NCBI GenBank assembly: GCA_937927915.1
Contig: CALGKB010000004.1
Location: 1 to 64,000, forward strand
Length of the DNA: 64,000 nt
DNA from: an uncultured Pseudanabaenaceae cyanobacterium
GTDB lineage: Bacteria > Cyanobacteriota > Cyanobacteriia > Pseudanabaenales > Pseudanabaenaceae
Reading direction: 5' to 3'
The position numbers and the translations under genes were made by a program. The notes beneath the pieces were generated by a model. The model worked only from the letters and a program-made list of their open reading frames with translations. It did not search any database and was not told the DNA's origin. How positions within the stretch are numbered: the first letter of the stretch is position 1; each line of letters opens with the position of its first letter. Below are positions 1 through 64,000 of the stretch, in pieces.

Positions 1-116
1 GTGATGTAAGGAAATTTCCAGATGTTGCCGAGGCCGATGGCCGAACCGGCAGCCGCCAGAATGAATCCCAGCGATCCGCTCCAGTGCTCACGCGGTTTCA
101 ATGTCGTTTCGGACAT
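1..116 (-). CDS. Sodium-dependent (NSS/SNF family) transporter, N-terminal fragment cut by the window edge
   Basis: Reading the minus strand from an ATG at 116 gives 38 residues that begin [12 protein letters not shown] and continue into [14 protein letters not shown], then run off the window. This is the first transmembrane helix of the neurotransmitter:sodium symporter family, where the G-x-G-N-I-W-(R/K)-F-P-Y motif binds sodium and substrate. The protein would be an inner-membrane Na+-coupled importer of an amino acid or similar solute. Only the start is present. The surrounding bases are GC-rich and lack the CGATCG words seen everywhere else in the window, so the gene may belong to another organism or to a transferred segment. 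Family assignment is firm for so short a stretch; substrate cannot be told. Confidence 0.75.
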
Positions 117-427
117 ATTCCGCTCTCCCGCCGTATGAACCGGAATGTATAACGGAGCATTCAATGCCGCGCAAGCTCCGGGCTTCGGGGCCGATGGGTC
201 CAGGCCGTGAATTCCACCGGGTTTTCAGTTCGCCCGGAACAGACCGAACAAGGCGGCCTACACGGGGACGGCAAAAAGGCGACAATAATGGTGGGGCGGC
301 GAGTCCCTTCGCCGCCGCAAGATGGGTTGGGCCGGGCTGTTTGGTGCCGCTGGCACGGCGCGGGCCATCAAAAACCCGGCTTCGCGCTTGCCATTGTCGC
401 CGCGGTCGGGTTTTAATTTCTGTCAGC
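117..427. other. Non-coding GC-rich stretch between the transporter start and the tRNA
   Basis: About 310 bases without a convincing gene. Open frames on both strands here are rich in Arg, Gly and Pro, resemble no family I know, and look like chance GC-rich frames. The part next to 116 should hold the promoter and leader of the minus-strand transporter, but I see no clear -10/-35 pair. A terminator-like hairpin lies at 371-414. The composition differs visibly from the cyanobacterial sequence that starts around 500. Confidence 0.5.
371..414. terminator. Terminator-like inverted repeat
   Basis: AAAACCCG (371-378) and CGGGTTTT (407-414) are perfect 8-base arms. The A-rich left side and T-rich right side could serve either strand. 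The 28-base loop is long, so the structure is weaker than a standard intrinsic terminator. It lies between the transporter leader and the tRNA. Confidence 0.35.
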
Positions 428-510
428 GCCGGAGTGGCGGAATGGAAGACGCAGCAGACTCAAAATCTGCCGGTGGCAACACCATGAGAGTTCGAGTCTC
501 TCTCTGCCCA
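428..510 (+). tRNA. tRNA-Leu (anticodon CAA), with non-pairing acceptor strands
   Basis: The anticodon arm is GCAGA-CTCAAAA-TCTGC (454-470), with anticodon CAA at 461-463. The long variable arm GGTG-GCAA-CACC (472-483) marks a class II tRNA, and the T arm GAGAG-TTCGAGT-CTCTC (486-502) is perfect. The D region starts with TGGCGGAA, as in bacterial tRNA-Leu. The acceptor stem fails: the 5' strand is GCCGGAG (428-434) while the 3' strand is TCTGCCC (503-509), giving one Watson-Crick pair and two G-T pairs. No CCA is encoded. Each half looks normal alone, so this may be a hybrid of two tRNA-Leu genes joined at the shared anticodon/variable region, either by assembly or by recombination. A functional molecule is doubtful as written. 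Confidence 0.75.
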
Positions 511-523
511 TAGTTAGGGGGAG

Positions 524-1093
524 CTAGGGCGATCCCTTGGGTATCATCCCTGGAGGCAAACGCAGCCACAGATAGCGGGCAGCGGCAATTGTCAGTCCCA
601 GGGCAGCCAGGGCAGCCAGGCGGGGTTCTAGGAGAGCTAGGAGTAGTAGTCCCAAACAGCCCCCTAATTCGATCGTGGCGAACAGACCATTGTTAACGCC
701 CCCTGTGGTTTTGGTAATTTGCGCCCGCAGCAAAGTGGTAGTTATTTGCAGGAGTAAGGCAACAGCGCCGCCAATTATAGCTATTAACCACCGTCCCCAA
801 GGGGGCAAACTGGGCAGTACGCTTGCCATGAGCAGAGTTCCCGCTACGGTGGCTAGAGGTAGGGCTACCGCATCCATCAAATTGTCTAGGCGGGGACGGA
901 AAAAGACAGCCACTTCCACCACCGCTCCGATCGTGCATATGCTTAGAGTGAGGGGGGAAATTTGCCAATTTTTATCGCTCATAATTAAGCCCATTTTGCT
1001 AGCTATTGCCCACACTAACAGGGTGACAAATATACGCAGACCCGCCGCAGTTGCTAAACAGTAACCGATCGCTATTTGGATGATCACGTTCAT
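524..1093 (-). CDS. DUF4126 family membrane protein
   Basis: 189 residues, nearly all hydrophobic, with about five predicted membrane segments. The N-terminus (residues 5-30, with the AAGLRIF stretch) matches the start of the DUF4126 family, followed by paired helices around residues 45-65, 75-115 and 135-175. The function of the family is unknown; it is an integral inner or thylakoid membrane protein. Its ATG overlaps the stop codon of the upstream ABC ATPase (ATGA at 1090-1093), so the two are translationally coupled and probably cotranscribed. There is no transport-family signature that would make it the missing permease of that ATPase. Confidence 0.7.
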   Translation of the reverse strand: MNVIIQIAIGYCLATAAGLRIFVTLLVWAIASKMGLIMSDKNWQISPLTLSICTIGAVVEVAVFFRPRLDNLMDAVALPLATVAGTLLMASVLPSLPPWGRWLIAIIGGAVALLLQITTTLLRAQITKTTGGVNNGLFATIELGGCLGLLLLALLEPRLAALAALGLTIAAARYLWLRLPPGMIPKGSP

Positions 1094-2532
1094 ATTTGTG
1101 CCACCAAGGCTTGGGTATAAGGGTGATGGGGGTTTTGCATAATCTCCTCTGCCGTACCTGTTTCCACAATTTGCCCCCTATACATTACCAATAAACGATC
1201 GCAGAAATGGCGCGCCAAGTTGAGGTCATGGGTGATAAACAGCAGGGAAAGTTGGTATTGTTTCTGCAGGTCTGCTAACAACTGTAAAATCTGCCCCTGC
1301 CAATGGGCATCCAACATACTGACGGGTTCATCACAGATGAGAATTTCTGGCTGTAAAATTAAAGCCCGCGCGATCGCTACCCGTTGCAGTTGTCCCCCCG
1401 ACAATTCCTGGGGATAGCGGTGCATAAACTGGGCAGATAAACCCACCCGTTCCAACAACTCCCCCACCAGGCGGTGATGGTCACCACGGCGGTTGTGAAT
1501 TAGGAGGGGGTCAGCCACTGCTTGAGCGATCGTCATTTTGGGATTGAGGGAAGCCCTGGGGTCTTGGAAAATCATCTGCAGGTGGCGAGCTAATTTTTGC
1601 CCCCGCGGGGTCTGGTTGTGAATGAGTACCTTGCCCCTATCAGGTTTGATTAAATTTGCTACCATTCTCGCTGTGGTACTCTTGCCGCTGCCACTGGCAC
1701 CAATAATGCCTAACACCTCCTGGGGATAGAGGACAAAACTGACATTATCTACAGCCACAAACTGACCATATTTTTTGCTGAGTGCCCTTGCCTCCAGGAC
1801 AGGCTGCCCCCCCCTCACCAAAGATTGCCTAGCATAGGGACGCTCCCCCCCCTGGAACAACCGATCGGGACTGTCCACCGCCACCAATTTACCCGCTGCC
1901 ATCACTGCTACCCGATCGCAATAGCGCCTTACTAGCCCTAGGTCATGGCTGATCAGCAATAGCCCCTTAGACTGACGGCGGCAGATGTCCACCATGAGCT
2001 GCAAAACCGATCGGGCGGTCTGGGCATCCAGGCTAGTAGTGGGTTCATCGGCAATCAACACCTGGGGCTGCAGGAGGAGAGTGAGGGCAATCATCACCCG
2101 TTGGCGCATCCCTCCACTCAACTCGTGGGCGTAACTGTAGGCATGGCGGCGATCGATATGTACTTGGGTTAAAGCCTCTGCCAAGAGGGAGGGCACCGCA
2201 GCGCGGGAGATACCATGTACTGTCAGCAGTTCCTGGGCATGGGCAAACACCGTCATAAAGGGATTAAACCTAGTCATGGGGTCTTGCAAAATTAAACCCA
2301 CCTTCCTACCCCGCCAACTGGGAGACCAGGACTCCCCTCCTAAGCGGATTTCCCCCCTCATCACCGCCCCCTGGGGTAAAATACCCACCACCGCCCGCGC
2401 CAAAGTCGACTTACCACAGCCACTCTCCCCCACCAAGGCGACTACCTCCCCCGCCCCCACCGTCAGATTGACCCCCTTGAGGACTTGATTACCCCCTAGG
2501 TAGGACACCGATAAATCCTGTATCTGCAACAA
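1090..2532 (-). CDS. ABC transporter ATP-binding protein with two fused ATPase domains (dipeptide/oligopeptide/nickel type)
   Basis: Two complete ABC ATPase domains in one chain, like YejF or a fused DppD-DppF. The first has Walker A GESGCGKST near residue 35, signature LSGGMRQR near 138 and Walker B IADEP. The second has GASGSGKST near 278, signature LSGGQLQR and Walker B ICDEP. Such proteins power uptake of peptides or nickel at the inner membrane. I place the start at a TTG (2532) just before the LQIQDLSVSY strand; an upstream ATG at 2640 would add 36 unrelated residues and overlap the divergent diguanylate cyclase gene. No permease or binding-protein gene lies nearby, so its partners must be elsewhere. 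Confidence 0.85.
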   Translation of the reverse strand: MLQIQDLSVSYLGGNQVLKGVNLTVGAGEVVALVGESGCGKSTLARAVVGILPQGAVMRGEIRLGGESWSPSWRGRKVGLILQDPMTRFNPFMTVFAHAQELLTVHGISRAAVPSLLAEALTQVHIDRRHAYSYAHELSGGMRQRVMIALTLLLQPQVLIADEPTTSLDAQTARSVLQLMVDICRRQSKGLLLISHDLGLVRRYCDRVAVMAAGKLVAVDSPDRLFQGGERPYARQSLVRGGQPVLEARALSKKYGQFVAVDNVSFVLYPQEVLGIIGASGSGKSTTARMVANLIKPDRGKVLIHNQTPRGQKLARHLQMIFQDPRASLNPKMTIAQAVADPLLIHNRRGDHHRLVGELLERVGLSAQFMHRYPQELSGGQLQRVAIARALILQPEILICDEPVSMLDAHWQGQILQLLADLQKQYQLSLLFITHDLNLARHFCDRLLVMYRGQIVETGTAEEIMQNPHHPYTQALVAQI

Positions 2533-2602
2533 CTGTCCCTGGAAAATCTGTAGATTTTGGTATGACGGGAATCTATGATATAGGAGGAAACCCTGCAATA
2601 GT

Positions 2603-3823
2603 ATGCGCCTCCTCCAGTTCCTCAGTGGTGAGACTGCCATCCCCGCCGAATGGCGTCAGGACTTTATCCGCGAAGTCACCTTCAGGAATTATGCCCGCTC
2701 GAAGGTCTTGGTTTGGTTTACGTTTATTTTGGCAGCGGGGGTTTGCGCCAGTGTTATTTACATCACTAAGCGACTGCCCCTCCTGGAACTGAGTTTGCCC
2801 TGTTTTTTGCTGTGGCTGCAGGTTGTTCTCGTAGTCAGCTCCTCGGTGTTTTTGTACTTGTCTTCTGTGGAAGATGCCTTTACTGCCCCAGAACTGCAAG
2901 CCCGCCATGAAAAGCTCTGGTATAGCTACGGCATTGCCCTGCTGTTTTATACCAATGTCATGTTTCTCTTGAATTGGATACAGACGGGCTTTGTCACCGC
3001 TTATATCGTCGGTATTTTTATTTTCGCTGTCTTCTTCTACTACCCTAACCGATCGAGTTTTTTGCTCTTTACTCTCAATGCTCTCTTTTATTTTTTGTGC
3101 ATCACCTTCATTCCCAGCCAAGCCAGTATAACCAAGCCAATTTATCTCACCAACGCCTGGCTCTCAGGTATTGTAGTCACAGGAGCCGCTTGGCTCTTTA
3201 ATCGCTTGCTTTTGGATACCCAACTGCGAGACTTCCGTAACCGCAAAAAGATCGAACAACAAGCCATAGAATTGCGCAATGCTAACGAAAAACTGCAACG
3301 GCTGGCGATGATTGATGGTTTGACCCAAGTATCTAACCGTCGTCTGTTTGATGAAAAATTGGAGCAGGAGTGGCGCCGATTAGCCCGATCGGAAAGTCCC
3401 CTCTCCGTCATCCTCTGCGATGTTGATTTCTTTAAGAAATACAACGACACTTACGGGCACCTAGCGGGAGATGCCTGCCTGAAGGAGGTCGCCAAAGCGA
3501 TCCAGCTCTCTGCTAAACGTCCCGCCGATGTAGTGGCCCGCTATGGGGGAGAAGAATTTGCCGTGATTTTACCAGATACGGGGGCAGCCGGTGCCCTGCG
3601 GGTAGCGGAAAATATTTTGCAGCAGGTGAGCAGTCTCAAGATTCCCCACCGCACCTCTGGTGTGGCAGACCATGTTACTGTCAGCATTGGCGTTGCCACC
3701 ACCATCCCCAACTCCCAAATGCAACCTAGCCAGTTAGTGCAAAAAGCAGATGAATCCCTCTACCGCGCCAAGCAAAGTGGTAGAAATAGAGTAGTACACC
3801 AGTCATTGACCCTAGTGCCATGA
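2603..3823 (+). CDS. Membrane-bound diguanylate cyclase (GGDEF domain)
   Basis: 406 residues. Residues about 30-200 form roughly six membrane helices, a sensory module without a recognisable ligand site. A short coiled linker (residues 205-230) leads to a GGDEF domain with DGLTQVSNRR, the active-site loop RYGGEEF near residue 315, and an RPAD sequence five residues before GGEEF, which fits the RxxD inhibitory site for c-di-GMP. It should convert two GTP to c-di-GMP with product inhibition. The gene is divergent from the ABC ATPase, leaving about 70 bases for promoters, and its stop overlaps the start of the Ycf33-like gene (ATGA at 3820-3823). Confidence 0.9.
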   Translation: MRLLQFLSGETAIPAEWRQDFIREVTFRNYARSKVLVWFTFILAAGVCASVIYITKRLPLLELSLPCFLLWLQVVLVVSSSVFLYLSSVEDAFTAPELQARHEKLWYSYGIALLFYTNVMFLLNWIQTGFVTAYIVGIFIFAVFFYYPNRSSFLLFTLNALFYFLCITFIPSQASITKPIYLTNAWLSGIVVTGAAWLFNRLLLDTQLRDFRNRKKIEQQAIELRNANEKLQRLAMIDGLTQVSNRRLFDEKLEQEWRRLARSESPLSVILCDVDFFKKYNDTYGHLAGDACLKEVAKAIQLSAKRPADVVARYGGEEFAVILPDTGAAGALRVAENILQQVSSLKIPHRTSGVADHVTVSIGVATTIPNSQMQPSQLVQKADESLYRAKQSGRNRVVHQSLTLVP

Positions 3824-4023
3824 AGGACTTTTTCCTTAACGTCAGTCGCTACCCCCGCTACCTCATCTCCATCATGCTGGGGGTAATTTGGTTTGCCCTG
3901 CAGCCTCTTGCCCCCTTCTTAAAAAAACCAGTGACCGCTGTTGCCCTCATCAGTGCTACCATTAGTGCCACAATTTGTCTAGTCCTAATTTTGCGAGCCA
4001 TGTTGGGACTAGATAGCCTCTAA
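3820..4023 (+). CDS. ycf33: DUF751 / Ycf33 family small membrane protein
   Basis: 67 residues: a short basic N-terminus (MKDFFLNVSRYPRY), a first hydrophobic helix (residues 14-33), the LKKPVTAVAL turn, and a second helix (residues 41-62). Length, topology and the K-P-x-T-A stretch fit Ycf33/DUF751, a family conserved in cyanobacteria and red-lineage plastids. Its role is unknown; a thylakoid location is inferred. It is coupled to the preceding diguanylate cyclase by a 4-base overlap, though there is no evident functional link. Confidence 0.75.
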   Translation: MKDFFLNVSRYPRYLISIMLGVIWFALQPLAPFLKKPVTAVALISATISATICLVLILRAMLGLDSL

Positions 4024-4057
4024 GTTGTTATTCTAAGAGTAGGGAGAAGGAGAAGTT

Positions 4058-4453
4058 ATGTCTATATCTGTCCTGGAAGACATTGACCAACGGCTAAAGC
4101 AACTGGTGACAGTGGTAGAGAAATTGACCCAATACACGGGGGCATACATGGAACTAGCACAGGCCCAAGGTGCCCGCCTGGACAAGATTACAGAAGTGAT
4201 CATCACCCAGTCCCACAACATGGAGCGCCTGTTACACATTTCCATTTCCCAGCAGGAATCCCTCAACACCACCTATAAAACTTTTAATGAGCAAGCCTGT
4301 GCTATTTTAGAACTTTCCCGTACGATGCGCGATGCTATGGAATCTTCCCGCGAACTCCTGCGCATGACGGAGGTGGCTTCTGACCTCGCCAAAAATAACC
4401 AGGCGACGATCCGTGACCTCTTGGAAGAATTACGCCAATCCCGCAACAACTAA
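4058..4453 (+). CDS. Hypothetical helical (coiled-coil) protein
   Basis: 131 residues with no cysteine-rich, membrane or enzymatic signature. The sequence is almost entirely amphipathic helix: the LEDIDQRLKQLVTVVEKL and ARLDKITEVIITQSHNMERL stretches repeat hydrophobic residues every three to four positions, as in a coiled coil. A ribosome binding site GGAGAAGGAG precedes the ATG at 4058. I do not recognise a family. The stop lies just upstream of the phosphatase start, so it is likely in one operon with its neighbours. Confidence 0.65.
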   Translation: MSISVLEDIDQRLKQLVTVVEKLTQYTGAYMELAQAQGARLDKITEVIITQSHNMERLLHISISQQESLNTTYKTFNEQACAILELSRTMRDAMESSRELLRMTEVASDLAKNNQATIRDLLEELRQSRNN

Positions 4454-4457
4454 CCCT

Positions 4458-4925
4458 ATGCCCAAGAAACTGCTATTTGTCTGCCTCGGCAATATCTGTC
4501 GTTCCCCTGCTGCCGAAAATGTCATGAATTTTTTACTACAACAGCGGGGACTGGAGGGGGAAATTATCTGCGACTCGGCGGGGACAGCGGGGTATCATAT
4601 CGGGGCACCTCCCGATCGGCGGATGCAAAAGGCGGCAAAGGCTAGGGGAATTAGCATGGTGGGGTCAGCGCGGCAGTTGCAGCCGATGGATTTACGAGAA
4701 CACGACCTCATTTTGGCGATGGACTACAGCAACTATCACGATATTCTCAGCCTTGACCCCCAGGGCAAGTACCACGACAAGGTGAAAATGATGTGTAGCT
4801 ATTGTCGCCGATACAACGTCAAGGAAGTGCCAGACCCCTACTACGGGGGGGAGGAGGGCTTTAACTATGTCCTCGATTTGCTGTTTGATGCCTGTGAAGG
4901 TCTATTGGAGGCGTTGACAAAGTAA
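4458..4925 (+). CDS. Low molecular weight protein-tyrosine phosphatase
   Basis: 155 residues, the usual length. The P-loop FVCLGNICRSP (residues 7-17) holds the catalytic Cys and Arg of the C-x5-R motif, and VPDPYYGG near residue 120 carries the general-acid Asp. The enzyme hydrolyses phosphotyrosine on proteins; bacterial members often act with tyrosine kinases in exopolysaccharide export. I chose the ATG at 4458 because MPKKLLFVCLGN is the normal family start; an upstream in-frame start would overlap the previous gene. The next gene begins directly after its stop. Confidence 0.92.
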   Translation: MPKKLLFVCLGNICRSPAAENVMNFLLQQRGLEGEIICDSAGTAGYHIGAPPDRRMQKAAKARGISMVGSARQLQPMDLREHDLILAMDYSNYHDILSLDPQGKYHDKVKMMCSYCRRYNVKEVPDPYYGGEEGFNYVLDLLFDACEGLLEALTK

Positions 4926-6050
4926 ATGCAGTTGTCCCGCTTTTGGGGTTATTGGTTTCTCCTGCCCCTCTATCCCTATAGTCAGCGCCCCACTCTCTGT
5001 CGGGAGATTGTCCCCCAGCGGATTTGGGTGTTTGAGCAGTTGCAGGGCATTTTGTATGCGGTAGTGCCCCTGCGCATGACGGTGGTGGCGTTAGAGGAGG
5101 GAGGATTGCTGGTTTATGCCCCCGTTGCCCCTACCCAGGAGTGTCTGGCTCTGTTGCAAAAGTTAATCGATCGCTATGGCGACATCCGCCACATTGTTTT
5201 GCCCACCACGTCGGGGTTAGAACACAAGGTATATGTCCCTGCCTTTCGGCGGCGGTTTCCCCAGGCGCAGTTATGGCTAGCTCCAGGACAGTGGAGTTTT
5301 CCTATCAATCTACCTAGCAGTTGGCTAGGGTTGCGGGGGGAGGTGATCAGAGAGGGGGGGACACCCTGGGGGAGGGAGTTTGACCACGCCCTGTTGCAGA
5401 TTGACCTGGGCAGGGGAAATTTCGCTGAGGTGGCTATTTACCACCAGCCTTCCCGTACTCTGCTGCTGACGGATTTGGTGATTGCCTTTAGTTTAGAGCC
5501 ACCGGAGATTCTTACGGTTGACCCCTTCCCCCTGCTATTTCACAGCCGCGATAGGGCTGCTGACATTCCCACTGATACGCCTGAAAATCGCCGCAAGGGT
5601 TGGCATCGCATTGCCCTGTTTGCTACCTATTTCCGTCCCGCTGCGGTGGAAGCCCTCTCTGTGTGGGAAACTGTTAAGCAAGCTCTTGCTGCCCCCGATC
5701 GTTCTCCCCGCAACTATTTTGGGCTGTATCCTTTCCGTTGGCAATATAACTGGGAGGAGTCTTTCTATCATCTGTGGGGGGGCGGCAGACCGATCGTGGC
5801 TCCTATCCTCCAGGAGTTAATTTTGCCCCAAGCGCCCTACGCGGTGCAGCATTGGCTCGATCGGGTATGTCAGTGGGATTTTACTCAGATTATTCCCTGC
5901 CATTTGAAAGCACCCATTGCCGCTACTGCCAAAGATTTACGGCAAGCCTTTGCTAATAGCAATTTACCCCCCTCTGATACTAAATTTGTCACCGAACTAG
6001 AGGCATTTTTAGTGGCAAGGGGGATCGCCAAACCAAGACCAAAAGCTTAG
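4926..6050 (+). CDS. DUF4336 domain-containing protein
   Basis: 374 residues. The core (about residues 30-200) has a metallo-beta-lactamase-like layout: VVPLRMTVVAL, then the conserved LPTTSGLEHKVYVPAFRRRFPQA stretch, with later IYHQPSRTLLLTDLV and RDRAADIP segments. This matches DUF4336 proteins common in cyanobacteria. Function is unknown; the metal-binding HxHxDH motif of true hydrolases is not visible. The first codons follow the phosphatase stop with no gap, so they share a transcript. Confidence 0.75.
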   Translation: MQLSRFWGYWFLLPLYPYSQRPTLCREIVPQRIWVFEQLQGILYAVVPLRMTVVALEEGGLLVYAPVAPTQECLALLQKLIDRYGDIRHIVLPTTSGLEHKVYVPAFRRRFPQAQLWLAPGQWSFPINLPSSWLGLRGEVIREGGTPWGREFDHALLQIDLGRGNFAEVAIYHQPSRTLLLTDLVIAFSLEPPEILTVDPFPLLFHSRDRAADIPTDTPENRRKGWHRIALFATYFRPAAVEALSVWETVKQALAAPDRSPRNYFGLYPFRWQYNWEESFYHLWGGGRPIVAPILQELILPQAPYAVQHWLDRVCQWDFTQIIPCHLKAPIAATAKDLRQAFANSNLPPSDTKFVTELEAFLVARGIAKPRPKA

Positions 6051-6149
6051 CAAAAGACAGGGGAAATGTGTTGTAGAAGACAAAGCAGCTCTCTGGGCGG
6101 GGAGGAGTATTAGTGCTAGGATAAAGGCACAACGCTGGGGGATGGGAGT

Positions 6150-9100
6150 ATGTTACAGGCTTTTGCGAAAACTGGTGTCATTTGCGGTTTTGTTTTGCTG
6201 TTTAGCAGTCCTGCTGTGTCTGATGTTTTGGTCAGTCAAGCTATTGGCAGTCGGCGGACGGATGTTATCAGAGTGAGTACCCCCCGCGCTGTCATCGATC
6301 GTTTTGCTAGTAATGCCCGTGTCTATGTGCAAGGCAATCCTGTCAGTACAAGAGAGATCGATCGGTTGCAACAAATAGCTGCCAGACATCCCAATCTGTT
6401 TGTCGTTTTGATTGAGTATTCTAACAATCTCGCCCAGGACCAAACCAATATTGCCCGTGCTATCAGCAATCATCCCTCTTTTTTGGCAGTGCGCAATCCT
6501 GTGACCAATGAGAGAGAAGGAGTGCTGATTGTCGTCTATTTTAGCAGTAATGAAGGACGCAAAGTCTTCTTCCTCACAGAAAGACTACCCGATCGCTTAG
6601 GTGTAGGGGCAAGCAACTCGGAATTGCTAAATATATTTCGTGCCACCATGCAGACCCAGGGGGATGTGGCTACAGCAGTGGAGCGGGTGATGAGCTTCAT
6701 CAATGGCAGAATTAGACAGGCGGTAGGGACCCCAAATATCCTGCCACCCGTCTATGCCCAAAGTAATCGTGGTAATCGCAACCTTTTGATTGGCTTGGGG
6801 GTAGGAGGAGGAATTCTTTTCCTGGCTGGTCATGCTTGGTCCCTCAGTCATACAGGCAAAAAGAGAAAAGAAGCGATCGCTCTCTTTCCGGAAATTGAAA
6901 GGAAACTACGGCAAAAGACGGAAGAGCTGTTAGAGTTGATGCAGACGGCTGATTTTAGTGTGGTGGCTAACTACACGGGAGAGACAGGGGCAATAGTGCA
7001 ACAGGCAGTGAATGACCTCAACGATGGTTTGTTATTGCTGGACATGGGGAAAAAGATGCTGGCGGAGGCAAGAGCTATCATCGATCGGGGGGATTTTTGG
7101 AGCCAGATTTATCCCTTTGCGGCGACCAAGGCTGTCAAGTTGCTTACGGATAGAAACACGCAATACAAATTTACACCTACGGAAAGTCCCTTGGTGGCAG
7201 GGGCGGGGGCAGGTTGGCAAGAGCAACTAGCTACCTATAGCAGAGAGACGACCATAGAAAAGTCTTTTCCTGACGTGATGCAGGAATTAGAACAAAAACA
7301 AGCTAAGTCCCACCGTGTTCTCATAGAAGTCATGCAAAAGGATGCGGAAATTAGGGGGTTTCTGACACAGTTGGAAGAATGGGGTAACAGACTGCTACCG
7401 ATCGTGCAGGCTTGGCAGAGGGCAGACAGACCTGAGTTTACAGCGCGGCAGGTGGAACAAACGTTGCTGCCCCAAGTCCTTGGTCAGGGGGGATTGATCT
7501 TGCAGGCTAGACAGACTATGTCCACAGACCCTGTGGGGGTTTGGAATAACCAGGGCAAGACAGCAGAAAGAATGCTGCAGGAGGGAGAGAGAATGATTGC
7601 CATTTGTCAACGGGCACAGACGGTCTTGCTGCCTCAGACTGACCAAACTCAACAGACCCTGGCAAGCAACGGTATCGCTACTACTTGGCTCGCTCAAACT
7701 CTACGGCAACTTTCCGATCGCTTAGATACTTTAGCTGTCAATTCCCTCACCACTCCCTGTGATGCCGACCTAGAAAAGTTGGAGCAGGACATTGCCACTT
7801 TCCAAGAACGACAACAGCAGGCGATCGCCCAAGATGAACAACGACGCATCACTTTGCCGCAGCAGATCAGAGATACGGAAAATATCATTCTCAACACAAG
7901 ACAGGAAATCAGTGGTGTTTATCAGCAACGGGGTATGACCTTCAGCCCTTCCCAGGTGTTAGTAGAAGAGGACCGCAATCCCAGCCACAGAGTTACCCAG
8001 GCAGAACAGGAATTACTGCGCCTCAAAGACAGTTTAGACCAGGGAGATGTACAGAAAGCAGCAACTCAGATCAACAAAATTGCAGAACTGTTGGCAGAAG
8101 CACGGCAGCTTTGTTCTGACAGTCTTATTTTCCTCAACAACTACACCAATGAAAATAACAAGGTCAAGAACTACAGGAAATCTGTTCTAGACAAAGTTTC
8201 CCTTACCTATCGTCCCCTTGTCCATCGTCTGCAACAGGCCTATCATCCCGACGCCCTTGCCCTAGTTGCCAACGAGTTAAACTGTCCCCCGACGGTAGCT
8301 AACATCCTAGAAAGAGTAGAAGCAGAAATTAAAGAAGTAGAAAGATTGCTGCAGGAGGCAACCGATCGGTATCAGCAGGGGTGGTTACTAGCCAGTCGCG
8401 ACCTCCTCCAGGGGTGCATAGAGAGATTGCAAGACACAGAAGCATTGCTGGAACAAATCCCCCGTGCCGAACAACTGCTCCAGAAAAAACAACAGGCGGC
8501 AAGACAAGCAATCCAACAGATGGAAAATGACATACGCTATACCCTCGATCGGCGCCAGGAATTCTACGCCCGCGAGCAGGCGCGCAACCTCTGTAGCAGA
8601 CTGGAAATTCAACGCCGCAATGTCAACAACATCATTACCTTAACACCCCAAAATCCCTATCGCGTAGAAGAGCTACTTTTACAGATGCAACAAACCAAGG
8701 AAGATGCCCGCCGTTTACTAGATGAAGACCAACGGGCTTGGCGGGAGGCGGAAAGAGCGATCGAGGAGGCAGCAAGAGAGCTAGGGTACGCAGAAAGTAC
8801 CATTCAGGCAGCAAGAGACACATCCTTCTCCTATGCCAGAGTTAACCTGCCTCGTTATGATGTCAGTGACGAAAGATATGAACTGAGGGAGATTCAAAGT
8901 TCCTTTACTGCCAAAGCCTTTGAGTCTGCCCGCTCCCGTGCCGAGAGTTTGACCTATGAGCTGCGGAGAATCAGGGAAGAAGCAGAAAGAGCACTAGAAC
9001 AAGCCCGCCGCGAGGAGGAAAGGGAAAGAAGTTATCATAGCAGTAGTGATGCTGACGACAGTAGTTACAGGAGTGATTACGGTCGTTCTTCGGGGGGGAG

Positions 9101-9161
9101 CTGGAGCAGTAGTAGCTCTTCCTCTGAGGATCACGGTGGTTCCAGCGGCGGCAGTTGGTGA
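6150..9161 (+). CDS. Large TPM-like, membrane-anchored coiled-coil protein with Ser/Gly-rich tail
   Basis: 1003 residues. A signal-like hydrophobic N-terminus (residues 8-25) precedes a domain to about residue 190 that resembles the TPM fold (short alpha/beta elements such as LFVVLIEYSN and GVLIVVYFSS). A single membrane helix follows near residues 210-230 (LLIGLGVGGGILFLAGHAW). The rest, to about residue 945, is almost all charged helix with heptad-like spacing. The last 55 residues are Ser/Gly/Asp rich and end GGSSGGSW, recalling the SGGGxSGxW tails of TPM proteins. I infer an outer TPM head and a cytoplasmic helical bundle. Function unknown. It ends next to truB without sharing an obvious job. 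Confidence 0.7.
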   Translation: MLQAFAKTGVICGFVLLFSSPAVSDVLVSQAIGSRRTDVIRVSTPRAVIDRFASNARVYVQGNPVSTREIDRLQQIAARHPNLFVVLIEYSNNLAQDQTNIARAISNHPSFLAVRNPVTNEREGVLIVVYFSSNEGRKVFFLTERLPDRLGVGASNSELLNIFRATMQTQGDVATAVERVMSFINGRIRQAVGTPNILPPVYAQSNRGNRNLLIGLGVGGGILFLAGHAWSLSHTGKKRKEAIALFPEIERKLRQKTEELLELMQTADFSVVANYTGETGAIVQQAVNDLNDGLLLLDMGKKMLAEARAIIDRGDFWSQIYPFAATKAVKLLTDRNTQYKFTPTESPLVAGAGAGWQEQLATYSRETTIEKSFPDVMQELEQKQAKSHRVLIEVMQKDAEIRGFLTQLEEWGNRLLPIVQAWQRADRPEFTARQVEQTLLPQVLGQGGLILQARQTMSTDPVGVWNNQGKTAERMLQEGERMIAICQRAQTVLLPQTDQTQQTLASNGIATTWLAQTLRQLSDRLDTLAVNSLTTPCDADLEKLEQDIATFQERQQQAIAQDEQRRITLPQQIRDTENIILNTRQEISGVYQQRGMTFSPSQVLVEEDRNPSHRVTQAEQELLRLKDSLDQGDVQKAATQINKIAELLAEARQLCSDSLIFLNNYTNENNKVKNYRKSVLDKVSLTYRPLVHRLQQAYHPDALALVANELNCPPTVANILERVEAEIKEVERLLQEATDRYQQGWLLASRDLLQGCIERLQDTEALLEQIPRAEQLLQKKQQAARQAIQQMENDIRYTLDRRQEFYAREQARNLCSRLEIQRRNVNNIITLTPQNPYRVEELLLQMQQTKEDARRLLDEDQRAWREAERAIEEAARELGYAESTIQAARDTSFSYARVNLPRYDVSDERYELREIQSSFTAKAFESARSRAESLTYELRRIREEAERALEQARREEERERSYHSSSDADDSSYRSDYGRSSGGSWSSSSSSSEDHGGSSGGSW

Positions 9162-9163
9162 GG

Positions 9164-10042
9164 ATGGGCAATCGACGGGATGCAGACACCTGCGGTTTTG
9201 TCAATGTGCATAAGCCCTTGGGGATTACCTCCCATGATTGTTTGCTGCAGGTCAAGAAGACCCTACGGGTAAAAAAGGCGGGGCATAGCGGCACCCTCGA
9301 TCCCTTGGCAACGGGGGTGTTACCGATCGCTCTCAATCAGGCTACCCGTCTGCTGCCCTATCTGCCTACAGGCAAGGCTTACAGAGCAGTGATTAAATTT
9401 GGTCTCGCCACCACCACTGACGACAAGGAAGGAGAAGTTATTCAAGATCATCCCTGTCCCCACCTGCAATTAGAGGATGTCCGTCCTCTCCTGCCCCAAT
9501 TTATAGGCACGATCGAGCAGGTACCCCCCGCCTATAGCGCCATCAAAGTCCAAGGCAAAAAGATGTACGACCTCGCCCGCTCGGGAATAGCAGTTGACCT
9601 GCCCCCCCGCACCGTCACCATAGACAGCATAGACATTCTCCACTGGCAACCTGGGGACTACCCCGAACTGACTCTCCACATCACCTGTGGCACAGGCACC
9701 TACATCCGATCGATCGCGCGGGATTTAGGCAAACTCCTGGGCTATGGGGGCGTACTCACTTTTCTAGAGCGTACCCACAGCAATGGCTTTCACCTAGAGG
9801 ATAGTGTGCCCCCCGATCGGGTAACCCCTGCTAGTGTGGTTGACCCTGCCGTCCCCTTTGCCCACCTGGCAACAGTAGAGTTAGACCCATTGCAAAGGCG
9901 CCAATGGCAACAGGGGCAGAAAATTTCCCTGGGACTAGACCTAGAGGAAGGGATGGTGAGAGTTTTGGCAGAGAAAAGATTTTTAGGCTTAGGCAAAACA
10001 AAAGGGGGCATCATCTACCCCCGCGTTGTGTTAGCGAGCTAG
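9164..10042 (+). CDS. truB: tRNA pseudouridine(55) synthase TruB
   Basis: 292 residues. FVNVHKPLGITSHD opens the catalytic domain, and HSGTLDPLATGVLPIA carries the catalytic Asp near residue 45. The YSAIKVQGKKMYDLAR and GTYIRSIARDLG blocks are typical TruB sequence, with a PUA-like C-terminus. It isomerises U55 of the tRNA T-loop. The ATG at 9164 lies just after the previous stop and has GAGG close upstream; TTG (9155) and GTG (9158) are weaker alternatives that overlap the upstream gene. Its 3' end overlaps the convergent aroF gene by 12 bases. Confidence 0.95.
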   Translation: MGNRRDADTCGFVNVHKPLGITSHDCLLQVKKTLRVKKAGHSGTLDPLATGVLPIALNQATRLLPYLPTGKAYRAVIKFGLATTTDDKEGEVIQDHPCPHLQLEDVRPLLPQFIGTIEQVPPAYSAIKVQGKKMYDLARSGIAVDLPPRTVTIDSIDILHWQPGDYPELTLHITCGTGTYIRSIARDLGKLLGYGGVLTFLERTHSNGFHLEDSVPPDRVTPASVVDPAVPFAHLATVELDPLQRRQWQQGQKISLGLDLEEGMVRVLAEKRFLGLGKTKGGIIYPRVVLAS

Positions 10043-11089
10043 AGCAGGCTCCGGTCTTTCCCGCCCCATGAGCTTGACGAAGGGTTTAATGTCTTGCATG
10101 AGCTGGTCGAACTGGTCAAAGTTGAGGGATTGGGGACCGTCCGAGAGAGCTTTCTGGGGATTGGGATGCACCTCCACCATAATTGCATCTGCCCCCGCCA
10201 CGATCGCTGCCATCACCATCGCCGGGACATACTCCGACCATCCCGTGCCATGACTGGGGTCAATCATCACAGGCAAGTGGGTCAACTTTTTGAGGACAGG
10301 GATACAGGCTAAATCCAGGGTATTGCGGGTGTACTTGCTATCAAAAGTACGAATGCCCCGTTCACAGAGAATCACATTGGGATTGCCCGCCGCCAGAATA
10401 TATTCCGCTGCCATGAGCCAATCATCGATCGTGGCTGCCATACCCCGCTTCAGCAGTACAGGCTTAGGCTGGCGACCGATCCGCTTCAGGAGGGCAAAAT
10501 TCTGCATATTGCGTGCCCCCACCTGCAGGACATCCGCTACTTCTGCCACCTTATCGATATCAGGGCTATCCATTACCTCAGTAATTACCCCTAGCCCCGA
10601 AGCCTTCTTTGCCGCCGCCAGCAATTCCAACGCACTTTCCCCATGCCCTTGGAAAGAGTAGGGAGAAGTACGGGGTTTGTACGCCCCCCCCCGCAAAAAC
10701 TGTGCCCCCGCCGCCTTTACCTTGAGGGCAGTATTGATGATCATTTCTTCATTTTCCACCGAGCAGGGACCCGCCGTGACTACAAGGGGATGATGTTGCC
10801 CAAAGACCACGTCGCCACTGGGGGTACTGACTACGACCTCACTGTACTCATTGTGGCGGTACTCCAAACTAGCGCGCTTGAAGGGCTTCTCCACCCGCAA
10901 CACCGCTTCAATCCAGGGGCTAAGCTCCTCAATACGGAAGGGGTCTAACTCCTGGGTCTCCCCCACCAGCCCGATGACCACTTTGTGCTTGCCGACAATT
11001 TTTTCCGGTGACAACCCCCAGCTAGAAAGCTCCGCACTGATACGGTTTATCTCCTCCTGGGGTGTACCCACCTTCATCACGACAATCAT
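10031..11089 (-). CDS. aroF: 3-deoxy-7-phosphoheptulonate synthase (DAHP synthase, AroF/AroG-II-like)
   Basis: 352 residues. An N-terminal ferredoxin-like regulatory domain (residues 1-75, starting MIVVMKVGTPQEEI) is followed by the TIM barrel with VVTAGPCSVEN, GAQFLRGGAYKPRTSPYSFQG, VLLKRGMAATIDD, CERGIRTF and IDPSHGTG. It joins phosphoenolpyruvate and erythrose 4-phosphate in the first step of aromatic amino acid synthesis. I chose ATG 11089: it has GAGG upstream, and the longer frame to 11314 only shadows the PAM68 gene. The start overlaps the PAM68 stop (ATGA), so the two are coupled. Confidence 0.95.
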   Translation of the reverse strand: MIVVMKVGTPQEEINRISAELSSWGLSPEKIVGKHKVVIGLVGETQELDPFRIEELSPWIEAVLRVEKPFKRASLEYRHNEYSEVVVSTPSGDVVFGQHHPLVVTAGPCSVENEEMIINTALKVKAAGAQFLRGGAYKPRTSPYSFQGHGESALELLAAAKKASGLGVITEVMDSPDIDKVAEVADVLQVGARNMQNFALLKRIGRQPKPVLLKRGMAATIDDWLMAAEYILAAGNPNVILCERGIRTFDSKYTRNTLDLACIPVLKKLTHLPVMIDPSHGTGWSEYVPAMVMAAIVAGADAIMVEVHPNPQKALSDGPQSLNFDQFDQLMQDIKPFVKLMGRERPEPALAR

Positions 11090-11517
11090 TGTTTTACCTC
11101 TCCTTTGTTGCGCATAGCTTTCCAGGCATCCGTCAAATAGCCCAAATTCTTTTGAAACTCCGACCAGCCCCACCAACTGCCAACTCGATCGGCATCCCAG
11201 GAAGCAGAGAGCGCGCCATAGCTCAGCCCCGCTACTCCCAAGCCCAAAAACAGCATACTTACTGCCACCACTGCCCCGTTCGGCAACTGGAAAATGTGGT
11301 GGGAGACAATCCAATAACTGACCAGCAGCACGGCAAACCCCGTCAACGTGGGAATCCCGCAGAAGAGAGCTACCCTCCTGACCATCCGTCGGCTGACCAC
11401 CTCAGGCATACGGGGAGTAGGTTCTTTCGTCTGCGCCACCTTAGGGGAAGTGGGAGCAACTTTGGGTGGTTTCTTCTTTTTTCCCCGACTGGAAGGCTCA
11501 AAGGGCAGCTTACTCAT
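11086..11517 (-). CDS. PAM68 family (DUF3464) photosystem assembly protein
   Basis: 143 residues. A basic, Pro-rich N-terminus (residues 1-40) leads into MPEVVSRRMVRRVA, the conserved motif of PAM68/DUF3464, and then two membrane helices (about residues 47-67 and 77-100), followed by a conserved tail with GWSEFQKNL. PAM68 proteins help assemble photosystem II, handling chlorophyll loading of CP47 in the thylakoid membrane. The gene sits between rpsO and aroF on the minus strand; two bases separate it from rpsO and it overlaps aroF by four bases, which points to one transcript. Confidence 0.88.
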   Translation of the reverse strand: MSKLPFEPSSRGKKKKPPKVAPTSPKVAQTKEPTPRMPEVVSRRMVRRVALFCGIPTLTGFAVLLVSYWIVSHHIFQLPNGAVVAVSMLFLGLGVAGLSYGALSASWDADRVGSWWGWSEFQKNLGYLTDAWKAMRNKGEVKQ

Positions 11518-11518
11518 C

Positions 11519-11788
11519 TTACCCTCTGATCCCCAAACGGGTGATTAACTCTTTGTACTGAGCAGGGTTTTCCCGCTTGAGGTAGGCAAGTAGACGTTTC
11601 CGCTGTCCAATGATTTTCAAGAGAGAACGACGGGAAGAGAAGTCCTTGGGGTGCTCCTTGAGGTGATTGGTCAGTTGGTTGACCCGCTCAGACAGCAGGG
11701 CAATTTGCACCGCCGAAGAACCCGTATCAGTGGGATGGACGCGGAAAGTATTGATGATTTCTTGTTTACGTTCCTGGAGCAGAGGCAT
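11519..11788 (-). CDS. rpsO: 30S ribosomal protein S15
   Basis: 89 residues, the standard length. The DTGSSAVQIALLSERVNQLTNHLKEHPKD and RRSLLKIIGQRKRLLAYL blocks are the four-helix S15 signature. It binds the central domain of 16S rRNA early in 30S assembly. It is the first gene of the minus-strand rpsO-PAM68-aroF group. Confidence 0.97.
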   Translation of the reverse strand: MPLLQERKQEIINTFRVHPTDTGSSAVQIALLSERVNQLTNHLKEHPKDFSSRRSLLKIIGQRKRLLAYLKRENPAQYKELITRLGIRG

Positions 11789-11831
11789 GGATGCACATAC
11801 TAAAAAGACATTTTTGGATCATACCACAAAT

Positions 11832-11966
11832 CTAGTGGGCAGACCCGTTGCCGTGATACTTGTCTGTGTCATAGAAACCATTCTGGGTGCCGAAAAACAA
11901 GCAACTCAAGCTGAAGAGAACGGTCAGTGTCAGTAGCAGGGTCTTGAAGTCAAATACAGCTTCCAT
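11832..11966 (-). CDS. ndhP: Probable NDH-1 subunit NdhP (44-residue membrane protein)
   Basis: A 44-residue frame from ATG 11966 to TAG 11832. It starts MEAVFDFKTLL, has one membrane helix (residues 9-25, LLLTLTVLFSLSCLFFG) and ends with NGFYDTDKYHGNGSAH, a conserved-looking polar tail. Size, single helix and tail resemble NdhP, a small cyanobacterial NDH-1 subunit needed for respiration and cyclic electron flow. I assign it from memory of that pattern, so another small photosynthetic membrane protein is possible. It lies upstream of rpsO on the same strand. Confidence 0.6.
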   Translation of the reverse strand: MEAVFDFKTLLLTLTVLFSLSCLFFGTQNGFYDTDKYHGNGSAH

Positions 11967-12040
11967 AGGTGTTAATACGCAAAACCATCTATAACTGTAG
12001 TGTACCTCCTAGAGAATGGCTGCCAAACTTTACAGAACTT

Positions 12041-12451
12041 TTAGGTTGCAAAGGGAAACCGAGGGTCAAAAAGCTGTTCCCCTCTGTAGGGGCAGGTTTC
12101 GGATAGGTCGCTGTAGTCTAGGGGCGTTTCCCGTACTACTAAGTCCTTGGCAGCTTCGTAGGCATAGCTGATGGCTTCTGGCAAATAGGACTTGAGGCTG
12201 GGACTTTCCTGCAGGAGTTGTCAAATCTCCCGTCGTTGCTCACGCAGGGTTGCCTGCCAATTTTTACTGCGCTTATCAGGTTGGTACTGCCATTTAAGTA
12301 AATGGGCAATTAAAATGCCGAGTCTCAATTCCTGACGTTGTCGTTTCCCCAAAGATTCGATTTCCTCCACCAAATTAATTACGTCTAAATGTTGCCAATC
12401 ACCCTCCCTCAGTAATCTTGCCTGTTCTAGTGTGCAGGCATAAAAATCCAT
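12041..12451 (-). pseudogene. DUF29 family gene interrupted by an in-frame TGA
   Basis: From ATG 12451 the frame reads MDFYACTLEQARLLREGDW, typical of the DUF29 family, through LRLGILIAHLLKWQYQP to REI, then meets TGA (12221-12223). The same frame continues without shift as QLLQESPSLKSYL, AISYAYEAA, and ends CPYRGEQLFDPRFPFAT at TAA 12041-12043. The C-terminal half is clearly DUF29, so the full gene would encode about 136 residues. One substitution (for example CGA to TGA) explains the break. DUF29 has no known function and is abundant in cyanobacteria. A truncated 76-residue product from 12451 is possible. The gene lies next to another decayed gene. Confidence 0.75.
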
Positions 12452-12473
12452 CTCATATTGCCAATAAATTTTC

Positions 12474-13046
12474 TTAGCGCTTGTGAAAAACAAAATGTGA
12501 AATCCCTAGGACTGGAGGCAAATTTCCGATCGGGTATAGCTCTGAACCATACACCAATTTATCTAAGGTGAGCTTGTAGAGTTGCCACCCTTCCCCATTA
12601 GTAACAACACTGTAAATATCGAGGTAGGGATCGAGTTTTTGATTGTTGTATTGGGAAGCTTGCATCGGCAGTAGACACTGGGCTAGTTCCTGCTCAAAAT
12701 TGTCTTTCTTTGCTTCTATAATACACGTAAAGGGGGCTTCCAAATAGGCTTTGTGCTCCGGCCAGTAGTTTGCCCATGCGAGAGGGGAGCTGCCTTCCAG
12801 ATTTTCAGATGCTTAAACTGACGGAGAATTTCCTGACAGATGACATTAATTAAGAGTTTTTTAGCTTCTTGACTACTGCGCAAATCAAATACTCAGAAAT
12901 TTGTCTTAGATTTGCCTGAAAAAGGCACTGGGAGGGATCGGTAGCACGGACAATTGCCATGGTGTGATCTCTACAATACCCAAATACTTAAATGCTTCAG
13001 TGTAGGTAAAACTAGCAAAATTTTTCTTCTTTACCCTTGTTGCCAT
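12474..13046 (-). pseudogene. Frameshifted gene with an IEAKKD (nuclease-like) motif
   Basis: ATG 13046 begins MATRVKKKNFASFTYTEAFKYLG, which runs 46 codons to a stop at 12908. Related sequence then continues in a second frame (FDLRSSQEAKKLLINVICQEI, HLKIWKAA) and a third (LAWANYWPEHKAYLEAPF, then TCIIEAKKDNFEQELAQCL) to TAA 12474. Together these rebuild a protein of about 190 residues, a type common in cyanobacterial genomes as hypothetical proteins. The IEAKKD motif suggests a PD-(D/E)xK nuclease-like fold, but that is inference. At least two frameshifts and a stop make it non-functional. A run of eleven C lies just upstream (13054-13064). Confidence 0.65.
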
Positions 13047-13180
13047 CTGTCTTCCCCCCCCCCTTTAATTTTGCCCCTTGTAAAAACTCCCCTGGGGATA
13101 ATTTCCATCTGTATCAGCAGTCCTATGGTTTAATTACCCATGACTTATTATACTCTCGGTCTGCTTGTCATAGCTTTGCC

Positions 13181-14119
13181 TCACTCTGATTGTAAAAAGT
13201 AGTTACCTACTTGATCTGACCTACTCAACTTAGTCAAGCCATACCTTTTACAAACCACAATTGCTGTAATTAGCATCCAGACGCTGTACAGGAAAATAAA
13301 AATCGATCGTTGTCCCTCTGATTCCAATAGAAGATAGGGGAGGAAAAAGAAGGGGTTGAATAGAACAAGTAACAACTCCCTGCTCACAATGTTGGGGGAC
13401 ATCTCGGCTATAGTAACCCCCCGTCCTGCGTATAAGTTGATTAAAAAATGAAAAGCAGTAGTGGGCAGGAGATAACCGCCACTGGAATTGTAAATAGAAG
13501 TCAGGATTATTCCTATGATCAGGATTTCAAAGAAAATTTTCGGTGCACCGAGTAATAGAGAGGGGTAAAGCACGATGTGGGTTGCTGTCGCTATAAGAGA
13601 TAAGATGAGATTGGCACGGAAAGCACCTTGATTAACCTGCAAATGGGGGAGCACAAATCCCCGCCACGCTATTTCTTCCAACCCTGTTGCTAACAGTAAT
13701 GAAAATAGAGTAGTAATTAAATCGATCGGTGTATGCCACAAGTAACCTGTAATGGAGGAACCCCACAGATTAACTACTGCGGGAAAAGCTAATTCAATAT
13801 GTTCCTTCCTAAAAACCAAACAAATAATCTCCAACAGAGGTATTAGGAATAGAGGCGATACTACTAACCATATCACTTCTCCAGAGGGAACAGAGGGCTT
13901 TAGTCTACCTAGTAGTTGCCCTAAACCTGCTTTGCCATAGATAACAAAAGTAGTGATTAGCGCTCCCAAGGCTACACTGATAGAAAATAGTAAATAGACG
14001 GAAACACCAGTTGTCTGAATTGCTAGGTATGGAGGCAGCAGTGAGCGCAAAAAAAACCAGCGGATTATGACCTCTAAACCGATCGTTATGAACAAGAAAG
14101 TAGGCAATACTCTGGGCAT
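13181..14119 (-). CDS. CPBP family intramembrane glutamic endopeptidase (CAAX-protease-like)
   Basis: 312 residues and about eight membrane helices. The LEEIAWRGFVLPHLQ stretch near residue 147 is the EExxxR motif of the CPBP/Abi (PF02517) family, and later FHFLINLY supplies the H-x3-N motif near residue 228. These form the active site of intramembrane proteases related to Rce1. Bacterial members have varied roles, including bacteriocin self-immunity and protein maturation; the substrate cannot be told. It lies 27 bases upstream (minus-strand sense: downstream) of the flavodoxin gene and may share its transcript. Confidence 0.88.
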   Translation of the reverse strand: MPRVLPTFLFITIGLEVIIRWFFLRSLLPPYLAIQTTGVSVYLLFSISVALGALITTFVIYGKAGLGQLLGRLKPSVPSGEVIWLVVSPLFLIPLLEIICLVFRKEHIELAFPAVVNLWGSSITGYLWHTPIDLITTLFSLLLATGLEEIAWRGFVLPHLQVNQGAFRANLILSLIATATHIVLYPSLLLGAPKIFFEILIIGIILTSIYNSSGGYLLPTTAFHFLINLYAGRGVTIAEMSPNIVSRELLLVLFNPFFFLPYLLLESEGQRSIFIFLYSVWMLITAIVVCKRYGLTKLSRSDQVGNYFLQSE

Positions 14120-14146
14120 CCCTTTATCTCCCCCCTGCCAGTGAGC

Positions 14147-14722
14147 TTAGGCAAATTTCTGCACTATTTCCGCTATGCGCTTGCCATAGAGAACAGCAGT
14201 TAACCGATCGCCCTCCGCAATTTGTGGTGCCTGTCCTGAAAAATCCAAGTCAGACTGTCCCATAACCCCCAGATAAGAACCAAGGCGGTTTACACTAGTT
14301 GTGGGATTGGTCAACTCGCTATTCCCCACCCAGATCATACCATGTTGGGCAGCATTGATAGCTAAGTAAAGTAAAGTACCCTGTTTGTCGCCACTGAGAC
14401 CAGCGGAATGGGTGAATCCCCCCGCAATTTTGTTCTTCCACTGCTGCTGAAACCAGCGAGAACTGGCAGCATCGGCAAAAGCCTTGAATTGGGCAGCTAC
14501 TCCCCCCATGTAAGTGGGAGAACCAAATACAATAGCATGGGCTGTATCCAACTCCTGCAAAAATGCCTCATCTTGAAAACGTCCGTTTTGAATTTGTTCC
14601 CCCCTGATGCGCAGTAACTGTGCTGTGGAGTTGGGCACCTGCTGCACCCCCTCGGCAATCGCTTCTGCCATTAAGTGTGTGTGTCCCGTGCCCGAAAAAT
14701 AAACAATTGCTGTTTTGAACAT
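14147..14722 (-). CDS. Flavodoxin-like / WrbA-type NAD(P)H:quinone oxidoreductase family protein
   Basis: 191 residues. The N-terminus TAIVYFSGTGHTHLMAEAIAEG is a flavodoxin fold with the phosphate-binding loop S-G-T-G-H-T. The VFGSPTYMGGVAAQFKAFADA block near residue 65 and the SAGLSGDKQGTLLYL block match FMN-binding quinone reductases of the WrbA type. It should bind FMN and reduce a quinone or other acceptor with two electrons. It is a cytosolic enzyme. The downstream CPBP gene follows after 27 bases. Confidence 0.85.
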   Translation of the reverse strand: MFKTAIVYFSGTGHTHLMAEAIAEGVQQVPNSTAQLLRIRGEQIQNGRFQDEAFLQELDTAHAIVFGSPTYMGGVAAQFKAFADAASSRWFQQQWKNKIAGGFTHSAGLSGDKQGTLLYLAINAAQHGMIWVGNSELTNPTTSVNRLGSYLGVMGQSDLDFSGQAPQIAEGDRLTAVLYGKRIAEIVQKFA

Positions 14723-14889
14723 TCTCTAGTGTTGCCATAGCCTGAGGCAAATTATAGATACTCTATTTCTCTGTGGACAACTTCTGGCGGAGGAAAAAGG
14801 GGCGAGGGGCTGCTAGCAATTCTCCCAATTAATTTGCCTAAGGACACCGAGAAAGCCCCCAAGGGGAGGAAAACTTCCTAACCATGTTT

Positions 14890-16482
14890 TTACTGATTGC
14901 TCTGGTAGTTGGAGTAGGCAATCACGCCTGTTTCGGCAATGTCTAAGCCTTCTGTTTCCACAGCGGGGGGCACACGCATCCCCACCAATTCATCTAGGAG
15001 ACTGAAAAATACTGCTGATACACCGTAGCCCCATAAAATTGCCACTCCTGCCCCAATCAGCTGGGCAACAAACTGTCCCCCATCCCCATATAACAAACCG
15101 CGTACTGCTCCCTCTACACCATTCCAACTGCCGCCATAGATTGCTGTCCCATCGGCAAAAATCCCCACGCACAGCAGGCCCAAAATGCCACACACCCCAT
15201 GCACGGAGATTGCCCCCACAGGGTCATCGATGCCTAACCGATCGATCGTCTCTACAGAGTAGCACACTACCACCCCTGCCGTTAAGCCAATGACAAAGCC
15301 TGCTGTTGCCCCGATAAAGCCAGAGGGAGCAGTGACTGCCACTAAGCCCGCCAACAGACCGTTGGCAATCATGGTGGGGTCAGGCTTACCCGTGCGCCAG
15401 ACCATGTAGAGAGTTGCCGATAGCGCCCCCCCTGCACTCGCTAGCATAGTCACCGTAGCAATGACGCCAATCCGCAGGAAACCACCCCCCGCTGCCCCCA
15501 GGGTACTGCCGGCATTGAAGCCAAACCAGCCAAAAGCTAGAATAAATGCCCCCAGAATCCCCATCGGAATATTGTGTCCAGGTAAAGCATTCATCGATCC
15601 ATCGGGATTGTATTTGCCCAAACGCGGTCCCAGCCGCTGCGCCCCCGCCAAAGCACACATACCCCCGATGGCGTGGACTACTCCTGAGCCAGCAAAATCG
15701 ACGTAGCCATGCCCCAAGCCAAAGTTAGTGCCCAAACTAGCCAGCCAGCCGCCTCCCCATGCCCAATTGCCAAACAGGGGATACAAAAACATGGACATAA
15801 ACAAGCCGTAGATAGCAAAGGATTTGAGACTCCAGCGTTCCGCCATTGCCCCTGTGGGGATAGTAGCTGCTGTATCCATAAACACCATCTGGAAGAGGAA
15901 TATGGCATAGACCCCAACGTCGTAGGTGTCACCCCCCAAAAACCAGCCCTTGGTGGCAAACAGCCCAAAGGATTTACCAAAAATATTGATGGTGAATTCA
16001 TGGTTCTCCCCTAGGGGTGGTGTTCCCCCCAAACTAGCCACACTTGTCCCCCCGTACATCAAGGCAAAACCGGCTATCCAAAAGCCCGTCATGCCAATTA
16101 CATAAATCAAAAAATTCATTAGCATTGTGTGGGTGGCATTTTTGGCTTGGGTAAAACCCGTTTCTACGAGGGCAAATCCCGCCTGCATAAACATCACTAA
16201 AAAGCCCGATACTAATACCCACACTAAGTTAACTGCTATACGGTTTTGACCAATAGCATCGGCAAGTTGGATAGCGATCGGTTCCTGTTGTTGCTGTTGC
16301 CTAAAGGCAGGACTGTCAGCAGGAGCAATTATTACTTCCCCCTTAGCAGTTTGCACATCAGCCGCCGTACCCGTTGCAGTACCGCTGGGGTCTCCTGCCC
16401 AAGCAAAAAAACTACTACCACTGAGGCACAGAATGCAGCAAAAAGTCAACAGAGCTTGTAACCAAAATCGTTTTTTTCCCAT
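14890..16482 (-). CDS. amt: Ammonium transporter (Amt family)
   Basis: 530 residues. A signal-peptide-like N-terminus (residues 1-30) precedes about eleven membrane helices. The conserved pore histidines lie in FAGSGVVHAIGGM and GAISVHGVCGIL, and FNAGSTL and DTAATIPTGAMAERW are Amt signatures. It conducts ammonium into the cell for assimilation. The ATG follows the stop of the receiver-like gene with no gap (TAA then ATG), and its ribosome binding site AGGGAG lies inside that gene, so the two are one operon. No glnK/glnB (PII) gene is adjacent, unlike many bacterial amt loci. Confidence 0.96.
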   Translation of the reverse strand: MGKKRFWLQALLTFCCILCLSGSSFFAWAGDPSGTATGTAADVQTAKGEVIIAPADSPAFRQQQQQEPIAIQLADAIGQNRIAVNLVWVLVSGFLVMFMQAGFALVETGFTQAKNATHTMLMNFLIYVIGMTGFWIAGFALMYGGTSVASLGGTPPLGENHEFTINIFGKSFGLFATKGWFLGGDTYDVGVYAIFLFQMVFMDTAATIPTGAMAERWSLKSFAIYGLFMSMFLYPLFGNWAWGGGWLASLGTNFGLGHGYVDFAGSGVVHAIGGMCALAGAQRLGPRLGKYNPDGSMNALPGHNIPMGILGAFILAFGWFGFNAGSTLGAAGGGFLRIGVIATVTMLASAGGALSATLYMVWRTGKPDPTMIANGLLAGLVAVTAPSGFIGATAGFVIGLTAGVVVCYSVETIDRLGIDDPVGAISVHGVCGILGLLCVGIFADGTAIYGGSWNGVEGAVRGLLYGDGGQFVAQLIGAGVAILWGYGVSAVFFSLLDELVGMRVPPAVETEGLDIAETGVIAYSNYQSNQ

Positions 16483-17121
16483 TTAATCTCCCTGTTTTGG
16501 TTGATAAGAAATACCACGATATACTATTTGGGAGTGTTTGTGGGCTGCCACAGAAAAACGCGGCACTTTCACCCCCCGATAAATGATATAGTCTTCTTTT
16601 TGTGCTTGCACTTCTGTTTCCTCCTCCTGCTCTTTCCTTCCTTCTTCTGGCATTGTTTCTTCTGAAGGTTCAGGATTATACTTGGCGATTAGACTAAATA
16701 TGGTGGGCATGACATATTCATCTACCTCTTGCCCGATCGTCGTCAGTACTTTACCTATGGAATCGAGGGCATTTTGGGTAGTTAATTTGGGGAGAAAGTC
16801 CACCGCTCCCCGCCTTATAGCCCAACGTCTTTCTAGTTCTGTTACCTGAGGGTGCAAGGGGTTAACTATAAAGATTTGCAACTCTTTCATATGGCTTTGT
16901 GCCCACCGACAGACGGAACCACAGATGAGGGTATTTTCTGTTTGGGCACCGTAATCTATCAGCAGGAGCTGGGGGGTAGTAGTCCGTAGATAGGCATAAA
17001 TGTTATCTAGGTGTTTTTTTACGACTACATCTACCCTTTGCAGTTTCAGAATTGCTTGCCAAAGTAGGCTTTCCCTATTCTGTAAATATGCAATCAGGGC
17101 AGTAGGTATATCAGGGGTCAT
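16483..17121 (-). CDS. Receiver-like domain protein with C-terminal DUF4278 (YRG) motifs
   Basis: 212 residues. Residues about 1-135 resemble a response-regulator receiver: PQLLLIDYG gives the aspartate strand, LQIFIVNP a later strand, and RRGAVDFLPKLT the conserved Lys region. The acidic pocket is incomplete, so phosphorylation is doubtful. An acidic Glu/Gln-rich linker (residues 150-172) leads to two YRG motifs, IIYRGVKVPRF and IVYRGISYQ, typical of DUF4278, a small cyanobacterial domain of unknown role. It is directly upstream of amt and cotranscribed with it, which suggests a function linked to ammonium uptake. No DNA-binding domain is visible. Confidence 0.65.
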   Translation of the reverse strand: MTPDIPTALIAYLQNRESLLWQAILKLQRVDVVVKKHLDNIYAYLRTTTPQLLLIDYGAQTENTLICGSVCRWAQSHMKELQIFIVNPLHPQVTELERRWAIRRGAVDFLPKLTTQNALDSIGKVLTTIGQEVDEYVMPTIFSLIAKYNPEPSEETMPEEGRKEQEEETEVQAQKEDYIIYRGVKVPRFSVAAHKHSQIVYRGISYQPKQGD

Positions 17122-17174
17122 GGTCTAATCTAGTACTTTCACTCTATTAAAACCCCAGTGTGAAAATAGAATTT

Positions 17175-17188
17175 GTATTAAGGTTAAC
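17175..17188 (-). promoter_or_regulatory. Possible NtcA-binding site upstream of the receiver-amt operon
   Basis: Minus-strand sequence GTTAACCTTAATAC fits the NtcA consensus GTA-N8-TAC with one mismatch (GTT). About 22 bases further on comes TTTTAATAG, a possible -10 box, the spacing found in class II NtcA promoters. It precedes the ATG at 17121 by about 55 bases. NtcA activates nitrogen-assimilation genes including amt in cyanobacteria, so the context fits. The motif is short and could be chance. Confidence 0.45.
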
Positions 17189-17190
17189 AA

Positions 17191-17841
17191 TTAAGTACCA
17201 AAAGCCCGATCGCCAGCATCCCCCAGTCCTGGCACAATGAAGCCTTGATCATTTACCACTTCATCGATCGCTGCCGCAAAAATTTGCAAACTAGGATAGA
17301 GACTACTCAGTTTCTGTAAAGCAGGGGGAGCACAGATAATACTGACAAGGCGAATCAACTGGGGATCAGCCCCCCGCTCGGTCAGCATTTGCATCACCTG
17401 AGTAATTGTCCCTCCCGTTGCCAGCATGGGTTCTAGGATCAAAAAGCGGGTAGTTGACCCTATGGAAGAGGGAAGACGATCAAGGTAGCAGGAAGGTAGG
17501 AGAGTAGCTTCATCCCTAACCATACCCACGTGATAGACCCGCGCCGCTGGGACAAGACTCTGACAGGGTTCCACCATTGTCAATCCAGCCCGTAAGATAG
17601 GCACGATCGCTAAGGGGGCTTGACTCTGGATGATTTTGCCTGTAGTGAAAGCCAGGGGTGTTTCCACCTCCACAGTCTGGGTGGGCAACCAATCGCGGAT
17701 CGCCTCATAGGTCAACCAACGGCTCAACTCCTGTATGGCTGTCCGAAACAAAGGAAAGGGTGTGGATTTGTCCCTGGCGACCGTTAACCAGTGCTGAATG
17801 AGGGGGTGGGGCAACACAAAAACTTTCAACTGCAAACTCAT
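17191..17841 (-). CDS. upp: Uracil phosphoribosyltransferase
   Basis: 216 residues. LILEPMLATGGT near residue 128 is the PRPP-binding loop, and GLGDAGDRAFGT at the C-terminus is the uracil-binding signature of the family. The enzyme makes UMP from uracil and PRPP in pyrimidine salvage. I chose ATG 17841 (MSLQLKVFVLPHPLIQHWL), which gives the usual length; the frame is open to 17904 but that extension is unrelated. The stop lies 69 bases before the receiver-amt operon. Confidence 0.95.
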   Translation of the reverse strand: MSLQLKVFVLPHPLIQHWLTVARDKSTPFPLFRTAIQELSRWLTYEAIRDWLPTQTVEVETPLAFTTGKIIQSQAPLAIVPILRAGLTMVEPCQSLVPAARVYHVGMVRDEATLLPSCYLDRLPSSIGSTTRFLILEPMLATGGTITQVMQMLTERGADPQLIRLVSIICAPPALQKLSSLYPSLQIFAAAIDEVVNDQGFIVPGLGDAGDRAFGT

Positions 17842-17989
17842 GGCGGCAATTACTACAGAGAAACCCCTGTTATTGTAGTGCCCAAGGGAGAGAGAAAGTA
17901 GCAAATCACCTTGCCAAAGTTAAGGTTGACAGAAATTTGCAAGTATTGCACAATCCCCTATAAATTTAACTACAGGTTGCGGGGGGGCA

Positions 17990-19876
17990 ATGAATCATCC
18001 CATATATGTACTAGGAGCAGGTCCTGCAGGTCTTGCTGCTGCCTACACTCTGACTAAGCAACAGCTCTCGGCAAACCCAGCGTCACCCCCCACAGTCTGC
18101 GTTCTAGAGAGAGAAAATGCTGTCGGAGGGTTGGCAAAAAGTATCACCTACAGGGGCTTTATTCTGGACTATGGACCCCACCGCTTCTTTACCAAAATTA
18201 CCCCCGTCCTTGACCTGTGGCAGGAAGTGCTAGGGGCAGACCAAGTAACCGTCAACCGTCTCACGCGGATTTACTATCAGAAAAAATACTTTAGTTATCC
18301 CCTTAAAGCATGGGAAGTCTTAAAAACGATCGGGTTTTGGCAGAGTTTGGAAATTGTGATTTCCTATTTGCAGGCACGGTTATTTCCCAATAAAAATCCT
18401 CGTAACTTTGCCGAGTGGGTGACCAGTAAATTTGGCAAGAAACTATTTCAAATCTTTTTTGAGGGCTACACAGAAAAACTCTGGGGCATTAAGTGCACAG
18501 AAATCAGTGCGGAGTGGGCGGCACAGCGTATCAAGGGTCTCTCCCTGGGCAAAGCCATTCGCAATGCTCTGTTTGGCAACGACGGCAAGGTGAAGTCTTT
18601 AGTAGAGCAATTTCAGTTTCCTAAACTGGGTTCAGGGCAACTCTACGAAAAGATGGCTGCCTATTTACGGGAGCAAAATCAGCAGGTGCAACTGAATGCC
18701 GAGGTGGTGAAAATTCACCATCAAAATCATCAAATTACCCACATTACTTGGCAAGACAGAATTACGGGGGAACTACATCAGGAAAACTGCCGCGCCCTGA
18801 TTTCTTCTATCCCCCTATCCGCTCTAATACAACAACTAGAACCTGCCCCTCCCACCGAAGTAGTTACGGCTGCCCGTTCTCTGCGTTTTCGCAACACTAT
18901 CCTAGTTTATTTGTTAATTGCTGGCACCGATCTCTTTCCCGACAACTGGCTCTATATCAATGACCCCACCGTTGGTGTGGGGAGGGTAACTAACTTTGCC
19001 AATTGGTCACCCCATATGCTGGCAAATCACGAGCAAACCCCCCTTTGTTGTGAGTATTGGTGTAATTTTGAGGAGCCACTGTGGGCAGAGTCTGAGGAAG
19101 CACTGTTGCAGAGGGCGGAGAAGGAATTAAGGTCGATCGGTTTGTTAAAAGACCAAGCAGTAATTGATGGCTTTGTGGTGCGTCTGCCCCGCACTTACCC
19201 CATTTACACAGGCAACTACAAGGAGGCATTAGCCACAATTCAAAGTTATCTCAGCGGTTTTAGTAATTTGCAGGTGGTAGGTCGCTACGGTGCCTTCAAA
19301 TATAACAATCAAGACCACAGTTTGTTGATGGGAATCCTAGCAGCCGAAAACATCGATTGCCCTGGCAAACATGACCTCTGGGTTGTTAATTCTGACAGTG
19401 AGTATGGAGAGGAAGCGAAAGCCGATCAAGCTACTTCTGCAGCTAAAGTATCACCAATAGTAAGGGGGAATGGTCTAATTCGGCAGTTTATTAAATATCT
19501 ATTTACAGGCGGATTTGCCACGATCGTTGATGCCCTTGTCTATAAAACTTTAGTGGATATAACAGTTCCCTATAAAATAGCCTTAGCTATTGCTTTTGTG
19601 TTTGGTTTAACTACTAACTTTTGGCTGAGTCGCCGCTATGTGTTTGGGATTTATTGGCGCAATTGGCTAGTGCAGTATGTTGTCTTTGCCACTGTGGCTC
19701 TGAACAGTCTTTTAGCTAACTATGGTGTAATTGGTATTCTTGTGGACGATTTGGGTTGGGACGCCAAAGATGTGATAACGCGCCTTGTCAGTGCTGCTTG
19801 TGTGGCGATTCTCAGTTTTACGGGGCACAAGCTATATTCCTTTGCTCAGTCCCATCCAGCTCAGCAACAGTCATGA
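17990..19876 (+). CDS. FAD-dependent oxidoreductase (UDP-galactopyranose mutase-like) fused to a GtrA membrane domain
   Basis: 628 residues in two parts. Residues 1-460 begin with the dinucleotide motif YVLGAGPAGLAAAY and continue with GGLAKSITYRGFILDYGPHRFF, as in UGM-like and protoporphyrinogen-oxidase-like flavoproteins. A polar linker (about 460-490) joins a four-helix GtrA domain (residues 495-620; FIKYLFTGGFATIVDALVYK, FGLTTNFWLSRRYVF). GtrA proteins are thought to flip undecaprenyl-phosphate-linked sugars. The fusion suggests that a sugar-modifying step is tied to membrane transfer. The stop overlaps the next gene's start (ATGA, 19873-19876), so the two act together, probably in surface glycan synthesis. 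The substrate is unknown. Confidence 0.8.
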   Translation: MNHPIYVLGAGPAGLAAAYTLTKQQLSANPASPPTVCVLERENAVGGLAKSITYRGFILDYGPHRFFTKITPVLDLWQEVLGADQVTVNRLTRIYYQKKYFSYPLKAWEVLKTIGFWQSLEIVISYLQARLFPNKNPRNFAEWVTSKFGKKLFQIFFEGYTEKLWGIKCTEISAEWAAQRIKGLSLGKAIRNALFGNDGKVKSLVEQFQFPKLGSGQLYEKMAAYLREQNQQVQLNAEVVKIHHQNHQITHITWQDRITGELHQENCRALISSIPLSALIQQLEPAPPTEVVTAARSLRFRNTILVYLLIAGTDLFPDNWLYINDPTVGVGRVTNFANWSPHMLANHEQTPLCCEYWCNFEEPLWAESEEALLQRAEKELRSIGLLKDQAVIDGFVVRLPRTYPIYTGNYKEALATIQSYLSGFSNLQVVGRYGAFKYNNQDHSLLMGILAAENIDCPGKHDLWVVNSDSEYGEEAKADQATSAAKVSPIVRGNGLIRQFIKYLFTGGFATIVDALVYKTLVDITVPYKIALAIAFVFGLTTNFWLSRRYVFGIYWRNWLVQYVVFATVALNSLLANYGVIGILVDDLGWDAKDVITRLVSAACVAILSFTGHKLYSFAQSHPAQQQS

Positions 19877-21897
19877 ACCCAACGGAAGCCAAGAGTAACT
19901 GGATAGAGGTAAATGCTCTGAGATTAGTTACTGTATTAGTAATATTGCAAACATTTATACTATTTCTGTACATTTGTGCCAAACAAATTACTGATGGCAC
20001 ACCCGTCCTTCTCTGGGATCAGTTTGGTTACTATATGGATGCTGTCAAGTGTTACCAAAATTTTTCCCTGGATAGCATAAGAAACGTTGAGCGTCCATTA
20101 TTTTCCTTACCAAGCATAGCAATTTTGCGTTCTCTATCGATACACTTGAATTCGGTGATTTTAATCATCTGTAATGACCTCATCTATTTGGGAGTTTTCA
20201 TAGGTAGCATTTTCTGGATTACCACTCTTCTCCATCAGAGTTTATTGACTCCTGTTCTAACACTTTCAATTATTTGGGCTGTACCTCAATTTTACGATTT
20301 ACTAATTGACCTATGGGGCGATGTTCCCACGGCTGCCTGGGTATTGTTATATACGGCAACGCTTGTTTTCACTGTGAACCGTGAATTTTCGGTAGTAGGA
20401 TGTCTCTTGTTGGGGTTGGTAGCAGCAGTAGGGTTGCAAGTAAAACCAATCTTTATCTTTTACTTTGTTATTGCCACAGGCGTTATTTTCTTTTGTGCTA
20501 TTATCAACCATTGGAAAAAATTATTGAGTTTAGATTTCTGGCTCAAGATAGTTGCTTGCTGTGGCTGTTTCCTGGTGAGTTTTCTGACAGTAAATCATTT
20601 TATTTTCCCTAGGAAACTTTTCCAGCTCATTGCAGACCTAAAATATAACAATGAGGTTCTAGGATATTGGCAGACCCAAGAAGGTATCTACAACACCTGG
20701 CTGTGGTTTATTAACGTTTTAGGTAAAAACTTTACTCTGCCTGTAGTTATTTTACTAGCTATCGCAGTCAGCATAGGCTTAGCACGTAGCATCTCTAAAC
20801 TCCATCAGGTTATTTTAGATAAAGGTAGGTCTGTATCAAAAATAATTCATACAGATGTTTACTTCCAGCTTGTCCTAATTCTCCTTATCTGTGTGGTTTA
20901 CATATCCTTCTTTGTAAGGTCAAAAGAATTCCGTAGTGTTTTTTTCCTGTTTCCATTGACTATTTTAATGGGTACAATCTACCTTGATAGGTTGCTCAGC
21001 AATAGGCGGAAGTTATTTGCAGTCCTGACAGTGTTTCTAGTATCCCTACACCTTATATTTATGATAGCTTGGTCTAAGCCAAATTCTATTTTCTCCTTTA
21101 CAAGGCATCTCTTCTTTAACCTAGCAAGGAAGGAGTTCTCCACTAACTTTGGTATCACGACACCCATTGACACCTATGAGAAGCTAGGAATAGACAAATC
21201 TATAGCATTTTTGGAGAGCCAAAGGTCAGGAGGCAAAATAGCAACTGTTTTCATAACCCACAGCTCATGGCGATACAATGATGCAGTTTTTGTGGCTTAC
21301 TATCTCTCCCGCAATAGCTTTGCTCCTAGGTCATCTTTCCCCGACATAGGCTTGTGGTTCAGAACATCTGCTTTTAACTTTGGGGGCTGGGGAGTTGACG
21401 GTGGTATACCTAAAATCTTCTTCAATTCAGACTATATCCTGACGGTACCAGAACATGAATACGGTGCTTTTAAAGACCGCAAAATTGAGGTGTATAATTT
21501 TTCCACAAAGGAGGCACTGGCGAAACAACAACCAGAATTCATGGATGGATTGTCAAAAGTATATAGCCAGAAAAATGGTGTTGATGAAACTATCACAATT
21601 TACCGCCGTGATCATCTGCCTAGTGCTGCTAACTTTGTCAAAATAGTATCCCACTATGTCAAGGCTGATCCCAACAACCTATTCAACGTTCCCTTTATTT
21701 ACGCTGCCCTTCAAATTGACCCTAGTCTTACAGAACTCAAATCCCAGCTAGATGCGATGGCAAAGCCTGAATTTCTAGCCTCTGTCCACTACCGGTTTAG
21801 GGATGGGAAAATAGAGGCAAAAGTCAGAGAGTTATTACAGAGTTATCCTAATAAGTCTTTCCCTGAGTTTACTTATCCCCGTTTGTTGCAAGAATAG
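19873..21897 (+). CDS. Polytopic membrane protein, possible GT-C glycosyltransferase
   Basis: 674 residues. The first ~430 contain about ten membrane helices; the C-terminal ~240 residues are mostly soluble. Early DQFGYYMDAVKCYQNF, an acidic stretch in the first outer loop after helix one, resembles the catalytic loop of GT-C glycosyltransferases (ArnT/GT39/GT83 type), which use lipid-linked sugars. I do not recognise a precise family. The ATG at 19873 overlaps the stop of the UGM-GtrA fusion, and a GtrA flippase beside such a protein fits a Gtr-like glycosylation pair. Confidence 0.6.
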   Translation: MNPTEAKSNWIEVNALRLVTVLVILQTFILFLYICAKQITDGTPVLLWDQFGYYMDAVKCYQNFSLDSIRNVERPLFSLPSIAILRSLSIHLNSVILIICNDLIYLGVFIGSIFWITTLLHQSLLTPVLTLSIIWAVPQFYDLLIDLWGDVPTAAWVLLYTATLVFTVNREFSVVGCLLLGLVAAVGLQVKPIFIFYFVIATGVIFFCAIINHWKKLLSLDFWLKIVACCGCFLVSFLTVNHFIFPRKLFQLIADLKYNNEVLGYWQTQEGIYNTWLWFINVLGKNFTLPVVILLAIAVSIGLARSISKLHQVILDKGRSVSKIIHTDVYFQLVLILLICVVYISFFVRSKEFRSVFFLFPLTILMGTIYLDRLLSNRRKLFAVLTVFLVSLHLIFMIAWSKPNSIFSFTRHLFFNLARKEFSTNFGITTPIDTYEKLGIDKSIAFLESQRSGGKIATVFITHSSWRYNDAVFVAYYLSRNSFAPRSSFPDIGLWFRTSAFNFGGWGVDGGIPKIFFNSDYILTVPEHEYGAFKDRKIEVYNFSTKEALAKQQPEFMDGLSKVYSQKNGVDETITIYRRDHLPSAANFVKIVSHYVKADPNNLFNVPFIYAALQIDPSLTELKSQLDAMAKPEFLASVHYRFRDGKIEAKVRELLQSYPNKSFPEFTYPRLLQE

Positions 21898-21967
21898 CTG
21901 ATGCTAAGATAAGTTAAGTTGACTAGCCAATAATCTGTTGTGCTGCTAATATATTGCCTGCATTACT

Positions 21968-22612
21968 GTGTTGACCTCTGTGCATATCCTAGCCATTGTC
22001 AACGGTAAAGGAGGAGTAGGCAAAACTACGACATCAATCAATTTGGCGGCTATTTTTGGGCAAACTCGACGGGTTTTGTTAGTAGATACTGACCCCCAGC
22101 GTTCTTCCCATTGGTGGGTAAAACGATCGGAATTGGACATCGGGTTTGATTTGGTGGTGATGACCGATGGGGGAAAGTTACAGGAGCTGACGCAGAGGGA
22201 TGAGTACGACCTCTTGGTGATAGATACGCCCCCCAATCTCGGCTCCCACACTTTAGCAACAGTAATTCAAATGTCCCACTATTTGCTGTTGCCTACTCCC
22301 CCTGCCCCTATGGACTTGGCGGCGTTAATTGAAACGGTGAAATCCTCTGTCTTACCCGCTGGCGTTGCCCACAGAGTGCTACTAACTAGGGTTGATCCCC
22401 GCAGTCTAGGGGAGGCACTGGAAGCCCAAAATACTCTGCTATCAGTGGGAATTCCCGCCTGTCATGCCTTTGTGCGTGCCTATAAAGCTCACGAGCGCGC
22501 TGCCCTAGAGGGCAAATCTATCCTACAGTGGCGGGGTAAGAATGCCAAAGAAGCAGAGTCGGACTACAGAAGGGTAGCGGAAGAGATCGAAAGAGATTGG
22601 CAAAGGCGCTAG
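21968..22612 (+). CDS. ParA family ATPase
   Basis: 214 residues. AIVNGKGGVGKTTTSINLAA is a deviant Walker A motif with the signature lysine, VLLVDTDPQRSS is switch I/Walker A', and LLVIDTPPNLG is Walker B. ParA ATPases form DNA-bound dimers that position plasmids, chromosomes or large complexes. I start at GTG 21968; TTG 21971 or GTG 21980 are alternatives. Its 3' end overlaps ccmN by four bases, convergently. Carboxysome positioning by a ParA-type protein (McdA) is known, so this location is suggestive, but no McdB-like partner is visible. Confidence 0.9.
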   Translation: MLTSVHILAIVNGKGGVGKTTTSINLAAIFGQTRRVLLVDTDPQRSSHWWVKRSELDIGFDLVVMTDGGKLQELTQRDEYDLLVIDTPPNLGSHTLATVIQMSHYLLLPTPPAPMDLAALIETVKSSVLPAGVAHRVLLTRVDPRSLGEALEAQNTLLSVGIPACHAFVRAYKAHERAALEGKSILQWRGKNAKEAESDYRRVAEEIERDWQRR

Positions 22613-23133
22613 GAGTTGGTCTGGCGATGGGGGAAAATTTTGACCATGAGGCGATTTAATTGCATCTGCCCGTAGGAGATTCCCTGTTGCACCTGGCGGA
22701 CTTCGGTTTCAATCTGGGCGGTAGGGGTCGGTTCCTGGTGGGGGGAGGGGGGATTTTCCTGGGTCCTAGGCTCTTGAGACTGAGAGGGAGAGGCTTCCTG
22801 GGTAATCAGTGCCCCGGAGGGAACAATCTGCCCCGCCGCAATGTCGACGTTGTAGATGGTTGTAGCCGCGCCAATGCAGCTCCCCGCGCCAATTTGGACT
22901 TTCCCGATCACTAGTACCGCCGCCCCTAGGTTTGCCCCTGCGCCGATGCCTATGTCTCCCCCGTAGGCATGAATAATTGTCCCCATCCCTACACATACCC
23001 CTGCCCCGATCGTGATCCGATAGCCTTCCTCTGCCTGTAACAGGACACCGGGAGCAATCACTGCACTGGGGTCAATTGTCACATTGCCGACGGTATGGGC
23101 TGTGGTGAGGGGTTGGAGGGCAGCTAGGTACAT
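22609..23133 (-). CDS. ccmN: Carboxysome assembly protein CcmN
   Basis: 174 residues. Residues about 15-115 are left-handed beta-helix hexapeptide repeats (VTIDPSAVIAPGVLL, VQIGAGSCIGAATTIYNV). A Pro/Gln/Ser-rich linker (residues 115-150) joins a short amphipathic helix near the C-terminus, QMQLNRLMVKIFPH, the encapsulation peptide that binds the CcmK shell. CcmN bridges CcmM (through its N-terminus) to the shell during beta-carboxysome assembly. It is the last gene of the operon, two bases after ccmM. Confidence 0.93.
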   Translation of the reverse strand: MYLAALQPLTTAHTVGNVTIDPSAVIAPGVLLQAEEGYRITIGAGVCVGMGTIIHAYGGDIGIGAGANLGAAVLVIGKVQIGAGSCIGAATTIYNVDIAAGQIVPSGALITQEASPSQSQEPRTQENPPSPHQEPTPTAQIETEVRQVQQGISYGQMQLNRLMVKIFPHRQTNS

Positions 23134-23135
23134 GA

Positions 23136-24956
23136 CTAGCGTTTAGGACGTTGCACTATGGTTTCTAGGACGCGGCGCTTGCTCTTGCTATCCATGCCGA
23201 TTAACCGCACGTAGTCCCCTGGGTGTTCCCGCAGGAGTTGTTCCAATGCCTTCACTACTTCCGCCTCTGTGTTGCCAGGGATGGGAGGACAGCTTTGCCA
23301 GGAACTGGTGCGGAATCTCCTTTCGTCGGCATACTCAGCACTAACTTTGTAGCCCTGACTGAGGATTTGTCGGATATGTTGCACTATTTCCGGGGGCAGA
23401 CTGCTGGCTGTGTAGCTATAGCTGGGGGTAGTAGAGGGAGTGGGGTTGCTGGCGGGCGTACTGACTGGAGCCGTTGCCTTGCCATTGGGACGTTGAATGA
23501 TCACTTCCCCTACCCGCTTTTTGTTCTTGGGGTCGATGCCAAACATCCGTACATATTCCCCTGCGTGCTCCGCCAGGCAGGCGTTGAGGGCAGCTAGCAC
23601 AGCACTTTCACTGGTGGCTTCGATGGGTTTACAGCTATGCCAGGAACTAGTGCGGAAGCGGCGTTCGTCGGCGTGCTCTGTGCCAATGCGATACCCCTGA
23701 CTCAAGAGAGACCGCACGTGACTAGCGAGGTCACCACTGGGATTACCTGGTACAGTGGGAGGGGTAGCCGCTGCGCTGGTCGTAGGGGCATCGATAGGGG
23801 CTGTTGCCACTTGTCCTGGACGTTGGATGATCATTTCCCCCACTCGCTTTTTGTTCTTGGGGTCGATGCCAAACATCCGTACATATTCCCCTGCGTGCTC
23901 TGCCAGGCAGGCGTTGAGGGCAGCTAGAACAGCACTTTCACTGGTGGCTTCGATGGGTTTACAGCTATGCCAGGAACTAGTGCGGAAGCGGCGTTCGTCG
24001 GCGTGCTCTGTGCCAATGCGATAGCCCTGGGCTAACAATTGACGGACCTGCGCTGTCCAGTCAGCACCATTGCCGTTGGTATTGGTAGTAGCAACTCCTG
24101 GGGCAGGAGCGGTAACCACAGGACTTTCCCCTGGCCGTTGGATAATTTGCTCTAGTACCCGCTGCCGCGATTTGGGGTCAATCCCTATCAACCGCACATA
24201 TTCCCCTTCGTGTTCCTTTAAGCAGGCTTGTAAGTTGCGCAATACCGTGTACTCATCCGTGGCATGGATGTTAGCGCAGCTCTGCCAAGAACTTGTCCTA
24301 TATCTTCTTGTATCAGCGTATTCTGCCCCCACCCGATGCCCTTGGGCTAATAGCTGCCGCACCAGGGGAGCAAGCTCCGTTCCTTCTTTCATGTCTGTAC
24401 TCTCTTGATGTCCGTTGGTAACGATGGTTGCTGGGGCAGTTATTCTGGGCATTGCCATTCCCCCCAGTTGCTCCGCTAACAACCGATCGGTAGGGGTAAT
24501 ATCGGGGAGATGGTCGGCTTGTTGCTGCGTGGTAATCACTGACCCACTGGCGATGTATTTCCCTGGCGGAATCTCCACATCCTGGATGACAGCGTGCATC
24601 ATTACAATGCAGCCATCCCCAATGCGACTGTTGAAAATAGTGGAGCGAAAGCCAATAAAGCAGTTCTCCCCAATGAAACAGGGTCCATAAATCAAGCAAA
24701 AATGGGTCAGGACAGTCTTTGCCCCAATCCATACCCCGTAATCCTTGCCGTCTTTACCCAGCACTCGCCCCTGGGTTAACCCCCCCACGATCGTGCCTTC
24801 CTGTATCCGTACCCCGCCGCCAATGTGGAAGGGCGCCCCCCCCTGGGAATGAATAACTACTCCTGGGGCTAATACCGCATTCTCGGCAATATAGACCTCC
24901 CCACTCACCCGGGACAGGGGATGGACATGGGCTTGGGGCGCTATGGTGATGGTCAT
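23136..24956 (-). CDS. ccmM: Carboxysome scaffold CcmM: gamma-carbonic-anhydrase-like domain plus four RbcS-like (SSUL) modules
   Basis: 606 residues. The N-terminal ~180 residues form the gamma-CA-like beta-helix, ending [23 protein letters not shown]. Four SSUL modules follow (about 197-283, 303-390, 413-500, 520-606), each with (R/K)(R/F/Y)RTSSW(Q/H)SC; modules 1-3 have a second Cys for a disulfide, module 4 does not. SSULs condense Rubisco into the carboxysome core. Two zinc ligands of active homologues appear replaced: VxGGL instead of VxHGL, and LIYGP instead of LIHGP; TH is kept. The domain is probably inactive as an anhydrase. An internal ATG at 24392 ([11 protein letters not shown]) could start the short Rubisco-binding form. 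Confidence 0.95.
23517..24025. repeat. Near-identical 330-base tandem duplication inside ccmM (SSUL modules 2 and 3)
   Basis: The block at 23517-23695 recurs at 23847-24025, an offset of 330 bases, with only about three differences over some 179 bases. Flanking linker sequences differ much more. The translated SSUL2 and SSUL3 cores are the same over [20 protein letters not shown] and beyond. This points to recent duplication or gene conversion between the modules. Confidence 0.9.
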
Positions 24957-24961
24957 AGTTC

Positions 24962-25264
24962 CTACCGCGATTGTAAGCGCTTGTTGTAAATAAATTGATT
25001 GCCGATCGTGACTGTATCAATAATTGCCACTACTGCCGCATCGATCGGACGGTTTTCCCCGTCGCGAATCTGCCTTGCCCCGCTGCCGAGACTGACTAGA
25101 ACCCACTCTTCAATGCCTGCACCGACGGTATCCGCCGCCACTTCGTAGTGGTCAGTGAGTTCCCCCTTTTCATCGACAAACTGCACCAGTAGGAATTTCG
25201 TGCCCGCCAGGGAAGGCTCCTTTTGGGTACTGACCACCGTACCGATCGCTTTGGCAATCCGCAT
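24962..25264 (-). CDS. ccmL: Carboxysome pentameric vertex protein CcmL
   Basis: 100 residues, the EutN/CcmL size. [23 protein letters not shown], then LLVQFVD, and ETD-type [20 protein letters not shown] are conserved family blocks. CcmL pentamers cap the vertices of the icosahedral carboxysome shell. It sits between ccmK and ccmM with one-base and five-base gaps, in the usual operon order. Confidence 0.96.
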
Positions 25265-25265
25265 A

Positions 25266-25607
25266 CTACGGACGGTTCATGGGGCGAATGGCATTGACGT
25301 TGTCGCGGAACTGCTCCACTTCCTCCGTGTAACGGATGGGCAATACATACTCTAGGTTCTCGTGGGGGCGGGCAATGATGTGGGTGGAGAGCACCTGACC
25401 ACCATTAACACGCTTGACTGACTCTGTTCCCGCTGCCACAGAAGCCTGTACCTCCGAGACATCCCCCCGCACAATCACGGTGACACGACCACTGCCAATT
25501 TTCTCGTAGCCCACGAGGGTCACCCGCGCTGCTTTGACCATCGCATCGGCAGCTTCTACGACGGCAGGGAAGCCTAAGGTCTCAATCATCCCAACTGCAA
25601 TTGCCAT
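25266..25607 (-). CDS. ccmK: Carboxysome shell hexamer CcmK (copy 1, nearer ccmL)
   Basis: 113 residues, one BMC domain. [51 protein letters not shown] (seen in parts along the sequence) includes the KIGS pore loop. It forms hexagonal shell tiles with a central pore for bicarbonate and ribulose bisphosphate. Compared with the upstream copy it has a longer C-terminal tail ([17 protein letters not shown]). The two copies are close paralogues, as with CcmK1/CcmK2 of other beta-cyanobacteria; I cannot say which is which. Confidence 0.95.
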
Positions 25608-25713
25608 TGTTTTCCTCCTAACTCAATCAACAAATCAACTTACTAAACATTTTGGACAGAAGCGAGTAACAAATCCCAGTTTCTTAACAGAAAATGAGCC
25701 ATTACTCGCCAAT

Positions 25714-26022
25714 CTAAAAGGAAAATTGCTCCACTTCTTTGGTATAGCGAATGGGCAGGACATATTCTAGGTTTTCGTGGGGACGGGCAATAATATGGGT
25801 GGAGAGGACTTCTCCCCCGTTGACCCGCCGCGCCGACTCTACCCCCGCAGCGATCGATGCCTGTACCTCCGAGACATCACCCCTGACAATGACTGTGACA
25901 CGACCGCTGCCAATTTTTTCGTAGCCCACGAGGGTCACCCGTGCAGCTTTCACCATCGCATCCGCTGCCTCCACTACGGCAGGGAAGCCTCTGGTTTCTA
26001 TCATTCCGACGGCAATAGGCAT
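25714..26022 (-). CDS. ccmK: Carboxysome shell hexamer CcmK (copy 2, first gene of the operon)
   Basis: 102 residues, one BMC domain, with the KIGSGR pore loop. It is nearly the same as the next gene except at the start, a few inner residues ([13 protein letters not shown]) and a shorter tail ending EVEQFSF. It lies 106 bases upstream of the other copy. As the first gene it follows the shared regulatory gap with ndhF, so the promoter of the ccm operon should lie in 26023-26294. Confidence 0.95.
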
Positions 26023-26143
26023 AGTTTACTAATCACCCTACAACTTACTGAATCGATCGCAAAATAGCTAGGTAGAAATACTTCTGACCTAAAGATTCAC
26101 CCGCTACTTTTAGGCTGGTTTATAGTTTATCCCCATTTTGCGA

Positions 26144-26162
26144 TAGATTGATCCCCAATCTA
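26144..26162. promoter_or_regulatory. Inverted repeat in the ccm / ndhF divergent region (possible LysR-type regulator site)
   Basis: TAGATTG (26144-26150), five bases, then CAATCTA (26156-26162): a perfect 7-bp inverted repeat. Its core ATTG-N5-CAAT matches the T-N11-A layout bound by LysR-type regulators, such as the CO2-response regulators NdhR/CcmR and CmpR. It lies 122 bases upstream of ccmK and 132 bases upstream of ndhF, suited to control both. It does not match the published NdhR word closely, so the regulator is inferred only from position and form. The rest of 26023-26294 is AT-rich and holds no gene. Confidence 0.45.
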
Positions 26163-26294
26163 CGGGGTTTGCTATAAAGTCCATTTGAGGTCGAGGTGAA
26201 CTTAGTTTAAGGATATTATTTAAGGGTGTCTATGATCAATATAAGTGGTAATGATGTTTTCAAATTGCTAAGATAGTAAGAGCTTATAGGTGGT

Positions 26295-28172
26295 ATGGTG
26301 GCGTTCCTCAATTCTTTGGTGTGGCTGATTCCCCTCTACGGGCTGCTGGGAGCGATCGGGACTTTGCCCTGGGCGTTGGGTCTAGTACAGAGAACAGGTC
26401 CTCGTCCTGCTGCCTATTTGAATTTGTTGGCGACGTTTTTTGCCCTTGTCCACAGTTTGGTGCTGTTTGTGGGGCAGGCACCCCCCGTTGGGATCGAGTA
26501 CCGCTGGCTGCAGATTGGTGACTTTAGTTTGACCCTCACTTTGGACATCTCCCCTACGACGACGGGGGCAGCCTTTTTGATTGGCATGATCAGCTTTTTT
26601 TCCCAGGTCTATGGCTTAGCCTCCATGGAGATGGACTGGTCCCTGGCACGGTTTTACGCCCTCATGGGGTTTTTTGAGTCAGCAATGACGGGGATTGCTA
26701 TGAGCGATTCCTTTTTCCTCAGCTATGGGCTGCTGGAGATGCTCACCCTATCTACCTATCTTTTGGTGGGGTTCTGGTATGCCCAGCCCCTGGTGGTGAC
26801 GGCGGCGCGGGATGCCTTCTGGACGAAGCGGGTGGGGGATTTGATTTTGCTTATGGGTTTGATCGGGCTGTCTACGCTGACGGACAGTCTCAATTTTTCT
26901 GACCTGGCGCTGTGGGCGGCTTCCCCTGATACGGTGCTGTGGGCGCAGTCCCATCCCCTATGGGCAAATTTGTTGGGGCTTGCCCTCATTGCCGGTCCGG
27001 TGGGGAAATGTGCTCAGTTTCCTCTACATCTGTGGCTGGATGAGGCGATGGAGGGTCCTAACTCCGCTTCGGTTTTACGCAATTCGGTGGTGGTAGCCTG
27101 TGGTGCCTATGTCCTGATCAAGTTAACGCCTGTGCTAGCAATTAGTCCCATCGCTTTGGCAGTGCTGGTGGTTTTGGGGACGATTACGGCGGTGGGGGCA
27201 GCTTTGGTGTCCATTGCCCAGATTGATATTAAGCGGGCGTTGTCCCACCTCACCAGTGCCCATTTAGGGTTGGTGTTTATTGCCGTCGGTACGGAACATA
27301 CGGAAGTGGCGCTGGCGTTTCTCCTGACCCATGCGGTGGCAAAGGCGCTCCTGTTTATGAGTACGGGGGGAATTATGATGACTACCATGACCCAGGATTT
27401 GACGGAGATGGGGGGAATTGGGTGGCGGATGCCAGCGACAGCGATGGGGTTTGCCATTGGCAGTCTCTCAGCCGTGGGAATTTTGCCCCTGGGGACATTC
27501 TGGACTTTGCTCAACTTTGTAGACAGTCTGTGGGGCAGTGCCCCTGGGTTGGTGGCGGTGGGGTTGGTGGTGAATGGCATTACGGCATTTGGTTTGATGC
27601 GGGTGTTTAGTTTGGTATTTCTAGGGAAACCGCAGCCCAAGACGCGCCGTGTCCCTGAGGTAATGTGGCTAGCGGCTGTGCCCACCGTCTCCCTCACAAT
27701 TGTCAATCTCCTCACCCCTGTCCTGGTCTGGCAATGGGAACTCTATCCCCCCCGTTTGCACAACCCCTGGCTGGAAATTGGCTTACTGGTAGCAACAGGC
27801 ACGATCGGGTTTCTCTCGAGTTGTCACATTTACATTTGGAATGTCTATGCCCCTGCCTCTACGGTGGCTTTACCCCCCCGCCCTATCGCCTTGCTATGGA
27901 AATCGGTGCAGGATGTGCTGGCGAATGACCTCTACGTGCAGGCACTCTATCGCAGTACAGCGGTGTTTGTGGTGGGGTACGGTTCCCGCTTGATGGGCTG
28001 GCTCGATCGCTTTGTTGTAGATGGCTTAGTTAACTTTTTGGGTATAGCCTCAGTGTTTACGGGGGAGACCCTCAAATATACAGTGACAGGGCGATCGCAG
28101 CAGTATGCCTTGACCATTGTGGCGGGGCTGTTATTGGCTATGGGCTTAGTGGTGTGGAAATTGCGCACCTAG
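26295..28172 (+). CDS. ndhF: NDH-1 subunit F, CO2-uptake type (NdhF3/NdhF4-like)
   Basis: 625 residues, about sixteen membrane helices, of the proton-pumping Nuo-L/NdhF family. FWTKRVGDLILLMGLIGL, QFPLHLWLDEAMEGPNSASVLRNSVVV and the conserved Lys/His helix KRALSHLTSAHLGLVF are family marks. Special NdhF forms work with NdhD and CupA/CupB in NDH-1 complexes that hydrate CO2 to bicarbonate. Its position, divergent from the ccm operon, is seen in other cyanobacteria and supports a CO2-concentrating role, though no ndhD or cup gene follows here. I cannot separate the F3 from the F4 type. The 3' end overlaps the next, convergent gene by four bases. Confidence 0.85.
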   Translation: MVAFLNSLVWLIPLYGLLGAIGTLPWALGLVQRTGPRPAAYLNLLATFFALVHSLVLFVGQAPPVGIEYRWLQIGDFSLTLTLDISPTTTGAAFLIGMISFFSQVYGLASMEMDWSLARFYALMGFFESAMTGIAMSDSFFLSYGLLEMLTLSTYLLVGFWYAQPLVVTAARDAFWTKRVGDLILLMGLIGLSTLTDSLNFSDLALWAASPDTVLWAQSHPLWANLLGLALIAGPVGKCAQFPLHLWLDEAMEGPNSASVLRNSVVVACGAYVLIKLTPVLAISPIALAVLVVLGTITAVGAALVSIAQIDIKRALSHLTSAHLGLVFIAVGTEHTEVALAFLLTHAVAKALLFMSTGGIMMTTMTQDLTEMGGIGWRMPATAMGFAIGSLSAVGILPLGTFWTLLNFVDSLWGSAPGLVAVGLVVNGITAFGLMRVFSLVFLGKPQPKTRRVPEVMWLAAVPTVSLTIVNLLTPVLVWQWELYPPRLHNPWLEIGLLVATGTIGFLSSCHIYIWNVYAPASTVALPPRPIALLWKSVQDVLANDLYVQALYRSTAVFVVGYGSRLMGWLDRFVVDGLVNFLGIASVFTGETLKYTVTGRSQQYALTIVAGLLLAMGLVVWKLRT

Positions 28173-30682
28173 GCAAAAATTAAGCGATCGCGCCTGACCT
28201 GCCCCAGAGCCAGAGGGGAGGGGGAGAATTGATTGAGCATATACACAACGTAGTCGGGCTTTAGGGGGGTGCCATTTGCCACCAGACTACCTTCGTACTG
28301 CACCTGAACGGGATCACTGCTGACTAACTGGAGGTCAAACAGGAGGGGGCGTAGATCAATTCTCTGGCTTTTGTTCTGCTTGTTCGTCTTGTTCATCGGG
28401 ATAGAGGTACTCTGGAGGACGAGGGCGATCGCTTGTGCCACCTCTGCCGCCGTTCCCCCTTGGAGGGTGAGAGTATAGACAGCGCGCCGCAAACTCATGG
28501 CTGCTGCAGGAGCAGAGAGGGGAATTTCACTGACATCATAGATGGGCATCTCCTCTGGTAACTGCGCCTGCAACCGCTGGTAGAACTCCTGGGGACTCAT
28601 GTACGCAGTTAGCTCTATGTCCATCACCTCCCCCGTACTGGTATAGCCCAGGGAGAGAGCATTGGCAATTTCTATACAGGGCAGGGGGTGGAAACCCACC
28701 GTCAGAGCAAAGGGAATTCCCGCCCGCCGACAAGCCCGCTCCAGGAAGCGCACCAAGTCCAAGTGGGAGATCAAAGCCATCTTCCCCAACTTGCCAAACG
28801 TTATGCGCAGCCGTTGCACCTTAGGCAGCTGAGACCGATCGATGGGAGGCTGATAGGCAGGGATAGGGGGTGGGGGAATAACAATATTATGCCCAAACTT
28901 AGGACCGCAGACCCCGCAGTGATAGCAACTGTTGAAGGAACAGTCAGGCACTACCTTAGCCGCCAACGCCAGCTCATAGTCCTTTCGCAACCACTCCTTG
29001 CTGATGCCCGTATCTATGTGGTCCCAGGGGGTGGGAGCATCCATAGGAATCGCAGGTAACTTCCACTGCAGCCCCGCCCGCCGAATTGCCTCCTCCCAGG
29101 CAGCAAAGGCTCGATCGATGTTCTCATACCAGGCATCCATGCCTGCTCCTAACTTCCAGGCTTGGTAGATCACCTTGCCCAGGGAGCGATCCCCCCGCCC
29201 CAGAAAATCCTCAATGGCAGAAATCCTGACATCTGTGTAGTTGACCTTGACCCCCCGCAGACGGCGGAATTCTTCCCGCAACAGATTCTGCTTGTGCAGG
29301 AAGTCCTCTGTGGACACTGTATGCCATTGGAAGGGGGTATGGGGCTTGGGGGTAAAGTTAGAAATGGTCACATTCACCGCCAGGGGTTTTCTGCCTTTCA
29401 TACGGCATTCCTTTTGCAGCCAAGCGATCGTGTGGGCAATAGCCACCACATCCCCGTCGGTCTCCGTTGGCAAGCCAATCATAAAATAGAGCTTTACCTT
29501 GTCCCACCCCTGTTCGTAGGCAGTTTTGATCCCCCTGAGCAAATCCTCATCCGTCAGGTCTTTGTTGATCACATCCCGCAGTCTCTGGGTGCCCGCTTCC
29601 GGCGCAAAGGTCAACCCCTGTTGTCTGCCCTCCCCCCGCAGCACGTTGGCAATATTTTCATCAAAGCGATCGACCCTTTGGCTAGGTAGAGACAGAGTCA
29701 CCCCCTCATTTTGCAGGCGATTTTTAATTTCAATCCCCACCGCCGGCAGAGACAGATAATCGGAACAGGACAGGGAGAGCAAAGAAAATTCATTGTACCC
29801 CGTCTCCCTTATTGCCCGTTCCACCGTCGCCACCACCGCCTGGGGGTCCACATCCCGTGCCGGACGCGTGAGCATCCCCGGCTGACAAAAGCGACAACCC
29901 CGCGTACAACCCCGCCGAATCTCGATCGTTAAGCGATCGTGTACCGTCTGCACCAGGGGAACTAAGCCAATACTATGCTCTGGTCTGGGAGTAGCTACCC
30001 GCCGCCGAATCCGTTTGGGCACATCGGGACGGGCTGGCACCACCGCTCCCCCTTCCTCCACGTCATAGAACTGGGGCACATACACCCCCGCTACCTTAGT
30101 CAATGCCAACAGCGTCTCCAGACGCGATCGTCCTGCCTGCTTACATTCCTTGACTACCTCCCCAATTTCCGGCAGCATATCCTCCCCATCCCCCAGGGCA
30201 AAAAAGTCAAAGAAATCACTGTAGGGTTCGGGGTTAGAAGTGGCAGTCTGTCCTCCCGCAAAAATGAGGGGATAGTTGGTGTCGTTACGCTCCTGCCAGG
30301 TCAGGGGAATCTGTGCCAAGTCCAGCATCTCCAGGATATTGGTTGCCCCCAACTCGTAGCTGAGACTAAAACCCAAAATGTCAAAATCCAACAGCGATCG
30401 CTGCGACTCCACCGCAAACAGGGGGGTACCGGTCTGGCGTAATTTAGCAATCAAATCAGGACCAGGCAGATAGGACCGATCGCACAGTTGCCCCTCCTGC
30501 TGATTGAGAATACTGTAGAGAATGATGTGACCCAGGTTGGAAGCCCCCACCTCATACACCTCCGGGTAGGTGAGACACCAGCGCACAATAGCACTATCCC
30601 AGGGCTTATGCACCGCACCATATTCATTGCCCAAATAGCGAGCTGGTTTCACAATTTCAGGCGTGATCAAAGGATGGAGCAT
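28169..30682 (-). CDS. TIGR03960-family radical SAM protein with C-terminal DUF2344 domain
   Basis: 837 residues. An N-terminal B12-binding-like region (residues 1-200) precedes the radical SAM core with RRGCTRGCRFCQPGM near residue 258, whose C-x4-C-x2-C (Cys-Thr-Arg-Gly-Cys-Arg-Phe-Cys) binds the 4Fe-4S cluster. Residues about 620-830 are the DUF2344 domain (LRITFGKLGKMALISHLDLVRFLERA). The pair is often fused. Substrate is unknown. The CNSCYHCGVCGP-like block CSFNSCYHCGVCG near residue 570 may hold another metal site. Confidence 0.88.
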   Translation of the reverse strand: MLHPLITPEIVKPARYLGNEYGAVHKPWDSAIVRWCLTYPEVYEVGASNLGHIILYSILNQQEGQLCDRSYLPGPDLIAKLRQTGTPLFAVESQRSLLDFDILGFSLSYELGATNILEMLDLAQIPLTWQERNDTNYPLIFAGGQTATSNPEPYSDFFDFFALGDGEDMLPEIGEVVKECKQAGRSRLETLLALTKVAGVYVPQFYDVEEGGAVVPARPDVPKRIRRRVATPRPEHSIGLVPLVQTVHDRLTIEIRRGCTRGCRFCQPGMLTRPARDVDPQAVVATVERAIRETGYNEFSLLSLSCSDYLSLPAVGIEIKNRLQNEGVTLSLPSQRVDRFDENIANVLRGEGRQQGLTFAPEAGTQRLRDVINKDLTDEDLLRGIKTAYEQGWDKVKLYFMIGLPTETDGDVVAIAHTIAWLQKECRMKGRKPLAVNVTISNFTPKPHTPFQWHTVSTEDFLHKQNLLREEFRRLRGVKVNYTDVRISAIEDFLGRGDRSLGKVIYQAWKLGAGMDAWYENIDRAFAAWEEAIRRAGLQWKLPAIPMDAPTPWDHIDTGISKEWLRKDYELALAAKVVPDCSFNSCYHCGVCGPKFGHNIVIPPPPIPAYQPPIDRSQLPKVQRLRITFGKLGKMALISHLDLVRFLERACRRAGIPFALTVGFHPLPCIEIANALSLGYTSTGEVMDIELTAYMSPQEFYQRLQAQLPEEMPIYDVSEIPLSAPAAAMSLRRAVYTLTLQGGTAAEVAQAIALVLQSTSIPMNKTNKQNKSQRIDLRPLLFDLQLVSSDPVQVQYEGSLVANGTPLKPDYVVYMLNQFSPSPLALGQVRRDRLIFA

Positions 30683-30891
30683 AGCAAAACTGCAGCGACT
30701 GTCCCTATTATACTGGCGGTATAAAATTGCCCATCTATAGATAGTTAGCTATGATCAGCCTAGACTACTTCTTTACTAGTGAGTTTGGGCATTCTTTTAC
30801 CCCCATTTATTACTGGGTATAGGAGGACTATCTAGATTACGTACCTCATCTCTCTCCTCTAGGTATGAACTTGCCCAGCTAGAACAAGTTC

Positions 30892-30922
30892 TTGGTCACA
30901 TTGCGGCGGGAATGTCTATAAT
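30892..30922 (+). promoter_or_regulatory. Promoter of tmRNA
   Basis: TATAAT at 30917-30922 is a perfect -10 box eight bases before the mature tmRNA 5' end (30930). TTGGTC at 30892-30897 could be the -35 box, with a 19-base spacer, slightly longer than ideal. Upstream, 30683-30891 shows no gene. Confidence 0.6.
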
Positions 30923-30929
30923 AGTTAGT

Positions 30930-31312
30930 GGGACCGTAACGGTTTCGACGTGTTAGTAGAAGCTCGCTTATGAGGCAGGTCGAGAGGGAGTGTCTCTCGT
31001 TAATCAAAGCTCAAAAAAATAAGTGCAAACAACATCGTACCCTTTGCTCGTAAAGCAGCTGCAGTAGCTGCCTAAGGATCCAAAGAAGCGATCTCGAGGC
31101 TCAGTAGGCGACTCCGTTAAGTCTATTGGGCAAACCCCAACGGATGCGGTAGTTGCTCTTCTTCTGCGGACAGCTACCTAAGACCAGCAGGAGCATCCCT
31201 ACTACCGGGGACAATGGGTAGTCCCTGTTACCAGGGTCACGGTAACTAAGCCTGTGAAGGAGTAAGCAGCTAGGCGCTAATGCGGACGGCAGTTCGACTC
31301 TGCCCGGTTCCA
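30930..31312 (+). ncRNA. ssrA: Transfer-messenger RNA (tmRNA)
   Basis: The 5' end GGGACCG pairs with CGGTTCC at the 3' end (31306... 31311) followed by discriminator A, so the tRNA-like acceptor stem is intact. GGTTTCGAC near the start and GGCAGTTCGACTCTGCC near the end are the typical tRNA-like domain. The tag reading frame, 31025-31075, reads ANNIVPFARKAAAVAA then TAA, a cyanobacterial-type degradation tag. It rescues stalled ribosomes with SmpB and marks the products for proteolysis. The molecule is one piece; no permuted (split) form as in some cyanobacteria. Confidence 0.96.
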
Positions 31313-31657
31313 TCACTCAAACTTAGCCCCCTCCAGATGGGCATGGTCGAGTTTAGCCAGAGTGAGGTCTGCCTTACGGAGATCGGCGTTGCGCAGGTTG
31401 GCACGGCTGAGGTCTGCCCTAGTTAAAATTGCCCCTCGCAGGTCGGCTCCTTCTAAGTTGGCACAGGAGAGGTCTGCCCACCCCAGGTCGGCTCCCCGCA
31501 GATCGGCATAGGAAAAGTCGGAGTGGCAGAGAATAGATTCACTGAGGTCGATACCATGCAGGCAACAGTGGGAAAAGTTAGCGCGATGAAATTTGCTCTG
31601 TTCAAAGTTGCGCTCGCCGTGATTGTACCGATCGATCAACTCCTTAACGCTCAGCAT
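31313..31657 (-). CDS. Pentapeptide repeat protein
   Basis: 114 residues. From about residue 20 on, A(D/N)LxxA repeats run almost unbroken (YADLRGADLGWADLSCANLEGADLRGA and further), about fifteen units forming a right-handed quadrilateral beta-helix. Function is unknown; such proteins are plentiful in cyanobacteria. The TGA starts one base after the tmRNA end, so the two genes meet 3' end to 3' end with no gap. Confidence 0.88.
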   Translation of the reverse strand: MLSVKELIDRYNHGERNFEQSKFHRANFSHCCLHGIDLSESILCHSDFSYADLRGADLGWADLSCANLEGADLRGAILTRADLSRANLRNADLRKADLTLAKLDHAHLEGAKFE

Positions 31658-31700
31658 GTGATCCCTTCCAAAACTGCCTAATATGATAAACAGAGTCTCC

Positions 31701-32843
31701 CTAATGCAGTTGTTGTCTTAACGCAAATAAAAGCTTTAGCCAGTTAAAGATGGCTTGGCGGTCAGTGCTCGATCGGTCAATTGTTAATAGATGTAGCAAT
31801 TCCTGGGGTGGGCGTCGCGTCTTTTGACTCCAAATTTCTACTATTTGCTTGAGAGACAGGGGGGAAGTACCCAAGCCCAACTTTTGTTGCAGATAACTTT
31901 GTTCTGCCTTGACTATATTCTCGATGAGAAATTCATATCTCCCCGCCTTAAATAGGACTTCACTGAGGGCATTGATATAGTCCAGATTGTTGTTTTTGAC
32001 AGGGGGTAAGAGGGGAATCAAAATGCCAAACCGCCGATTCTGTGCCCAAATTAGTAATAACAAAATAAATCCCAGCTGTATTACTATCACCGCCACAGGG
32101 GTTTGGGCTAAATAACTGTGCCAATCGTCAACATTGCGCTCCTCCTTTAACTGCTCCTTGTCAATATAGCCATGCAAGTATTCATCCACAAAAATTCTAT
32201 GGGTTTGGGCCCGCACCAACTCCGCCAGGAAGGCAAAATTCCCCTGCCAATCCTGATAAGCATTCGCTGCAAGATAGGGAGTAACTATGTACACTAAATG
32301 CCCTTTTCCTAGGGACACATCTAAACCGCCAAAACCAAACTTATCTATCAGTAATGGTGTCGATTTTATTATCCTATTTTTATCTGTCTGGGGGAGACGA
32401 TGGTAGGTGTACCTCTCATAATCTTGCAGGGGTAAGCGGCGCTTTGTTTCTATTTTTACTAAACCCTGCTCTGTCCTAAAAGTGGCACTAAAGGAAGCAG
32501 CTGTGGCAGGGGTGTATAATCCCACGAGGACTACACAATTTCCCGCCTCTATCCACTGGAGCAAGCTATCTGAGATATAGGGATAGGAAAAATAAGGATA
32601 TATACGCAACAAAGTTGATGGTTGGGGGGGCAGATTTTCTATAAATTTTTCCTCCGATTTTTGCCACTGCTGAATGTCGTAGCCCTCCCTTTTCATGTAG
32701 GCATACCACGCCCCGTAGCCATCAGGAAATTTACTAAAAGTTGAACCCCCTTGTAGAGTACTACGGGGTGGAAATAAAATTGTCAATAAAACTAAACTTC
32801 CTAGAATTACCGCCGCAATTAACCACGACCGCTTCCCTTTCAT
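31701..32843 (-). CDS. DUF4350 domain-containing membrane protein
   Basis: 380 residues. An N-terminal helix (residues 6-25) anchors an extracytoplasmic DUF4350 domain with PDGYGAWYAYMKREGYDIQQW and EAGNCVVLVG; a second helix (about 248-266) is followed by a cytoplasmic tail. DUF4350 proteins accompany DUF4129 proteins and often MoxR/DUF58 genes in cyanobacteria and other bacteria, but no MoxR is seen here. Function is unknown. The start overlaps the DUF4129 stop by four bases. Confidence 0.78.
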   Translation of the reverse strand: MKGKRSWLIAAVILGSLVLLTILFPPRSTLQGGSTFSKFPDGYGAWYAYMKREGYDIQQWQKSEEKFIENLPPQPSTLLRIYPYFSYPYISDSLLQWIEAGNCVVLVGLYTPATAASFSATFRTEQGLVKIETKRRLPLQDYERYTYHRLPQTDKNRIIKSTPLLIDKFGFGGLDVSLGKGHLVYIVTPYLAANAYQDWQGNFAFLAELVRAQTHRIFVDEYLHGYIDKEQLKEERNVDDWHSYLAQTPVAVIVIQLGFILLLLIWAQNRRFGILIPLLPPVKNNNLDYINALSEVLFKAGRYEFLIENIVKAEQSYLQQKLGLGTSPLSLKQIVEIWSQKTRRPPQELLHLLTIDRSSTDRQAIFNWLKLLFALRQQLH

Positions 32844-33424
32844 AGCTGCCCTGTCACCCGATCGAAGGCAGTTTTACAGTCTATAAATTCCTGCTCGGAC
32901 ACAGGGGCATGGCTAAAATGGAGGCGTTCATGCAGGTTGATAATCGTGAAAAAAGCCGCTAGGGGTTGTAATCTTTTTTGCTGTAAAAAGAGACGGTATT
33001 CCCCATCGGTGCGACTGGGGTCTTGGGGTAAGATGTCCCGATCGTGTAAAAACTGCAACAGAGCTAGGTAAAGGTAACGACAAGCACTACGGTAGTCCCC
33101 CCGCCGCCAATTGAATTCCACGGTGCGCAGCAGTTCTCCCAGGGAGGGCTGGCTAACTACAAAAGTATTGACCGTCAAGTTGTGTCTCTGGCGTTCTAAC
33201 CAGTAATTGCACCCCCAGCGATAGAGTTTTAGACCCAACCACGCGAAGGATACCAGCAGCAGTACCCAGGCCAAAAATGTAAGAAACTGCGGCAACCAAG
33301 GGGGCAGGAAGTAGGAGTTAGGCTCCACAGCAGTAGCGGGGGTAACAGTTTCCCACCATTCCTCGTAGTGACGGCGCAGCTTGCCGATCTCCCAACCGAT
33401 CCCTGTCCGCCGAAACTCAGCCAT
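32840..33424 (-). CDS. DUF4129 domain-containing protein
   Basis: 194 residues. A single membrane helix (about residues 46-66) separates a short N-terminus from a C-terminal DUF4129 domain with [26 protein letters not shown] and [11 protein letters not shown]. It pairs with the DUF4350 protein that follows (4-base overlap). The preceding 2Fe-2S gene overlaps it by eight bases, so translation is coupled through the string. Confidence 0.78.
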
Positions 33425-33782
33425 GAATTACATATTCTGCCACTGGCTTACCACCGATGATGTGTTCCTGCAGAATGCGTTCCACCACTTCCTTGCTTAC
33501 ACTGTGGTACCACACCCCCTGGGGATAGATCACCATGATCGGACCGTTAAGGCAGAGACGTAGACAGTTTGCCTTAGTACGAAAGACCGTCTTCTCTAAT
33601 CCCAACTCCGTAATCCTTTGCTTGAGGTATTCCCACACTTCCAGACCAAAGGCTTTGTCGCAGCATTTAGGCTTGGTTTGGTCAGCGCAGATAAATATGT
33701 GATGCTTCACCTCAGGCGTACCAAACTCGCGGTACATCCTCTCTAGTTCAGCGATTGAATTCGTTGAAGAAGGGAGAGTCAT
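33417..33782 (-). CDS. Thioredoxin-like (2Fe-2S) ferredoxin
   Basis: 121 residues. [15 protein letters not shown] and later [21 protein letters not shown] carry four cysteines in the pattern of thioredoxin-fold 2Fe-2S ferredoxins (as in NuoE-like and HoxE-like domains). It probably carries electrons in the cytosol; the partner is unknown. The longest start is at 33782 and overlaps the previous gene by 35 bases; an ATG at 33737 ([13 protein letters not shown]) would avoid overlap and is as likely. No strong ribosome binding site decides. Confidence 0.85.
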
Positions 33783-34281
33783 TTTTTAACTTAGCCATAG
33801 GACTAGGGATTTCGATGCCTAAAACCGATCGGAGTGCCTTGTCCAAATCAGCTGGCTCTGGTAGCCCCTCGTAATTATACACCACCTCATTATCCGTGTT
33901 CACTAAAACCCACTGTGGTACCAATCCACCGTAGTATTTTGCCGTTGCCTTGTCGGCAATCAGACTGTCTACACTGGTGGGAATAATGCTCACTAACTTG
34001 GAGTAGTAGAGCTGCACTTGGTTGAGCAGGGGGGTCACCCGCTTACAGTCAGCACTGTCATCAACATAGAAAAACAGTAGCGCCGGACGGTGTAACTCCT
34101 CCAGGGATTGTTGCAGGGTCACCCTTGGCGGTACGAGGGAACCATTGCCGCCGTAGAGGACAAAAATGTTGCCGTCGTACTTGTCGTCGTTGACTGTGGC
34201 AGAGACCCCTAGCGGTGAGAGTAGCAATACCCCCACCACCAGCAGTAAACACAGACTCCTAACAGTGATCATTAAAGCCAT
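33748..34281 (-). CDS. Thylakoid membrane photosystem I accumulation factor (thioredoxin-like)
   Basis: 177 residues. A signal-peptide or anchor helix (residues 6-26) precedes a thioredoxin-like domain with [21 protein letters not shown] and [17 protein letters not shown]. The usual C-x-x-C is missing (D-S-A-D-C-K), so it is probably not a classical disulfide enzyme. The family is linked to accumulation of photosystem I in cyanobacteria. It overlaps the end of folE by 23 bases; an ATG at 34272 is an alternative start. Confidence 0.75.
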
Positions 34282-35008
34282 GGGCCCGAATTAAATCAAA
34301 AAACTCCTTCTTGGCATGGGGGTCAGTACGGAAGGCACCCCGCACGATCGAGTTGATCATCTTGGTCTCCGGCTCCTTTACCCCCCGCCAGGACATACAC
34401 ATATGCTGGGCTTTGATCACAAAGGCTAACCCCTTGGGCTTGATCAGCTTCTCAATCACGTCTGCCACCATGACCGCAGCTTCTTCCTGAATGTGGGGAC
34501 GACTCATCACCCAGTCTACAATGCGGTTGAACTTGGAAATGCCGATCACCCGATCGCTGGGGATAATCCCCACCCAGGCATGACCAATAATGGGTACAAA
34601 GTGGTGGGAACAAGCCGAGCGCACCGTAATCGGTCCGAGGGTATAAATCTCGTCCAGTTCCTTAGCATTGGGGAAGTCGGTAACCTTGGGCATGGGGTGG
34701 TATCTGCCCTTGAAGACCTCATCGACATACATTTTGGCAACGCGATGGGCGGTTTCTCTAGTATTATGATCATTTACCGTGTCGATGATGAGGGAGTCAA
34801 ACAAGCTTTGTAACTTCTCCTCAATCTCTTGCTTTAGTAACTCCCGCTCTGCCGCTGTGATGTATTCGGCAATGGAGTCGTTTGCAAAATAGGAGACGTT
34901 CTCCCTCTCTAAACGTTCCCGAATAATTTGGGAAATCGGTCGCTTGTAACTAAAATCTTTGCAATTGCGCTCGTTGCCTGTGGTGGAACGATGGGGCGTT
35001 ATAGTCAT
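34259..35008 (-). CDS. folE: GTP cyclohydrolase I (FolE)
   Basis: 249 residues. TVRSACSHHFVPIIGHAWVGI and KAQHMCMSWRGV supply the zinc ligands (Cys and His of CSHH, and the later Cys), and PKVTDFPN is part of the active site. The enzyme turns GTP into 7,8-dihydroneopterin triphosphate, the first step to tetrahydrofolate and pterins. It is longer at the N-terminus than the E. coli enzyme (~222 residues). It heads a minus-strand string of five overlapping genes down to 31701. Confidence 0.95.
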   Translation of the reverse strand: MTITPHRSTTGNERNCKDFSYKRPISQIIRERLERENVSYFANDSIAEYITAAERELLKQEIEEKLQSLFDSLIIDTVNDHNTRETAHRVAKMYVDEVFKGRYHPMPKVTDFPNAKELDEIYTLGPITVRSACSHHFVPIIGHAWVGIIPSDRVIGISKFNRIVDWVMSRPHIQEEAAVMVADVIEKLIKPKGLAFVIKAQHMCMSWRGVKEPETKMINSIVRGAFRTDPHAKKEFFDLIRAHGFNDHC

Positions 35009-35151
35009 GTTAAAGGTTTACCCTAACTAAATGAGCATTTTCCATGTATTTTGAAATACACTGGAATACAAATGATTGTCTTCTGCCTGAGGTACTAGAG
35101 TTTATCTACCCCCCAGCGCTGACATAATCATTCCTTAATATTTTACACACA

Positions 35152-35167
35152 GGGGCGAGGATGCCCC
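35152..35167 (-). terminator. Hairpin downstream of the YbjN-like gene pair
   Basis: GGGGC (35152-35156) and GCCCC (35163-35167) pair around a 6-base loop, 20 bases after the stop of the minus-strand gene at 35187. On the minus strand it is followed by TGTGTGTAAAATATT rather than a run of T, so it is a weak intrinsic terminator at best. The rest of 35009-35186 is AT-rich and holds no gene; the folE promoter should be in it. Confidence 0.35.
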
Positions 35168-35186
35168 CTCCTTCTTTACATTTAGT

Positions 35187-35648
35187 TTAATTTGCTCCCA
35201 GCTCTAACATCCGATCGATGGCTCTTTCTCCCCCCCAGGTCTTGACAATGATGTCGTCATACTCATCGGCGGTTTGCAGGACGGTATTGACGGAGGTTTC
35301 AATCTCTTTCTTGTCACAGGTGGAGCCAATTAGTTCGGCGTGGAAGAGGATGTCGTCTTCGGGGTCGAGACTGAAGCCGCCAAACCTGATCTTGTTGTTC
35401 TGGCGTAGAAGATAGTCCAGCAGGTCAGGTTGGATGTTTGCCCCTGTCACCACGTAGGACCAAATGCTGATCAGGGCTTCGTCGTCTCCGTAGTCCTGTA
35501 CTTCTACTACGGCAATGGCGGAACCGGAGTGGAGAGCAAAGATGGGCAGCTCATCATCGGGCATATAGACATCATTGTGGTAAATTTCCTGCAGCCATTG
35601 CTTGAGTTTTTCGTAACAGGCTTGCTGGGCTTTGGTGCGTATATGCAT
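35187..35648 (-). CDS. YbjN-like (T3SS-chaperone-fold) protein, second copy
   Basis: 153 residues. ELPIFALHSGSAIAVVEV, DEALISIWSYVVTGA and GSTCDKKEIETSVNTV match cyanobacterial YbjN-domain proteins of the type III secretion chaperone fold. Their role is unknown. It is a tandem paralogue of the next gene upstream, separated by two bases, with strong similarity along its length (for example both hold ELIGSTCDKKE or SLIGSTCDKKE and the C-terminal IVKTWGG(E/K)RA(I/L)DRML). Confidence 0.75.
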   Translation of the reverse strand: MHIRTKAQQACYEKLKQWLQEIYHNDVYMPDDELPIFALHSGSAIAVVEVQDYGDDEALISIWSYVVTGANIQPDLLDYLLRQNNKIRFGGFSLDPEDDILFHAELIGSTCDKKEIETSVNTVLQTADEYDDIIVKTWGGERAIDRMLELGAN

Positions 35649-35650
35649 GG

Positions 35651-36100
35651 TTATTTCTCCAACATCCGATCGAGGGCGCGCTTGCCACCCCAGGTTTTGA
35701 CTATATCATCGTCGTAGAGGTCGGCGGTTTCCAGGACAGCAGATAAGCTGGTAAGTAGTTCTTTCTTGTCACAGGTGGAGCCAATTAGGGAGGCATGAAT
35801 GCGAATGTCCCCATCTTCGTCAATGCTGAAGACGCCAAACTGGAGTTCGTAATTTTTCTGGAGGAGGAAGCGCAGGAGGTCAGGACGCAAATCTGCCCCT
35901 GTTACCACATATGCCCACACCAGGATCAGGGCTTCGTCCTCCCCTAGGGGGGAAACCTCTACCATGGCAGTGGCAGAACCCATGGGTACTACGAATATGG
36001 GTAGTTCGTAGGGGGGAATATGGAGGTTAGGATAGCTTTCTGCCAGCCAAGGCTGAATCTTTTCGTAGGTTTGTTGCTGGACGGCTGTCTTGAACTTCAT
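35651..36100 (-). CDS. YbjN-like (T3SS-chaperone-fold) protein, first copy
   Basis: 149 residues from ATG 36100 (MKFKTAVQQQTYEKIQPWL), which aligns with the start of the second copy; the frame is open six codons further to 36118. It carries the same blocks (ELPIFVVPMGSATAMVEV, DEALILVWAYVVTGA, SLIGSTCDKKELLTS). The pair arose by tandem duplication and has since diverged. Function is unknown. Confidence 0.75.
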   Translation of the reverse strand: MKFKTAVQQQTYEKIQPWLAESYPNLHIPPYELPIFVVPMGSATAMVEVSPLGEDEALILVWAYVVTGADLRPDLLRFLLQKNYELQFGVFSIDEDGDIRIHASLIGSTCDKKELLTSLSAVLETADLYDDDIVKTWGGKRALDRMLEK

Positions 36101-36154
36101 GGAATTGTGCCATAACACCTTTGGCTTAAGAATAACGCGAAAGGGGCACGCTGT

Positions 36155-36949
36155 TTAGGTGGATTTCACGCTTTTGCTCGGTGTCGGGATTAAATAGGCA
36201 ATTATGCTCCCCCCCACAAAGCCGGCTAGATTGCGCACGATCGGTAAAATGTCGCTGGTGCGGCTCACCACTGGTGCAATGCCAAAGGCAAATAGGAGCA
36301 TTCCCCATAGGGGCGAGAGAATCAGTGCCCACTTCCAGGCAAAAATTTCCCCCTCTTTGCGGGGATGACCGGCAAACCCAAACACTAAGCCGCCCACAAT
36401 AGAGGTCATCAGGGTCAATAACCACTGCTCCTGGGGTAACCCCGGCACTACGGCACAGCCGTTCTGGGCAAGGCAGGTCATAATGGCATCCATCGCCGCC
36501 AATATGGATTGGTCTTCCCCCCGATCGCGGACAAAGAATTGATTGCCGTAGCGGGACTGTAATTCAATCCAGAAAGTGCGGGGCAAAAGAGTATAGACGG
36601 CATCCCCCACGCTGAAATTCAGGAGATTGCGCCCCCGACTGTCTGCTACCAACATGACGCTGCGGTCGTTTAAGCCCCAAAAGTCTTTCACGGCTCGCCC
36701 CGGCGTTACATCCACTTGGGTTAATACCCTTAACTTCCACCCCGTCTTCTGCTCAAATTCCGCCAACCGCCGATCGAGTTTGCTCCTTTCTGCCTCGGTG
36801 AGGAATTTCCCCAGGTCAACTACATTGGTGGGTTGGTCTGGTAACAGCTCTGGGGCGTTGTAGCCGTAGGCTTGCCCGTTGCCCCAAAATAAACTGCACA
36901 GCAGCCAGCAGGAGATCAACACCGGAATCAACCTTGCCATAGGATTCAC
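36155..36949 (-). CDS. TPM domain protein, Psb32-like
   Basis: 264 residues. A signal peptide (residues 4-27, VLISCWLLCSLFWGNGQAYG) leads to a TPM domain (about 35-165; NVVDLGKFLTEAERSKLDRRLAEFEQKTGWKLRVLT), followed by two or three membrane helices near the C-terminus. The layout and the LPDQPTNVVDLG start match cyanobacterial Psb32, a lumenal photosystem II protein that protects against photodamage and aids repair. The gene lies just after the chorismate lyase gene. Confidence 0.8.
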   Translation of the reverse strand: MNPMARLIPVLISCWLLCSLFWGNGQAYGYNAPELLPDQPTNVVDLGKFLTEAERSKLDRRLAEFEQKTGWKLRVLTQVDVTPGRAVKDFWGLNDRSVMLVADSRGRNLLNFSVGDAVYTLLPRTFWIELQSRYGNQFFVRDRGEDQSILAAMDAIMTCLAQNGCAVVPGLPQEQWLLTLMTSIVGGLVFGFAGHPRKEGEIFAWKWALILSPLWGMLLFAFGIAPVVSRTSDILPIVRNLAGFVGGSIIAYLIPTPSKSVKST

Positions 36950-36952
36950 GTC

Positions 36953-37549
36953 TTAACAATTATTTACATTATAGGTGGATTTACCCAGATATTTCTCCAG
37001 CAGGGGGGAATAGACTTCGTAGATGAGGGTGAGGGGGGCGCCGCCATGCCAGAGGAGGTAATGTCTGCCCCAGTAGGGACCAGGGTAGCCAAAGGTGGCT
37101 TCTACGCCTGGGCAGTGTCCGTAGTAGATTTGCCGTAGGTCGCGGTAGAGTTCTGTGTGTTTTTGGTTGAGGCTCTTCCAGATGGGCAGTTGGGGGTTGT
37201 GGAGGTGTTCCCCGATCGTTTTTTGGCTCCACCAGGAGGTGGCATGGGAGAAAACCTCCCCGGCGGTACTTTTAAGCCAGATTTGTCGCCGCAGGCGGGG
37301 GGCAGGGATAGCATCAATTTCGGGGGGGGCGTTGTCCCGATCGTTGCCAAGGGGGATCATCTGCACCACCTCGACGACAATTTCCCGCTGGGTAAGGAGT
37401 TGTAAGTGCCTGGTGGGGGCACCATCTCCTAGGAGAAACATCTGCCAGTAGGGGGATAGACGATCGAAGGGCAAGCCCTTGTGGATGATTTCCTGGTCGC
37501 CTGTCCAGAGGGACTGTATCTGACACCAGGGTTGGGTTAAAACCTGCAT
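36953..37549 (-). CDS. Chorismate lyase (cyanobacterial type)
   Basis: 198 residues. QIQSLWTGDQEIIHKGLPFDRLSPYWQMFLLGDGAPTRHLQLLT (spread over residues 10-55) and later TIGEHLHNPQLPIWKSL match the cyanobacterial chorismate lyase family (DUF98-like). The enzyme splits chorismate into 4-hydroxybenzoate and pyruvate, the first step toward plastoquinone. I start at ATG 37549 (MQVLTQPWC); the open frame runs on to 37771 over the neighbouring gene but is a shadow there. Confidence 0.82.
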   Translation of the reverse strand: MQVLTQPWCQIQSLWTGDQEIIHKGLPFDRLSPYWQMFLLGDGAPTRHLQLLTQREIVVEVVQMIPLGNDRDNAPPEIDAIPAPRLRRQIWLKSTAGEVFSHATSWWSQKTIGEHLHNPQLPIWKSLNQKHTELYRDLRQIYYGHCPGVEATFGYPGPYWGRHYLLWHGGAPLTLIYEVYSPLLEKYLGKSTYNVNNC

Positions 37550-37601
37550 AGTGGCTCCCTGCTTTTTACATTTTTTTACAATTGTAGCGGGAGCAGGGGG
37601 G

Positions 37602-38531
37602 CTAGCGCACAAATTGGGGCATGACTTCTGCGGCGGTGAATACACCATAGATACCCCGATCGTGGAGTTGTTTACCAGCTTTGAGGTAGCCAAAGGCGGG
37701 ACCGCAGACGTTTGCAGCCATACTGGTTTCATCGCCGAGGGTGAAGGTGTGGGTGGCAATTTTGCCTTCAAAGGTGCGTCCCGTCAGTTTCATGTGGGTA
37801 CTGATGGGTTTCTTGGGGTTGCGGGTGTCCACTATGCCCCCTACGGTGACTTGGCTGCGGTGGCAGATGCCCAGGCGTTCTAACATCAGATCGTCGGCAT
37901 GTTCCATGTTTTCCAGGGTGAGAATGCCGTTAGTCTGCTCTAGGAGGGCTTCGATCTCGGCGTCAGTCATAGCCTTTGCCTTTTCCAGGTCGTAGCCTGG
38001 CATATGGGCGATGTCTTCGCGGATGGTGGCGCGGTATGCTGTCCAGTTGGCAATCCCCACCCCAAATCTAATCTCTACTTTGTGCACTTCGCTGAAACTC
38101 TGGGCTGCCACAACAGCAGCGGCGGTCAATAACCCTGGTGTTGCCCCACAACCGGTCATGTAGGTAATCTGGCTCTGCTGCAGTTGGTCGTTGAGGGCGA
38201 GAATTTGTTCCATAGCACTAGTGCGCTTGAGGGCATCTACTAGTACTCCCCGCCAACCGGAGCGGCTAAAATCCTCTGCCACCTCTGCCATGAAGGTATT
38301 GGGCAAATTGGGCAGGGCAAGGAAAAAGGCATCGATGGGTTTTTGCTGCAGAATTTGGATACCATTATCGGCAGGGGTGAGGGTGAGTTGGCGGTAATCC
38401 AAGCCCTGGGGGTCATAGGCATAGCCACTGCGGTCGCACACTGCCACGAGGCGCATTTCCTGTTTTTGACTCAAGACCTGTGCTGCCGCTTTCCCCAATC
38501 CCCCTAAGCCCAAAATTCCCACATTGATCAT
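37602..38531 (-). CDS. Saccharopine-dehydrogenase-like / homoserine-dehydrogenase-like oxidoreductase
   Basis: 309 residues. [20 protein letters not shown] is a Rossmann fold (GxGGxG) for NAD(P). Further blocks [21 protein letters not shown] and [23 protein letters not shown] match a family widely present in cyanobacteria under this name. The substrate is unknown. I take ATG 38531 because it directly begins the dinucleotide-binding strand; the frame runs up to 38558 and meets the stop of the next gene there. Confidence 0.75.
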
Positions 38532-38557
38532 TTTGCTTCTCTCTCCTGTTGTTGGCA

Positions 38558-39322
38558 TCAGATCATATTAAAACGATCGAGCACGCTTTTTAGCACTGCC
38601 AGCAGCGGTTTGGTGAGAGAAGACCGATCGGGATAGATAAGCCGTTGTGGCAGGGGCAAGTCAAAGGGGAAAACACCTTCTGTGGGGTCGTCTTGGATTT
38701 GGATGAGAATAATCTGTTCTGGGCGTTTTGCTTGCAGGGCGTAACCGGTTTCGATACAGACATGGGGGCTGAGGAGAAGTTGGGGGGGCTTGCTTTCGGT
38801 AATGGCAATGGGGCTGACATCGGCAATAAAAATCAAACTGCGTTTTAGTTTGCTCAGCAGAGGACTTTTTAATTTAATTGGCTCTTCCTTGAGGCGATGG
38901 GCAAATTCTAGGTGGAGGGGAAAACGAGTTTTCTTACTCAGTTCCGGCACAACTTCTTCTAAAACTTCCCGAATAATTACACTGGTTTCTGGACGCTGAC
39001 TCTGGTAGGAAAAAAAGATACTGGGATGCAAGCGGGCATTACTTTCTTGCTTGATAAAATAAATTTCATGGCTGCGCAAATCAATGTTAGCGATCGTGTA
39101 AGTGCCGCTCCCTTCAATATAAAACTCGATCGTGTCCCCTGCCAAATAGCGTTGAAACCACTCCGAGGCTTCTACTTCCGAGGCTTCGTCTAGGAAATCC
39201 GCGCGCAATGCCGACTTGAGGAGGCTATTTTTTGCCAAGCGTAGGTCGTGGGGACGGCTAGTAATAGCGCTGAGGGGTTCGTATTCAGGGAGATACCAGG
39301 CTTTGACGGAAATAATCGCCAT
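38558..39322 (-). CDS. Protein with C-terminal TIR-like / nucleotide-binding domain
   Basis: 254 residues. The N-terminal half (1-140), with [13 protein letters not shown] and [20 protein letters not shown], resembles no family I know. The C-terminal half has [36 protein letters not shown] and FPFDLPLP, which match the order of motifs in TIR-like nucleotide-binding domains: strand-D-hydrophobic, N/S-P-x-V-x-x-E-x-GYAL, and DLPFDL. Related domains occur in Pycsar/CBASS-type effectors that cleave NAD, and in predicted nucleosidases. Function is unproven. It is divergent from the anti-sigma gene, with about 78 bases between starts. Confidence 0.6.
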
Positions 39323-39400
39323 GATCTGACCTCGGAATTGGCTTTAATTTACCATACATCTCCAGGTAGAATAGAGCAGTGTGTGGAAGGAGTTGTCTGT

Positions 39401-39829
39401 GTGGGTCTAGCTGCTCCCTGGGGAGTGCGGCGGCAGTCGGGGTGTCTCCAGTTCGCCTCTACCCTCTACTTTCAGCCGGTGCTGGCATTTTTAGTGGGGT
39501 CTGTCCCTCCCCTCTGGCAGGCAGAAATCAGACTGGGGTTACAGGAAGCCCTAGTAAACGCAGCGCGCCATGGCAACAAACTCGATCCCCGTAAAAAAAT
39601 TACAGTGGAATACTGCATCCAGGGGGAGATTTTTAGCTGGCGCATCACCGACCAAGGGGAAGATGTCGTAGACTGTTTTGGCGGCGACTGTCCCCTCCCC
39701 GATGTGTTCTCAGAGCAGGGCAGAGGCGTGTTTATCCTCTATCAGATTTTCGATCGGGTGGAGTGGTCAGGACATACTCTCTACTTGGAAAAACATCTCA
39801 CCCCCGGGAGGTGTCCGTTTATACTATAA
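39401..39829 (+). CDS. Anti-sigma regulatory factor (serine/threonine kinase, RsbW-like HATPase)
   Basis: 142 residues. The GHKL ATPase motifs are present: LGLQEALVNAARHGNKLDP (N box), ITDQGEDV (G1 box) and SEQGRGVFILYQIFD (G2 box). Such kinases bind sigma factors and phosphorylate anti-sigma-antagonist proteins. I start at GTG 39401 because AAGGAG stands eight bases upstream and gives the normal length; the open frame back to 39248 overlaps the divergent gene. It leads into the RelA/SpoT gene 25 bases on, which may be cotranscribed. Confidence 0.85.
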   Translation: MGLAAPWGVRRQSGCLQFASTLYFQPVLAFLVGSVPPLWQAEIRLGLQEALVNAARHGNKLDPRKKITVEYCIQGEIFSWRITDQGEDVVDCFGGDCPLPDVFSEQGRGVFILYQIFDRVEWSGHTLYLEKHLTPGRCPFIL

Positions 39830-39853
39830 GTTAGACCCCTATTGTACTGTGGA

Positions 39854-41995
39854 ATGGATAGAGAGGTAGAGGATGACCTGCCCAGTTATTGCCCCGATTG
39901 GATTGCCAGCGAACCCTTCCTAAAGAAGGCTTTTGACTTTGCCGATCGGTTGCACAGGGGACAGTTGCGGGCTTCGGGGGAACCCTACATCATGCACCCC
40001 ATTGCGGTAGCGGGCTTATTGCGGGACTTGGGGGGCAGCAACGCTCTCATTGCAGCAGGTCTCTTACACGACATCCTGGAAGATACAGATACCACCCCTG
40101 AACAACTAGAGGCAGAATTTGGCGTAGAAGTGACAAGGCTGGTGCAGGGGGTAACCAAGCTTTCTAAGTTTAACTTTGGCAGCAAAACGGAACGGCAGGC
40201 GGAGAATTTTCGCCGTATGTTTATGGCGATGGCCCAGGATTTTCGCGTGATCGTCGTCAAACTGGCGGACCGTCTGCACAATATGCGTACTCTCCACTAT
40301 CTGCCCCCCGCCAAACAACAGGCAATTGCTAGGGAAACGATGGAGATTTTTGCGCCCCTAGCCAACCGTCTGGGGATTGGTCAATTCAAGTGGGAATTGG
40401 AGGACCTAGCCTTCAAATATCTAGAACCAGAGCAATACCGTCGCATACAAAGTTTGGTGGCAGACACACGGGCAAAGCGGGAAGAACAGATCAATGCGGT
40501 CGTACAAGCATTAAAAGAGAGACTCGATCGGTTAGGTCTTACCCATGCCTCTGTCTACGGTCGTCCCAAGCACCTCTACGGTATCTACAGCAAAATGCTC
40601 AGGCAGGGCAAGGGCTACGAAGAGATTTACGATGTCTTAGCAGTGCGGATTATCACAGAAACGATCGATGAATGTTATCGCGCTTTAGCAGTTGTCCACG
40701 ATGCCTACAAGCCCATCCCCGGCAGGTTCAAAGACTATATTGCTCTCCCCAAGGCTAATCGCTATCAGTCCCTGCACACCACGATCGTTTTGCCCACAGG
40801 ACAGCCCATTGAGGTCCAGATTCGCACCCAGGAAATGCACCAAATCGCGGAATATGGGGTAGCTGCCCACTGGAAGTACAAAGAATCAACCAATGGCATG
40901 ATGCCGGATGAACGGTTTGTCTGGCTGCGACAGTTGGTGGAATGGCAGAAAGAGTACAAAGATGACCAGGAATACCTAGAGTCGGTCAAAGAAGACCTGT
41001 TTGACAGTGAGGTCTATGTCTTCAGTCCCAAGGGGGATGTCTATCAGTTACCGAGGGGAGCTACCCCTGTTGATTTTGCCTACCGTGTACATACGGAGTT
41101 GGGGAATCACTGCTGCGGCGCGATCGTCAATCAGAAGATGGTGCCCTTGAATACGGAATTACAAAACGGCGATATTGTCATGATCCTACGCAATAACAAT
41201 GCTCACCCCAGCTTGGATTGGATCAACTTTGTCGCCACTAATTCCGCCAAACACCGCATCCGCCAGTGGTTCAAGCGCTATCACCGCGAAGAAAACATCG
41301 CCAGAGGTACGAGTCTCCTGGAAAAAGAACTAGGCAAAAATGGTCTAGAAGCCCTGCTGCGATCGGAGCAAATGCTCAAGATTGCCGAACGCTGTAACTA
41401 CCACTCTGTGGATGACCTCTTGGCAGCCCTAGGCTACGGGGAAATCTCGGTTTTAAGTGTGGTGAACAAACTGCGGGAACACCCCGCGCAGCAAAGTTTG
41501 AAACTGCCCAGTTCTCCCACTGCCCCCAGCAAAACTCCCATTGTGGGCTTGGAAGGTCTGCTGCACCACATCGCCAGTTGTTGCAAACCCTTGCCAGGGG
41601 AACCCATTATCGGTGTAGTCACCCAGGGCAGCAATCGCGGCATTTCTATCCACCATCAAGACTGCGTCAACCTTAAAAATGTCCCCCCCGATCGCCTTGT
41701 GCCCATCAGATGGAGTGAATGCCAAAACAAACAAACTATCTATCCCGTTGATATTGAGGTAACTGCCATCGATCGGGTGGGGGTGATGAAGGACGTTTTA
41801 GCTAGAGTGGCAGACAACAAAGTAAATGTGCGCAATGCCAGTGTGGATACCGCCCCAGGGCAAGCAGCGGTGATTAAATTGACCATTGATATTACCGATC
41901 GGGCACAATTTGAAAAGGTGTGTAGCCAGATTCAAAAGATGAGCGATGTACTATCCGTGCGGCGGGTGATCAAAGATAACAGCGCCAGGGTGTGA
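39854..41995 (+). CDS. Bifunctional (p)ppGpp synthetase/hydrolase RelA/SpoT (Rsh)
   Basis: 713 residues. N-terminal HD hydrolase domain with IMHPIAVAGLL and AAGLLHDILEDTD (the HDxxED motif is intact). The synthetase domain follows with YGRPKHLYGIYSKM near residue 237 and YDVLAVRIITETIDECY. TGS (VFSPKGDVYQLPRGATPVDFAY) and a C-terminal ACT domain (VDIEVTAIDRVGVMKDVLA) complete it. It makes and degrades the stringent-response alarmone. I chose ATG 39854 (MDREVEDDLPSYC). Only three bases separate it from the end of the convergent scpB gene. Confidence 0.95.
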   Translation: MDREVEDDLPSYCPDWIASEPFLKKAFDFADRLHRGQLRASGEPYIMHPIAVAGLLRDLGGSNALIAAGLLHDILEDTDTTPEQLEAEFGVEVTRLVQGVTKLSKFNFGSKTERQAENFRRMFMAMAQDFRVIVVKLADRLHNMRTLHYLPPAKQQAIARETMEIFAPLANRLGIGQFKWELEDLAFKYLEPEQYRRIQSLVADTRAKREEQINAVVQALKERLDRLGLTHASVYGRPKHLYGIYSKMLRQGKGYEEIYDVLAVRIITETIDECYRALAVVHDAYKPIPGRFKDYIALPKANRYQSLHTTIVLPTGQPIEVQIRTQEMHQIAEYGVAAHWKYKESTNGMMPDERFVWLRQLVEWQKEYKDDQEYLESVKEDLFDSEVYVFSPKGDVYQLPRGATPVDFAYRVHTELGNHCCGAIVNQKMVPLNTELQNGDIVMILRNNNAHPSLDWINFVATNSAKHRIRQWFKRYHREENIARGTSLLEKELGKNGLEALLRSEQMLKIAERCNYHSVDDLLAALGYGEISVLSVVNKLREHPAQQSLKLPSSPTAPSKTPIVGLEGLLHHIASCCKPLPGEPIIGVVTQGSNRGISIHHQDCVNLKNVPPDRLVPIRWSECQNKQTIYPVDIEVTAIDRVGVMKDVLARVADNKVNVRNASVDTAPGQAAVIKLTIDITDRAQFEKVCSQIQKMSDVLSVRRVIKDNSARV

Positions 41996-41998
41996 GGT

Positions 41999-42472
41999 TT
42001 AACTGACAAAGTGGGAGAGGTCATCAATTTCAAAATACTGATGGAATTTATCTGTCACTGACAGCCAGTAGGAGCGCCCGTCAGACTGTTTCCGGCGTTT
42101 GACAAACCCCTGCTCCACCAACTCTTGAATTTGCTGGTAGGCACTAGACCCCCGCAGTTCCACCACCTCTGCCTGACTGATGGGATGTTTGAGGGCAATC
42201 ACCGCTAGAGTACGCAACGTGGCTTTCCCGATCGTGAGGGGCAACACCTTAGCTACTAAGTCATCAAACTGGGGGCGCAGGCGTAGATAAAACCCCCCCT
42301 TAGTTTCCGCCACCTCCAGGGCAGTGTTACGGCGACTGTATTCCGCCATCAGGTCAATGATGCCCTCTTCAATTTCCGCCCTCGAACACCCCGCAATCTC
42401 TGCTATCTCGTTGACCTGTAACGGCTTGCCCTTGAGATACAAAATCGCCTCAACCAACAGCGCTTTGTCCAT
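41999..42472 (-). CDS. scpB: Segregation and condensation protein B (ScpB)
   Basis: 157 residues from ATG 42472 ([19 protein letters not shown]). It has two winged-helix domains; [26 protein letters not shown] is the family block. ScpB joins ScpA and SMC to organise the chromosome. An ATG at 42502 is in frame but would lie deeper inside tatD. It is the last gene of the cyAbrB-tatD-scpB string. Confidence 0.92.
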
Positions 42473-43265
42473 AGGGGGGAAGTTGGAATAACTTACAGGC
42501 ATTGGTAGTAGTCTGCTCTGCCAGGGCTGCTAGGGGTTGTTGCCGCAGTTCCGCCAGTTTTGCCGCCACGTTTACCACATAGCTCGGCTCATTGCGTTTC
42601 CCCCGCCAGGGTACAGGGGCAAGGTAAGGACAGTCCGTTTCCACCAATAGACGATCGTCAGGCACTACCAAAGCTGCTTCCTGCACCGATCGGGCATTTT
42701 TGAAGGTGACAATACCACTGAAACTGATGTATAGCCCTAAATCCAAAAACCAGCGCGTCTCCTCTGGTGTGCCCGACCAACAGTGCATTACCCCCCGTAC
42801 GTCCGGGTGAGTGCGGTTAAACTCCTGGATCAACTCCCTCGTGGCTGCCGCCGCCTCCCGACAGTGAATAATCACAGGTAAATTCAACTCCGCTGCCACT
42901 GTCAATTGCGTCCAAAAAGCCTCCCGCTGTGCTTCCCCCCCTGCCGCCTTATAAAAGTCCAAACCCGTTTCCCCGATCGCTACTACCTTGGGATGCTGTC
43001 CCCCCAGGCGCAGAATTTCTAACCCTAATTCCGCTCGCCAACCTGTCTCATTTAGCTCCGTGTCCAGGGGATGCAACCCCACCGCAATATAGAGTTCCGA
43101 GAAACGATCGGCAAGGGACTGCAGTTGGGGAAATTCGCGGGGATGGACGCAAGAATGGACAAGATAGATGATACCCGCTGCCCGCCACCGTTGTTGCACC
43201 GCCGCCAAATCGGGGACAAACTCAGGGAAATTTATATGGACATGGGTATCAACTAAGGGCATCAT
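42450..43265 (-). CDS. tatD: TatD family metal-dependent hydrolase (3'-5' DNase-like)
   Basis: 271 residues. The metal-binding residues are seen in [13 protein letters not shown] (HxH), [21 protein letters not shown] and HCWSGTPEE, and ETDCPYL closes the barrel. It is a TIM-barrel hydrolase; TatD homologues degrade DNA and RNA ends. The ATG at 43265 overlaps the cyAbrB stop (ATGATG / TGA). It ends 23 bases inside the scpB start. Confidence 0.93.
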
Positions 43266-43690
43266 GCTTCTGACTTTTGCTCTCCTTCTTTTTTACCACT
43301 TTCTTGTTCCGCCTTGCCATTGCCATCGCTATGACCATTGGAGGAAATTTGCCGCAGGTGGATGTGTTTATAACCCAGCTTAATTTCAAATTCATCCCCC
43401 GGATTCAAGCCCATCGCTTGGGTATAGGTAGCGCCAATAACAATTTGCCCGTTTTTGTGGACAGTGACACGATGGGTGGGTTCTCTGCCCCGCCGCTCGC
43501 GAGATTGTTCAGGGTTAAGCACAATACCCCTGGCAGCAACAGATGCCTCATAAAATTCCACCAGCCGCACTCTGTTTTTAGAGTAGTAGCCACAGATTCT
43601 TGCCTGCTCGCGCTTAGGCAGATGCGCACACTCTTTCATTTTTTGCAGCAGTGCTTTCCCTGTCAGCGGTACTGGAGATGGTTCGATCAT
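43262..43690 (-). CDS. cyAbrB family transcriptional regulator
   Basis: 142 residues from ATG 43690 ([18 protein letters not shown]). The [22 protein letters not shown] region and the C-terminal AbrB-like domain ([38 protein letters not shown]) are typical of cyanobacterial cyAbrB proteins, which regulate carbon-nitrogen balance and other genes. The C-terminal tail is charged and low in complexity. It heads a three-gene string with tatD and scpB. Confidence 0.9.
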
Positions 43691-43746
43691 ATTCCTCACC
43701 AATAAAACCTAACTAATAAGATAGCAAAAAAATTAGAAAATCACAC

Positions 43747-44571
43747 CTAATTAGCGGAAAATTTATAGCGTGTTGTTACCAGCCGACATTTACCTAGTGC
43801 AGGGGGAAATTTCCCTTCATAGCCATCGATCGTTTGTAAGACAATGCCATCAATAATCGCCAAATTACTGGAGACAAAGCGGCGGCGACTAATACTACCA
43901 TCGGGTTCCACGACTAAAGTAACAGGCACAACAATTTCTAAGTCCCCCAAAATATCCGTCGGCACATAAATAGGGGGTAGCCAGGGCACATCTGTCACCA
44001 CAGTTTCACTCACTTGGGAGACCACTTCATCGGGGGCAGGAATAGTTAGACGCAGGACATTATCCCTACCACACTTGCTGACTAATTCCCCATAGATATT
44101 AGCAAATTCCTGGGTGTAGGCAATGGAGTCAAGAGCAATATTGGGCAAGGGTTTGGGGGGTGACGGCTCAGCAGTAGGGGGGAGAATTGATGGCACGGGA
44201 ATTTCTAATTGTGGGGGGGTGGAATTGGGGGGCGGCGGTAGAGCGGTGGGGGGAGGGGGAGTAAATGTGGTGCTGGGAGAGGCAGGAATTTTCTCAAAAG
44301 CTAAGTCATAAGGGAAATCATCGGGGGGCGGGGGAATTTTATTACTAAAATCGAGGGGGGGGACTTGTAACGGTTCCTGCACAGGGGGGATCAAACTCAT
44401 GTCTGGAGATGGGGGGGCAGCAACTTCCTGGGGCAGCTCAATTACAGGAGTGAGACTGAAAATTTCCACCTCCCCCGTAGTTTTTGCCCAGGGGAAAGGG
44501 TCAGGTACCAACAGCAACAGTAAACCATGCAACCCCGCCGAAATTAACAGTGGGAGATAAATTTGTCTCAT
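43747..44571 (-). CDS. Proline-rich TonB-like energy transducer
   Basis: 274 residues. One N-terminal helix (residues 4-21, LPLLISAGLHGLLLLLV) anchors a long Pro-rich segment (residues 45-140), followed by a C-terminal domain (145-274) with YVPTDILGDLEIVVPVTLVVEPDGSI and DGYEGKFPPALG. This is the build of TonB-like transducers that span the periplasm. Its start overlaps the ExbD stop by four bases, and ExbD is its natural partner. The C-terminal domain is only weakly TonB-like, so substrate and receptor are unknown. Confidence 0.7.
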   Translation of the reverse strand: MRQIYLPLLISAGLHGLLLLLVPDPFPWAKTTGEVEIFSLTPVIELPQEVAAPPSPDMSLIPPVQEPLQVPPLDFSNKIPPPPDDFPYDLAFEKIPASPSTTFTPPPPTALPPPPNSTPPQLEIPVPSILPPTAEPSPPKPLPNIALDSIAYTQEFANIYGELVSKCGRDNVLRLTIPAPDEVVSQVSETVVTDVPWLPPIYVPTDILGDLEIVVPVTLVVEPDGSISRRRFVSSNLAIIDGIVLQTIDGYEGKFPPALGKCRLVTTRYKFSAN

Positions 44572-45023
44572 TTCCCCTCTGCCCTAGCAGTAGCGATCGC
44601 TACTCTTTCGCCGGCAATCCCTTTGAGTTCCTGCAAAAATTCCACAACCTGTTTGTACGTCACCTCACTATCCTCCGCATTCAAGACCACCATGCCCTGG
44701 GGGTAATTGATGAAATGGGTTTTAATTTTTGTTTCCAGGGCTGCTTTAGTCACCACTGCCCCCCCAATTCTGGCATTACCTGCCCCATCCAGGGTAAGGA
44801 TTAACAACTCCGATCGCAAGGGTGTAGTTTTGTCAGGATTCTTTGTCTCCTTAGGCAAAGTTATGCCTAGGCGTGTGGGGGTGACTAAGCCTGCAGAAGC
44901 TAAGACAAAAAATGCCAAGATGGAAAGCACCACATCCAAGAGGGGCAGTATGTTAATACCAATGGGGGTAGGCGATGGCTGATCAAAGCGTGTCTGCATA
45001 GGAAGTACATAAAACTCAGTCAT
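44568..45023 (-). CDS. ExbD/TolR family biopolymer transport protein
   Basis: 151 residues. A single helix near residues 25-45 (LPLLDVVLSILAFFVLAS) carries the Asp of the ExbD/TolR proton path (LLDVVL). The rest is periplasmic, ending with AINCEDSEVTYKQVVEFLQEL-type ExbD sequence (VVLNAEDSEVTYKQVVEF). It works with ExbB in proton-driven energisation of the outer membrane. No exbB gene is adjacent; ExbB must be supplied from elsewhere. Followed by the TonB-like gene. Confidence 0.85.
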   Translation of the reverse strand: MTEFYVLPMQTRFDQPSPTPIGINILPLLDVVLSILAFFVLASAGLVTPTRLGITLPKETKNPDKTTPLRSELLILTLDGAGNARIGGAVVTKAALETKIKTHFINYPQGMVVLNAEDSEVTYKQVVEFLQELKGIAGERVAIATARAEGK

Positions 45024-45071
45024 ATTCTAGCGAAACCGATACAATATTTTCCAGGTTAGTATTAGAAAATT

Positions 45072-45428
45072 ATGCGGAAAGTTTGGGTACTCTTATTTGG
45101 CAACCCGGGGGAACAGGAAGGTATTTATAGTATCAAGGTGAACGAAGAAAACCTGATTGTGGCTTTTGCGGAAGAAGACGATGCCACCCGCTATGGCTTG
45201 ATGCTAGAGGCACAGGATTTTTTTACCCCCCGCGTAGAAGCGATCGATTTAGAGGAACTAGAAGAATTCTGTCAGGAGTATGACTACCGTCTGCGGGTAA
45301 TTGAGGCAAATGAATTGATGACGCCCCCTGCCACTAATGTAGAGAAAACGGACTGGCAAAGGGAGCCATCCCAGGCGGAAATTGAAGCCATGCGGCAACA
45401 ATTGGAACGGCTTTTGCGCTGGGAATAA
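45072..45428 (+). CDS. DUF3110 domain-containing protein
   Basis: 118 residues. VWVLLFGNPGEQEGIYSI, VAFAEEDDATRYGLMLEAQDF and EFCQEYDYRLRVIE are the conserved DUF3110 blocks of a family found in cyanobacteria and plants. Function is unknown. It is divergent from the ExbD gene with 48 bases between starts, and followed by the RnfD-like gene. Confidence 0.8.
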   Translation: MRKVWVLLFGNPGEQEGIYSIKVNEENLIVAFAEEDDATRYGLMLEAQDFFTPRVEAIDLEELEEFCQEYDYRLRVIEANELMTPPATNVEKTDWQREPSQAEIEAMRQQLERLLRWE

Positions 45429-45505
45429 CTGTTACAAGTCGTGAACAACTGCTCAGCGGTCAGCTACCTCTCCTATGCTAGGGGTAGGTTTGCAGTTTTT
45501 TGTCT

Positions 45506-46303
45506 ATGCTACCAACCTACCAACTGGAGGGGCGGGACTATCAAATCCTCTTTCTCTACCTCTTTCTCTGTGTCGGCATCTATGGGCGGGATTGGACTCT
45601 TCCACCTTGGCAATTCCCTGTCCTTTTGTCTAGCTGTTTGGTCACCCAAGGGTTGTGGTCACGGGGGCAACCTTTTAATTGGAAAAGTCCCACAATTACT
45701 GCCCTTAGTTTGACCCTGCTCCTCAGGTCCTCTTGCTGGTGGATGTTAGTTTTGGCGGCGGTCTTAGCCATCAGTAGCAAGTTTATCTTCTGCCATAGCG
45801 GCAAACATTGCTTTAATCCTGCCAATTTTGGCATCGTTCTCACCCTAGGGACGGGTGCCGCCTGGGTTTCCCCTGGACAGTGGGGCAATGACCTCTGGCT
45901 CTCTCTCCTATTTGTGGGTTTGGGGGGAATTGTGTTACGGCGGGTAGGGCGCTGGGATACTTCGGTTGTCTTTCTCTGCACCTATGGCGGCTTGTTATTG
46001 TTAAGAAATATTTATTTGGGGTGGAGTTTAGATGTATTTGCCCATCAAATAATGAGTGGTTCCCTGTTATTGTTTGCCCTGTTTATGATTACTGACCCCC
46101 GATCGATTCCTGACAGCATGCCCCTGCGTTTAATTTGGGCTAGTTTAATCGCGGTGGTGGGATTTATGCTGCAATTTGGTTGGCAACAGACCGATGCTAT
46201 CTTCTATGCTCTCTTTATAGTTTCCCCCCTTACTGTTTGGCTCGATCGGTTCCAATCTGTTCCCCGTTTTCAGTGGCAAGGAAATGCCAATATAGCAGTT
46301 TAG
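45506..46303 (+). CDS. RnfD/NqrB-like membrane protein
   Basis: 265 residues from ATG 45506, eight or so membrane helices. HSGKHCFNPANFGIVLTL (the conserved NPxNFG loop) and FALFMITDPRSIPDS (ITDP) are RnfD/NqrB family marks, the membrane subunit of ion-pumping Rnf and Na+-NQR complexes. I see no S/T-G-A-T sequence, the site where true RnfD/NqrB bind FMN covalently, and no other rnf genes nearby. It is a stand-alone homologue of unknown function. The DUF2330 gene begins 10 bases after its stop. Confidence 0.8.
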   Translation: MLPTYQLEGRDYQILFLYLFLCVGIYGRDWTLPPWQFPVLLSSCLVTQGLWSRGQPFNWKSPTITALSLTLLLRSSCWWMLVLAAVLAISSKFIFCHSGKHCFNPANFGIVLTLGTGAAWVSPGQWGNDLWLSLLFVGLGGIVLRRVGRWDTSVVFLCTYGGLLLLRNIYLGWSLDVFAHQIMSGSLLLFALFMITDPRSIPDSMPLRLIWASLIAVVGFMLQFGWQQTDAIFYALFIVSPLTVWLDRFQSVPRFQWQGNANIAV

Positions 46304-46318
46304 TTTTAGGAGATGACC

Positions 46319-47632
46319 ATGGTAAAAATCCTACGGCAACTAGTTAGTATTGTGACCGTTGTTTGGCTTGTCTGGTTCAATTTTGTACCGGCAGCTTGGG
46401 CATTCTGTGGCTTTTATGTGGCAAAGGCAGACAGCAGTTTGTTTAATCAGGCATCCCAAGTGATTATTGCCAGGGAAGGTAACCGCACTATTTTAACTAT
46501 GGCAAATGACTACAGGGGAGATGTGCAAGAGTTTGCCGTTGTTGTACCTGTACCTGTGGTGATCAAAAAAGAGCAAGTACGGGTAGGCAATCCCAACATT
46601 ATCAACCGTTTAGATGCCTTTACTGCCCCCCGCTTGGTGGAATACTTTGACCCTGACCCCTGTGCTCCTGTTGTCTTTGAGAGGGTGATGACCGCACCTC
46701 CAGCTGGCAGCAAAACGTCAATAGATCAGGACAGAGCCAGTAGTTTGGGAGTGACAATAGAGGAAAAATTTACAGTGGGGGAGTACGACATCTTAATTTT
46801 GAGTGCTAAAGAATCAGCGGGGTTGGCAATGTGGCTGCAGGAAAATGGCTATAAAATACCAGCGGGAGCGAGAGAGATATTGCGCCCCTATATTCGGGAC
46901 AATATGAAATTCTTTGTGGCAAAGGTAAATCTACAGGAATTGGCAAAATCTGACTCCCAGTTTCTCCGTCCTCTCTTGATTGCCTACGAATCTCCGAAGT
47001 TTATGTTGCCCATTCGTTTGGGGATGCTCAATGCCAATGGCGACCAGGATTTAATTGTCTATCTCCTTTCCCCCGATGGACGGGCTGAGGTGACTAACTA
47101 TCGCACTGTCAAAATTCCTACGGACACCAATCTGCCTCTGTTTATTAAGCATGAATTTGCCGCTTTCTATAAAGCCATGTTCCAAACTGCTTATCAACGG
47201 GAGGGACGCAACGTTGTCTTTGTGGAATATGCTTGGGATATGGCTAGTTGTGACCCCTGTGCCGCTCAACCCCTTACCCCCCAGGAGCTAAAGGAAGCGG
47301 GGGTTTTTTGGGATACTAATCGTGTCTTTGTCACTCGTTTGCACGTGCGCTATAATCGCCAGACGTTTCCGGAGGATTTGCGCTTCCGCCCTACCAAAAA
47401 CCAAGAGTTGTTCCAGGGGCGTTATGTGCTTAACCATCCCTTTCGAGGTGCAATTACCTGTCAAGAAAAGAATAATTACGAGCGTATGGTCAGGCAGCGC
47501 CAGGAGGAAGAAATTAAAAATCTTGTACGTCTAACTAACTGGAATGTCGATGAGGTTCGGCGCAAAGCTTCTGTAACGCAGTACAAACCAGAACGTAGCG
47601 ATCGCCCCTTCTGGGAACGGATTTGGAAGTGA
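46319..47632 (+). CDS. DUF2330 domain-containing secreted/membrane-anchored protein
   Basis: 437 residues. A signal peptide (residues 5-28, RQLVSIVTVVWLVWFNFVPAAWAFCGFYV) precedes the DUF2330 domain with ANDYRGDVQEFAVVVPVPVVI and the C-x-x-C-like WDMASCDPCAAQPLT. I take ATG 46319 because GGAG stands six bases upstream; 46313 is an alternative ATG. It pairs with the RnfD-like gene just upstream; the two lie together in other cyanobacteria from memory. Likely periplasmic or lumenal; function unknown. Highly charged C-terminus. Confidence 0.75.
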   Translation: MVKILRQLVSIVTVVWLVWFNFVPAAWAFCGFYVAKADSSLFNQASQVIIAREGNRTILTMANDYRGDVQEFAVVVPVPVVIKKEQVRVGNPNIINRLDAFTAPRLVEYFDPDPCAPVVFERVMTAPPAGSKTSIDQDRASSLGVTIEEKFTVGEYDILILSAKESAGLAMWLQENGYKIPAGAREILRPYIRDNMKFFVAKVNLQELAKSDSQFLRPLLIAYESPKFMLPIRLGMLNANGDQDLIVYLLSPDGRAEVTNYRTVKIPTDTNLPLFIKHEFAAFYKAMFQTAYQREGRNVVFVEYAWDMASCDPCAAQPLTPQELKEAGVFWDTNRVFVTRLHVRYNRQTFPEDLRFRPTKNQELFQGRYVLNHPFRGAITCQEKNNYERMVRQRQEEEIKNLVRLTNWNVDEVRRKASVTQYKPERSDRPFWERIWK

Positions 47633-47716
47633 TTATGGGGGAGGGCGGCAGGGTGAGCAGTAGAAACAGGCAAAAAAATGTGCTTTACTATCTCCCAGTG
47701 ATGCGTGAGGCAGTGA

Positions 47717-48541
47717 ATGGGAAGGAATCCAGAGTCCCCTATTGGTGTGTTTGATAGTGGGGTCGGCGGTCTGACGGTATTGTTGGAAATCTATCGGCAA
47801 ATGCCTTGGGAGTCGGTCATCTACTTTGGCGATACCGATCGGGTGCCCTACGGCAATCGCACAGCGGGGGAGATTATTACCTTTGTGCAGGAGATTCTGG
47901 ATTGGTTTGCTGCCCAGCAAGTCAAGATGGTGATTATGGCCTGCAATACTAGTTCTGCCTTGGCCTTGGAGGTGGTGCGCCCCCTCTACGACTTTCCCAT
48001 CTTGGGGTTAATTTTGCCGGGGGCAAGGGCAGCGGTCCAGGTGGGTAAACGGATTGGGGTGTTGGCTACCACTGCTACGGTAAATAGCAATGCCTATGGC
48101 GATGCCATTCTGGAGAGCAGTCAGGGGAAAGCGCAGGTGTGGCAGGTGGCTTGTCCGGAATTTGTCCCCCTCATTGAGCAGGGTCGCATTTTTGACCCCT
48201 ACACGATCGCTGTAGCCCGTACCTATTTACGTCCTCTCCTTGCCCGCCGCATTGATACCTTGGTGTTTGGCTGTACCCATTACCCCCATCTCGCCCCTAT
48301 CATCAGGGAAATTCTGCCCCCCTCTGTCCGTCTGGTTGACCCGGCGGTGTTTGTCACCCAAGCGGCGCTACAGGAACTATCCCTGTTGGGCTTAAGTCGT
48401 CCCTATCCCTATCACCCTGGGCAAACCAGTTTCTATGTCAGCGGCTGTCCTGAGCAATTCGCCCAATTAGCTAGTCGCTGGCTGGGGGAAATTCCGATCG
48501 TGGCAAAATTAGTTCCTTCTACGGTAAGATTATCTTCGTAA
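47717..48541 (+). CDS. murI: Glutamate racemase
   Basis: 274 residues. IGVFDSGVGGLTVL, VIMACNTSSALAL (first catalytic Cys) and VFGCTHYPHLAPII (second catalytic Cys) are the signatures. The enzyme makes D-glutamate for peptidoglycan. Followed by a cell-wall amidase gene 16 bases on, so the pair may share a transcript. Confidence 0.95.
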   Translation: MGRNPESPIGVFDSGVGGLTVLLEIYRQMPWESVIYFGDTDRVPYGNRTAGEIITFVQEILDWFAAQQVKMVIMACNTSSALALEVVRPLYDFPILGLILPGARAAVQVGKRIGVLATTATVNSNAYGDAILESSQGKAQVWQVACPEFVPLIEQGRIFDPYTIAVARTYLRPLLARRIDTLVFGCTHYPHLAPIIREILPPSVRLVDPAVFVTQAALQELSLLGLSRPYPYHPGQTSFYVSGCPEQFAQLASRWLGEIPIVAKLVPSTVRLSS

Positions 48542-48557
48542 AGCTTAATTGAGTTCT

Positions 48558-49970
48558 ATGAAGCAGTTGGTGTGGCTGTGTCTAGTGGGTTGTCTTTCCC
48601 AGGGAATTGTCCAAGCTCAGTCCATGCAGGCACAGTTACCCGCTGTCAATCTCAGTAGTCTGTTACGGCTGCAGGGTGTCCGTCCGACGGCAAATGGCTT
48701 GCTACTGCTGATCAATGGCAATCCCCAGGTGCGTATGGAAAGGGTAGTAGAACCCGATCGCCTGGTCATTGATCTCTCTGGCACGGCTATCCCCAAGGAA
48801 CTGCATAAGACTATCGTTCCTATCAATCAATTTGGTGTGCAGCAGGCGCGCATTGCCCAGTTTGATAAGGATGTCACGCGTATTGTCTTGGATTTACTGC
48901 CAGGGGAAGCAGGGGAGTGGATGACGAGGTTTGACCCCCGATCGGGTTTAATTCTGCAACCAGCTGTTGCCAATCCTACAGCTGTTACGCCCAGTCCTGC
49001 TCCTGCACCGTTACCTGACCGCTCGGTAGTTGCCAATTTACAGGGCTTTGTGGTGGAAGGGACAAGCCGGGTGATCATCCAAACTGACCAGCCCACCACC
49101 GTCACCGGCAGCCAGGATAGCGCTACTAACACGTTTAATGTCGTCATTTCCCCTGCCCAGTTGTCTGCCACGTGGGGCAAGTCGGTGTTGGAACCCCATG
49201 TCCCGATCGAGAGGGTGCGGGTGACGCAGTTAAATGAGGCGGTAGTGGCTTCCTTCAAACTCTCCCCTGGCTGGCAAATGCGGGAAGGGAAGGGCGGCAA
49301 CTCGAATCAAATCATTCTGGAACTTGTCCCCAGTGACAGTCCTGCCCCCTCAAACATTCCACCCCTGCCTAAAGTTGTCCCCCCTGCTTCCCAAGCGCCC
49401 CTGCCGGAGGTGTTGCCGACGGAGGGAAAAAAAATTGTGGTAGTTGATCCAGGGCATGGAGGCGGGGACCCCGGTGCCGTTGCTAATGGCCTTCAAGAGA
49501 AGGATATAGTTCTGCCGATTAGCTTTGCGGCCGGGCGGGAGTTACAGCGCTTGGGCTATGTGGTTTACTACACGCGCACCCAGGATGTGGAAATTGATCT
49601 AGAACCACGCGTACGATTGGCAGAGCAGGTGCGGGCAAATGCCTTTGTCAGTATCCATGTCAATTCTCTTGCCAGTCAGTCCAGCCATGTCAACGGTATT
49701 GAAACTTTTTTTGCCCCTGGTTCCCGATTGGGACGGGAATTAGCGGAATTGGTACAAAATCAGGTGATCAGTGCGACAGGGGCGCGGGACCGGGGGGTAA
49801 AGTCTGCCCGCTTTTATGTTATCCACAGAACAACCATGCCCTCCATTCTGGTGGAGACGGGGTTTGTCACTAATCCCCAGGAAGCAGCGAATCTGGCTAA
49901 TCCTGCCTATCAGCAAAAATTGGGGGAGGCGATCGCTAGGGGTGTACACCAGTTCCTCTCACGCCCATAG
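48558..49970 (+). CDS. N-acetylmuramoyl-L-alanine amidase with AMIN domain(s)
   Basis: 470 residues. A signal peptide (residues 1-21) precedes two AMIN-like beta domains (about residues 30-115 and 160-260), a Pro-rich linker and an Amidase_3 catalytic domain (residues 290-470). VVVDPGHGGGDPGA, NAFVSIHVNS and ILVETGFVTN hold the zinc ligands and catalytic Glu. It cleaves the peptide-glycan bond for cell separation, and AmiC homologues make septal pores in filamentous species. I start at ATG 48558. Confidence 0.92.
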   Translation: MKQLVWLCLVGCLSQGIVQAQSMQAQLPAVNLSSLLRLQGVRPTANGLLLLINGNPQVRMERVVEPDRLVIDLSGTAIPKELHKTIVPINQFGVQQARIAQFDKDVTRIVLDLLPGEAGEWMTRFDPRSGLILQPAVANPTAVTPSPAPAPLPDRSVVANLQGFVVEGTSRVIIQTDQPTTVTGSQDSATNTFNVVISPAQLSATWGKSVLEPHVPIERVRVTQLNEAVVASFKLSPGWQMREGKGGNSNQIILELVPSDSPAPSNIPPLPKVVPPASQAPLPEVLPTEGKKIVVVDPGHGGGDPGAVANGLQEKDIVLPISFAAGRELQRLGYVVYYTRTQDVEIDLEPRVRLAEQVRANAFVSIHVNSLASQSSHVNGIETFFAPGSRLGRELAELVQNQVISATGARDRGVKSARFYVIHRTTMPSILVETGFVTNPQEAANLANPAYQQKLGEAIARGVHQFLSRP

Positions 49971-49971
49971 C

Positions 49972-51726
49972 CTAGGCTAAAGAGAGTTTTAACTGTTCTG
50001 CTTGTTCTAGGAGGGACTCGGCAAAGGCAAGGGCACTGGCAGAGGCTGTTGTTTTTGGGCGTCCCCCTTTGGGTTTATCTGTGACATCCACACCGCCAGC
50101 AATCTGCGCCAGTTCATGTTTGCGACTTTCCCCCTCTAGGTAGGAGACTGTGACATAGGTGCGTTCTTTAGCTTTTCCACCTTCCTTTGGTTCTGAGAGG
50201 ATATGTTTTGCGACGTGAAAATGATGGTCGGCAATGGCAGCCACGATCGGTTGATGGGTGACACAAAGGACTTGCTGGCGGCGACTGAGGCGATAGAGAT
50301 AATGGGCGATGGACTGCGCAACACGACCGGAGACCCCCACATCGATTTCATCAAAAACGAGGGTAGAAACAGGGGAACTGGCAGCAAAGCAGGTCTTCAA
50401 TGCCAAGAGAAAGCGGCTCATTTCCCCCCCTGAGGCAATTTCTGTGAGGGGTTGCAGGGGTTCACCGGCGTTGGGGCTAAATAAAAACTGCACTTGGTCA
50501 CAGCCGCTGGGAGTGGGAGGAATAGGGGTGATCTGCACTTCAAACTGCACTTTCTCCATCGCTAAAGCCTGCAAACCCTTGACCATCTCTCTTTCGAGCA
50601 ACCTGGCACTCGCCCGCCGTAGCTCCGTCAAAGTCTGGGCAACAGTGCGCAATTTCTCTGCTTTGAGTTGTAACTGTTCTTCTAACACCGCCAGCGGTTG
50701 TTCTTCTTCGGTCAGGGAATGCAGATATTGCCTTAGTTTTGCAGCACTGGCGATGGCATCGGCTAAAGTCGGTCCGTATTTGCGACAGATTTGCTTTAAT
50801 TGCCGCAGACGTTTTGCCACCAAATCTAAACGATCGGGGTCTGCTTCCAAGTTGGAACCATAGGCGTTGATCTGTCTGCCAGCCTCTGCTACCTGGGCAA
50901 GGGCGCTCTGAATTAGTTCTAAAATAGGAGTAAGGGAGTCATCGATCGTGGTCATCCTACTTAAAATATTTTCCGCTTCTCCCAGGAGGTCAATGCAGGC
51001 AGGGTAGTCATCATTTTGATAGAGAATTTGATACACAGCATAGCTCTGGGTCTGTAGGTCCACAACATAGGAAAGTCGCTTGCTTTCCTGTTCCAGCTTT
51101 TCCAATTCGTCGGGGTCTGTTAAATTTGCCTCTTCCAGTTCTTTTAACTGGTATTGAAACATATCAATCTGTTGTAGGCGGGTTTCTTCGCGCTGTTGGC
51201 GCTCCTGCAGCGTGCGCTGAGCTTTTTCCCAAGCGTAATACAACTGTCTGACTTCTGCTTTTACCTGTAGTAATTCCTCCCCCCCAAAATTATCTAACCA
51301 CTCCCTCTGCGTATCTGGCTGTGCCAGTAACACTGTCTGCCCCTGGGCTGTAATCTCCAGCAATAACTCCCGTAAACTCTGCATCTGCTGCTTGTTGACA
51401 ACTGTGCCATTCACCTTGCTGCGACTCGATCGGGTAGTAATTTCGCGACTACAAACCAAATCCTCCGTTGCATGGGGGATTTTCTCCGTTTGCAACCAAG
51501 CCTGTACAGGGGGGGTGACCGCAAACCATGCCTGCACTACCGCCCGATCGCTGCCCCTTCTGATCACCCGACTGCTCACCTTACCACCGAGGGCACAATC
51601 GAGGGCATCGAGAATGATAGATTTTCCAGCGCCCGTTTCCCCCGTGAGGATATTCAAGCCCGGAAACAGAGATAAAGACAGCTTTTCGATCAAGGCAAAG
51701 TTCTCAATCTGAAGCTGCTTTAACAT
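49972..51726 (-). CDS. recN: DNA repair protein RecN
   Basis: 584 residues from ATG 51726 (MLKQLQIENFALIEKLSLSL). SMC-like: Walker A LTGETGAGKSIILDAL near residue 30, a central coiled coil (about 150-380), and then IASGGEMSRFLLALK (signature) and LVFDEIDVGVSG (Walker B). RecN aids repair of double-strand breaks. The stop lies two bases past the amidase stop, convergently, and SelO starts upstream with a 4-base gap. Confidence 0.95.
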   Translation of the reverse strand: MLKQLQIENFALIEKLSLSLFPGLNILTGETGAGKSIILDALDCALGGKVSSRVIRRGSDRAVVQAWFAVTPPVQAWLQTEKIPHATEDLVCSREITTRSSRSKVNGTVVNKQQMQSLRELLLEITAQGQTVLLAQPDTQREWLDNFGGEELLQVKAEVRQLYYAWEKAQRTLQERQQREETRLQQIDMFQYQLKELEEANLTDPDELEKLEQESKRLSYVVDLQTQSYAVYQILYQNDDYPACIDLLGEAENILSRMTTIDDSLTPILELIQSALAQVAEAGRQINAYGSNLEADPDRLDLVAKRLRQLKQICRKYGPTLADAIASAAKLRQYLHSLTEEEQPLAVLEEQLQLKAEKLRTVAQTLTELRRASARLLEREMVKGLQALAMEKVQFEVQITPIPPTPSGCDQVQFLFSPNAGEPLQPLTEIASGGEMSRFLLALKTCFAASSPVSTLVFDEIDVGVSGRVAQSIAHYLYRLSRRQQVLCVTHQPIVAAIADHHFHVAKHILSEPKEGGKAKERTYVTVSYLEGESRKHELAQIAGGVDVTDKPKGGRPKTTASASALAFAESLLEQAEQLKLSLA

Positions 51727-51730
51727 CTCT

Positions 51731-53140
51731 CTAGCTGCGAATCTCCTCAACTAACGCATAGAAAGGCTGCCAGTTGTCTTCTTCTGTAATTGCTGCCCAC
51801 ACCCGTTCAATCTCTGGGCGCACCAGTGCCTTGTTGGGATTCCATCGCTGTAAACGATCGGCCACCTCTTGGTAGTCCCGCTTTTGTAGATAGGTGTGAT
51901 AAATTTCCCGCCATCTGTGCAAAAGAGCAACTACAACATCGGATAACTCTGCCTCTTTGCCCGCCAAAATGCTGTTTGGCTCCTGCCACCACTGCGGCTG
52001 CACCTGGCGTTTGAGATCAATGAAGAATTCGTTATAGCCCCACTGCGTGCCGTAGAGCAGTTGAATGGTGGCGATGATTAAATTTTCCAACTCGCTGTTA
52101 TCTAAACCCGTTAAACCCAAGCGGGCTTCCATCCGTCTTTCGTAGGCAGAGATATAAAAATCCTTGAATTTGTCTAAGGCGGCAGTCATAGCACTGGGGT
52201 CAAGCACCGCTGCTAGGGGTTCCTGTAGCCTCTCTAAATTCCAGTAGCAGGCGTTGGGCTGATTGCCATAGGCATAGCGACCTGTATAGTCAAAATAAGC
52301 CGCCGTAAAACGGGGTTCATAGGTGGGCAAAAAGGCATAGGGACCATAGTCAAAACTCTCCCCCGTAATAGACATATTATCTGTATTGAGGACAGCATGA
52401 CAAAAACCCGCCGCCATCCACTGCGCACAGAGAGTCGCTGTTCTCTCTACCAGTTCAGTATAAAAGAGAATGTATTTGTCTGCCTCCTTTTCTAAATGGC
52501 TGTAATAGTAGTGAATGACATGGTCTAGGAGTTTGGCAATTAGATCAGGGCGCTGCAGATAGTGCAGACGTTCAAAGGTGCCAAAGCGAATATGGGAGAG
52601 GGAAAACCGCACCATGACACAGGACCGCGTCGGTGAAGGTTCATCATAGCGCAGGAGTTGTTCCCCCGTCTCGATCATACTCAAACAGCGGGAGGTTTTC
52701 ACCCCCAAGCGATGCAGTGCTTCTGCTGCCAATATCTCCCTTACTCCCCCCTTCAAAGTCAACCTGCCGTCCGCCGTGCGGGAATAAGGTGTCCTACCCG
52801 ACCCCTTGGTGCCAAAGTCGTATAGATTGCCGTCTACCCCCCGCACCTGTCCATACAAAAACCCCCTGCCATCCCCCAACTCCGGGTTATAAACCCCAAA
52901 CTGATAACCATGATAAGCCATTGCCAACAGCGGACGCACCGATCGGAAATGCCCGAAGGCCTCAATGAAGTCTTCGTCTTTTACCTGCGCAGGGGAGAGA
53001 CCAATTTGCGGTAGAAGGGCATCATTGCGCCAGCGCAGAATATGTTTCGGAAAAGCTGCTGCCTGCACCACACTGTAGAAATCAGGTCCTAGGGACTCAA
53101 AGGCAGGTTCATACTGCAGTTGCAAAAAAGGGTTAGTCAT
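51731..53140 (-). CDS. selO: Protein adenylyltransferase SelO (YdiU/UPF0061)
   Basis: 469 residues, the pseudokinase family that transfers AMP to protein Ser/Thr/Tyr. [62 protein letters not shown] and [24 protein letters not shown] are conserved blocks, with the N and D metal-binding residues in LNTDNMS and DYGP. It modifies redox and metabolic proteins in mitochondria and bacteria. The C-terminus ends at EEIRS, without the redox Cys/Sec tail of some homologues. Overlaps miaB by eight bases. Confidence 0.9.
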
Positions 53141-54476
53141 GGAGTAGGGTTCCTGTCAAGCTAAAAGGCCTTACTTCTGTGATTTTTACTTTTACTAACT
53201 TGCCGATCAAATCCTCGCGGTCGCTATGAATAAAAGTAATGCGATTGGTGCGCGTTCTGCCCATGAGGGGATAGGGTTCTTTGGGTTGTCTGCCCTCAAT
53301 CAGTATCTCTTCTACCCGCTCCCTATAGCGTAACGATCGTTTGGCTGCTCCCTGCTGCACGACATGATTTAAGCGCTGCAGGCGGTCATCTTTCACCTCT
53401 TCGGGAATTTGATTTGCCCACAGGGCAGCGGGTGTGCCAGGGCGGGGGGAATAGGCAGCCGTGTTAACATTGTCAAAGCCAATCTCTGCCACTAGTTCGA
53501 TCGTGTGCTGGAATTGCTCCTCTGTTTCGCCGGGAAACCCCACGATGGCGTCGGCACTGATGGCAGCATCGGGCATTAGCTCCCTGATCTGGTCAATGAT
53601 TTGGCGGTATCTTTCGCGGGTATAGCCCCTCGCCATTGCTTTCAAAATGTCATTGTCCCCTGACTGGAAGGGAATATGGAAATGTTCACACACCTTGGGC
53701 AGTTCATAGCAGGCTTGGATCAAACGGCGGCTAAAATAGCGAGGATGACTGGTGGCAAAACGAATACGCTCAATTCCCTCCACATCATGGATGTAATACA
53801 AGAGGTCAGTAAAGGTAATTTTGCCCCCTACCCCCTTGCCAATCCCCCCTGGGGGTAAATCCCTGCCATAGGCATCAATGTTTTGTCCTAGGAGGGTCAC
53901 TTCTTTGTAGCCCCGCTGCGCTAACTCCTCGATCTCCCGTTTGATCGCCTCGGGTGTACGGGATTGCTCCTTTCCCCGTACAAAGGGCACAATACAGTAA
54001 GTACAGCGCTCATTGCAGCCATAGATGACATTCACCCAGGCGGTAACCTGGCTCTGGCGACGGGGTTTGGTAATATCCTCTTCGATGTAAGCCTCCTCCG
54101 TTGCCACTACTTGTCTGCCCTGCTCTACCTGCTCTAGTAACTCCCCCAGACGATTGGCATATTGGGGACCCATGACCAAGTCAATTTCCGGCACCCGCCG
54201 CAGTAGCTTTTCCCCCTCCTGTTGCGCCACACAGCCTGCTACTACCAAAGTGAGGTCCGGTTCTGCGTGCTTGCGTTTTGCCTGCCTACCCAAATAGGAG
54301 TACAATTTTTGTTCTGCATTGTCCCGAATACTGCAAGTGTTGTAGAGGACCAATTTTGCCTCGTTGACATCCTCCGTGGGGGTGTAACCCATACTCTCTA
54401 AAATCCCCGCCATCCGTTCGGAGTCTGCTTTATTCATTTGACAGCCAAAAGTGACTATGTGATATTTACCAGTCAT
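53133..54476 (-). CDS. miaB: tRNA (N6-isopentenyl adenosine(37)-C2)-methylthiotransferase MiaB
   Basis: 447 residues. An N-terminal UPF0004 domain with cysteines FGCQMNKAD and NTCSIRDNA (first cluster), and radical SAM core with [17 protein letters not shown] (C-x3-C-x2-C). The TRAM domain is at the C-terminus ([29 protein letters not shown]). It adds a methylthio group to A37 of tRNAs reading U-starting codons. Start at 54476 has [18 protein letters not shown], typical of the family. Confidence 0.95.
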
Positions 54477-54581
54477 GGAGAGTGGGACTACAACCTACTT
54501 CTTTATCTTAGCTTACTTCCCCTAGGCTAGTCTTTCTCCCCCATGTCTTATCATTAAAAGCGGTAAGTTTGGATTTGGGGC

Positions 54582-56120
54582 ATGGCTGCACGGAAACTGA
54601 AAAAATTTGTCCGCTACGGTAGTGTCAGCGCCGATTATATGCAAAAACGGCAGTTGCGCCAGGGGCTGGGCTTTTGGCTCCTGTGGGGCTGTGGAGTCGG
54701 TATTGTCATTGACGGTATTTTTGCCGGCTGGAATGAGGGATTAGCCTACGGTGGCTTTTGGGGTATGGCGATCGCTACGGCCTTGGTGGCGGGAATGTAC
54801 ATGGCAATCACCTTTTCTATGGCAGAACTGGCGGCGGCTTTGCCCCATGCGGGGGGGTTCTATGCTTTCACGCGCACGGCTTTTGGTCCCGTGGGGGGGT
54901 TTCTCTGTGGCATTGCGGAAATTTTTGAATATGTGGTGATCAATGGTTGGGGGTTGTTTTATGTAGGTAAGTTTGTCCATGATGTGGTAGGTTTACCCTC
55001 TCTGATGCTGGGACCCATAGATGGGACAGATGTGCTGCTGTGGATTATTTCTACTACTGTCTTCACTGCCCTGATCATCTACAGTACAGAGTTGAGTTTG
55101 CAAATTAACCTCTGGATTGCCCTGATTGGTGTGTTTATGATTTTGCTTCTTGTAGGGGGAGTGCTTTTTACAGGTAAGTTTGACCCCCAAATGTTGTTTA
55201 CTATTGCTCCTAACCCTGAGGTCTCCGATGCTTCTGGTTTTCTGCCCGGTGGTGCCCTGGGCTTGCTGCGGGCAATTCCCTTTGCTATTTGGTTCTATCT
55301 AGCGATCGAGGCAATGCCTATTGCGGCAGAAGAGGCAAAAGATGCACAACGGGATTTACCCAAGGCAATGGTGGCTGCCATGCTCACTTTAGTTGTGTTG
55401 TCGGTGTTAGTGTTGGTGGTCAATCCGGGGATTGCTTTGCAAGTAGAGGAGAACGGGAAAATTTTGCAGGGAGCGGCAGCTTTAGCCATTTCCTCGGAAC
55501 CGATGAAACAGGGTTTAGATTTTGTCTTTGGTGGGGAGGGATTCCTGCACCGTGTAATTGAATGGGCTAATGCTATAGCCACATTTACGGGGGCACCAGC
55601 GGTGGTTTTTGCCTATAGCCGTGTCTTTTTTGCCCTGTCGCGGGCGGGCTATCTGCCCCAATGGATTTCTGTGACTACCGAGCGGGGTATTCCTGCTAGA
55701 GCAGCAATTGTGGGTGGTGTTCTCTCTGTCCTGGTGACTTTTGTCTTTGTGGCAGCCGGGGGGGAAGAAAGTGCGATCGGCAATGGCTTAGTCACTATCT
55801 CTGTGATTGGAGCTTTGATTACTTACATCTTGCTCCTTGCTAGTTATATCAAGTTGCGGGTCGATCGTGCAGGGATGCCCCGTCCCTATCGCAGTCCCGT
55901 GGGTGTGTTAGGGGCTTTCCTGGGTTTGGTGCTAGCCACGATCGCTTTTATCGCCTGTTTTACCTTGGAAACCTACCGCCTTGCCGTCTATGGCACAGTG
56001 ATTTTATTTATCCTGGCAACTGTCTACTTCTGGTTTGTGGGGCGTCAGCAATTGGTGGCAGAGGCACCGGAAGAGCAGTTAGCAGGAGCGGGGGTGGATG
56101 ATACTACTGTGGCGCTCTAG
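54582..56120 (+). CDS. APC-superfamily permease, ethanolamine permease-like
   Basis: 512 residues, about twelve membrane helices. GFWLLWGCGVGIVIDGIFAGWNEGLAYGGFWGM and FAGAPAVVFAYSRVFFALSRAGYLP-type segments match the ethanolamine permease subgroup (TIGR00908) of the amino acid/polyamine/organocation family. It should import ethanolamine or a similar amine by cation symport. No eut genes are near, so this job is unsure. Its 3' end overlaps uvrA convergently by 17 bases. Confidence 0.8.
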   Translation: MAARKLKKFVRYGSVSADYMQKRQLRQGLGFWLLWGCGVGIVIDGIFAGWNEGLAYGGFWGMAIATALVAGMYMAITFSMAELAAALPHAGGFYAFTRTAFGPVGGFLCGIAEIFEYVVINGWGLFYVGKFVHDVVGLPSLMLGPIDGTDVLLWIISTTVFTALIIYSTELSLQINLWIALIGVFMILLLVGGVLFTGKFDPQMLFTIAPNPEVSDASGFLPGGALGLLRAIPFAIWFYLAIEAMPIAAEEAKDAQRDLPKAMVAAMLTLVVLSVLVLVVNPGIALQVEENGKILQGAAALAISSEPMKQGLDFVFGGEGFLHRVIEWANAIATFTGAPAVVFAYSRVFFALSRAGYLPQWISVTTERGIPARAAIVGGVLSVLVTFVFVAAGGEESAIGNGLVTISVIGALITYILLLASYIKLRVDRAGMPRPYRSPVGVLGAFLGLVLATIAFIACFTLETYRLAVYGTVILFILATVYFWFVGRQQLVAEAPEEQLAGAGVDDTTVAL

Positions 56121-58938
56121 GATAGCGATCCAGGACTTGGCGCAGAAATCTGCCGGTGTGGGAAGCCTCCACTGTGGCGACGAATTCAGGAGTACCGCTC
56201 GCAACTACCTGTCCACCCCTGTTTCCCCCCTCTGGTCCCAGGTCAATGATCCAATCGGCACAGCGAATGACATCGAGGTTGTGTTCAATCACCACAATAC
56301 TATTCCCCTTATCCACCAGTCGCTGCAGGACATCGATCAGTTTGTGTACATCATAAAAGCTCAACCCCGTTGTCGGTTCATCAATGAGGTAGAGGGTTTT
56401 CCCCGTTGCCCGCCTTGCCAGTTCCGTTGCCAACTTCACCCGTTGTGCTTCCCCCCCCGACAGTGTAGGAGCAGGTTGTCCCAATTTGATATAGCCTAAA
56501 CCCACATCCACTAACATACTCAGACGACTGTGAATCTGGGGCTGGTTGGCAAAAAAGTGCATAGCTTCCTCGATCGTCATCTCTAGGACATCAGCGATCG
56601 TTTTGTCTTTGTATTTCACCTGCAGGGTTTCGCGGTTATATCTTGCCCCTTTGCAGACATCACACTTAACATAGACATCCGGTAAAAACTGCATGGAAAT
56701 TACATTCACCCCCTGTCCCCCACAAGCCTCGCATCTGCCCCCTTTGACATTGAAGGAAAACTGACCAGCTTTGTAACCCCTGGCTTTGGCAGCGGGCGTG
56801 AGGGCAAAGGTTTCGCGGATAAAATCAAAGGCACCGGTATAAGTGGCGGGATTTGAGCGGGGGGTGCGCCCAATGGGGGATTGGTCAATAACAATGAACT
56901 TGTCCAGATGCTCGAGACCACTAATGGTCTCCACCCCCTGGGGGAGAGGGACGTTTTTGTAGAAGTGATGTTGCAGATAGGGGAGGAGAATTTCGTTTAA
57001 GAGGGTGGATTTCCCGGACCCCGATACCCCTGTGATACAGACCAACTTGCCCAGGGGAATTGTGACGTCAATATGTTGAAGATTGTGGCGATGGGCATCT
57101 TTGATTTCTAGGTATTTGCCGTTCCCTTCCCTTCTGGTGGCTGGTGTGTAAATCTGTTTCCTGCCTGATAAATAGGCACCGGTGATAGAGTCCGGATGGT
57201 TGGCAATATCTTCTACTGTCCCCTGTGCCACGATCTGACCGCCGTGAATGCCCGCCCCCGGTCCAATATCCACGATGTGATCAGCGCGGCGAATTGTCTC
57301 CTCGTCATGTTCCACTACAATCAGCGTGTTACCCAAATCCCGCAGTTTGAACAAGGTGGCAAGTAACCGATCGTTATCCCTCTGGTGTAGACCAATACTC
57401 GGTTCATCCAACACATACAAAACCCCAGTCAAGCCCGCACCAATTTGTGTTGCCAAGCGGATACGCTGTGCTTCTCCCCCTGAAAGAGTGGCAGCAGGAC
57501 GATCGAGGGTCAAGTAATCCAACCCCACATCGACGAGAAACTGTAGCCTCGTGCTGATTTCCTTGATCACCTGGTCGGCAATTTGCGCTGCCCGATCGGT
57601 CAACTTGAGGTTTTTTATTCTTTGCAGACATTCGGCGATAGAGACAGCAGTTAAATCCGTGATGCGATAGCCCCCCACCCGCACTGCCAGGGCTTCTGGT
57701 TTTAGTCGCGTACCATGACAGGTCGAGCAAGGGGTAGAGACGAGATATTGTTCTAGTTTTTGCTGATAGGTCTCCGATGCCTGCTCATACTGTTGTTGCA
57801 GGATGGCAATCACCCCTTCATAGCGTTTGAGATAGGTCTGGCGGTCGTAACGGGAATCGGTGTAGAGGGGAATCGGTTCCGTCGTGCCATACAACACAAT
57901 ATCCTTTTGATGGTCCGCCAGATTGCGCCAGGGGGTGTTAATATCAAAGCCCGCATACTGTGCCACACTGATCAACAGGGAGAGATAGTAGGTGTGATTT
58001 TTTTCTGACCAGGGGGCAATGGCAGCGTGGACGGGCAAACTGGGGTCAGGGATGAGTAAATCTGGGGCAAAGGTCTTCACAAAGCCCAAACCATGACAGG
58101 CAGGACAGGCGCCATAGGGAGAATTGAAAGAAAACAGCCGGGGAGAGAGTTCATCCATCACCGCCCCATGTTCAGGGCAGGCAAAGTTTTCCGAAAAAGT
58201 GAGCAACTCCCTTTTATCTTCCCTCACCACCTCTACCATCGCTATCCCCTCTGCCCGCTTCAGACAGGTGGCCAGGGAATCCGTCAGACGCTCCTGTATA
58301 TCAGGTTTGATCACTAACCGATCGACGACCACTTCTATATCATGTTTTTTGTTTTTGTCCAGTTCAATGTTGTCTGTTAACTCTCTGATCTCTCCATCGA
58401 TGCGCACGCGGGCAAAGCCTTCACTGAGGAGCTGACTGAGTAACTTGTGGTGTGTCCCCTTCTTTCCCCTCACTACTGGTGCTAACAGCTGTATCTTTGT
58501 TCGTTCTGGTAAAGCGAGAATTTGGTCTACCATTTGATCGATCGTTTGGGGGGCGATATTGCGATCGCAGATGTGACAGTGGGGGACCCCCACCCTGCCA
58601 AACAGGAGGCGCAGATAGTCGTAGATTTCTGTGACGGTACCGACAGTGGAGCGGGGATTATGGGAGGTGGACTTTTGGTCAATAGCAATGGCAGGACTCA
58701 AACCTTCGATGTAATCTACCTCTGGTTTTTCCAACTGGCCTAAAAATTGGCGGGCGTAGGCACTGAGGGATTCCACATAGCGCCGCTGTCCTTCTGCAAA
58801 GATGGTGTCAAACGCAAGGGAAGACTTCCCTGACCCCGATACCCCTGTAAATACAATGAGCTTGTGGCGGGGCAATTGGAGGTCAATGTTTTTCAGGTTG
58901 TGTTGCCTGGCTCCCCGCACGAGGATGTAGTCTTCCAT
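56104..58938 (-). CDS. uvrA: Excinuclease ABC subunit A (UvrA)
   Basis: 944 residues. Two ABC ATPase modules: Walker A FTGVSGSGKSSLAFDT near residue 35 and ITGVSGSGKSTLLNE near 640; signatures LSGGEAQRIRL and LSGGEAQRVKL. Zinc-finger cysteines are seen in CPACHGLGF and CEACGGQG..CDVCKGARY. UvrA recognises bulky DNA lesions with UvrB in nucleotide excision repair. Full length. Confidence 0.97.
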   Translation of the reverse strand: MEDYILVRGARQHNLKNIDLQLPRHKLIVFTGVSGSGKSSLAFDTIFAEGQRRYVESLSAYARQFLGQLEKPEVDYIEGLSPAIAIDQKSTSHNPRSTVGTVTEIYDYLRLLFGRVGVPHCHICDRNIAPQTIDQMVDQILALPERTKIQLLAPVVRGKKGTHHKLLSQLLSEGFARVRIDGEIRELTDNIELDKNKKHDIEVVVDRLVIKPDIQERLTDSLATCLKRAEGIAMVEVVREDKRELLTFSENFACPEHGAVMDELSPRLFSFNSPYGACPACHGLGFVKTFAPDLLIPDPSLPVHAAIAPWSEKNHTYYLSLLISVAQYAGFDINTPWRNLADHQKDIVLYGTTEPIPLYTDSRYDRQTYLKRYEGVIAILQQQYEQASETYQQKLEQYLVSTPCSTCHGTRLKPEALAVRVGGYRITDLTAVSIAECLQRIKNLKLTDRAAQIADQVIKEISTRLQFLVDVGLDYLTLDRPAATLSGGEAQRIRLATQIGAGLTGVLYVLDEPSIGLHQRDNDRLLATLFKLRDLGNTLIVVEHDEETIRRADHIVDIGPGAGIHGGQIVAQGTVEDIANHPDSITGAYLSGRKQIYTPATRREGNGKYLEIKDAHRHNLQHIDVTIPLGKLVCITGVSGSGKSTLLNEILLPYLQHHFYKNVPLPQGVETISGLEHLDKFIVIDQSPIGRTPRSNPATYTGAFDFIRETFALTPAAKARGYKAGQFSFNVKGGRCEACGGQGVNVISMQFLPDVYVKCDVCKGARYNRETLQVKYKDKTIADVLEMTIEEAMHFFANQPQIHSRLSMLVDVGLGYIKLGQPAPTLSGGEAQRVKLATELARRATGKTLYLIDEPTTGLSFYDVHKLIDVLQRLVDKGNSIVVIEHNLDVIRCADWIIDLGPEGGNRGGQVVASGTPEFVATVEASHTGRFLRQVLDRYPRAPQ

Positions 58939-59000
58939 GGGCTTTTTCAGGTTGGGTGTTTTCTAGTCTAACCGCTCCCGAAACACGGAATATCACTGAA

Positions 59001-59100
59001 TCAATGGTTATAGGTGTGGCATACTACTCCCCCGTGCTTAGCATACAGGGTGCGTTGGTGGTTATTGAGGTCTAGTTCAATTTTGAAGGACAGGCATTTG
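59001..59100 (-). pseudogene. Remnant of a TnpB-like (IS200/IS605 family) N-terminus
   Basis: The minus-strand frame ending TGA at 59001-59003 reads LSFKIELDLNNHQRTLYAK and then HGGVVCHTYNH. This resembles the start of a TnpB subgroup, whose typical N-terminus is FKxELxLNNxQxxxxxxHxGxxRxxYNW. Only about 30 residues are left; there is no in-frame start and nothing of the rest. I therefore see it as a decayed fragment. The assignment rests on a short pattern and is moderate. Confidence 0.45.
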
Positions 59101-59141
59101 GCTATGCAGGAGCGCCCCCCCTTCCTTGTTGTTCTATCCCC

Positions 59142-59165
59142 AAAAAAAAAGGGGGAATTCCCCCC
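59142..59165 (-). terminator. Rho-independent terminator of groES-groEL
   Basis: On the minus strand GGGGG-AATT-CCCCC is followed by nine T (A run at 59142-59150 on the plus strand). The hairpin stem lies at 59151-59165, 21 bases after the groEL stop. A textbook intrinsic terminator. Confidence 0.85.
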
Positions 59166-59186
59166 TTCCGCTCTCTGGAGTGGCAA

Positions 59187-60818
59187 TTAGTAATCCATAT
59201 CGGCTCCTGCCCCACCACCAGCGGGTGCAGCTTTCTTGGGTTCGGGCTTGTCCACCACGATACATTCAGTTGTCAAGACCATGCTGGCGATAGAAGCAGC
59301 GTTTTGTAGTGCCGATCGGGTCACCTTGGCGGGGTCAACAATACCGGCGGCAAACATATCTACGAACTCCTCGGTGATGGCATTGTAACCAATGGGATAG
59401 TCCTTTTCCTTCAGGCGTTCCACGATTACATCGCCATTTTGCCCAGCGTTATAGGCAATGCGCAGGGCAGGGGCAGAGATAGCCCGCAGGACGATCATGG
59501 CACCGGTCAGTTCTTCGCCGCTCAAGTTTTTCTTCGCCCATTCTTCCATCCCCTTAGCCGCATGGATGAGAGCAGCCCCACCACCGGGCACAATCCCCTC
59601 CTCCAAAGCAGCCTTGGTGGCGTTAATAGCGTCTTCTAAACGCAGCTTGCGGTCTTTCAATTCCGTTTCTGTGGCAGCACCGACCTTGATTACAGCTACC
59701 CCACCGGACAGCTTCGCCAGGCGCTCCTGCAGTTTTTCCTTGTCGTAGGTGGAATCGGTTTCTTCTAACTCCTTGCGGATTTGCTCACAGCGGGCTTTTA
59801 CTTCTTTTTCGTGACCTTCAGCAACGATCGTGGTGTGTTCCTTGGTCACGGTGACGCGGCGGGCACGACCGAGCATATCCAACTTCACAGCTTCTAGCTT
59901 CATGCCCACATCTTCGCTGATCATCTGCCCACCGGTGAGGATAGCAATGTCTTGCAGCATCGCTTTGCGCCGATCGCCGAAACCAGGTGCCTTGGCAGCG
60001 GCAACACTCAGTACACCCCGCAGTTTGTTCACCACTAGGGTAGCAAGGGCTTCTTTTTCAATGTCTTCGGCAATGATCATCAAGGGCTTGCCAGCGCGGG
60101 CAACCTGTTCCAAAATGGGCACCAGGTCCTGGATGAGGGTGATCTTCTTGTCCGTAATCAAGATGTAGGGGTCTTCCAGGACGGCTTCCATGCGTTCGGA
60201 GTCTGTGACAAAGTAGGGAGAGATGTAACCCCGATCGAAGCGCATCCCCTCTGTCACTTCTACTTCCGTGGTAATGGATTTACCTTCTTCTAGGGTAATC
60301 ACCCCTTCCTTGCCGACTTTTGCCATTGCTTCGGCAATCATCTTCCCGACCGCTTCGTCGTTGCCAGCAGAAATAGAAGCGACTTGGGCAATGCCAGTGG
60401 AACCTTCTACTTGGCGACTCAATTCCTTGATGCGATCGCAGAGATACTCGGTAGCTTTGTCAATACCGCGCTTGAGGAGAATGGGGTTGGCACCGGCAGC
60501 GACGTTGCGTAAGCCCTCCTTGATCATGGCTTGTGCCAGTACAGTGGCAGTCGTTGTCCCGTCCCCCGCTGTGTCATTGGTTTTAGAGGCAGCTTGGCGG
60601 ATGAGAGAAACACCGGTGTTTTCAATGTGGTCTTCTAACTCAATCTCTTTCGCGATCGTCACGCCGTCATTGATGATCTGGGGAGCGCCAAATTTTTTCT
60701 CCAACACCACATTGCGCCCCTTGGGACCGAGGGTGATCGCTACTGCCTCTGCCAGGGCATCAATACCGCGCTCCAGGGCACGGCGAGCTTCTTCTTTGTA
60801 GATAACCTGTTTTGCCAT
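59187..60818 (-). CDS. groL: Chaperonin GroEL
   Basis: 543 residues. [18 protein letters not shown] (ATP site) and the apical and equatorial blocks ([16 protein letters not shown]) are complete; the C-terminus ends in [10 protein letters not shown], a reduced GGM-type tail. It refolds proteins, including Rubisco, with GroES. As the copy linked to groES it corresponds to GroEL1 of cyanobacteria, which usually have a second, unlinked GroEL. It follows groES after 13 bases. Confidence 0.97.
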
Positions 60819-60831
60819 CGCTTTTACCTCC

Positions 60832-61143
60832 CTATGCCAAAGTTGCTAAGATGTCTTTTTCCGAGAGCAATACATAGTCATCATTGCCGATCTTGAGGTC
60901 GGTGCCAGCATACTTGGAGTAGAACACCCGATCGCCTACTTTGACATCCACGGGCTGGCGCTTACCGTCGTCGTTTACTTTGCCATTGCCCACTGCTACT
61001 ACTTCCCCAATCTGGGGCTTTTCCTTGGCAGTATCGGGTAAAATAATTCCCCCTGCCGTCTTTTGCTCTTGCTCTAGTACCTTTACCAGCACCCGATCGC
61101 CTAGGGGTTTCACGCTGGCTGCACCTAATGTCAATGTCGCCAT
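60832..61143 (-). CDS. groS: Co-chaperonin GroES
   Basis: 103 residues. [33 protein letters not shown] (mobile loop) and [28 protein letters not shown] are standard. It caps GroEL. The start has GGAGAG upstream. It is under control of the CIRCE operator at 61178-61204. Confidence 0.97.
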
Positions 61144-61177
61144 AGGTAAACTCTCCTTGCTTGTCTAGTTTAGGGGT

Positions 61178-61204
61178 TTAGCACTCTCCCCCCACGACTG
61201 CTAA
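61178..61204 (-). promoter_or_regulatory. CIRCE operator for HrcA upstream of groES-groEL
   Basis: TTAGCACTC (61178-61186), nine bases, GACTGCTAA (61196-61204). This is the CIRCE element TTAGCACTC-N9-GAGTGCTAA with one mismatch in the right arm. HrcA represses groESL through it, and it is relieved by heat; in cyanobacteria the groESL CIRCE is well known. It lies 34 bases upstream of the groES ATG. Confidence 0.88.
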
Positions 61205-61295
61205 TGTAACGAAGAGGAGGGCTGGTCGCAATTGCCGTGGTGGTAGGGTTTACCGTAATGCTTTAGAATTGAACGCAGTCTTGTAAACGATCGGT

Positions 61296-63536
61296 ATGTC
61301 TGCAGCACCAGCCAAGCGGGAAGGTTTGACCCCCCAGGAGTACGAGTTAGTTTGTCAGAAGTTGGGCAGGGAACCCAATGGGGCGGAGTTGGGGATGTTT
61401 GGGGTAATGTGGTCGGAGCACTGTTGCTACAAGCATTCCCGCCCGTTGCTGAAGCAATTTCCCACCCAGGGGGAGCGGATTCTGGTAGGTCCGGGGGAAA
61501 ATGCAGGGGTGGTGCAGGTCAGCGAAGACATTGCCGTTTGCTTTAAGATTGAAAGTCACAATCGCCCGTCGGCGGTAGAACCCTTCCAGGGGGCGGCAAC
61601 GGGGGTAGGGGGCATTCTCAGGGACATCTTGACCATGGGAGCCAGACCGATCGCGATTTTGAATTCCCTGCGCTTTGGCGATCCCCAAGACCCTTGGGTG
61701 AAGAGCCGCATGCAGGGAGTAGTGGCGGGTATTGCCCACTATGGCAACTGTGTGGGCGTTCCCACGGTGGGGGGGGAGGTGTATTTTGACCCGGTCTATA
61801 ACCGCAATCCCCTGGTCAATGCTATGGCGATCGGGATTTTGCCCCTCAATCAAGCTAGTCCTGTGAAGGCGGCGGCAGCGGGAGTGGGTAATCCGGTTTT
61901 GTATGTGGGGGCAACGACAGGACGGGATGGCATCAAGGGCGCTAGTTTTGCCAGTGCGGAGTTGAGTGGGCAATCGGCACAGAATCGTCCAGCGGTGCAG
62001 GTGGGTGACCCCTTCCTGGAAAAACTCCTGATCGAGGCTTGTTTAGAGGCATTTGCCACGGGAGCAGTGGTGGCAGCCCAGGACATGGGGGCAGCGGGTC
62101 TTACCTGTTCCAGTTCCGAGATGGCAGCTAAGGGAAATGTGGGGATTCTCCTCGACCTCGATCGGGTACCAGCCCGCGCTAATAACTTGACTGCCTACGA
62201 ATATCTGTTGTCGGAATCCCAGGAGCGGATGTTGCTGGTGGTGGACAAAGAGAGAACAGCAGAGGTAAAAGCGATCTTTCACCGTTGGGGATTGGCAGCA
62301 GAGGTAGTGGGGGAAGTGATTACAGAACCTGTCTTGCGGGTTTTACACAGGGGGGAAATTGCCGCAGAAGTGCCAGCCAAAGCCCTGGCAGAGGAGACAC
62401 CGGTTTATTATCAACCCCTACCCCCCCCACCTGACTACATCCAAACCTGTTGGCGCTGGACAGAAGAGGAATTACCCCCCGAAGACCGCTCTTTTGCCAC
62501 TATTCTTTTATCTTTACTTGCCACTCCTTCCATTGCTTCTAAGCAGTGGATTTATCGGCAGTATGACCACCAGGTGTTAAACAACACGGTGATTTTACCG
62601 GGGGATGCGGATGCCACAGTAATTCGGCTGCGCTCCGTCACCAATTTGGCACACCATACCCATCTGGGCTTGGGGGCAGCAGTGGACGGCAATGGGCGTT
62701 ACGTCTATCTCGATCCCTACGAGGGGGCAAGGTTAGCGGTAGCGGAAGCGGCGCGCAATCTCAGTTGTGTGGGGGCGACACCCCTGGCAGTCACAGACAA
62801 TCTCAACTTTGGTAGCCCGGAGACAGCGGTGGGTTACTGGCAACTGCATGAGGCTTGTCGGGGGATTGCGGCTGCCTGTCGGGAACTAGGCACCCCAGTC
62901 ACAGGGGGAAATGTGTCTTTGTACAACGAAACGATCGATGCCCAGGGCAATGCCCAAGCGATTTATCCTACACCTGTAATTGGCATGATTGGTTTGGTAG
63001 AAGACATTAGACAGACGGTCAGGCAGGGTTGGCAAAAAGTAGGAGATGTCATTTATCTGCTGGGACGCTGGGATGCTAGTTTAGCCGGTTCAGAATACCT
63101 CGCCAGCAGGGGCTTGATCACGGGTAGACCCTTGGCAGTAGACATGGAGTTAGAAAAACAAGTACAGTCCGTCTGTCGTGATTTGATCAAACAAGGCATA
63201 GTGAAATCAGCCCATGATTGTAGTGACGGCGGTTTAGCAGTAGCCCTAGCGGAAGCCTGTATTAGTGGTAATTTAGGCTGCAGGATCGATCTATCTGTCC
63301 TCCCTCTCTCTCTCTCTTCTCTGGCTTTGTTGTTTGGCGAAAGTCCCAGTCGTATTCTCGTGTCTGTCAGTCCTGGGCAAGAAGAAGCACTGATCAACTA
63401 TTTGCAGACAAATCTAGGAGGGCATTTCTATCCCCTGGGGACAGTGACCGATAACGATCGCTTTGTCATCACAGATGTATTGGATGTCAGTCTGTCACAG
63501 ATGCGGGATGCCTATTACTCTCTGCACTGGGATTGA
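61296..63536 (+). CDS. purL: Phosphoribosylformylglycinamidine synthase subunit PurL (small type)
   Basis: 746 residues, the size of the small PurL that works with PurQ and Pur[58 protein letters not shown] and SGKEAV-type C-terminal blocks ([14 protein letters not shown]) are conserved. It makes FGAM in purine synthesis, using ammonia from PurQ. Start at ATG 61296 after a clean gap. Its end overlaps the next convergent frame by 50 bases. Confidence 0.96.
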
Positions 63537-63987
63537 GGAAGCCACTCAGCCAAAACATAGCAGCTGCCAATAATACAGCCACTAGCCAGCCCCCTAACCC
63601 CAAGGGCAACATGCCCGATCGTCCTGTTTGTATCCACACCATCTGCAACACAACACAGACTACAATTACTACTGCTGCCAGATAGGACCGCCCTCCCCTC
63701 CACCCCTCGTAAGCCTCGCGGTGCAACTGACAACTACTAAAAGCTAAGCCTAACAGACTAAAGTTAAACACCGTCCATGCCAAGCTGACAGAGCCAAAAC
63801 GCCAGACCAGGACTGTCAAACCAGAGATGGTCACAGTAGTAATTAACAGCTTTAGCCACCACCCCCTATCTAACACATGACTAGCGGGACAGGCACGACT
63901 AGCTACTGCGGGTACTAACAACAAAACTAAAGACAAAACTACAGGCAGTAAGATAGCAGACCAAACTATCTGCACAGGCGTTACCAA
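63487..63987 (-). CDS. Hypothetical membrane protein (may extend past the window edge)
   Basis: About 166 residues with five hydrophobic helices (residues 5-30, 45-65, 70-87, 105-122, 127-150), and a polar tail ending SVTD. I recognise no family. There is no ATG; the longest frame begins with a TTG at 63987, with no stop before the window end, so the true start may lie beyond 64000; a GTG at 63975 is another option. It overlaps the end of purL by 50 bases, convergently. Confidence 0.5.
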
Positions 63988-64000
63988 AGGAATTTTTCCT

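Follow-up and report, generated by a model that had tools for sequence, protein, structure and literature searches.

Does the carboxysome protein CcmM encoded in this DNA still act as a carbonic anhydrase (CA), and, if it does not, which enzyme would take over its task? The window analyzed here, a whole stretch of 64,000 nucleotides from an uncultured Pseudanabaenaceae cyanobacterium, contains a gene for a protein of 606 aa that consists of a gamma-CA-like (gCAL) domain followed by four SSUL modules and scored above the cut-off of 550 for the NCBIfam equivalog beta_CO2some_M (NF053794). The gene was found inside a ccmKLMN cluster on the minus strand, in the order ccmK-ccmK-ccmL-ccmM-ccmN, and was identified as ccmM. 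The features of the cluster are listed below.

24956..23136, minus strand, ccmM, 606 aa (NF053794, 722 bits, and four RuBisCO_small stretches)
24462..24956, minus strand, gCAL domain of CcmM, residues 1-165 (phmmer to 3KWD, 7D6C, and 7O4Z; Foldseek)
24390..24392, minus strand, Met189 (MKEG), where a short CcmM made of SSUL modules alone may be started internally (in three species, an AAGAG is conserved upstream)
22609..23133, minus strand, ccmN (NF053793, 126 bits, cut-off 100)
24962..25264, minus strand, ccmL (NF053795, 157 bits)
25266..25607, minus strand, ccmK-type shell protein (BMC domain, PF00936)
25714..26022, minus strand, ccmK-type shell protein (BMC domain, PF00936)

Met189 is conserved and stands directly ahead of the first SSUL module; together with the upstream AAGAG, it may be the start of a short Rubisco-linking isoform, as in Synechococcus elongatus. 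Within the gene (window 23136-24956), SSUL modules 2 and 3 (residues ~297-380 and ~407-490) are near-identical in protein sequence, which suggests a recent duplication or gene conversion. A ParA-type ATPase gene (window 21968-22612, plus strand; 113 bits to NF041546, below the cut-off of 180) is convergent with ccmN and occupies the same position in the sister species G002 (locus also listed as L303:7408-8100, minus strand); its product may serve in carboxysome positioning (McdA-like) or may be unrelated. The cluster also adjoins a gene for an ndhF3-type subunit of a CO2-uptake NDH-1 complex (window 26295-28172, plus strand; TIGR01960, 798 bits), an arrangement also found in G001 and G002.

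The gCAL domain was aligned without gaps to the active CcmM of T. elongatus BP-1 (3KWD/3KWC), the comparison proposed in a preliminary description of this DNA, and to the gCAL domain of S. elongatus. Foldseek gave TM 0.86-0.91 against 7O4Z/3KWD, and an AlphaFold2 model built from a 29-row alignment had the expected fold with a moderate pLDDT of 71 and weak stretches at residues 37-43 and 53-55. The zinc-histidine columns of Cam (H81/H117/H122) are occupied by G58, H85, and Y90, leaving one of the three histidines of a catalytic gamma-CA. The preliminary description had read the same glycine, retained histidine, and tyrosine, and its codons GTG GGG GGG TTA and ATT TAT GGA were recovered when we re-read the nucleotides. 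Its view that zinc could hardly be held also agrees with our analysis, in which the sequence strongly supports that the domain cannot bind zinc in the known way. The positions concerned are the following.

24783..24785, minus strand, codon 58 GGG, Gly at the first zinc His (Cam H81; alignment and nucleotides)
24702..24704, minus strand, codon 85 CAT, His kept (Cam H117; alignment and nucleotides)
24687..24689, minus strand, codon 90 TAT, Tyr at the third zinc His (Cam H122; alignment and nucleotides)
24840..24851, minus strand, residues 36-39, HSQG where RADE is expected (Cam R59, D61, E62; alignment)
24807..24809, minus strand, codon 50, Arg at Cam N73 (alignment)

The decay goes further than was claimed at first. 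Arg59, Asp61, Glu62, and Asn73 of Cam are established catalytic residues, and an established feature of BP-1 CcmM is a cysteine pair that activates the enzyme on oxidation. In the present CcmM, these four residues are replaced by H36, Q38, G39, and R50, respectively, and no C-terminal cysteine pair of the redox-activated type was found between the gCAL domain and the first SSUL module.

The preliminary description had placed a CcaA gene outside the window, and the genome indeed contains one. A single beta-CA (PF00484) protein was identified (G000:C7:11710-12417), the nearest relative of which was CcaA of Synechocystis PCC 6803 (5SWC; 275 bits over residues 1-196). It harbors the motifs CSDSR and GHTHCG, with all zinc and catalytic residues present (C-S-D-S-R, H..C), and differs from the PCC 6803 enzyme in its smaller size (236 aa) and in having a shorter linker ahead of its CcmM-docking tail, WLPPEQQERIYRG. 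The protein ends in SWLPPEQQERIYRGSNSLTR, which matches the C2 peptide through which CcaA of S. elongatus binds gCAL (PMC8580825). According to that paper, the peptide PEQQQRIY binds gCAL as a short helix, and Trp257 and Arg265 are needed (PMC8580825). All eight gCAL residues contacting C2 (L81, F123, N124, R126, D141, E143, Q159, and D163) are conserved in our CcmM, and the two sister species have them too, as does genus g6, in which the decay has advanced further. No alpha-CA was found in the genome, and a stand-alone gamma-CA-like protein (L273, G000:C7:224103-224579) retains R/D, NIQD, and all three zinc histidines.

Among the closest known parallels is CcmM of S. elongatus PCC 7942 (7O4Z, 7D6C), which has the same eight C2-binding residues. 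It is described as a gCAL scaffold without CA activity that docks the C2 tail of CcaA, with SSUL modules that bind Rubisco (PMC8580825). However, the PCC 7942 protein still has all of HHH, and its losses concern secondary residues (e.g., N73), whereas the CcmM studied here has lost two zinc histidines in addition to R59/D61/E62; it also has four SSUL modules, compared with three in PCC 7942. CcmM of BP-1 (3KWC) shares the same fold and family, and about 55% of its residues in the aligned structure are identical, but it has both HHH and RDENQD, which are lost here. According to the literature, the CcmM cysteine pair is present and CcaA is absent in BP-1; the reverse holds for our genome.

We aligned and scored the CcmM domains of 160 cyanobacterial genomes (163 copies), in which genomes were marked CcaA-positive by a homologue of our CcaA at E <= 1e-20, a mark that may take in tail-less paralogues; relatives outside that sample were marked by a CcaA-type match. 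The zinc triad was broken in 27 of 118 copies from CcaA-positive genomes vs 1 of 45 from CcaA-negative genomes (Fisher p = 0.0009, ignoring kinship), two of the 27 being gapped at the triad, one of them a truncated ORF (G043). Similarly, RDENQD was intact in 52/118 and 44/45 copies, and the cysteine pair was present in 49/118 and 45/45 copies, respectively (Fisher tests, ignoring kinship). A kinship-corrected test of independent pairs pointed in the same direction, with only 5-6 supported pairs and thus underpowered. The lone exception, G061 (L216 / L306, G061:C520), is a MAG with 8% contamination that encodes a CcmM with HHY, and no beta-CA was found in its assembly. Among further CcaA tails fetched from triad-broken genomes, 18/18 had the docking motif, in exact or closely similar form.

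The survey also bears on the course of the decay. Of the CcaA-positive copies, 44 keep everything and 37 still have HHH but neither the cysteine pair nor the full set of secondary residues, and 25 of the 27 triad-broken copies lack both the cysteine pair and intact secondary residues. These groups look like successive stages, and their staging fits an order in which the cysteine pair and secondary residues would be lost before the zinc ligands. When the active-site columns were excluded from tree building, about 11 breaks of the triad were counted, with changes of H81 seven times, of H122 ten times, and of H117 once (binomial p about 0.007), and the middle histidine is kept in nearly every dead CcmM. 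To this histidine (H117, here H85) we would tentatively assign a second, non-catalytic role, e.g., in trimer cohesion or in binding another ligand, at slightly less than an even chance. In Cam, H117 is contributed by the neighboring subunit, and the trimer role is therefore offered as a guess.

G002 and G001 (the latter apparently the MAG M5B4), two further species of the genus at 92% and 79% identity, respectively, have the same glycine, histidine, and tyrosine, and for this reason these residues are not a sequencing slip. A sequencing or assembly artefact is virtually inconceivable and was ruled out because both species (79-92% identity), whose genomes were assembled independently, share the substitutions and because dN/dS is low. 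The gCAL dN/dS was 0.06-0.07, a constraint no weaker than that in the linkers and the SSUL part; synonymous sites were saturated in the comparisons with G001, and therefore the value against G002 (0.07) is the safest. Such strong purifying selection suggests that the domain is maintained, but not as an enzyme. In a sister genus of the same family (L142 of G007 and L144 of G012), the CcmM domain is more decayed still, with the first coils barely recognizable and a cysteine in place of the third zinc histidine, yet the CcaA pocket is kept.

A rearranged metal site, in which H36 together with H85 and another residue would bind zinc or another metal and some activity would be kept, could draw on the retention of H85 and on H36, a residue that the three species of the genus share and that occupies the Arg59 position, close to the former zinc site. 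However, no known gamma-CA has a ligand at that position, the losses extend to R59, D61, E62, and N73 as well as to the cysteine pair for redox activation, and an intact CcaA is present in the genome, which makes this reading very unlikely. It is extremely improbable that the site is dead and that an enzyme other than CcaA, such as the stand-alone gamma-CA-like protein (G000:C7:224103-224579), does the work in the carboxysome. That protein has the complete zinc triad with R/D and NIQD, but no known carboxysome targeting, and to our knowledge such stand-alone proteins are not carboxysomal, whereas CcaA has a CcmM-docking tail and the matching pocket is conserved.

The question raised by this locus has a very probable answer: the gCAL domain of CcmM is a gamma-CA fold without catalysis, kept as a trimeric scaffold that docks the CcaA tail, and CcaA supplies the CO2. 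The domain would bind the C-terminal tail of the beta-CA, the SSUL modules would bind Rubisco, and CcaA, encoded at another locus, would supply CO2 inside the carboxysome. The zinc site would have been lost because a separate CcaA appears to do that job, and selection on the gamma-CA site would have relaxed once CcaA did the work. The absence of zinc and activity, the docking of CcaA, and the order of events are inferred from sequence, and several points weigh against this explanation, namely Fisher tests that ignore kinship beside an underpowered pair test, G061 (HHY, no beta-CA found), the stand-alone gamma-CA-like protein, and the moderate pLDDT of the model. The initial proposal that the carboxysome must use another CA, for example CcaA, gains an intact, tailed CcaA gene; that CcaA supplies the CO2 is the part that stays probable.

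Earlier papers report that CcmM acts as a catalyst where CcaA is absent and has usually lost this activity where CcaA is present, and the losses they describe are of secondary residues and cysteines (PMC9120777, PMC8580825, PMC9865033, PMC10172474). A loss of the zinc histidines was not found in the portion of the literature covered by our search. The enzyme swap itself is already known, and what we add is the survey counts and the loss of zinc ligands as an apparent late step of the swap; the CcmM analyzed here follows the known pattern at a more advanced stage than most described cases. A report on thermophiles describes a tendency of strains living above 50 C to lose ccaA and to depend on CcmM (PMC9120777), and M5B4, the named member of the genus, is from a hot spring (PMC9600594). 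This genus kept CcaA, the opposite of the tendency of other thermophiles. The results provide a clear example from nature of how an enzyme domain can end up as a scaffold only, once its task has passed to another enzyme, and relatives represent each step of the way. They also open a simple sequence rule to testing, namely that CcmM retains the full gamma-CA site in any cyanobacterium that lacks CcaA.
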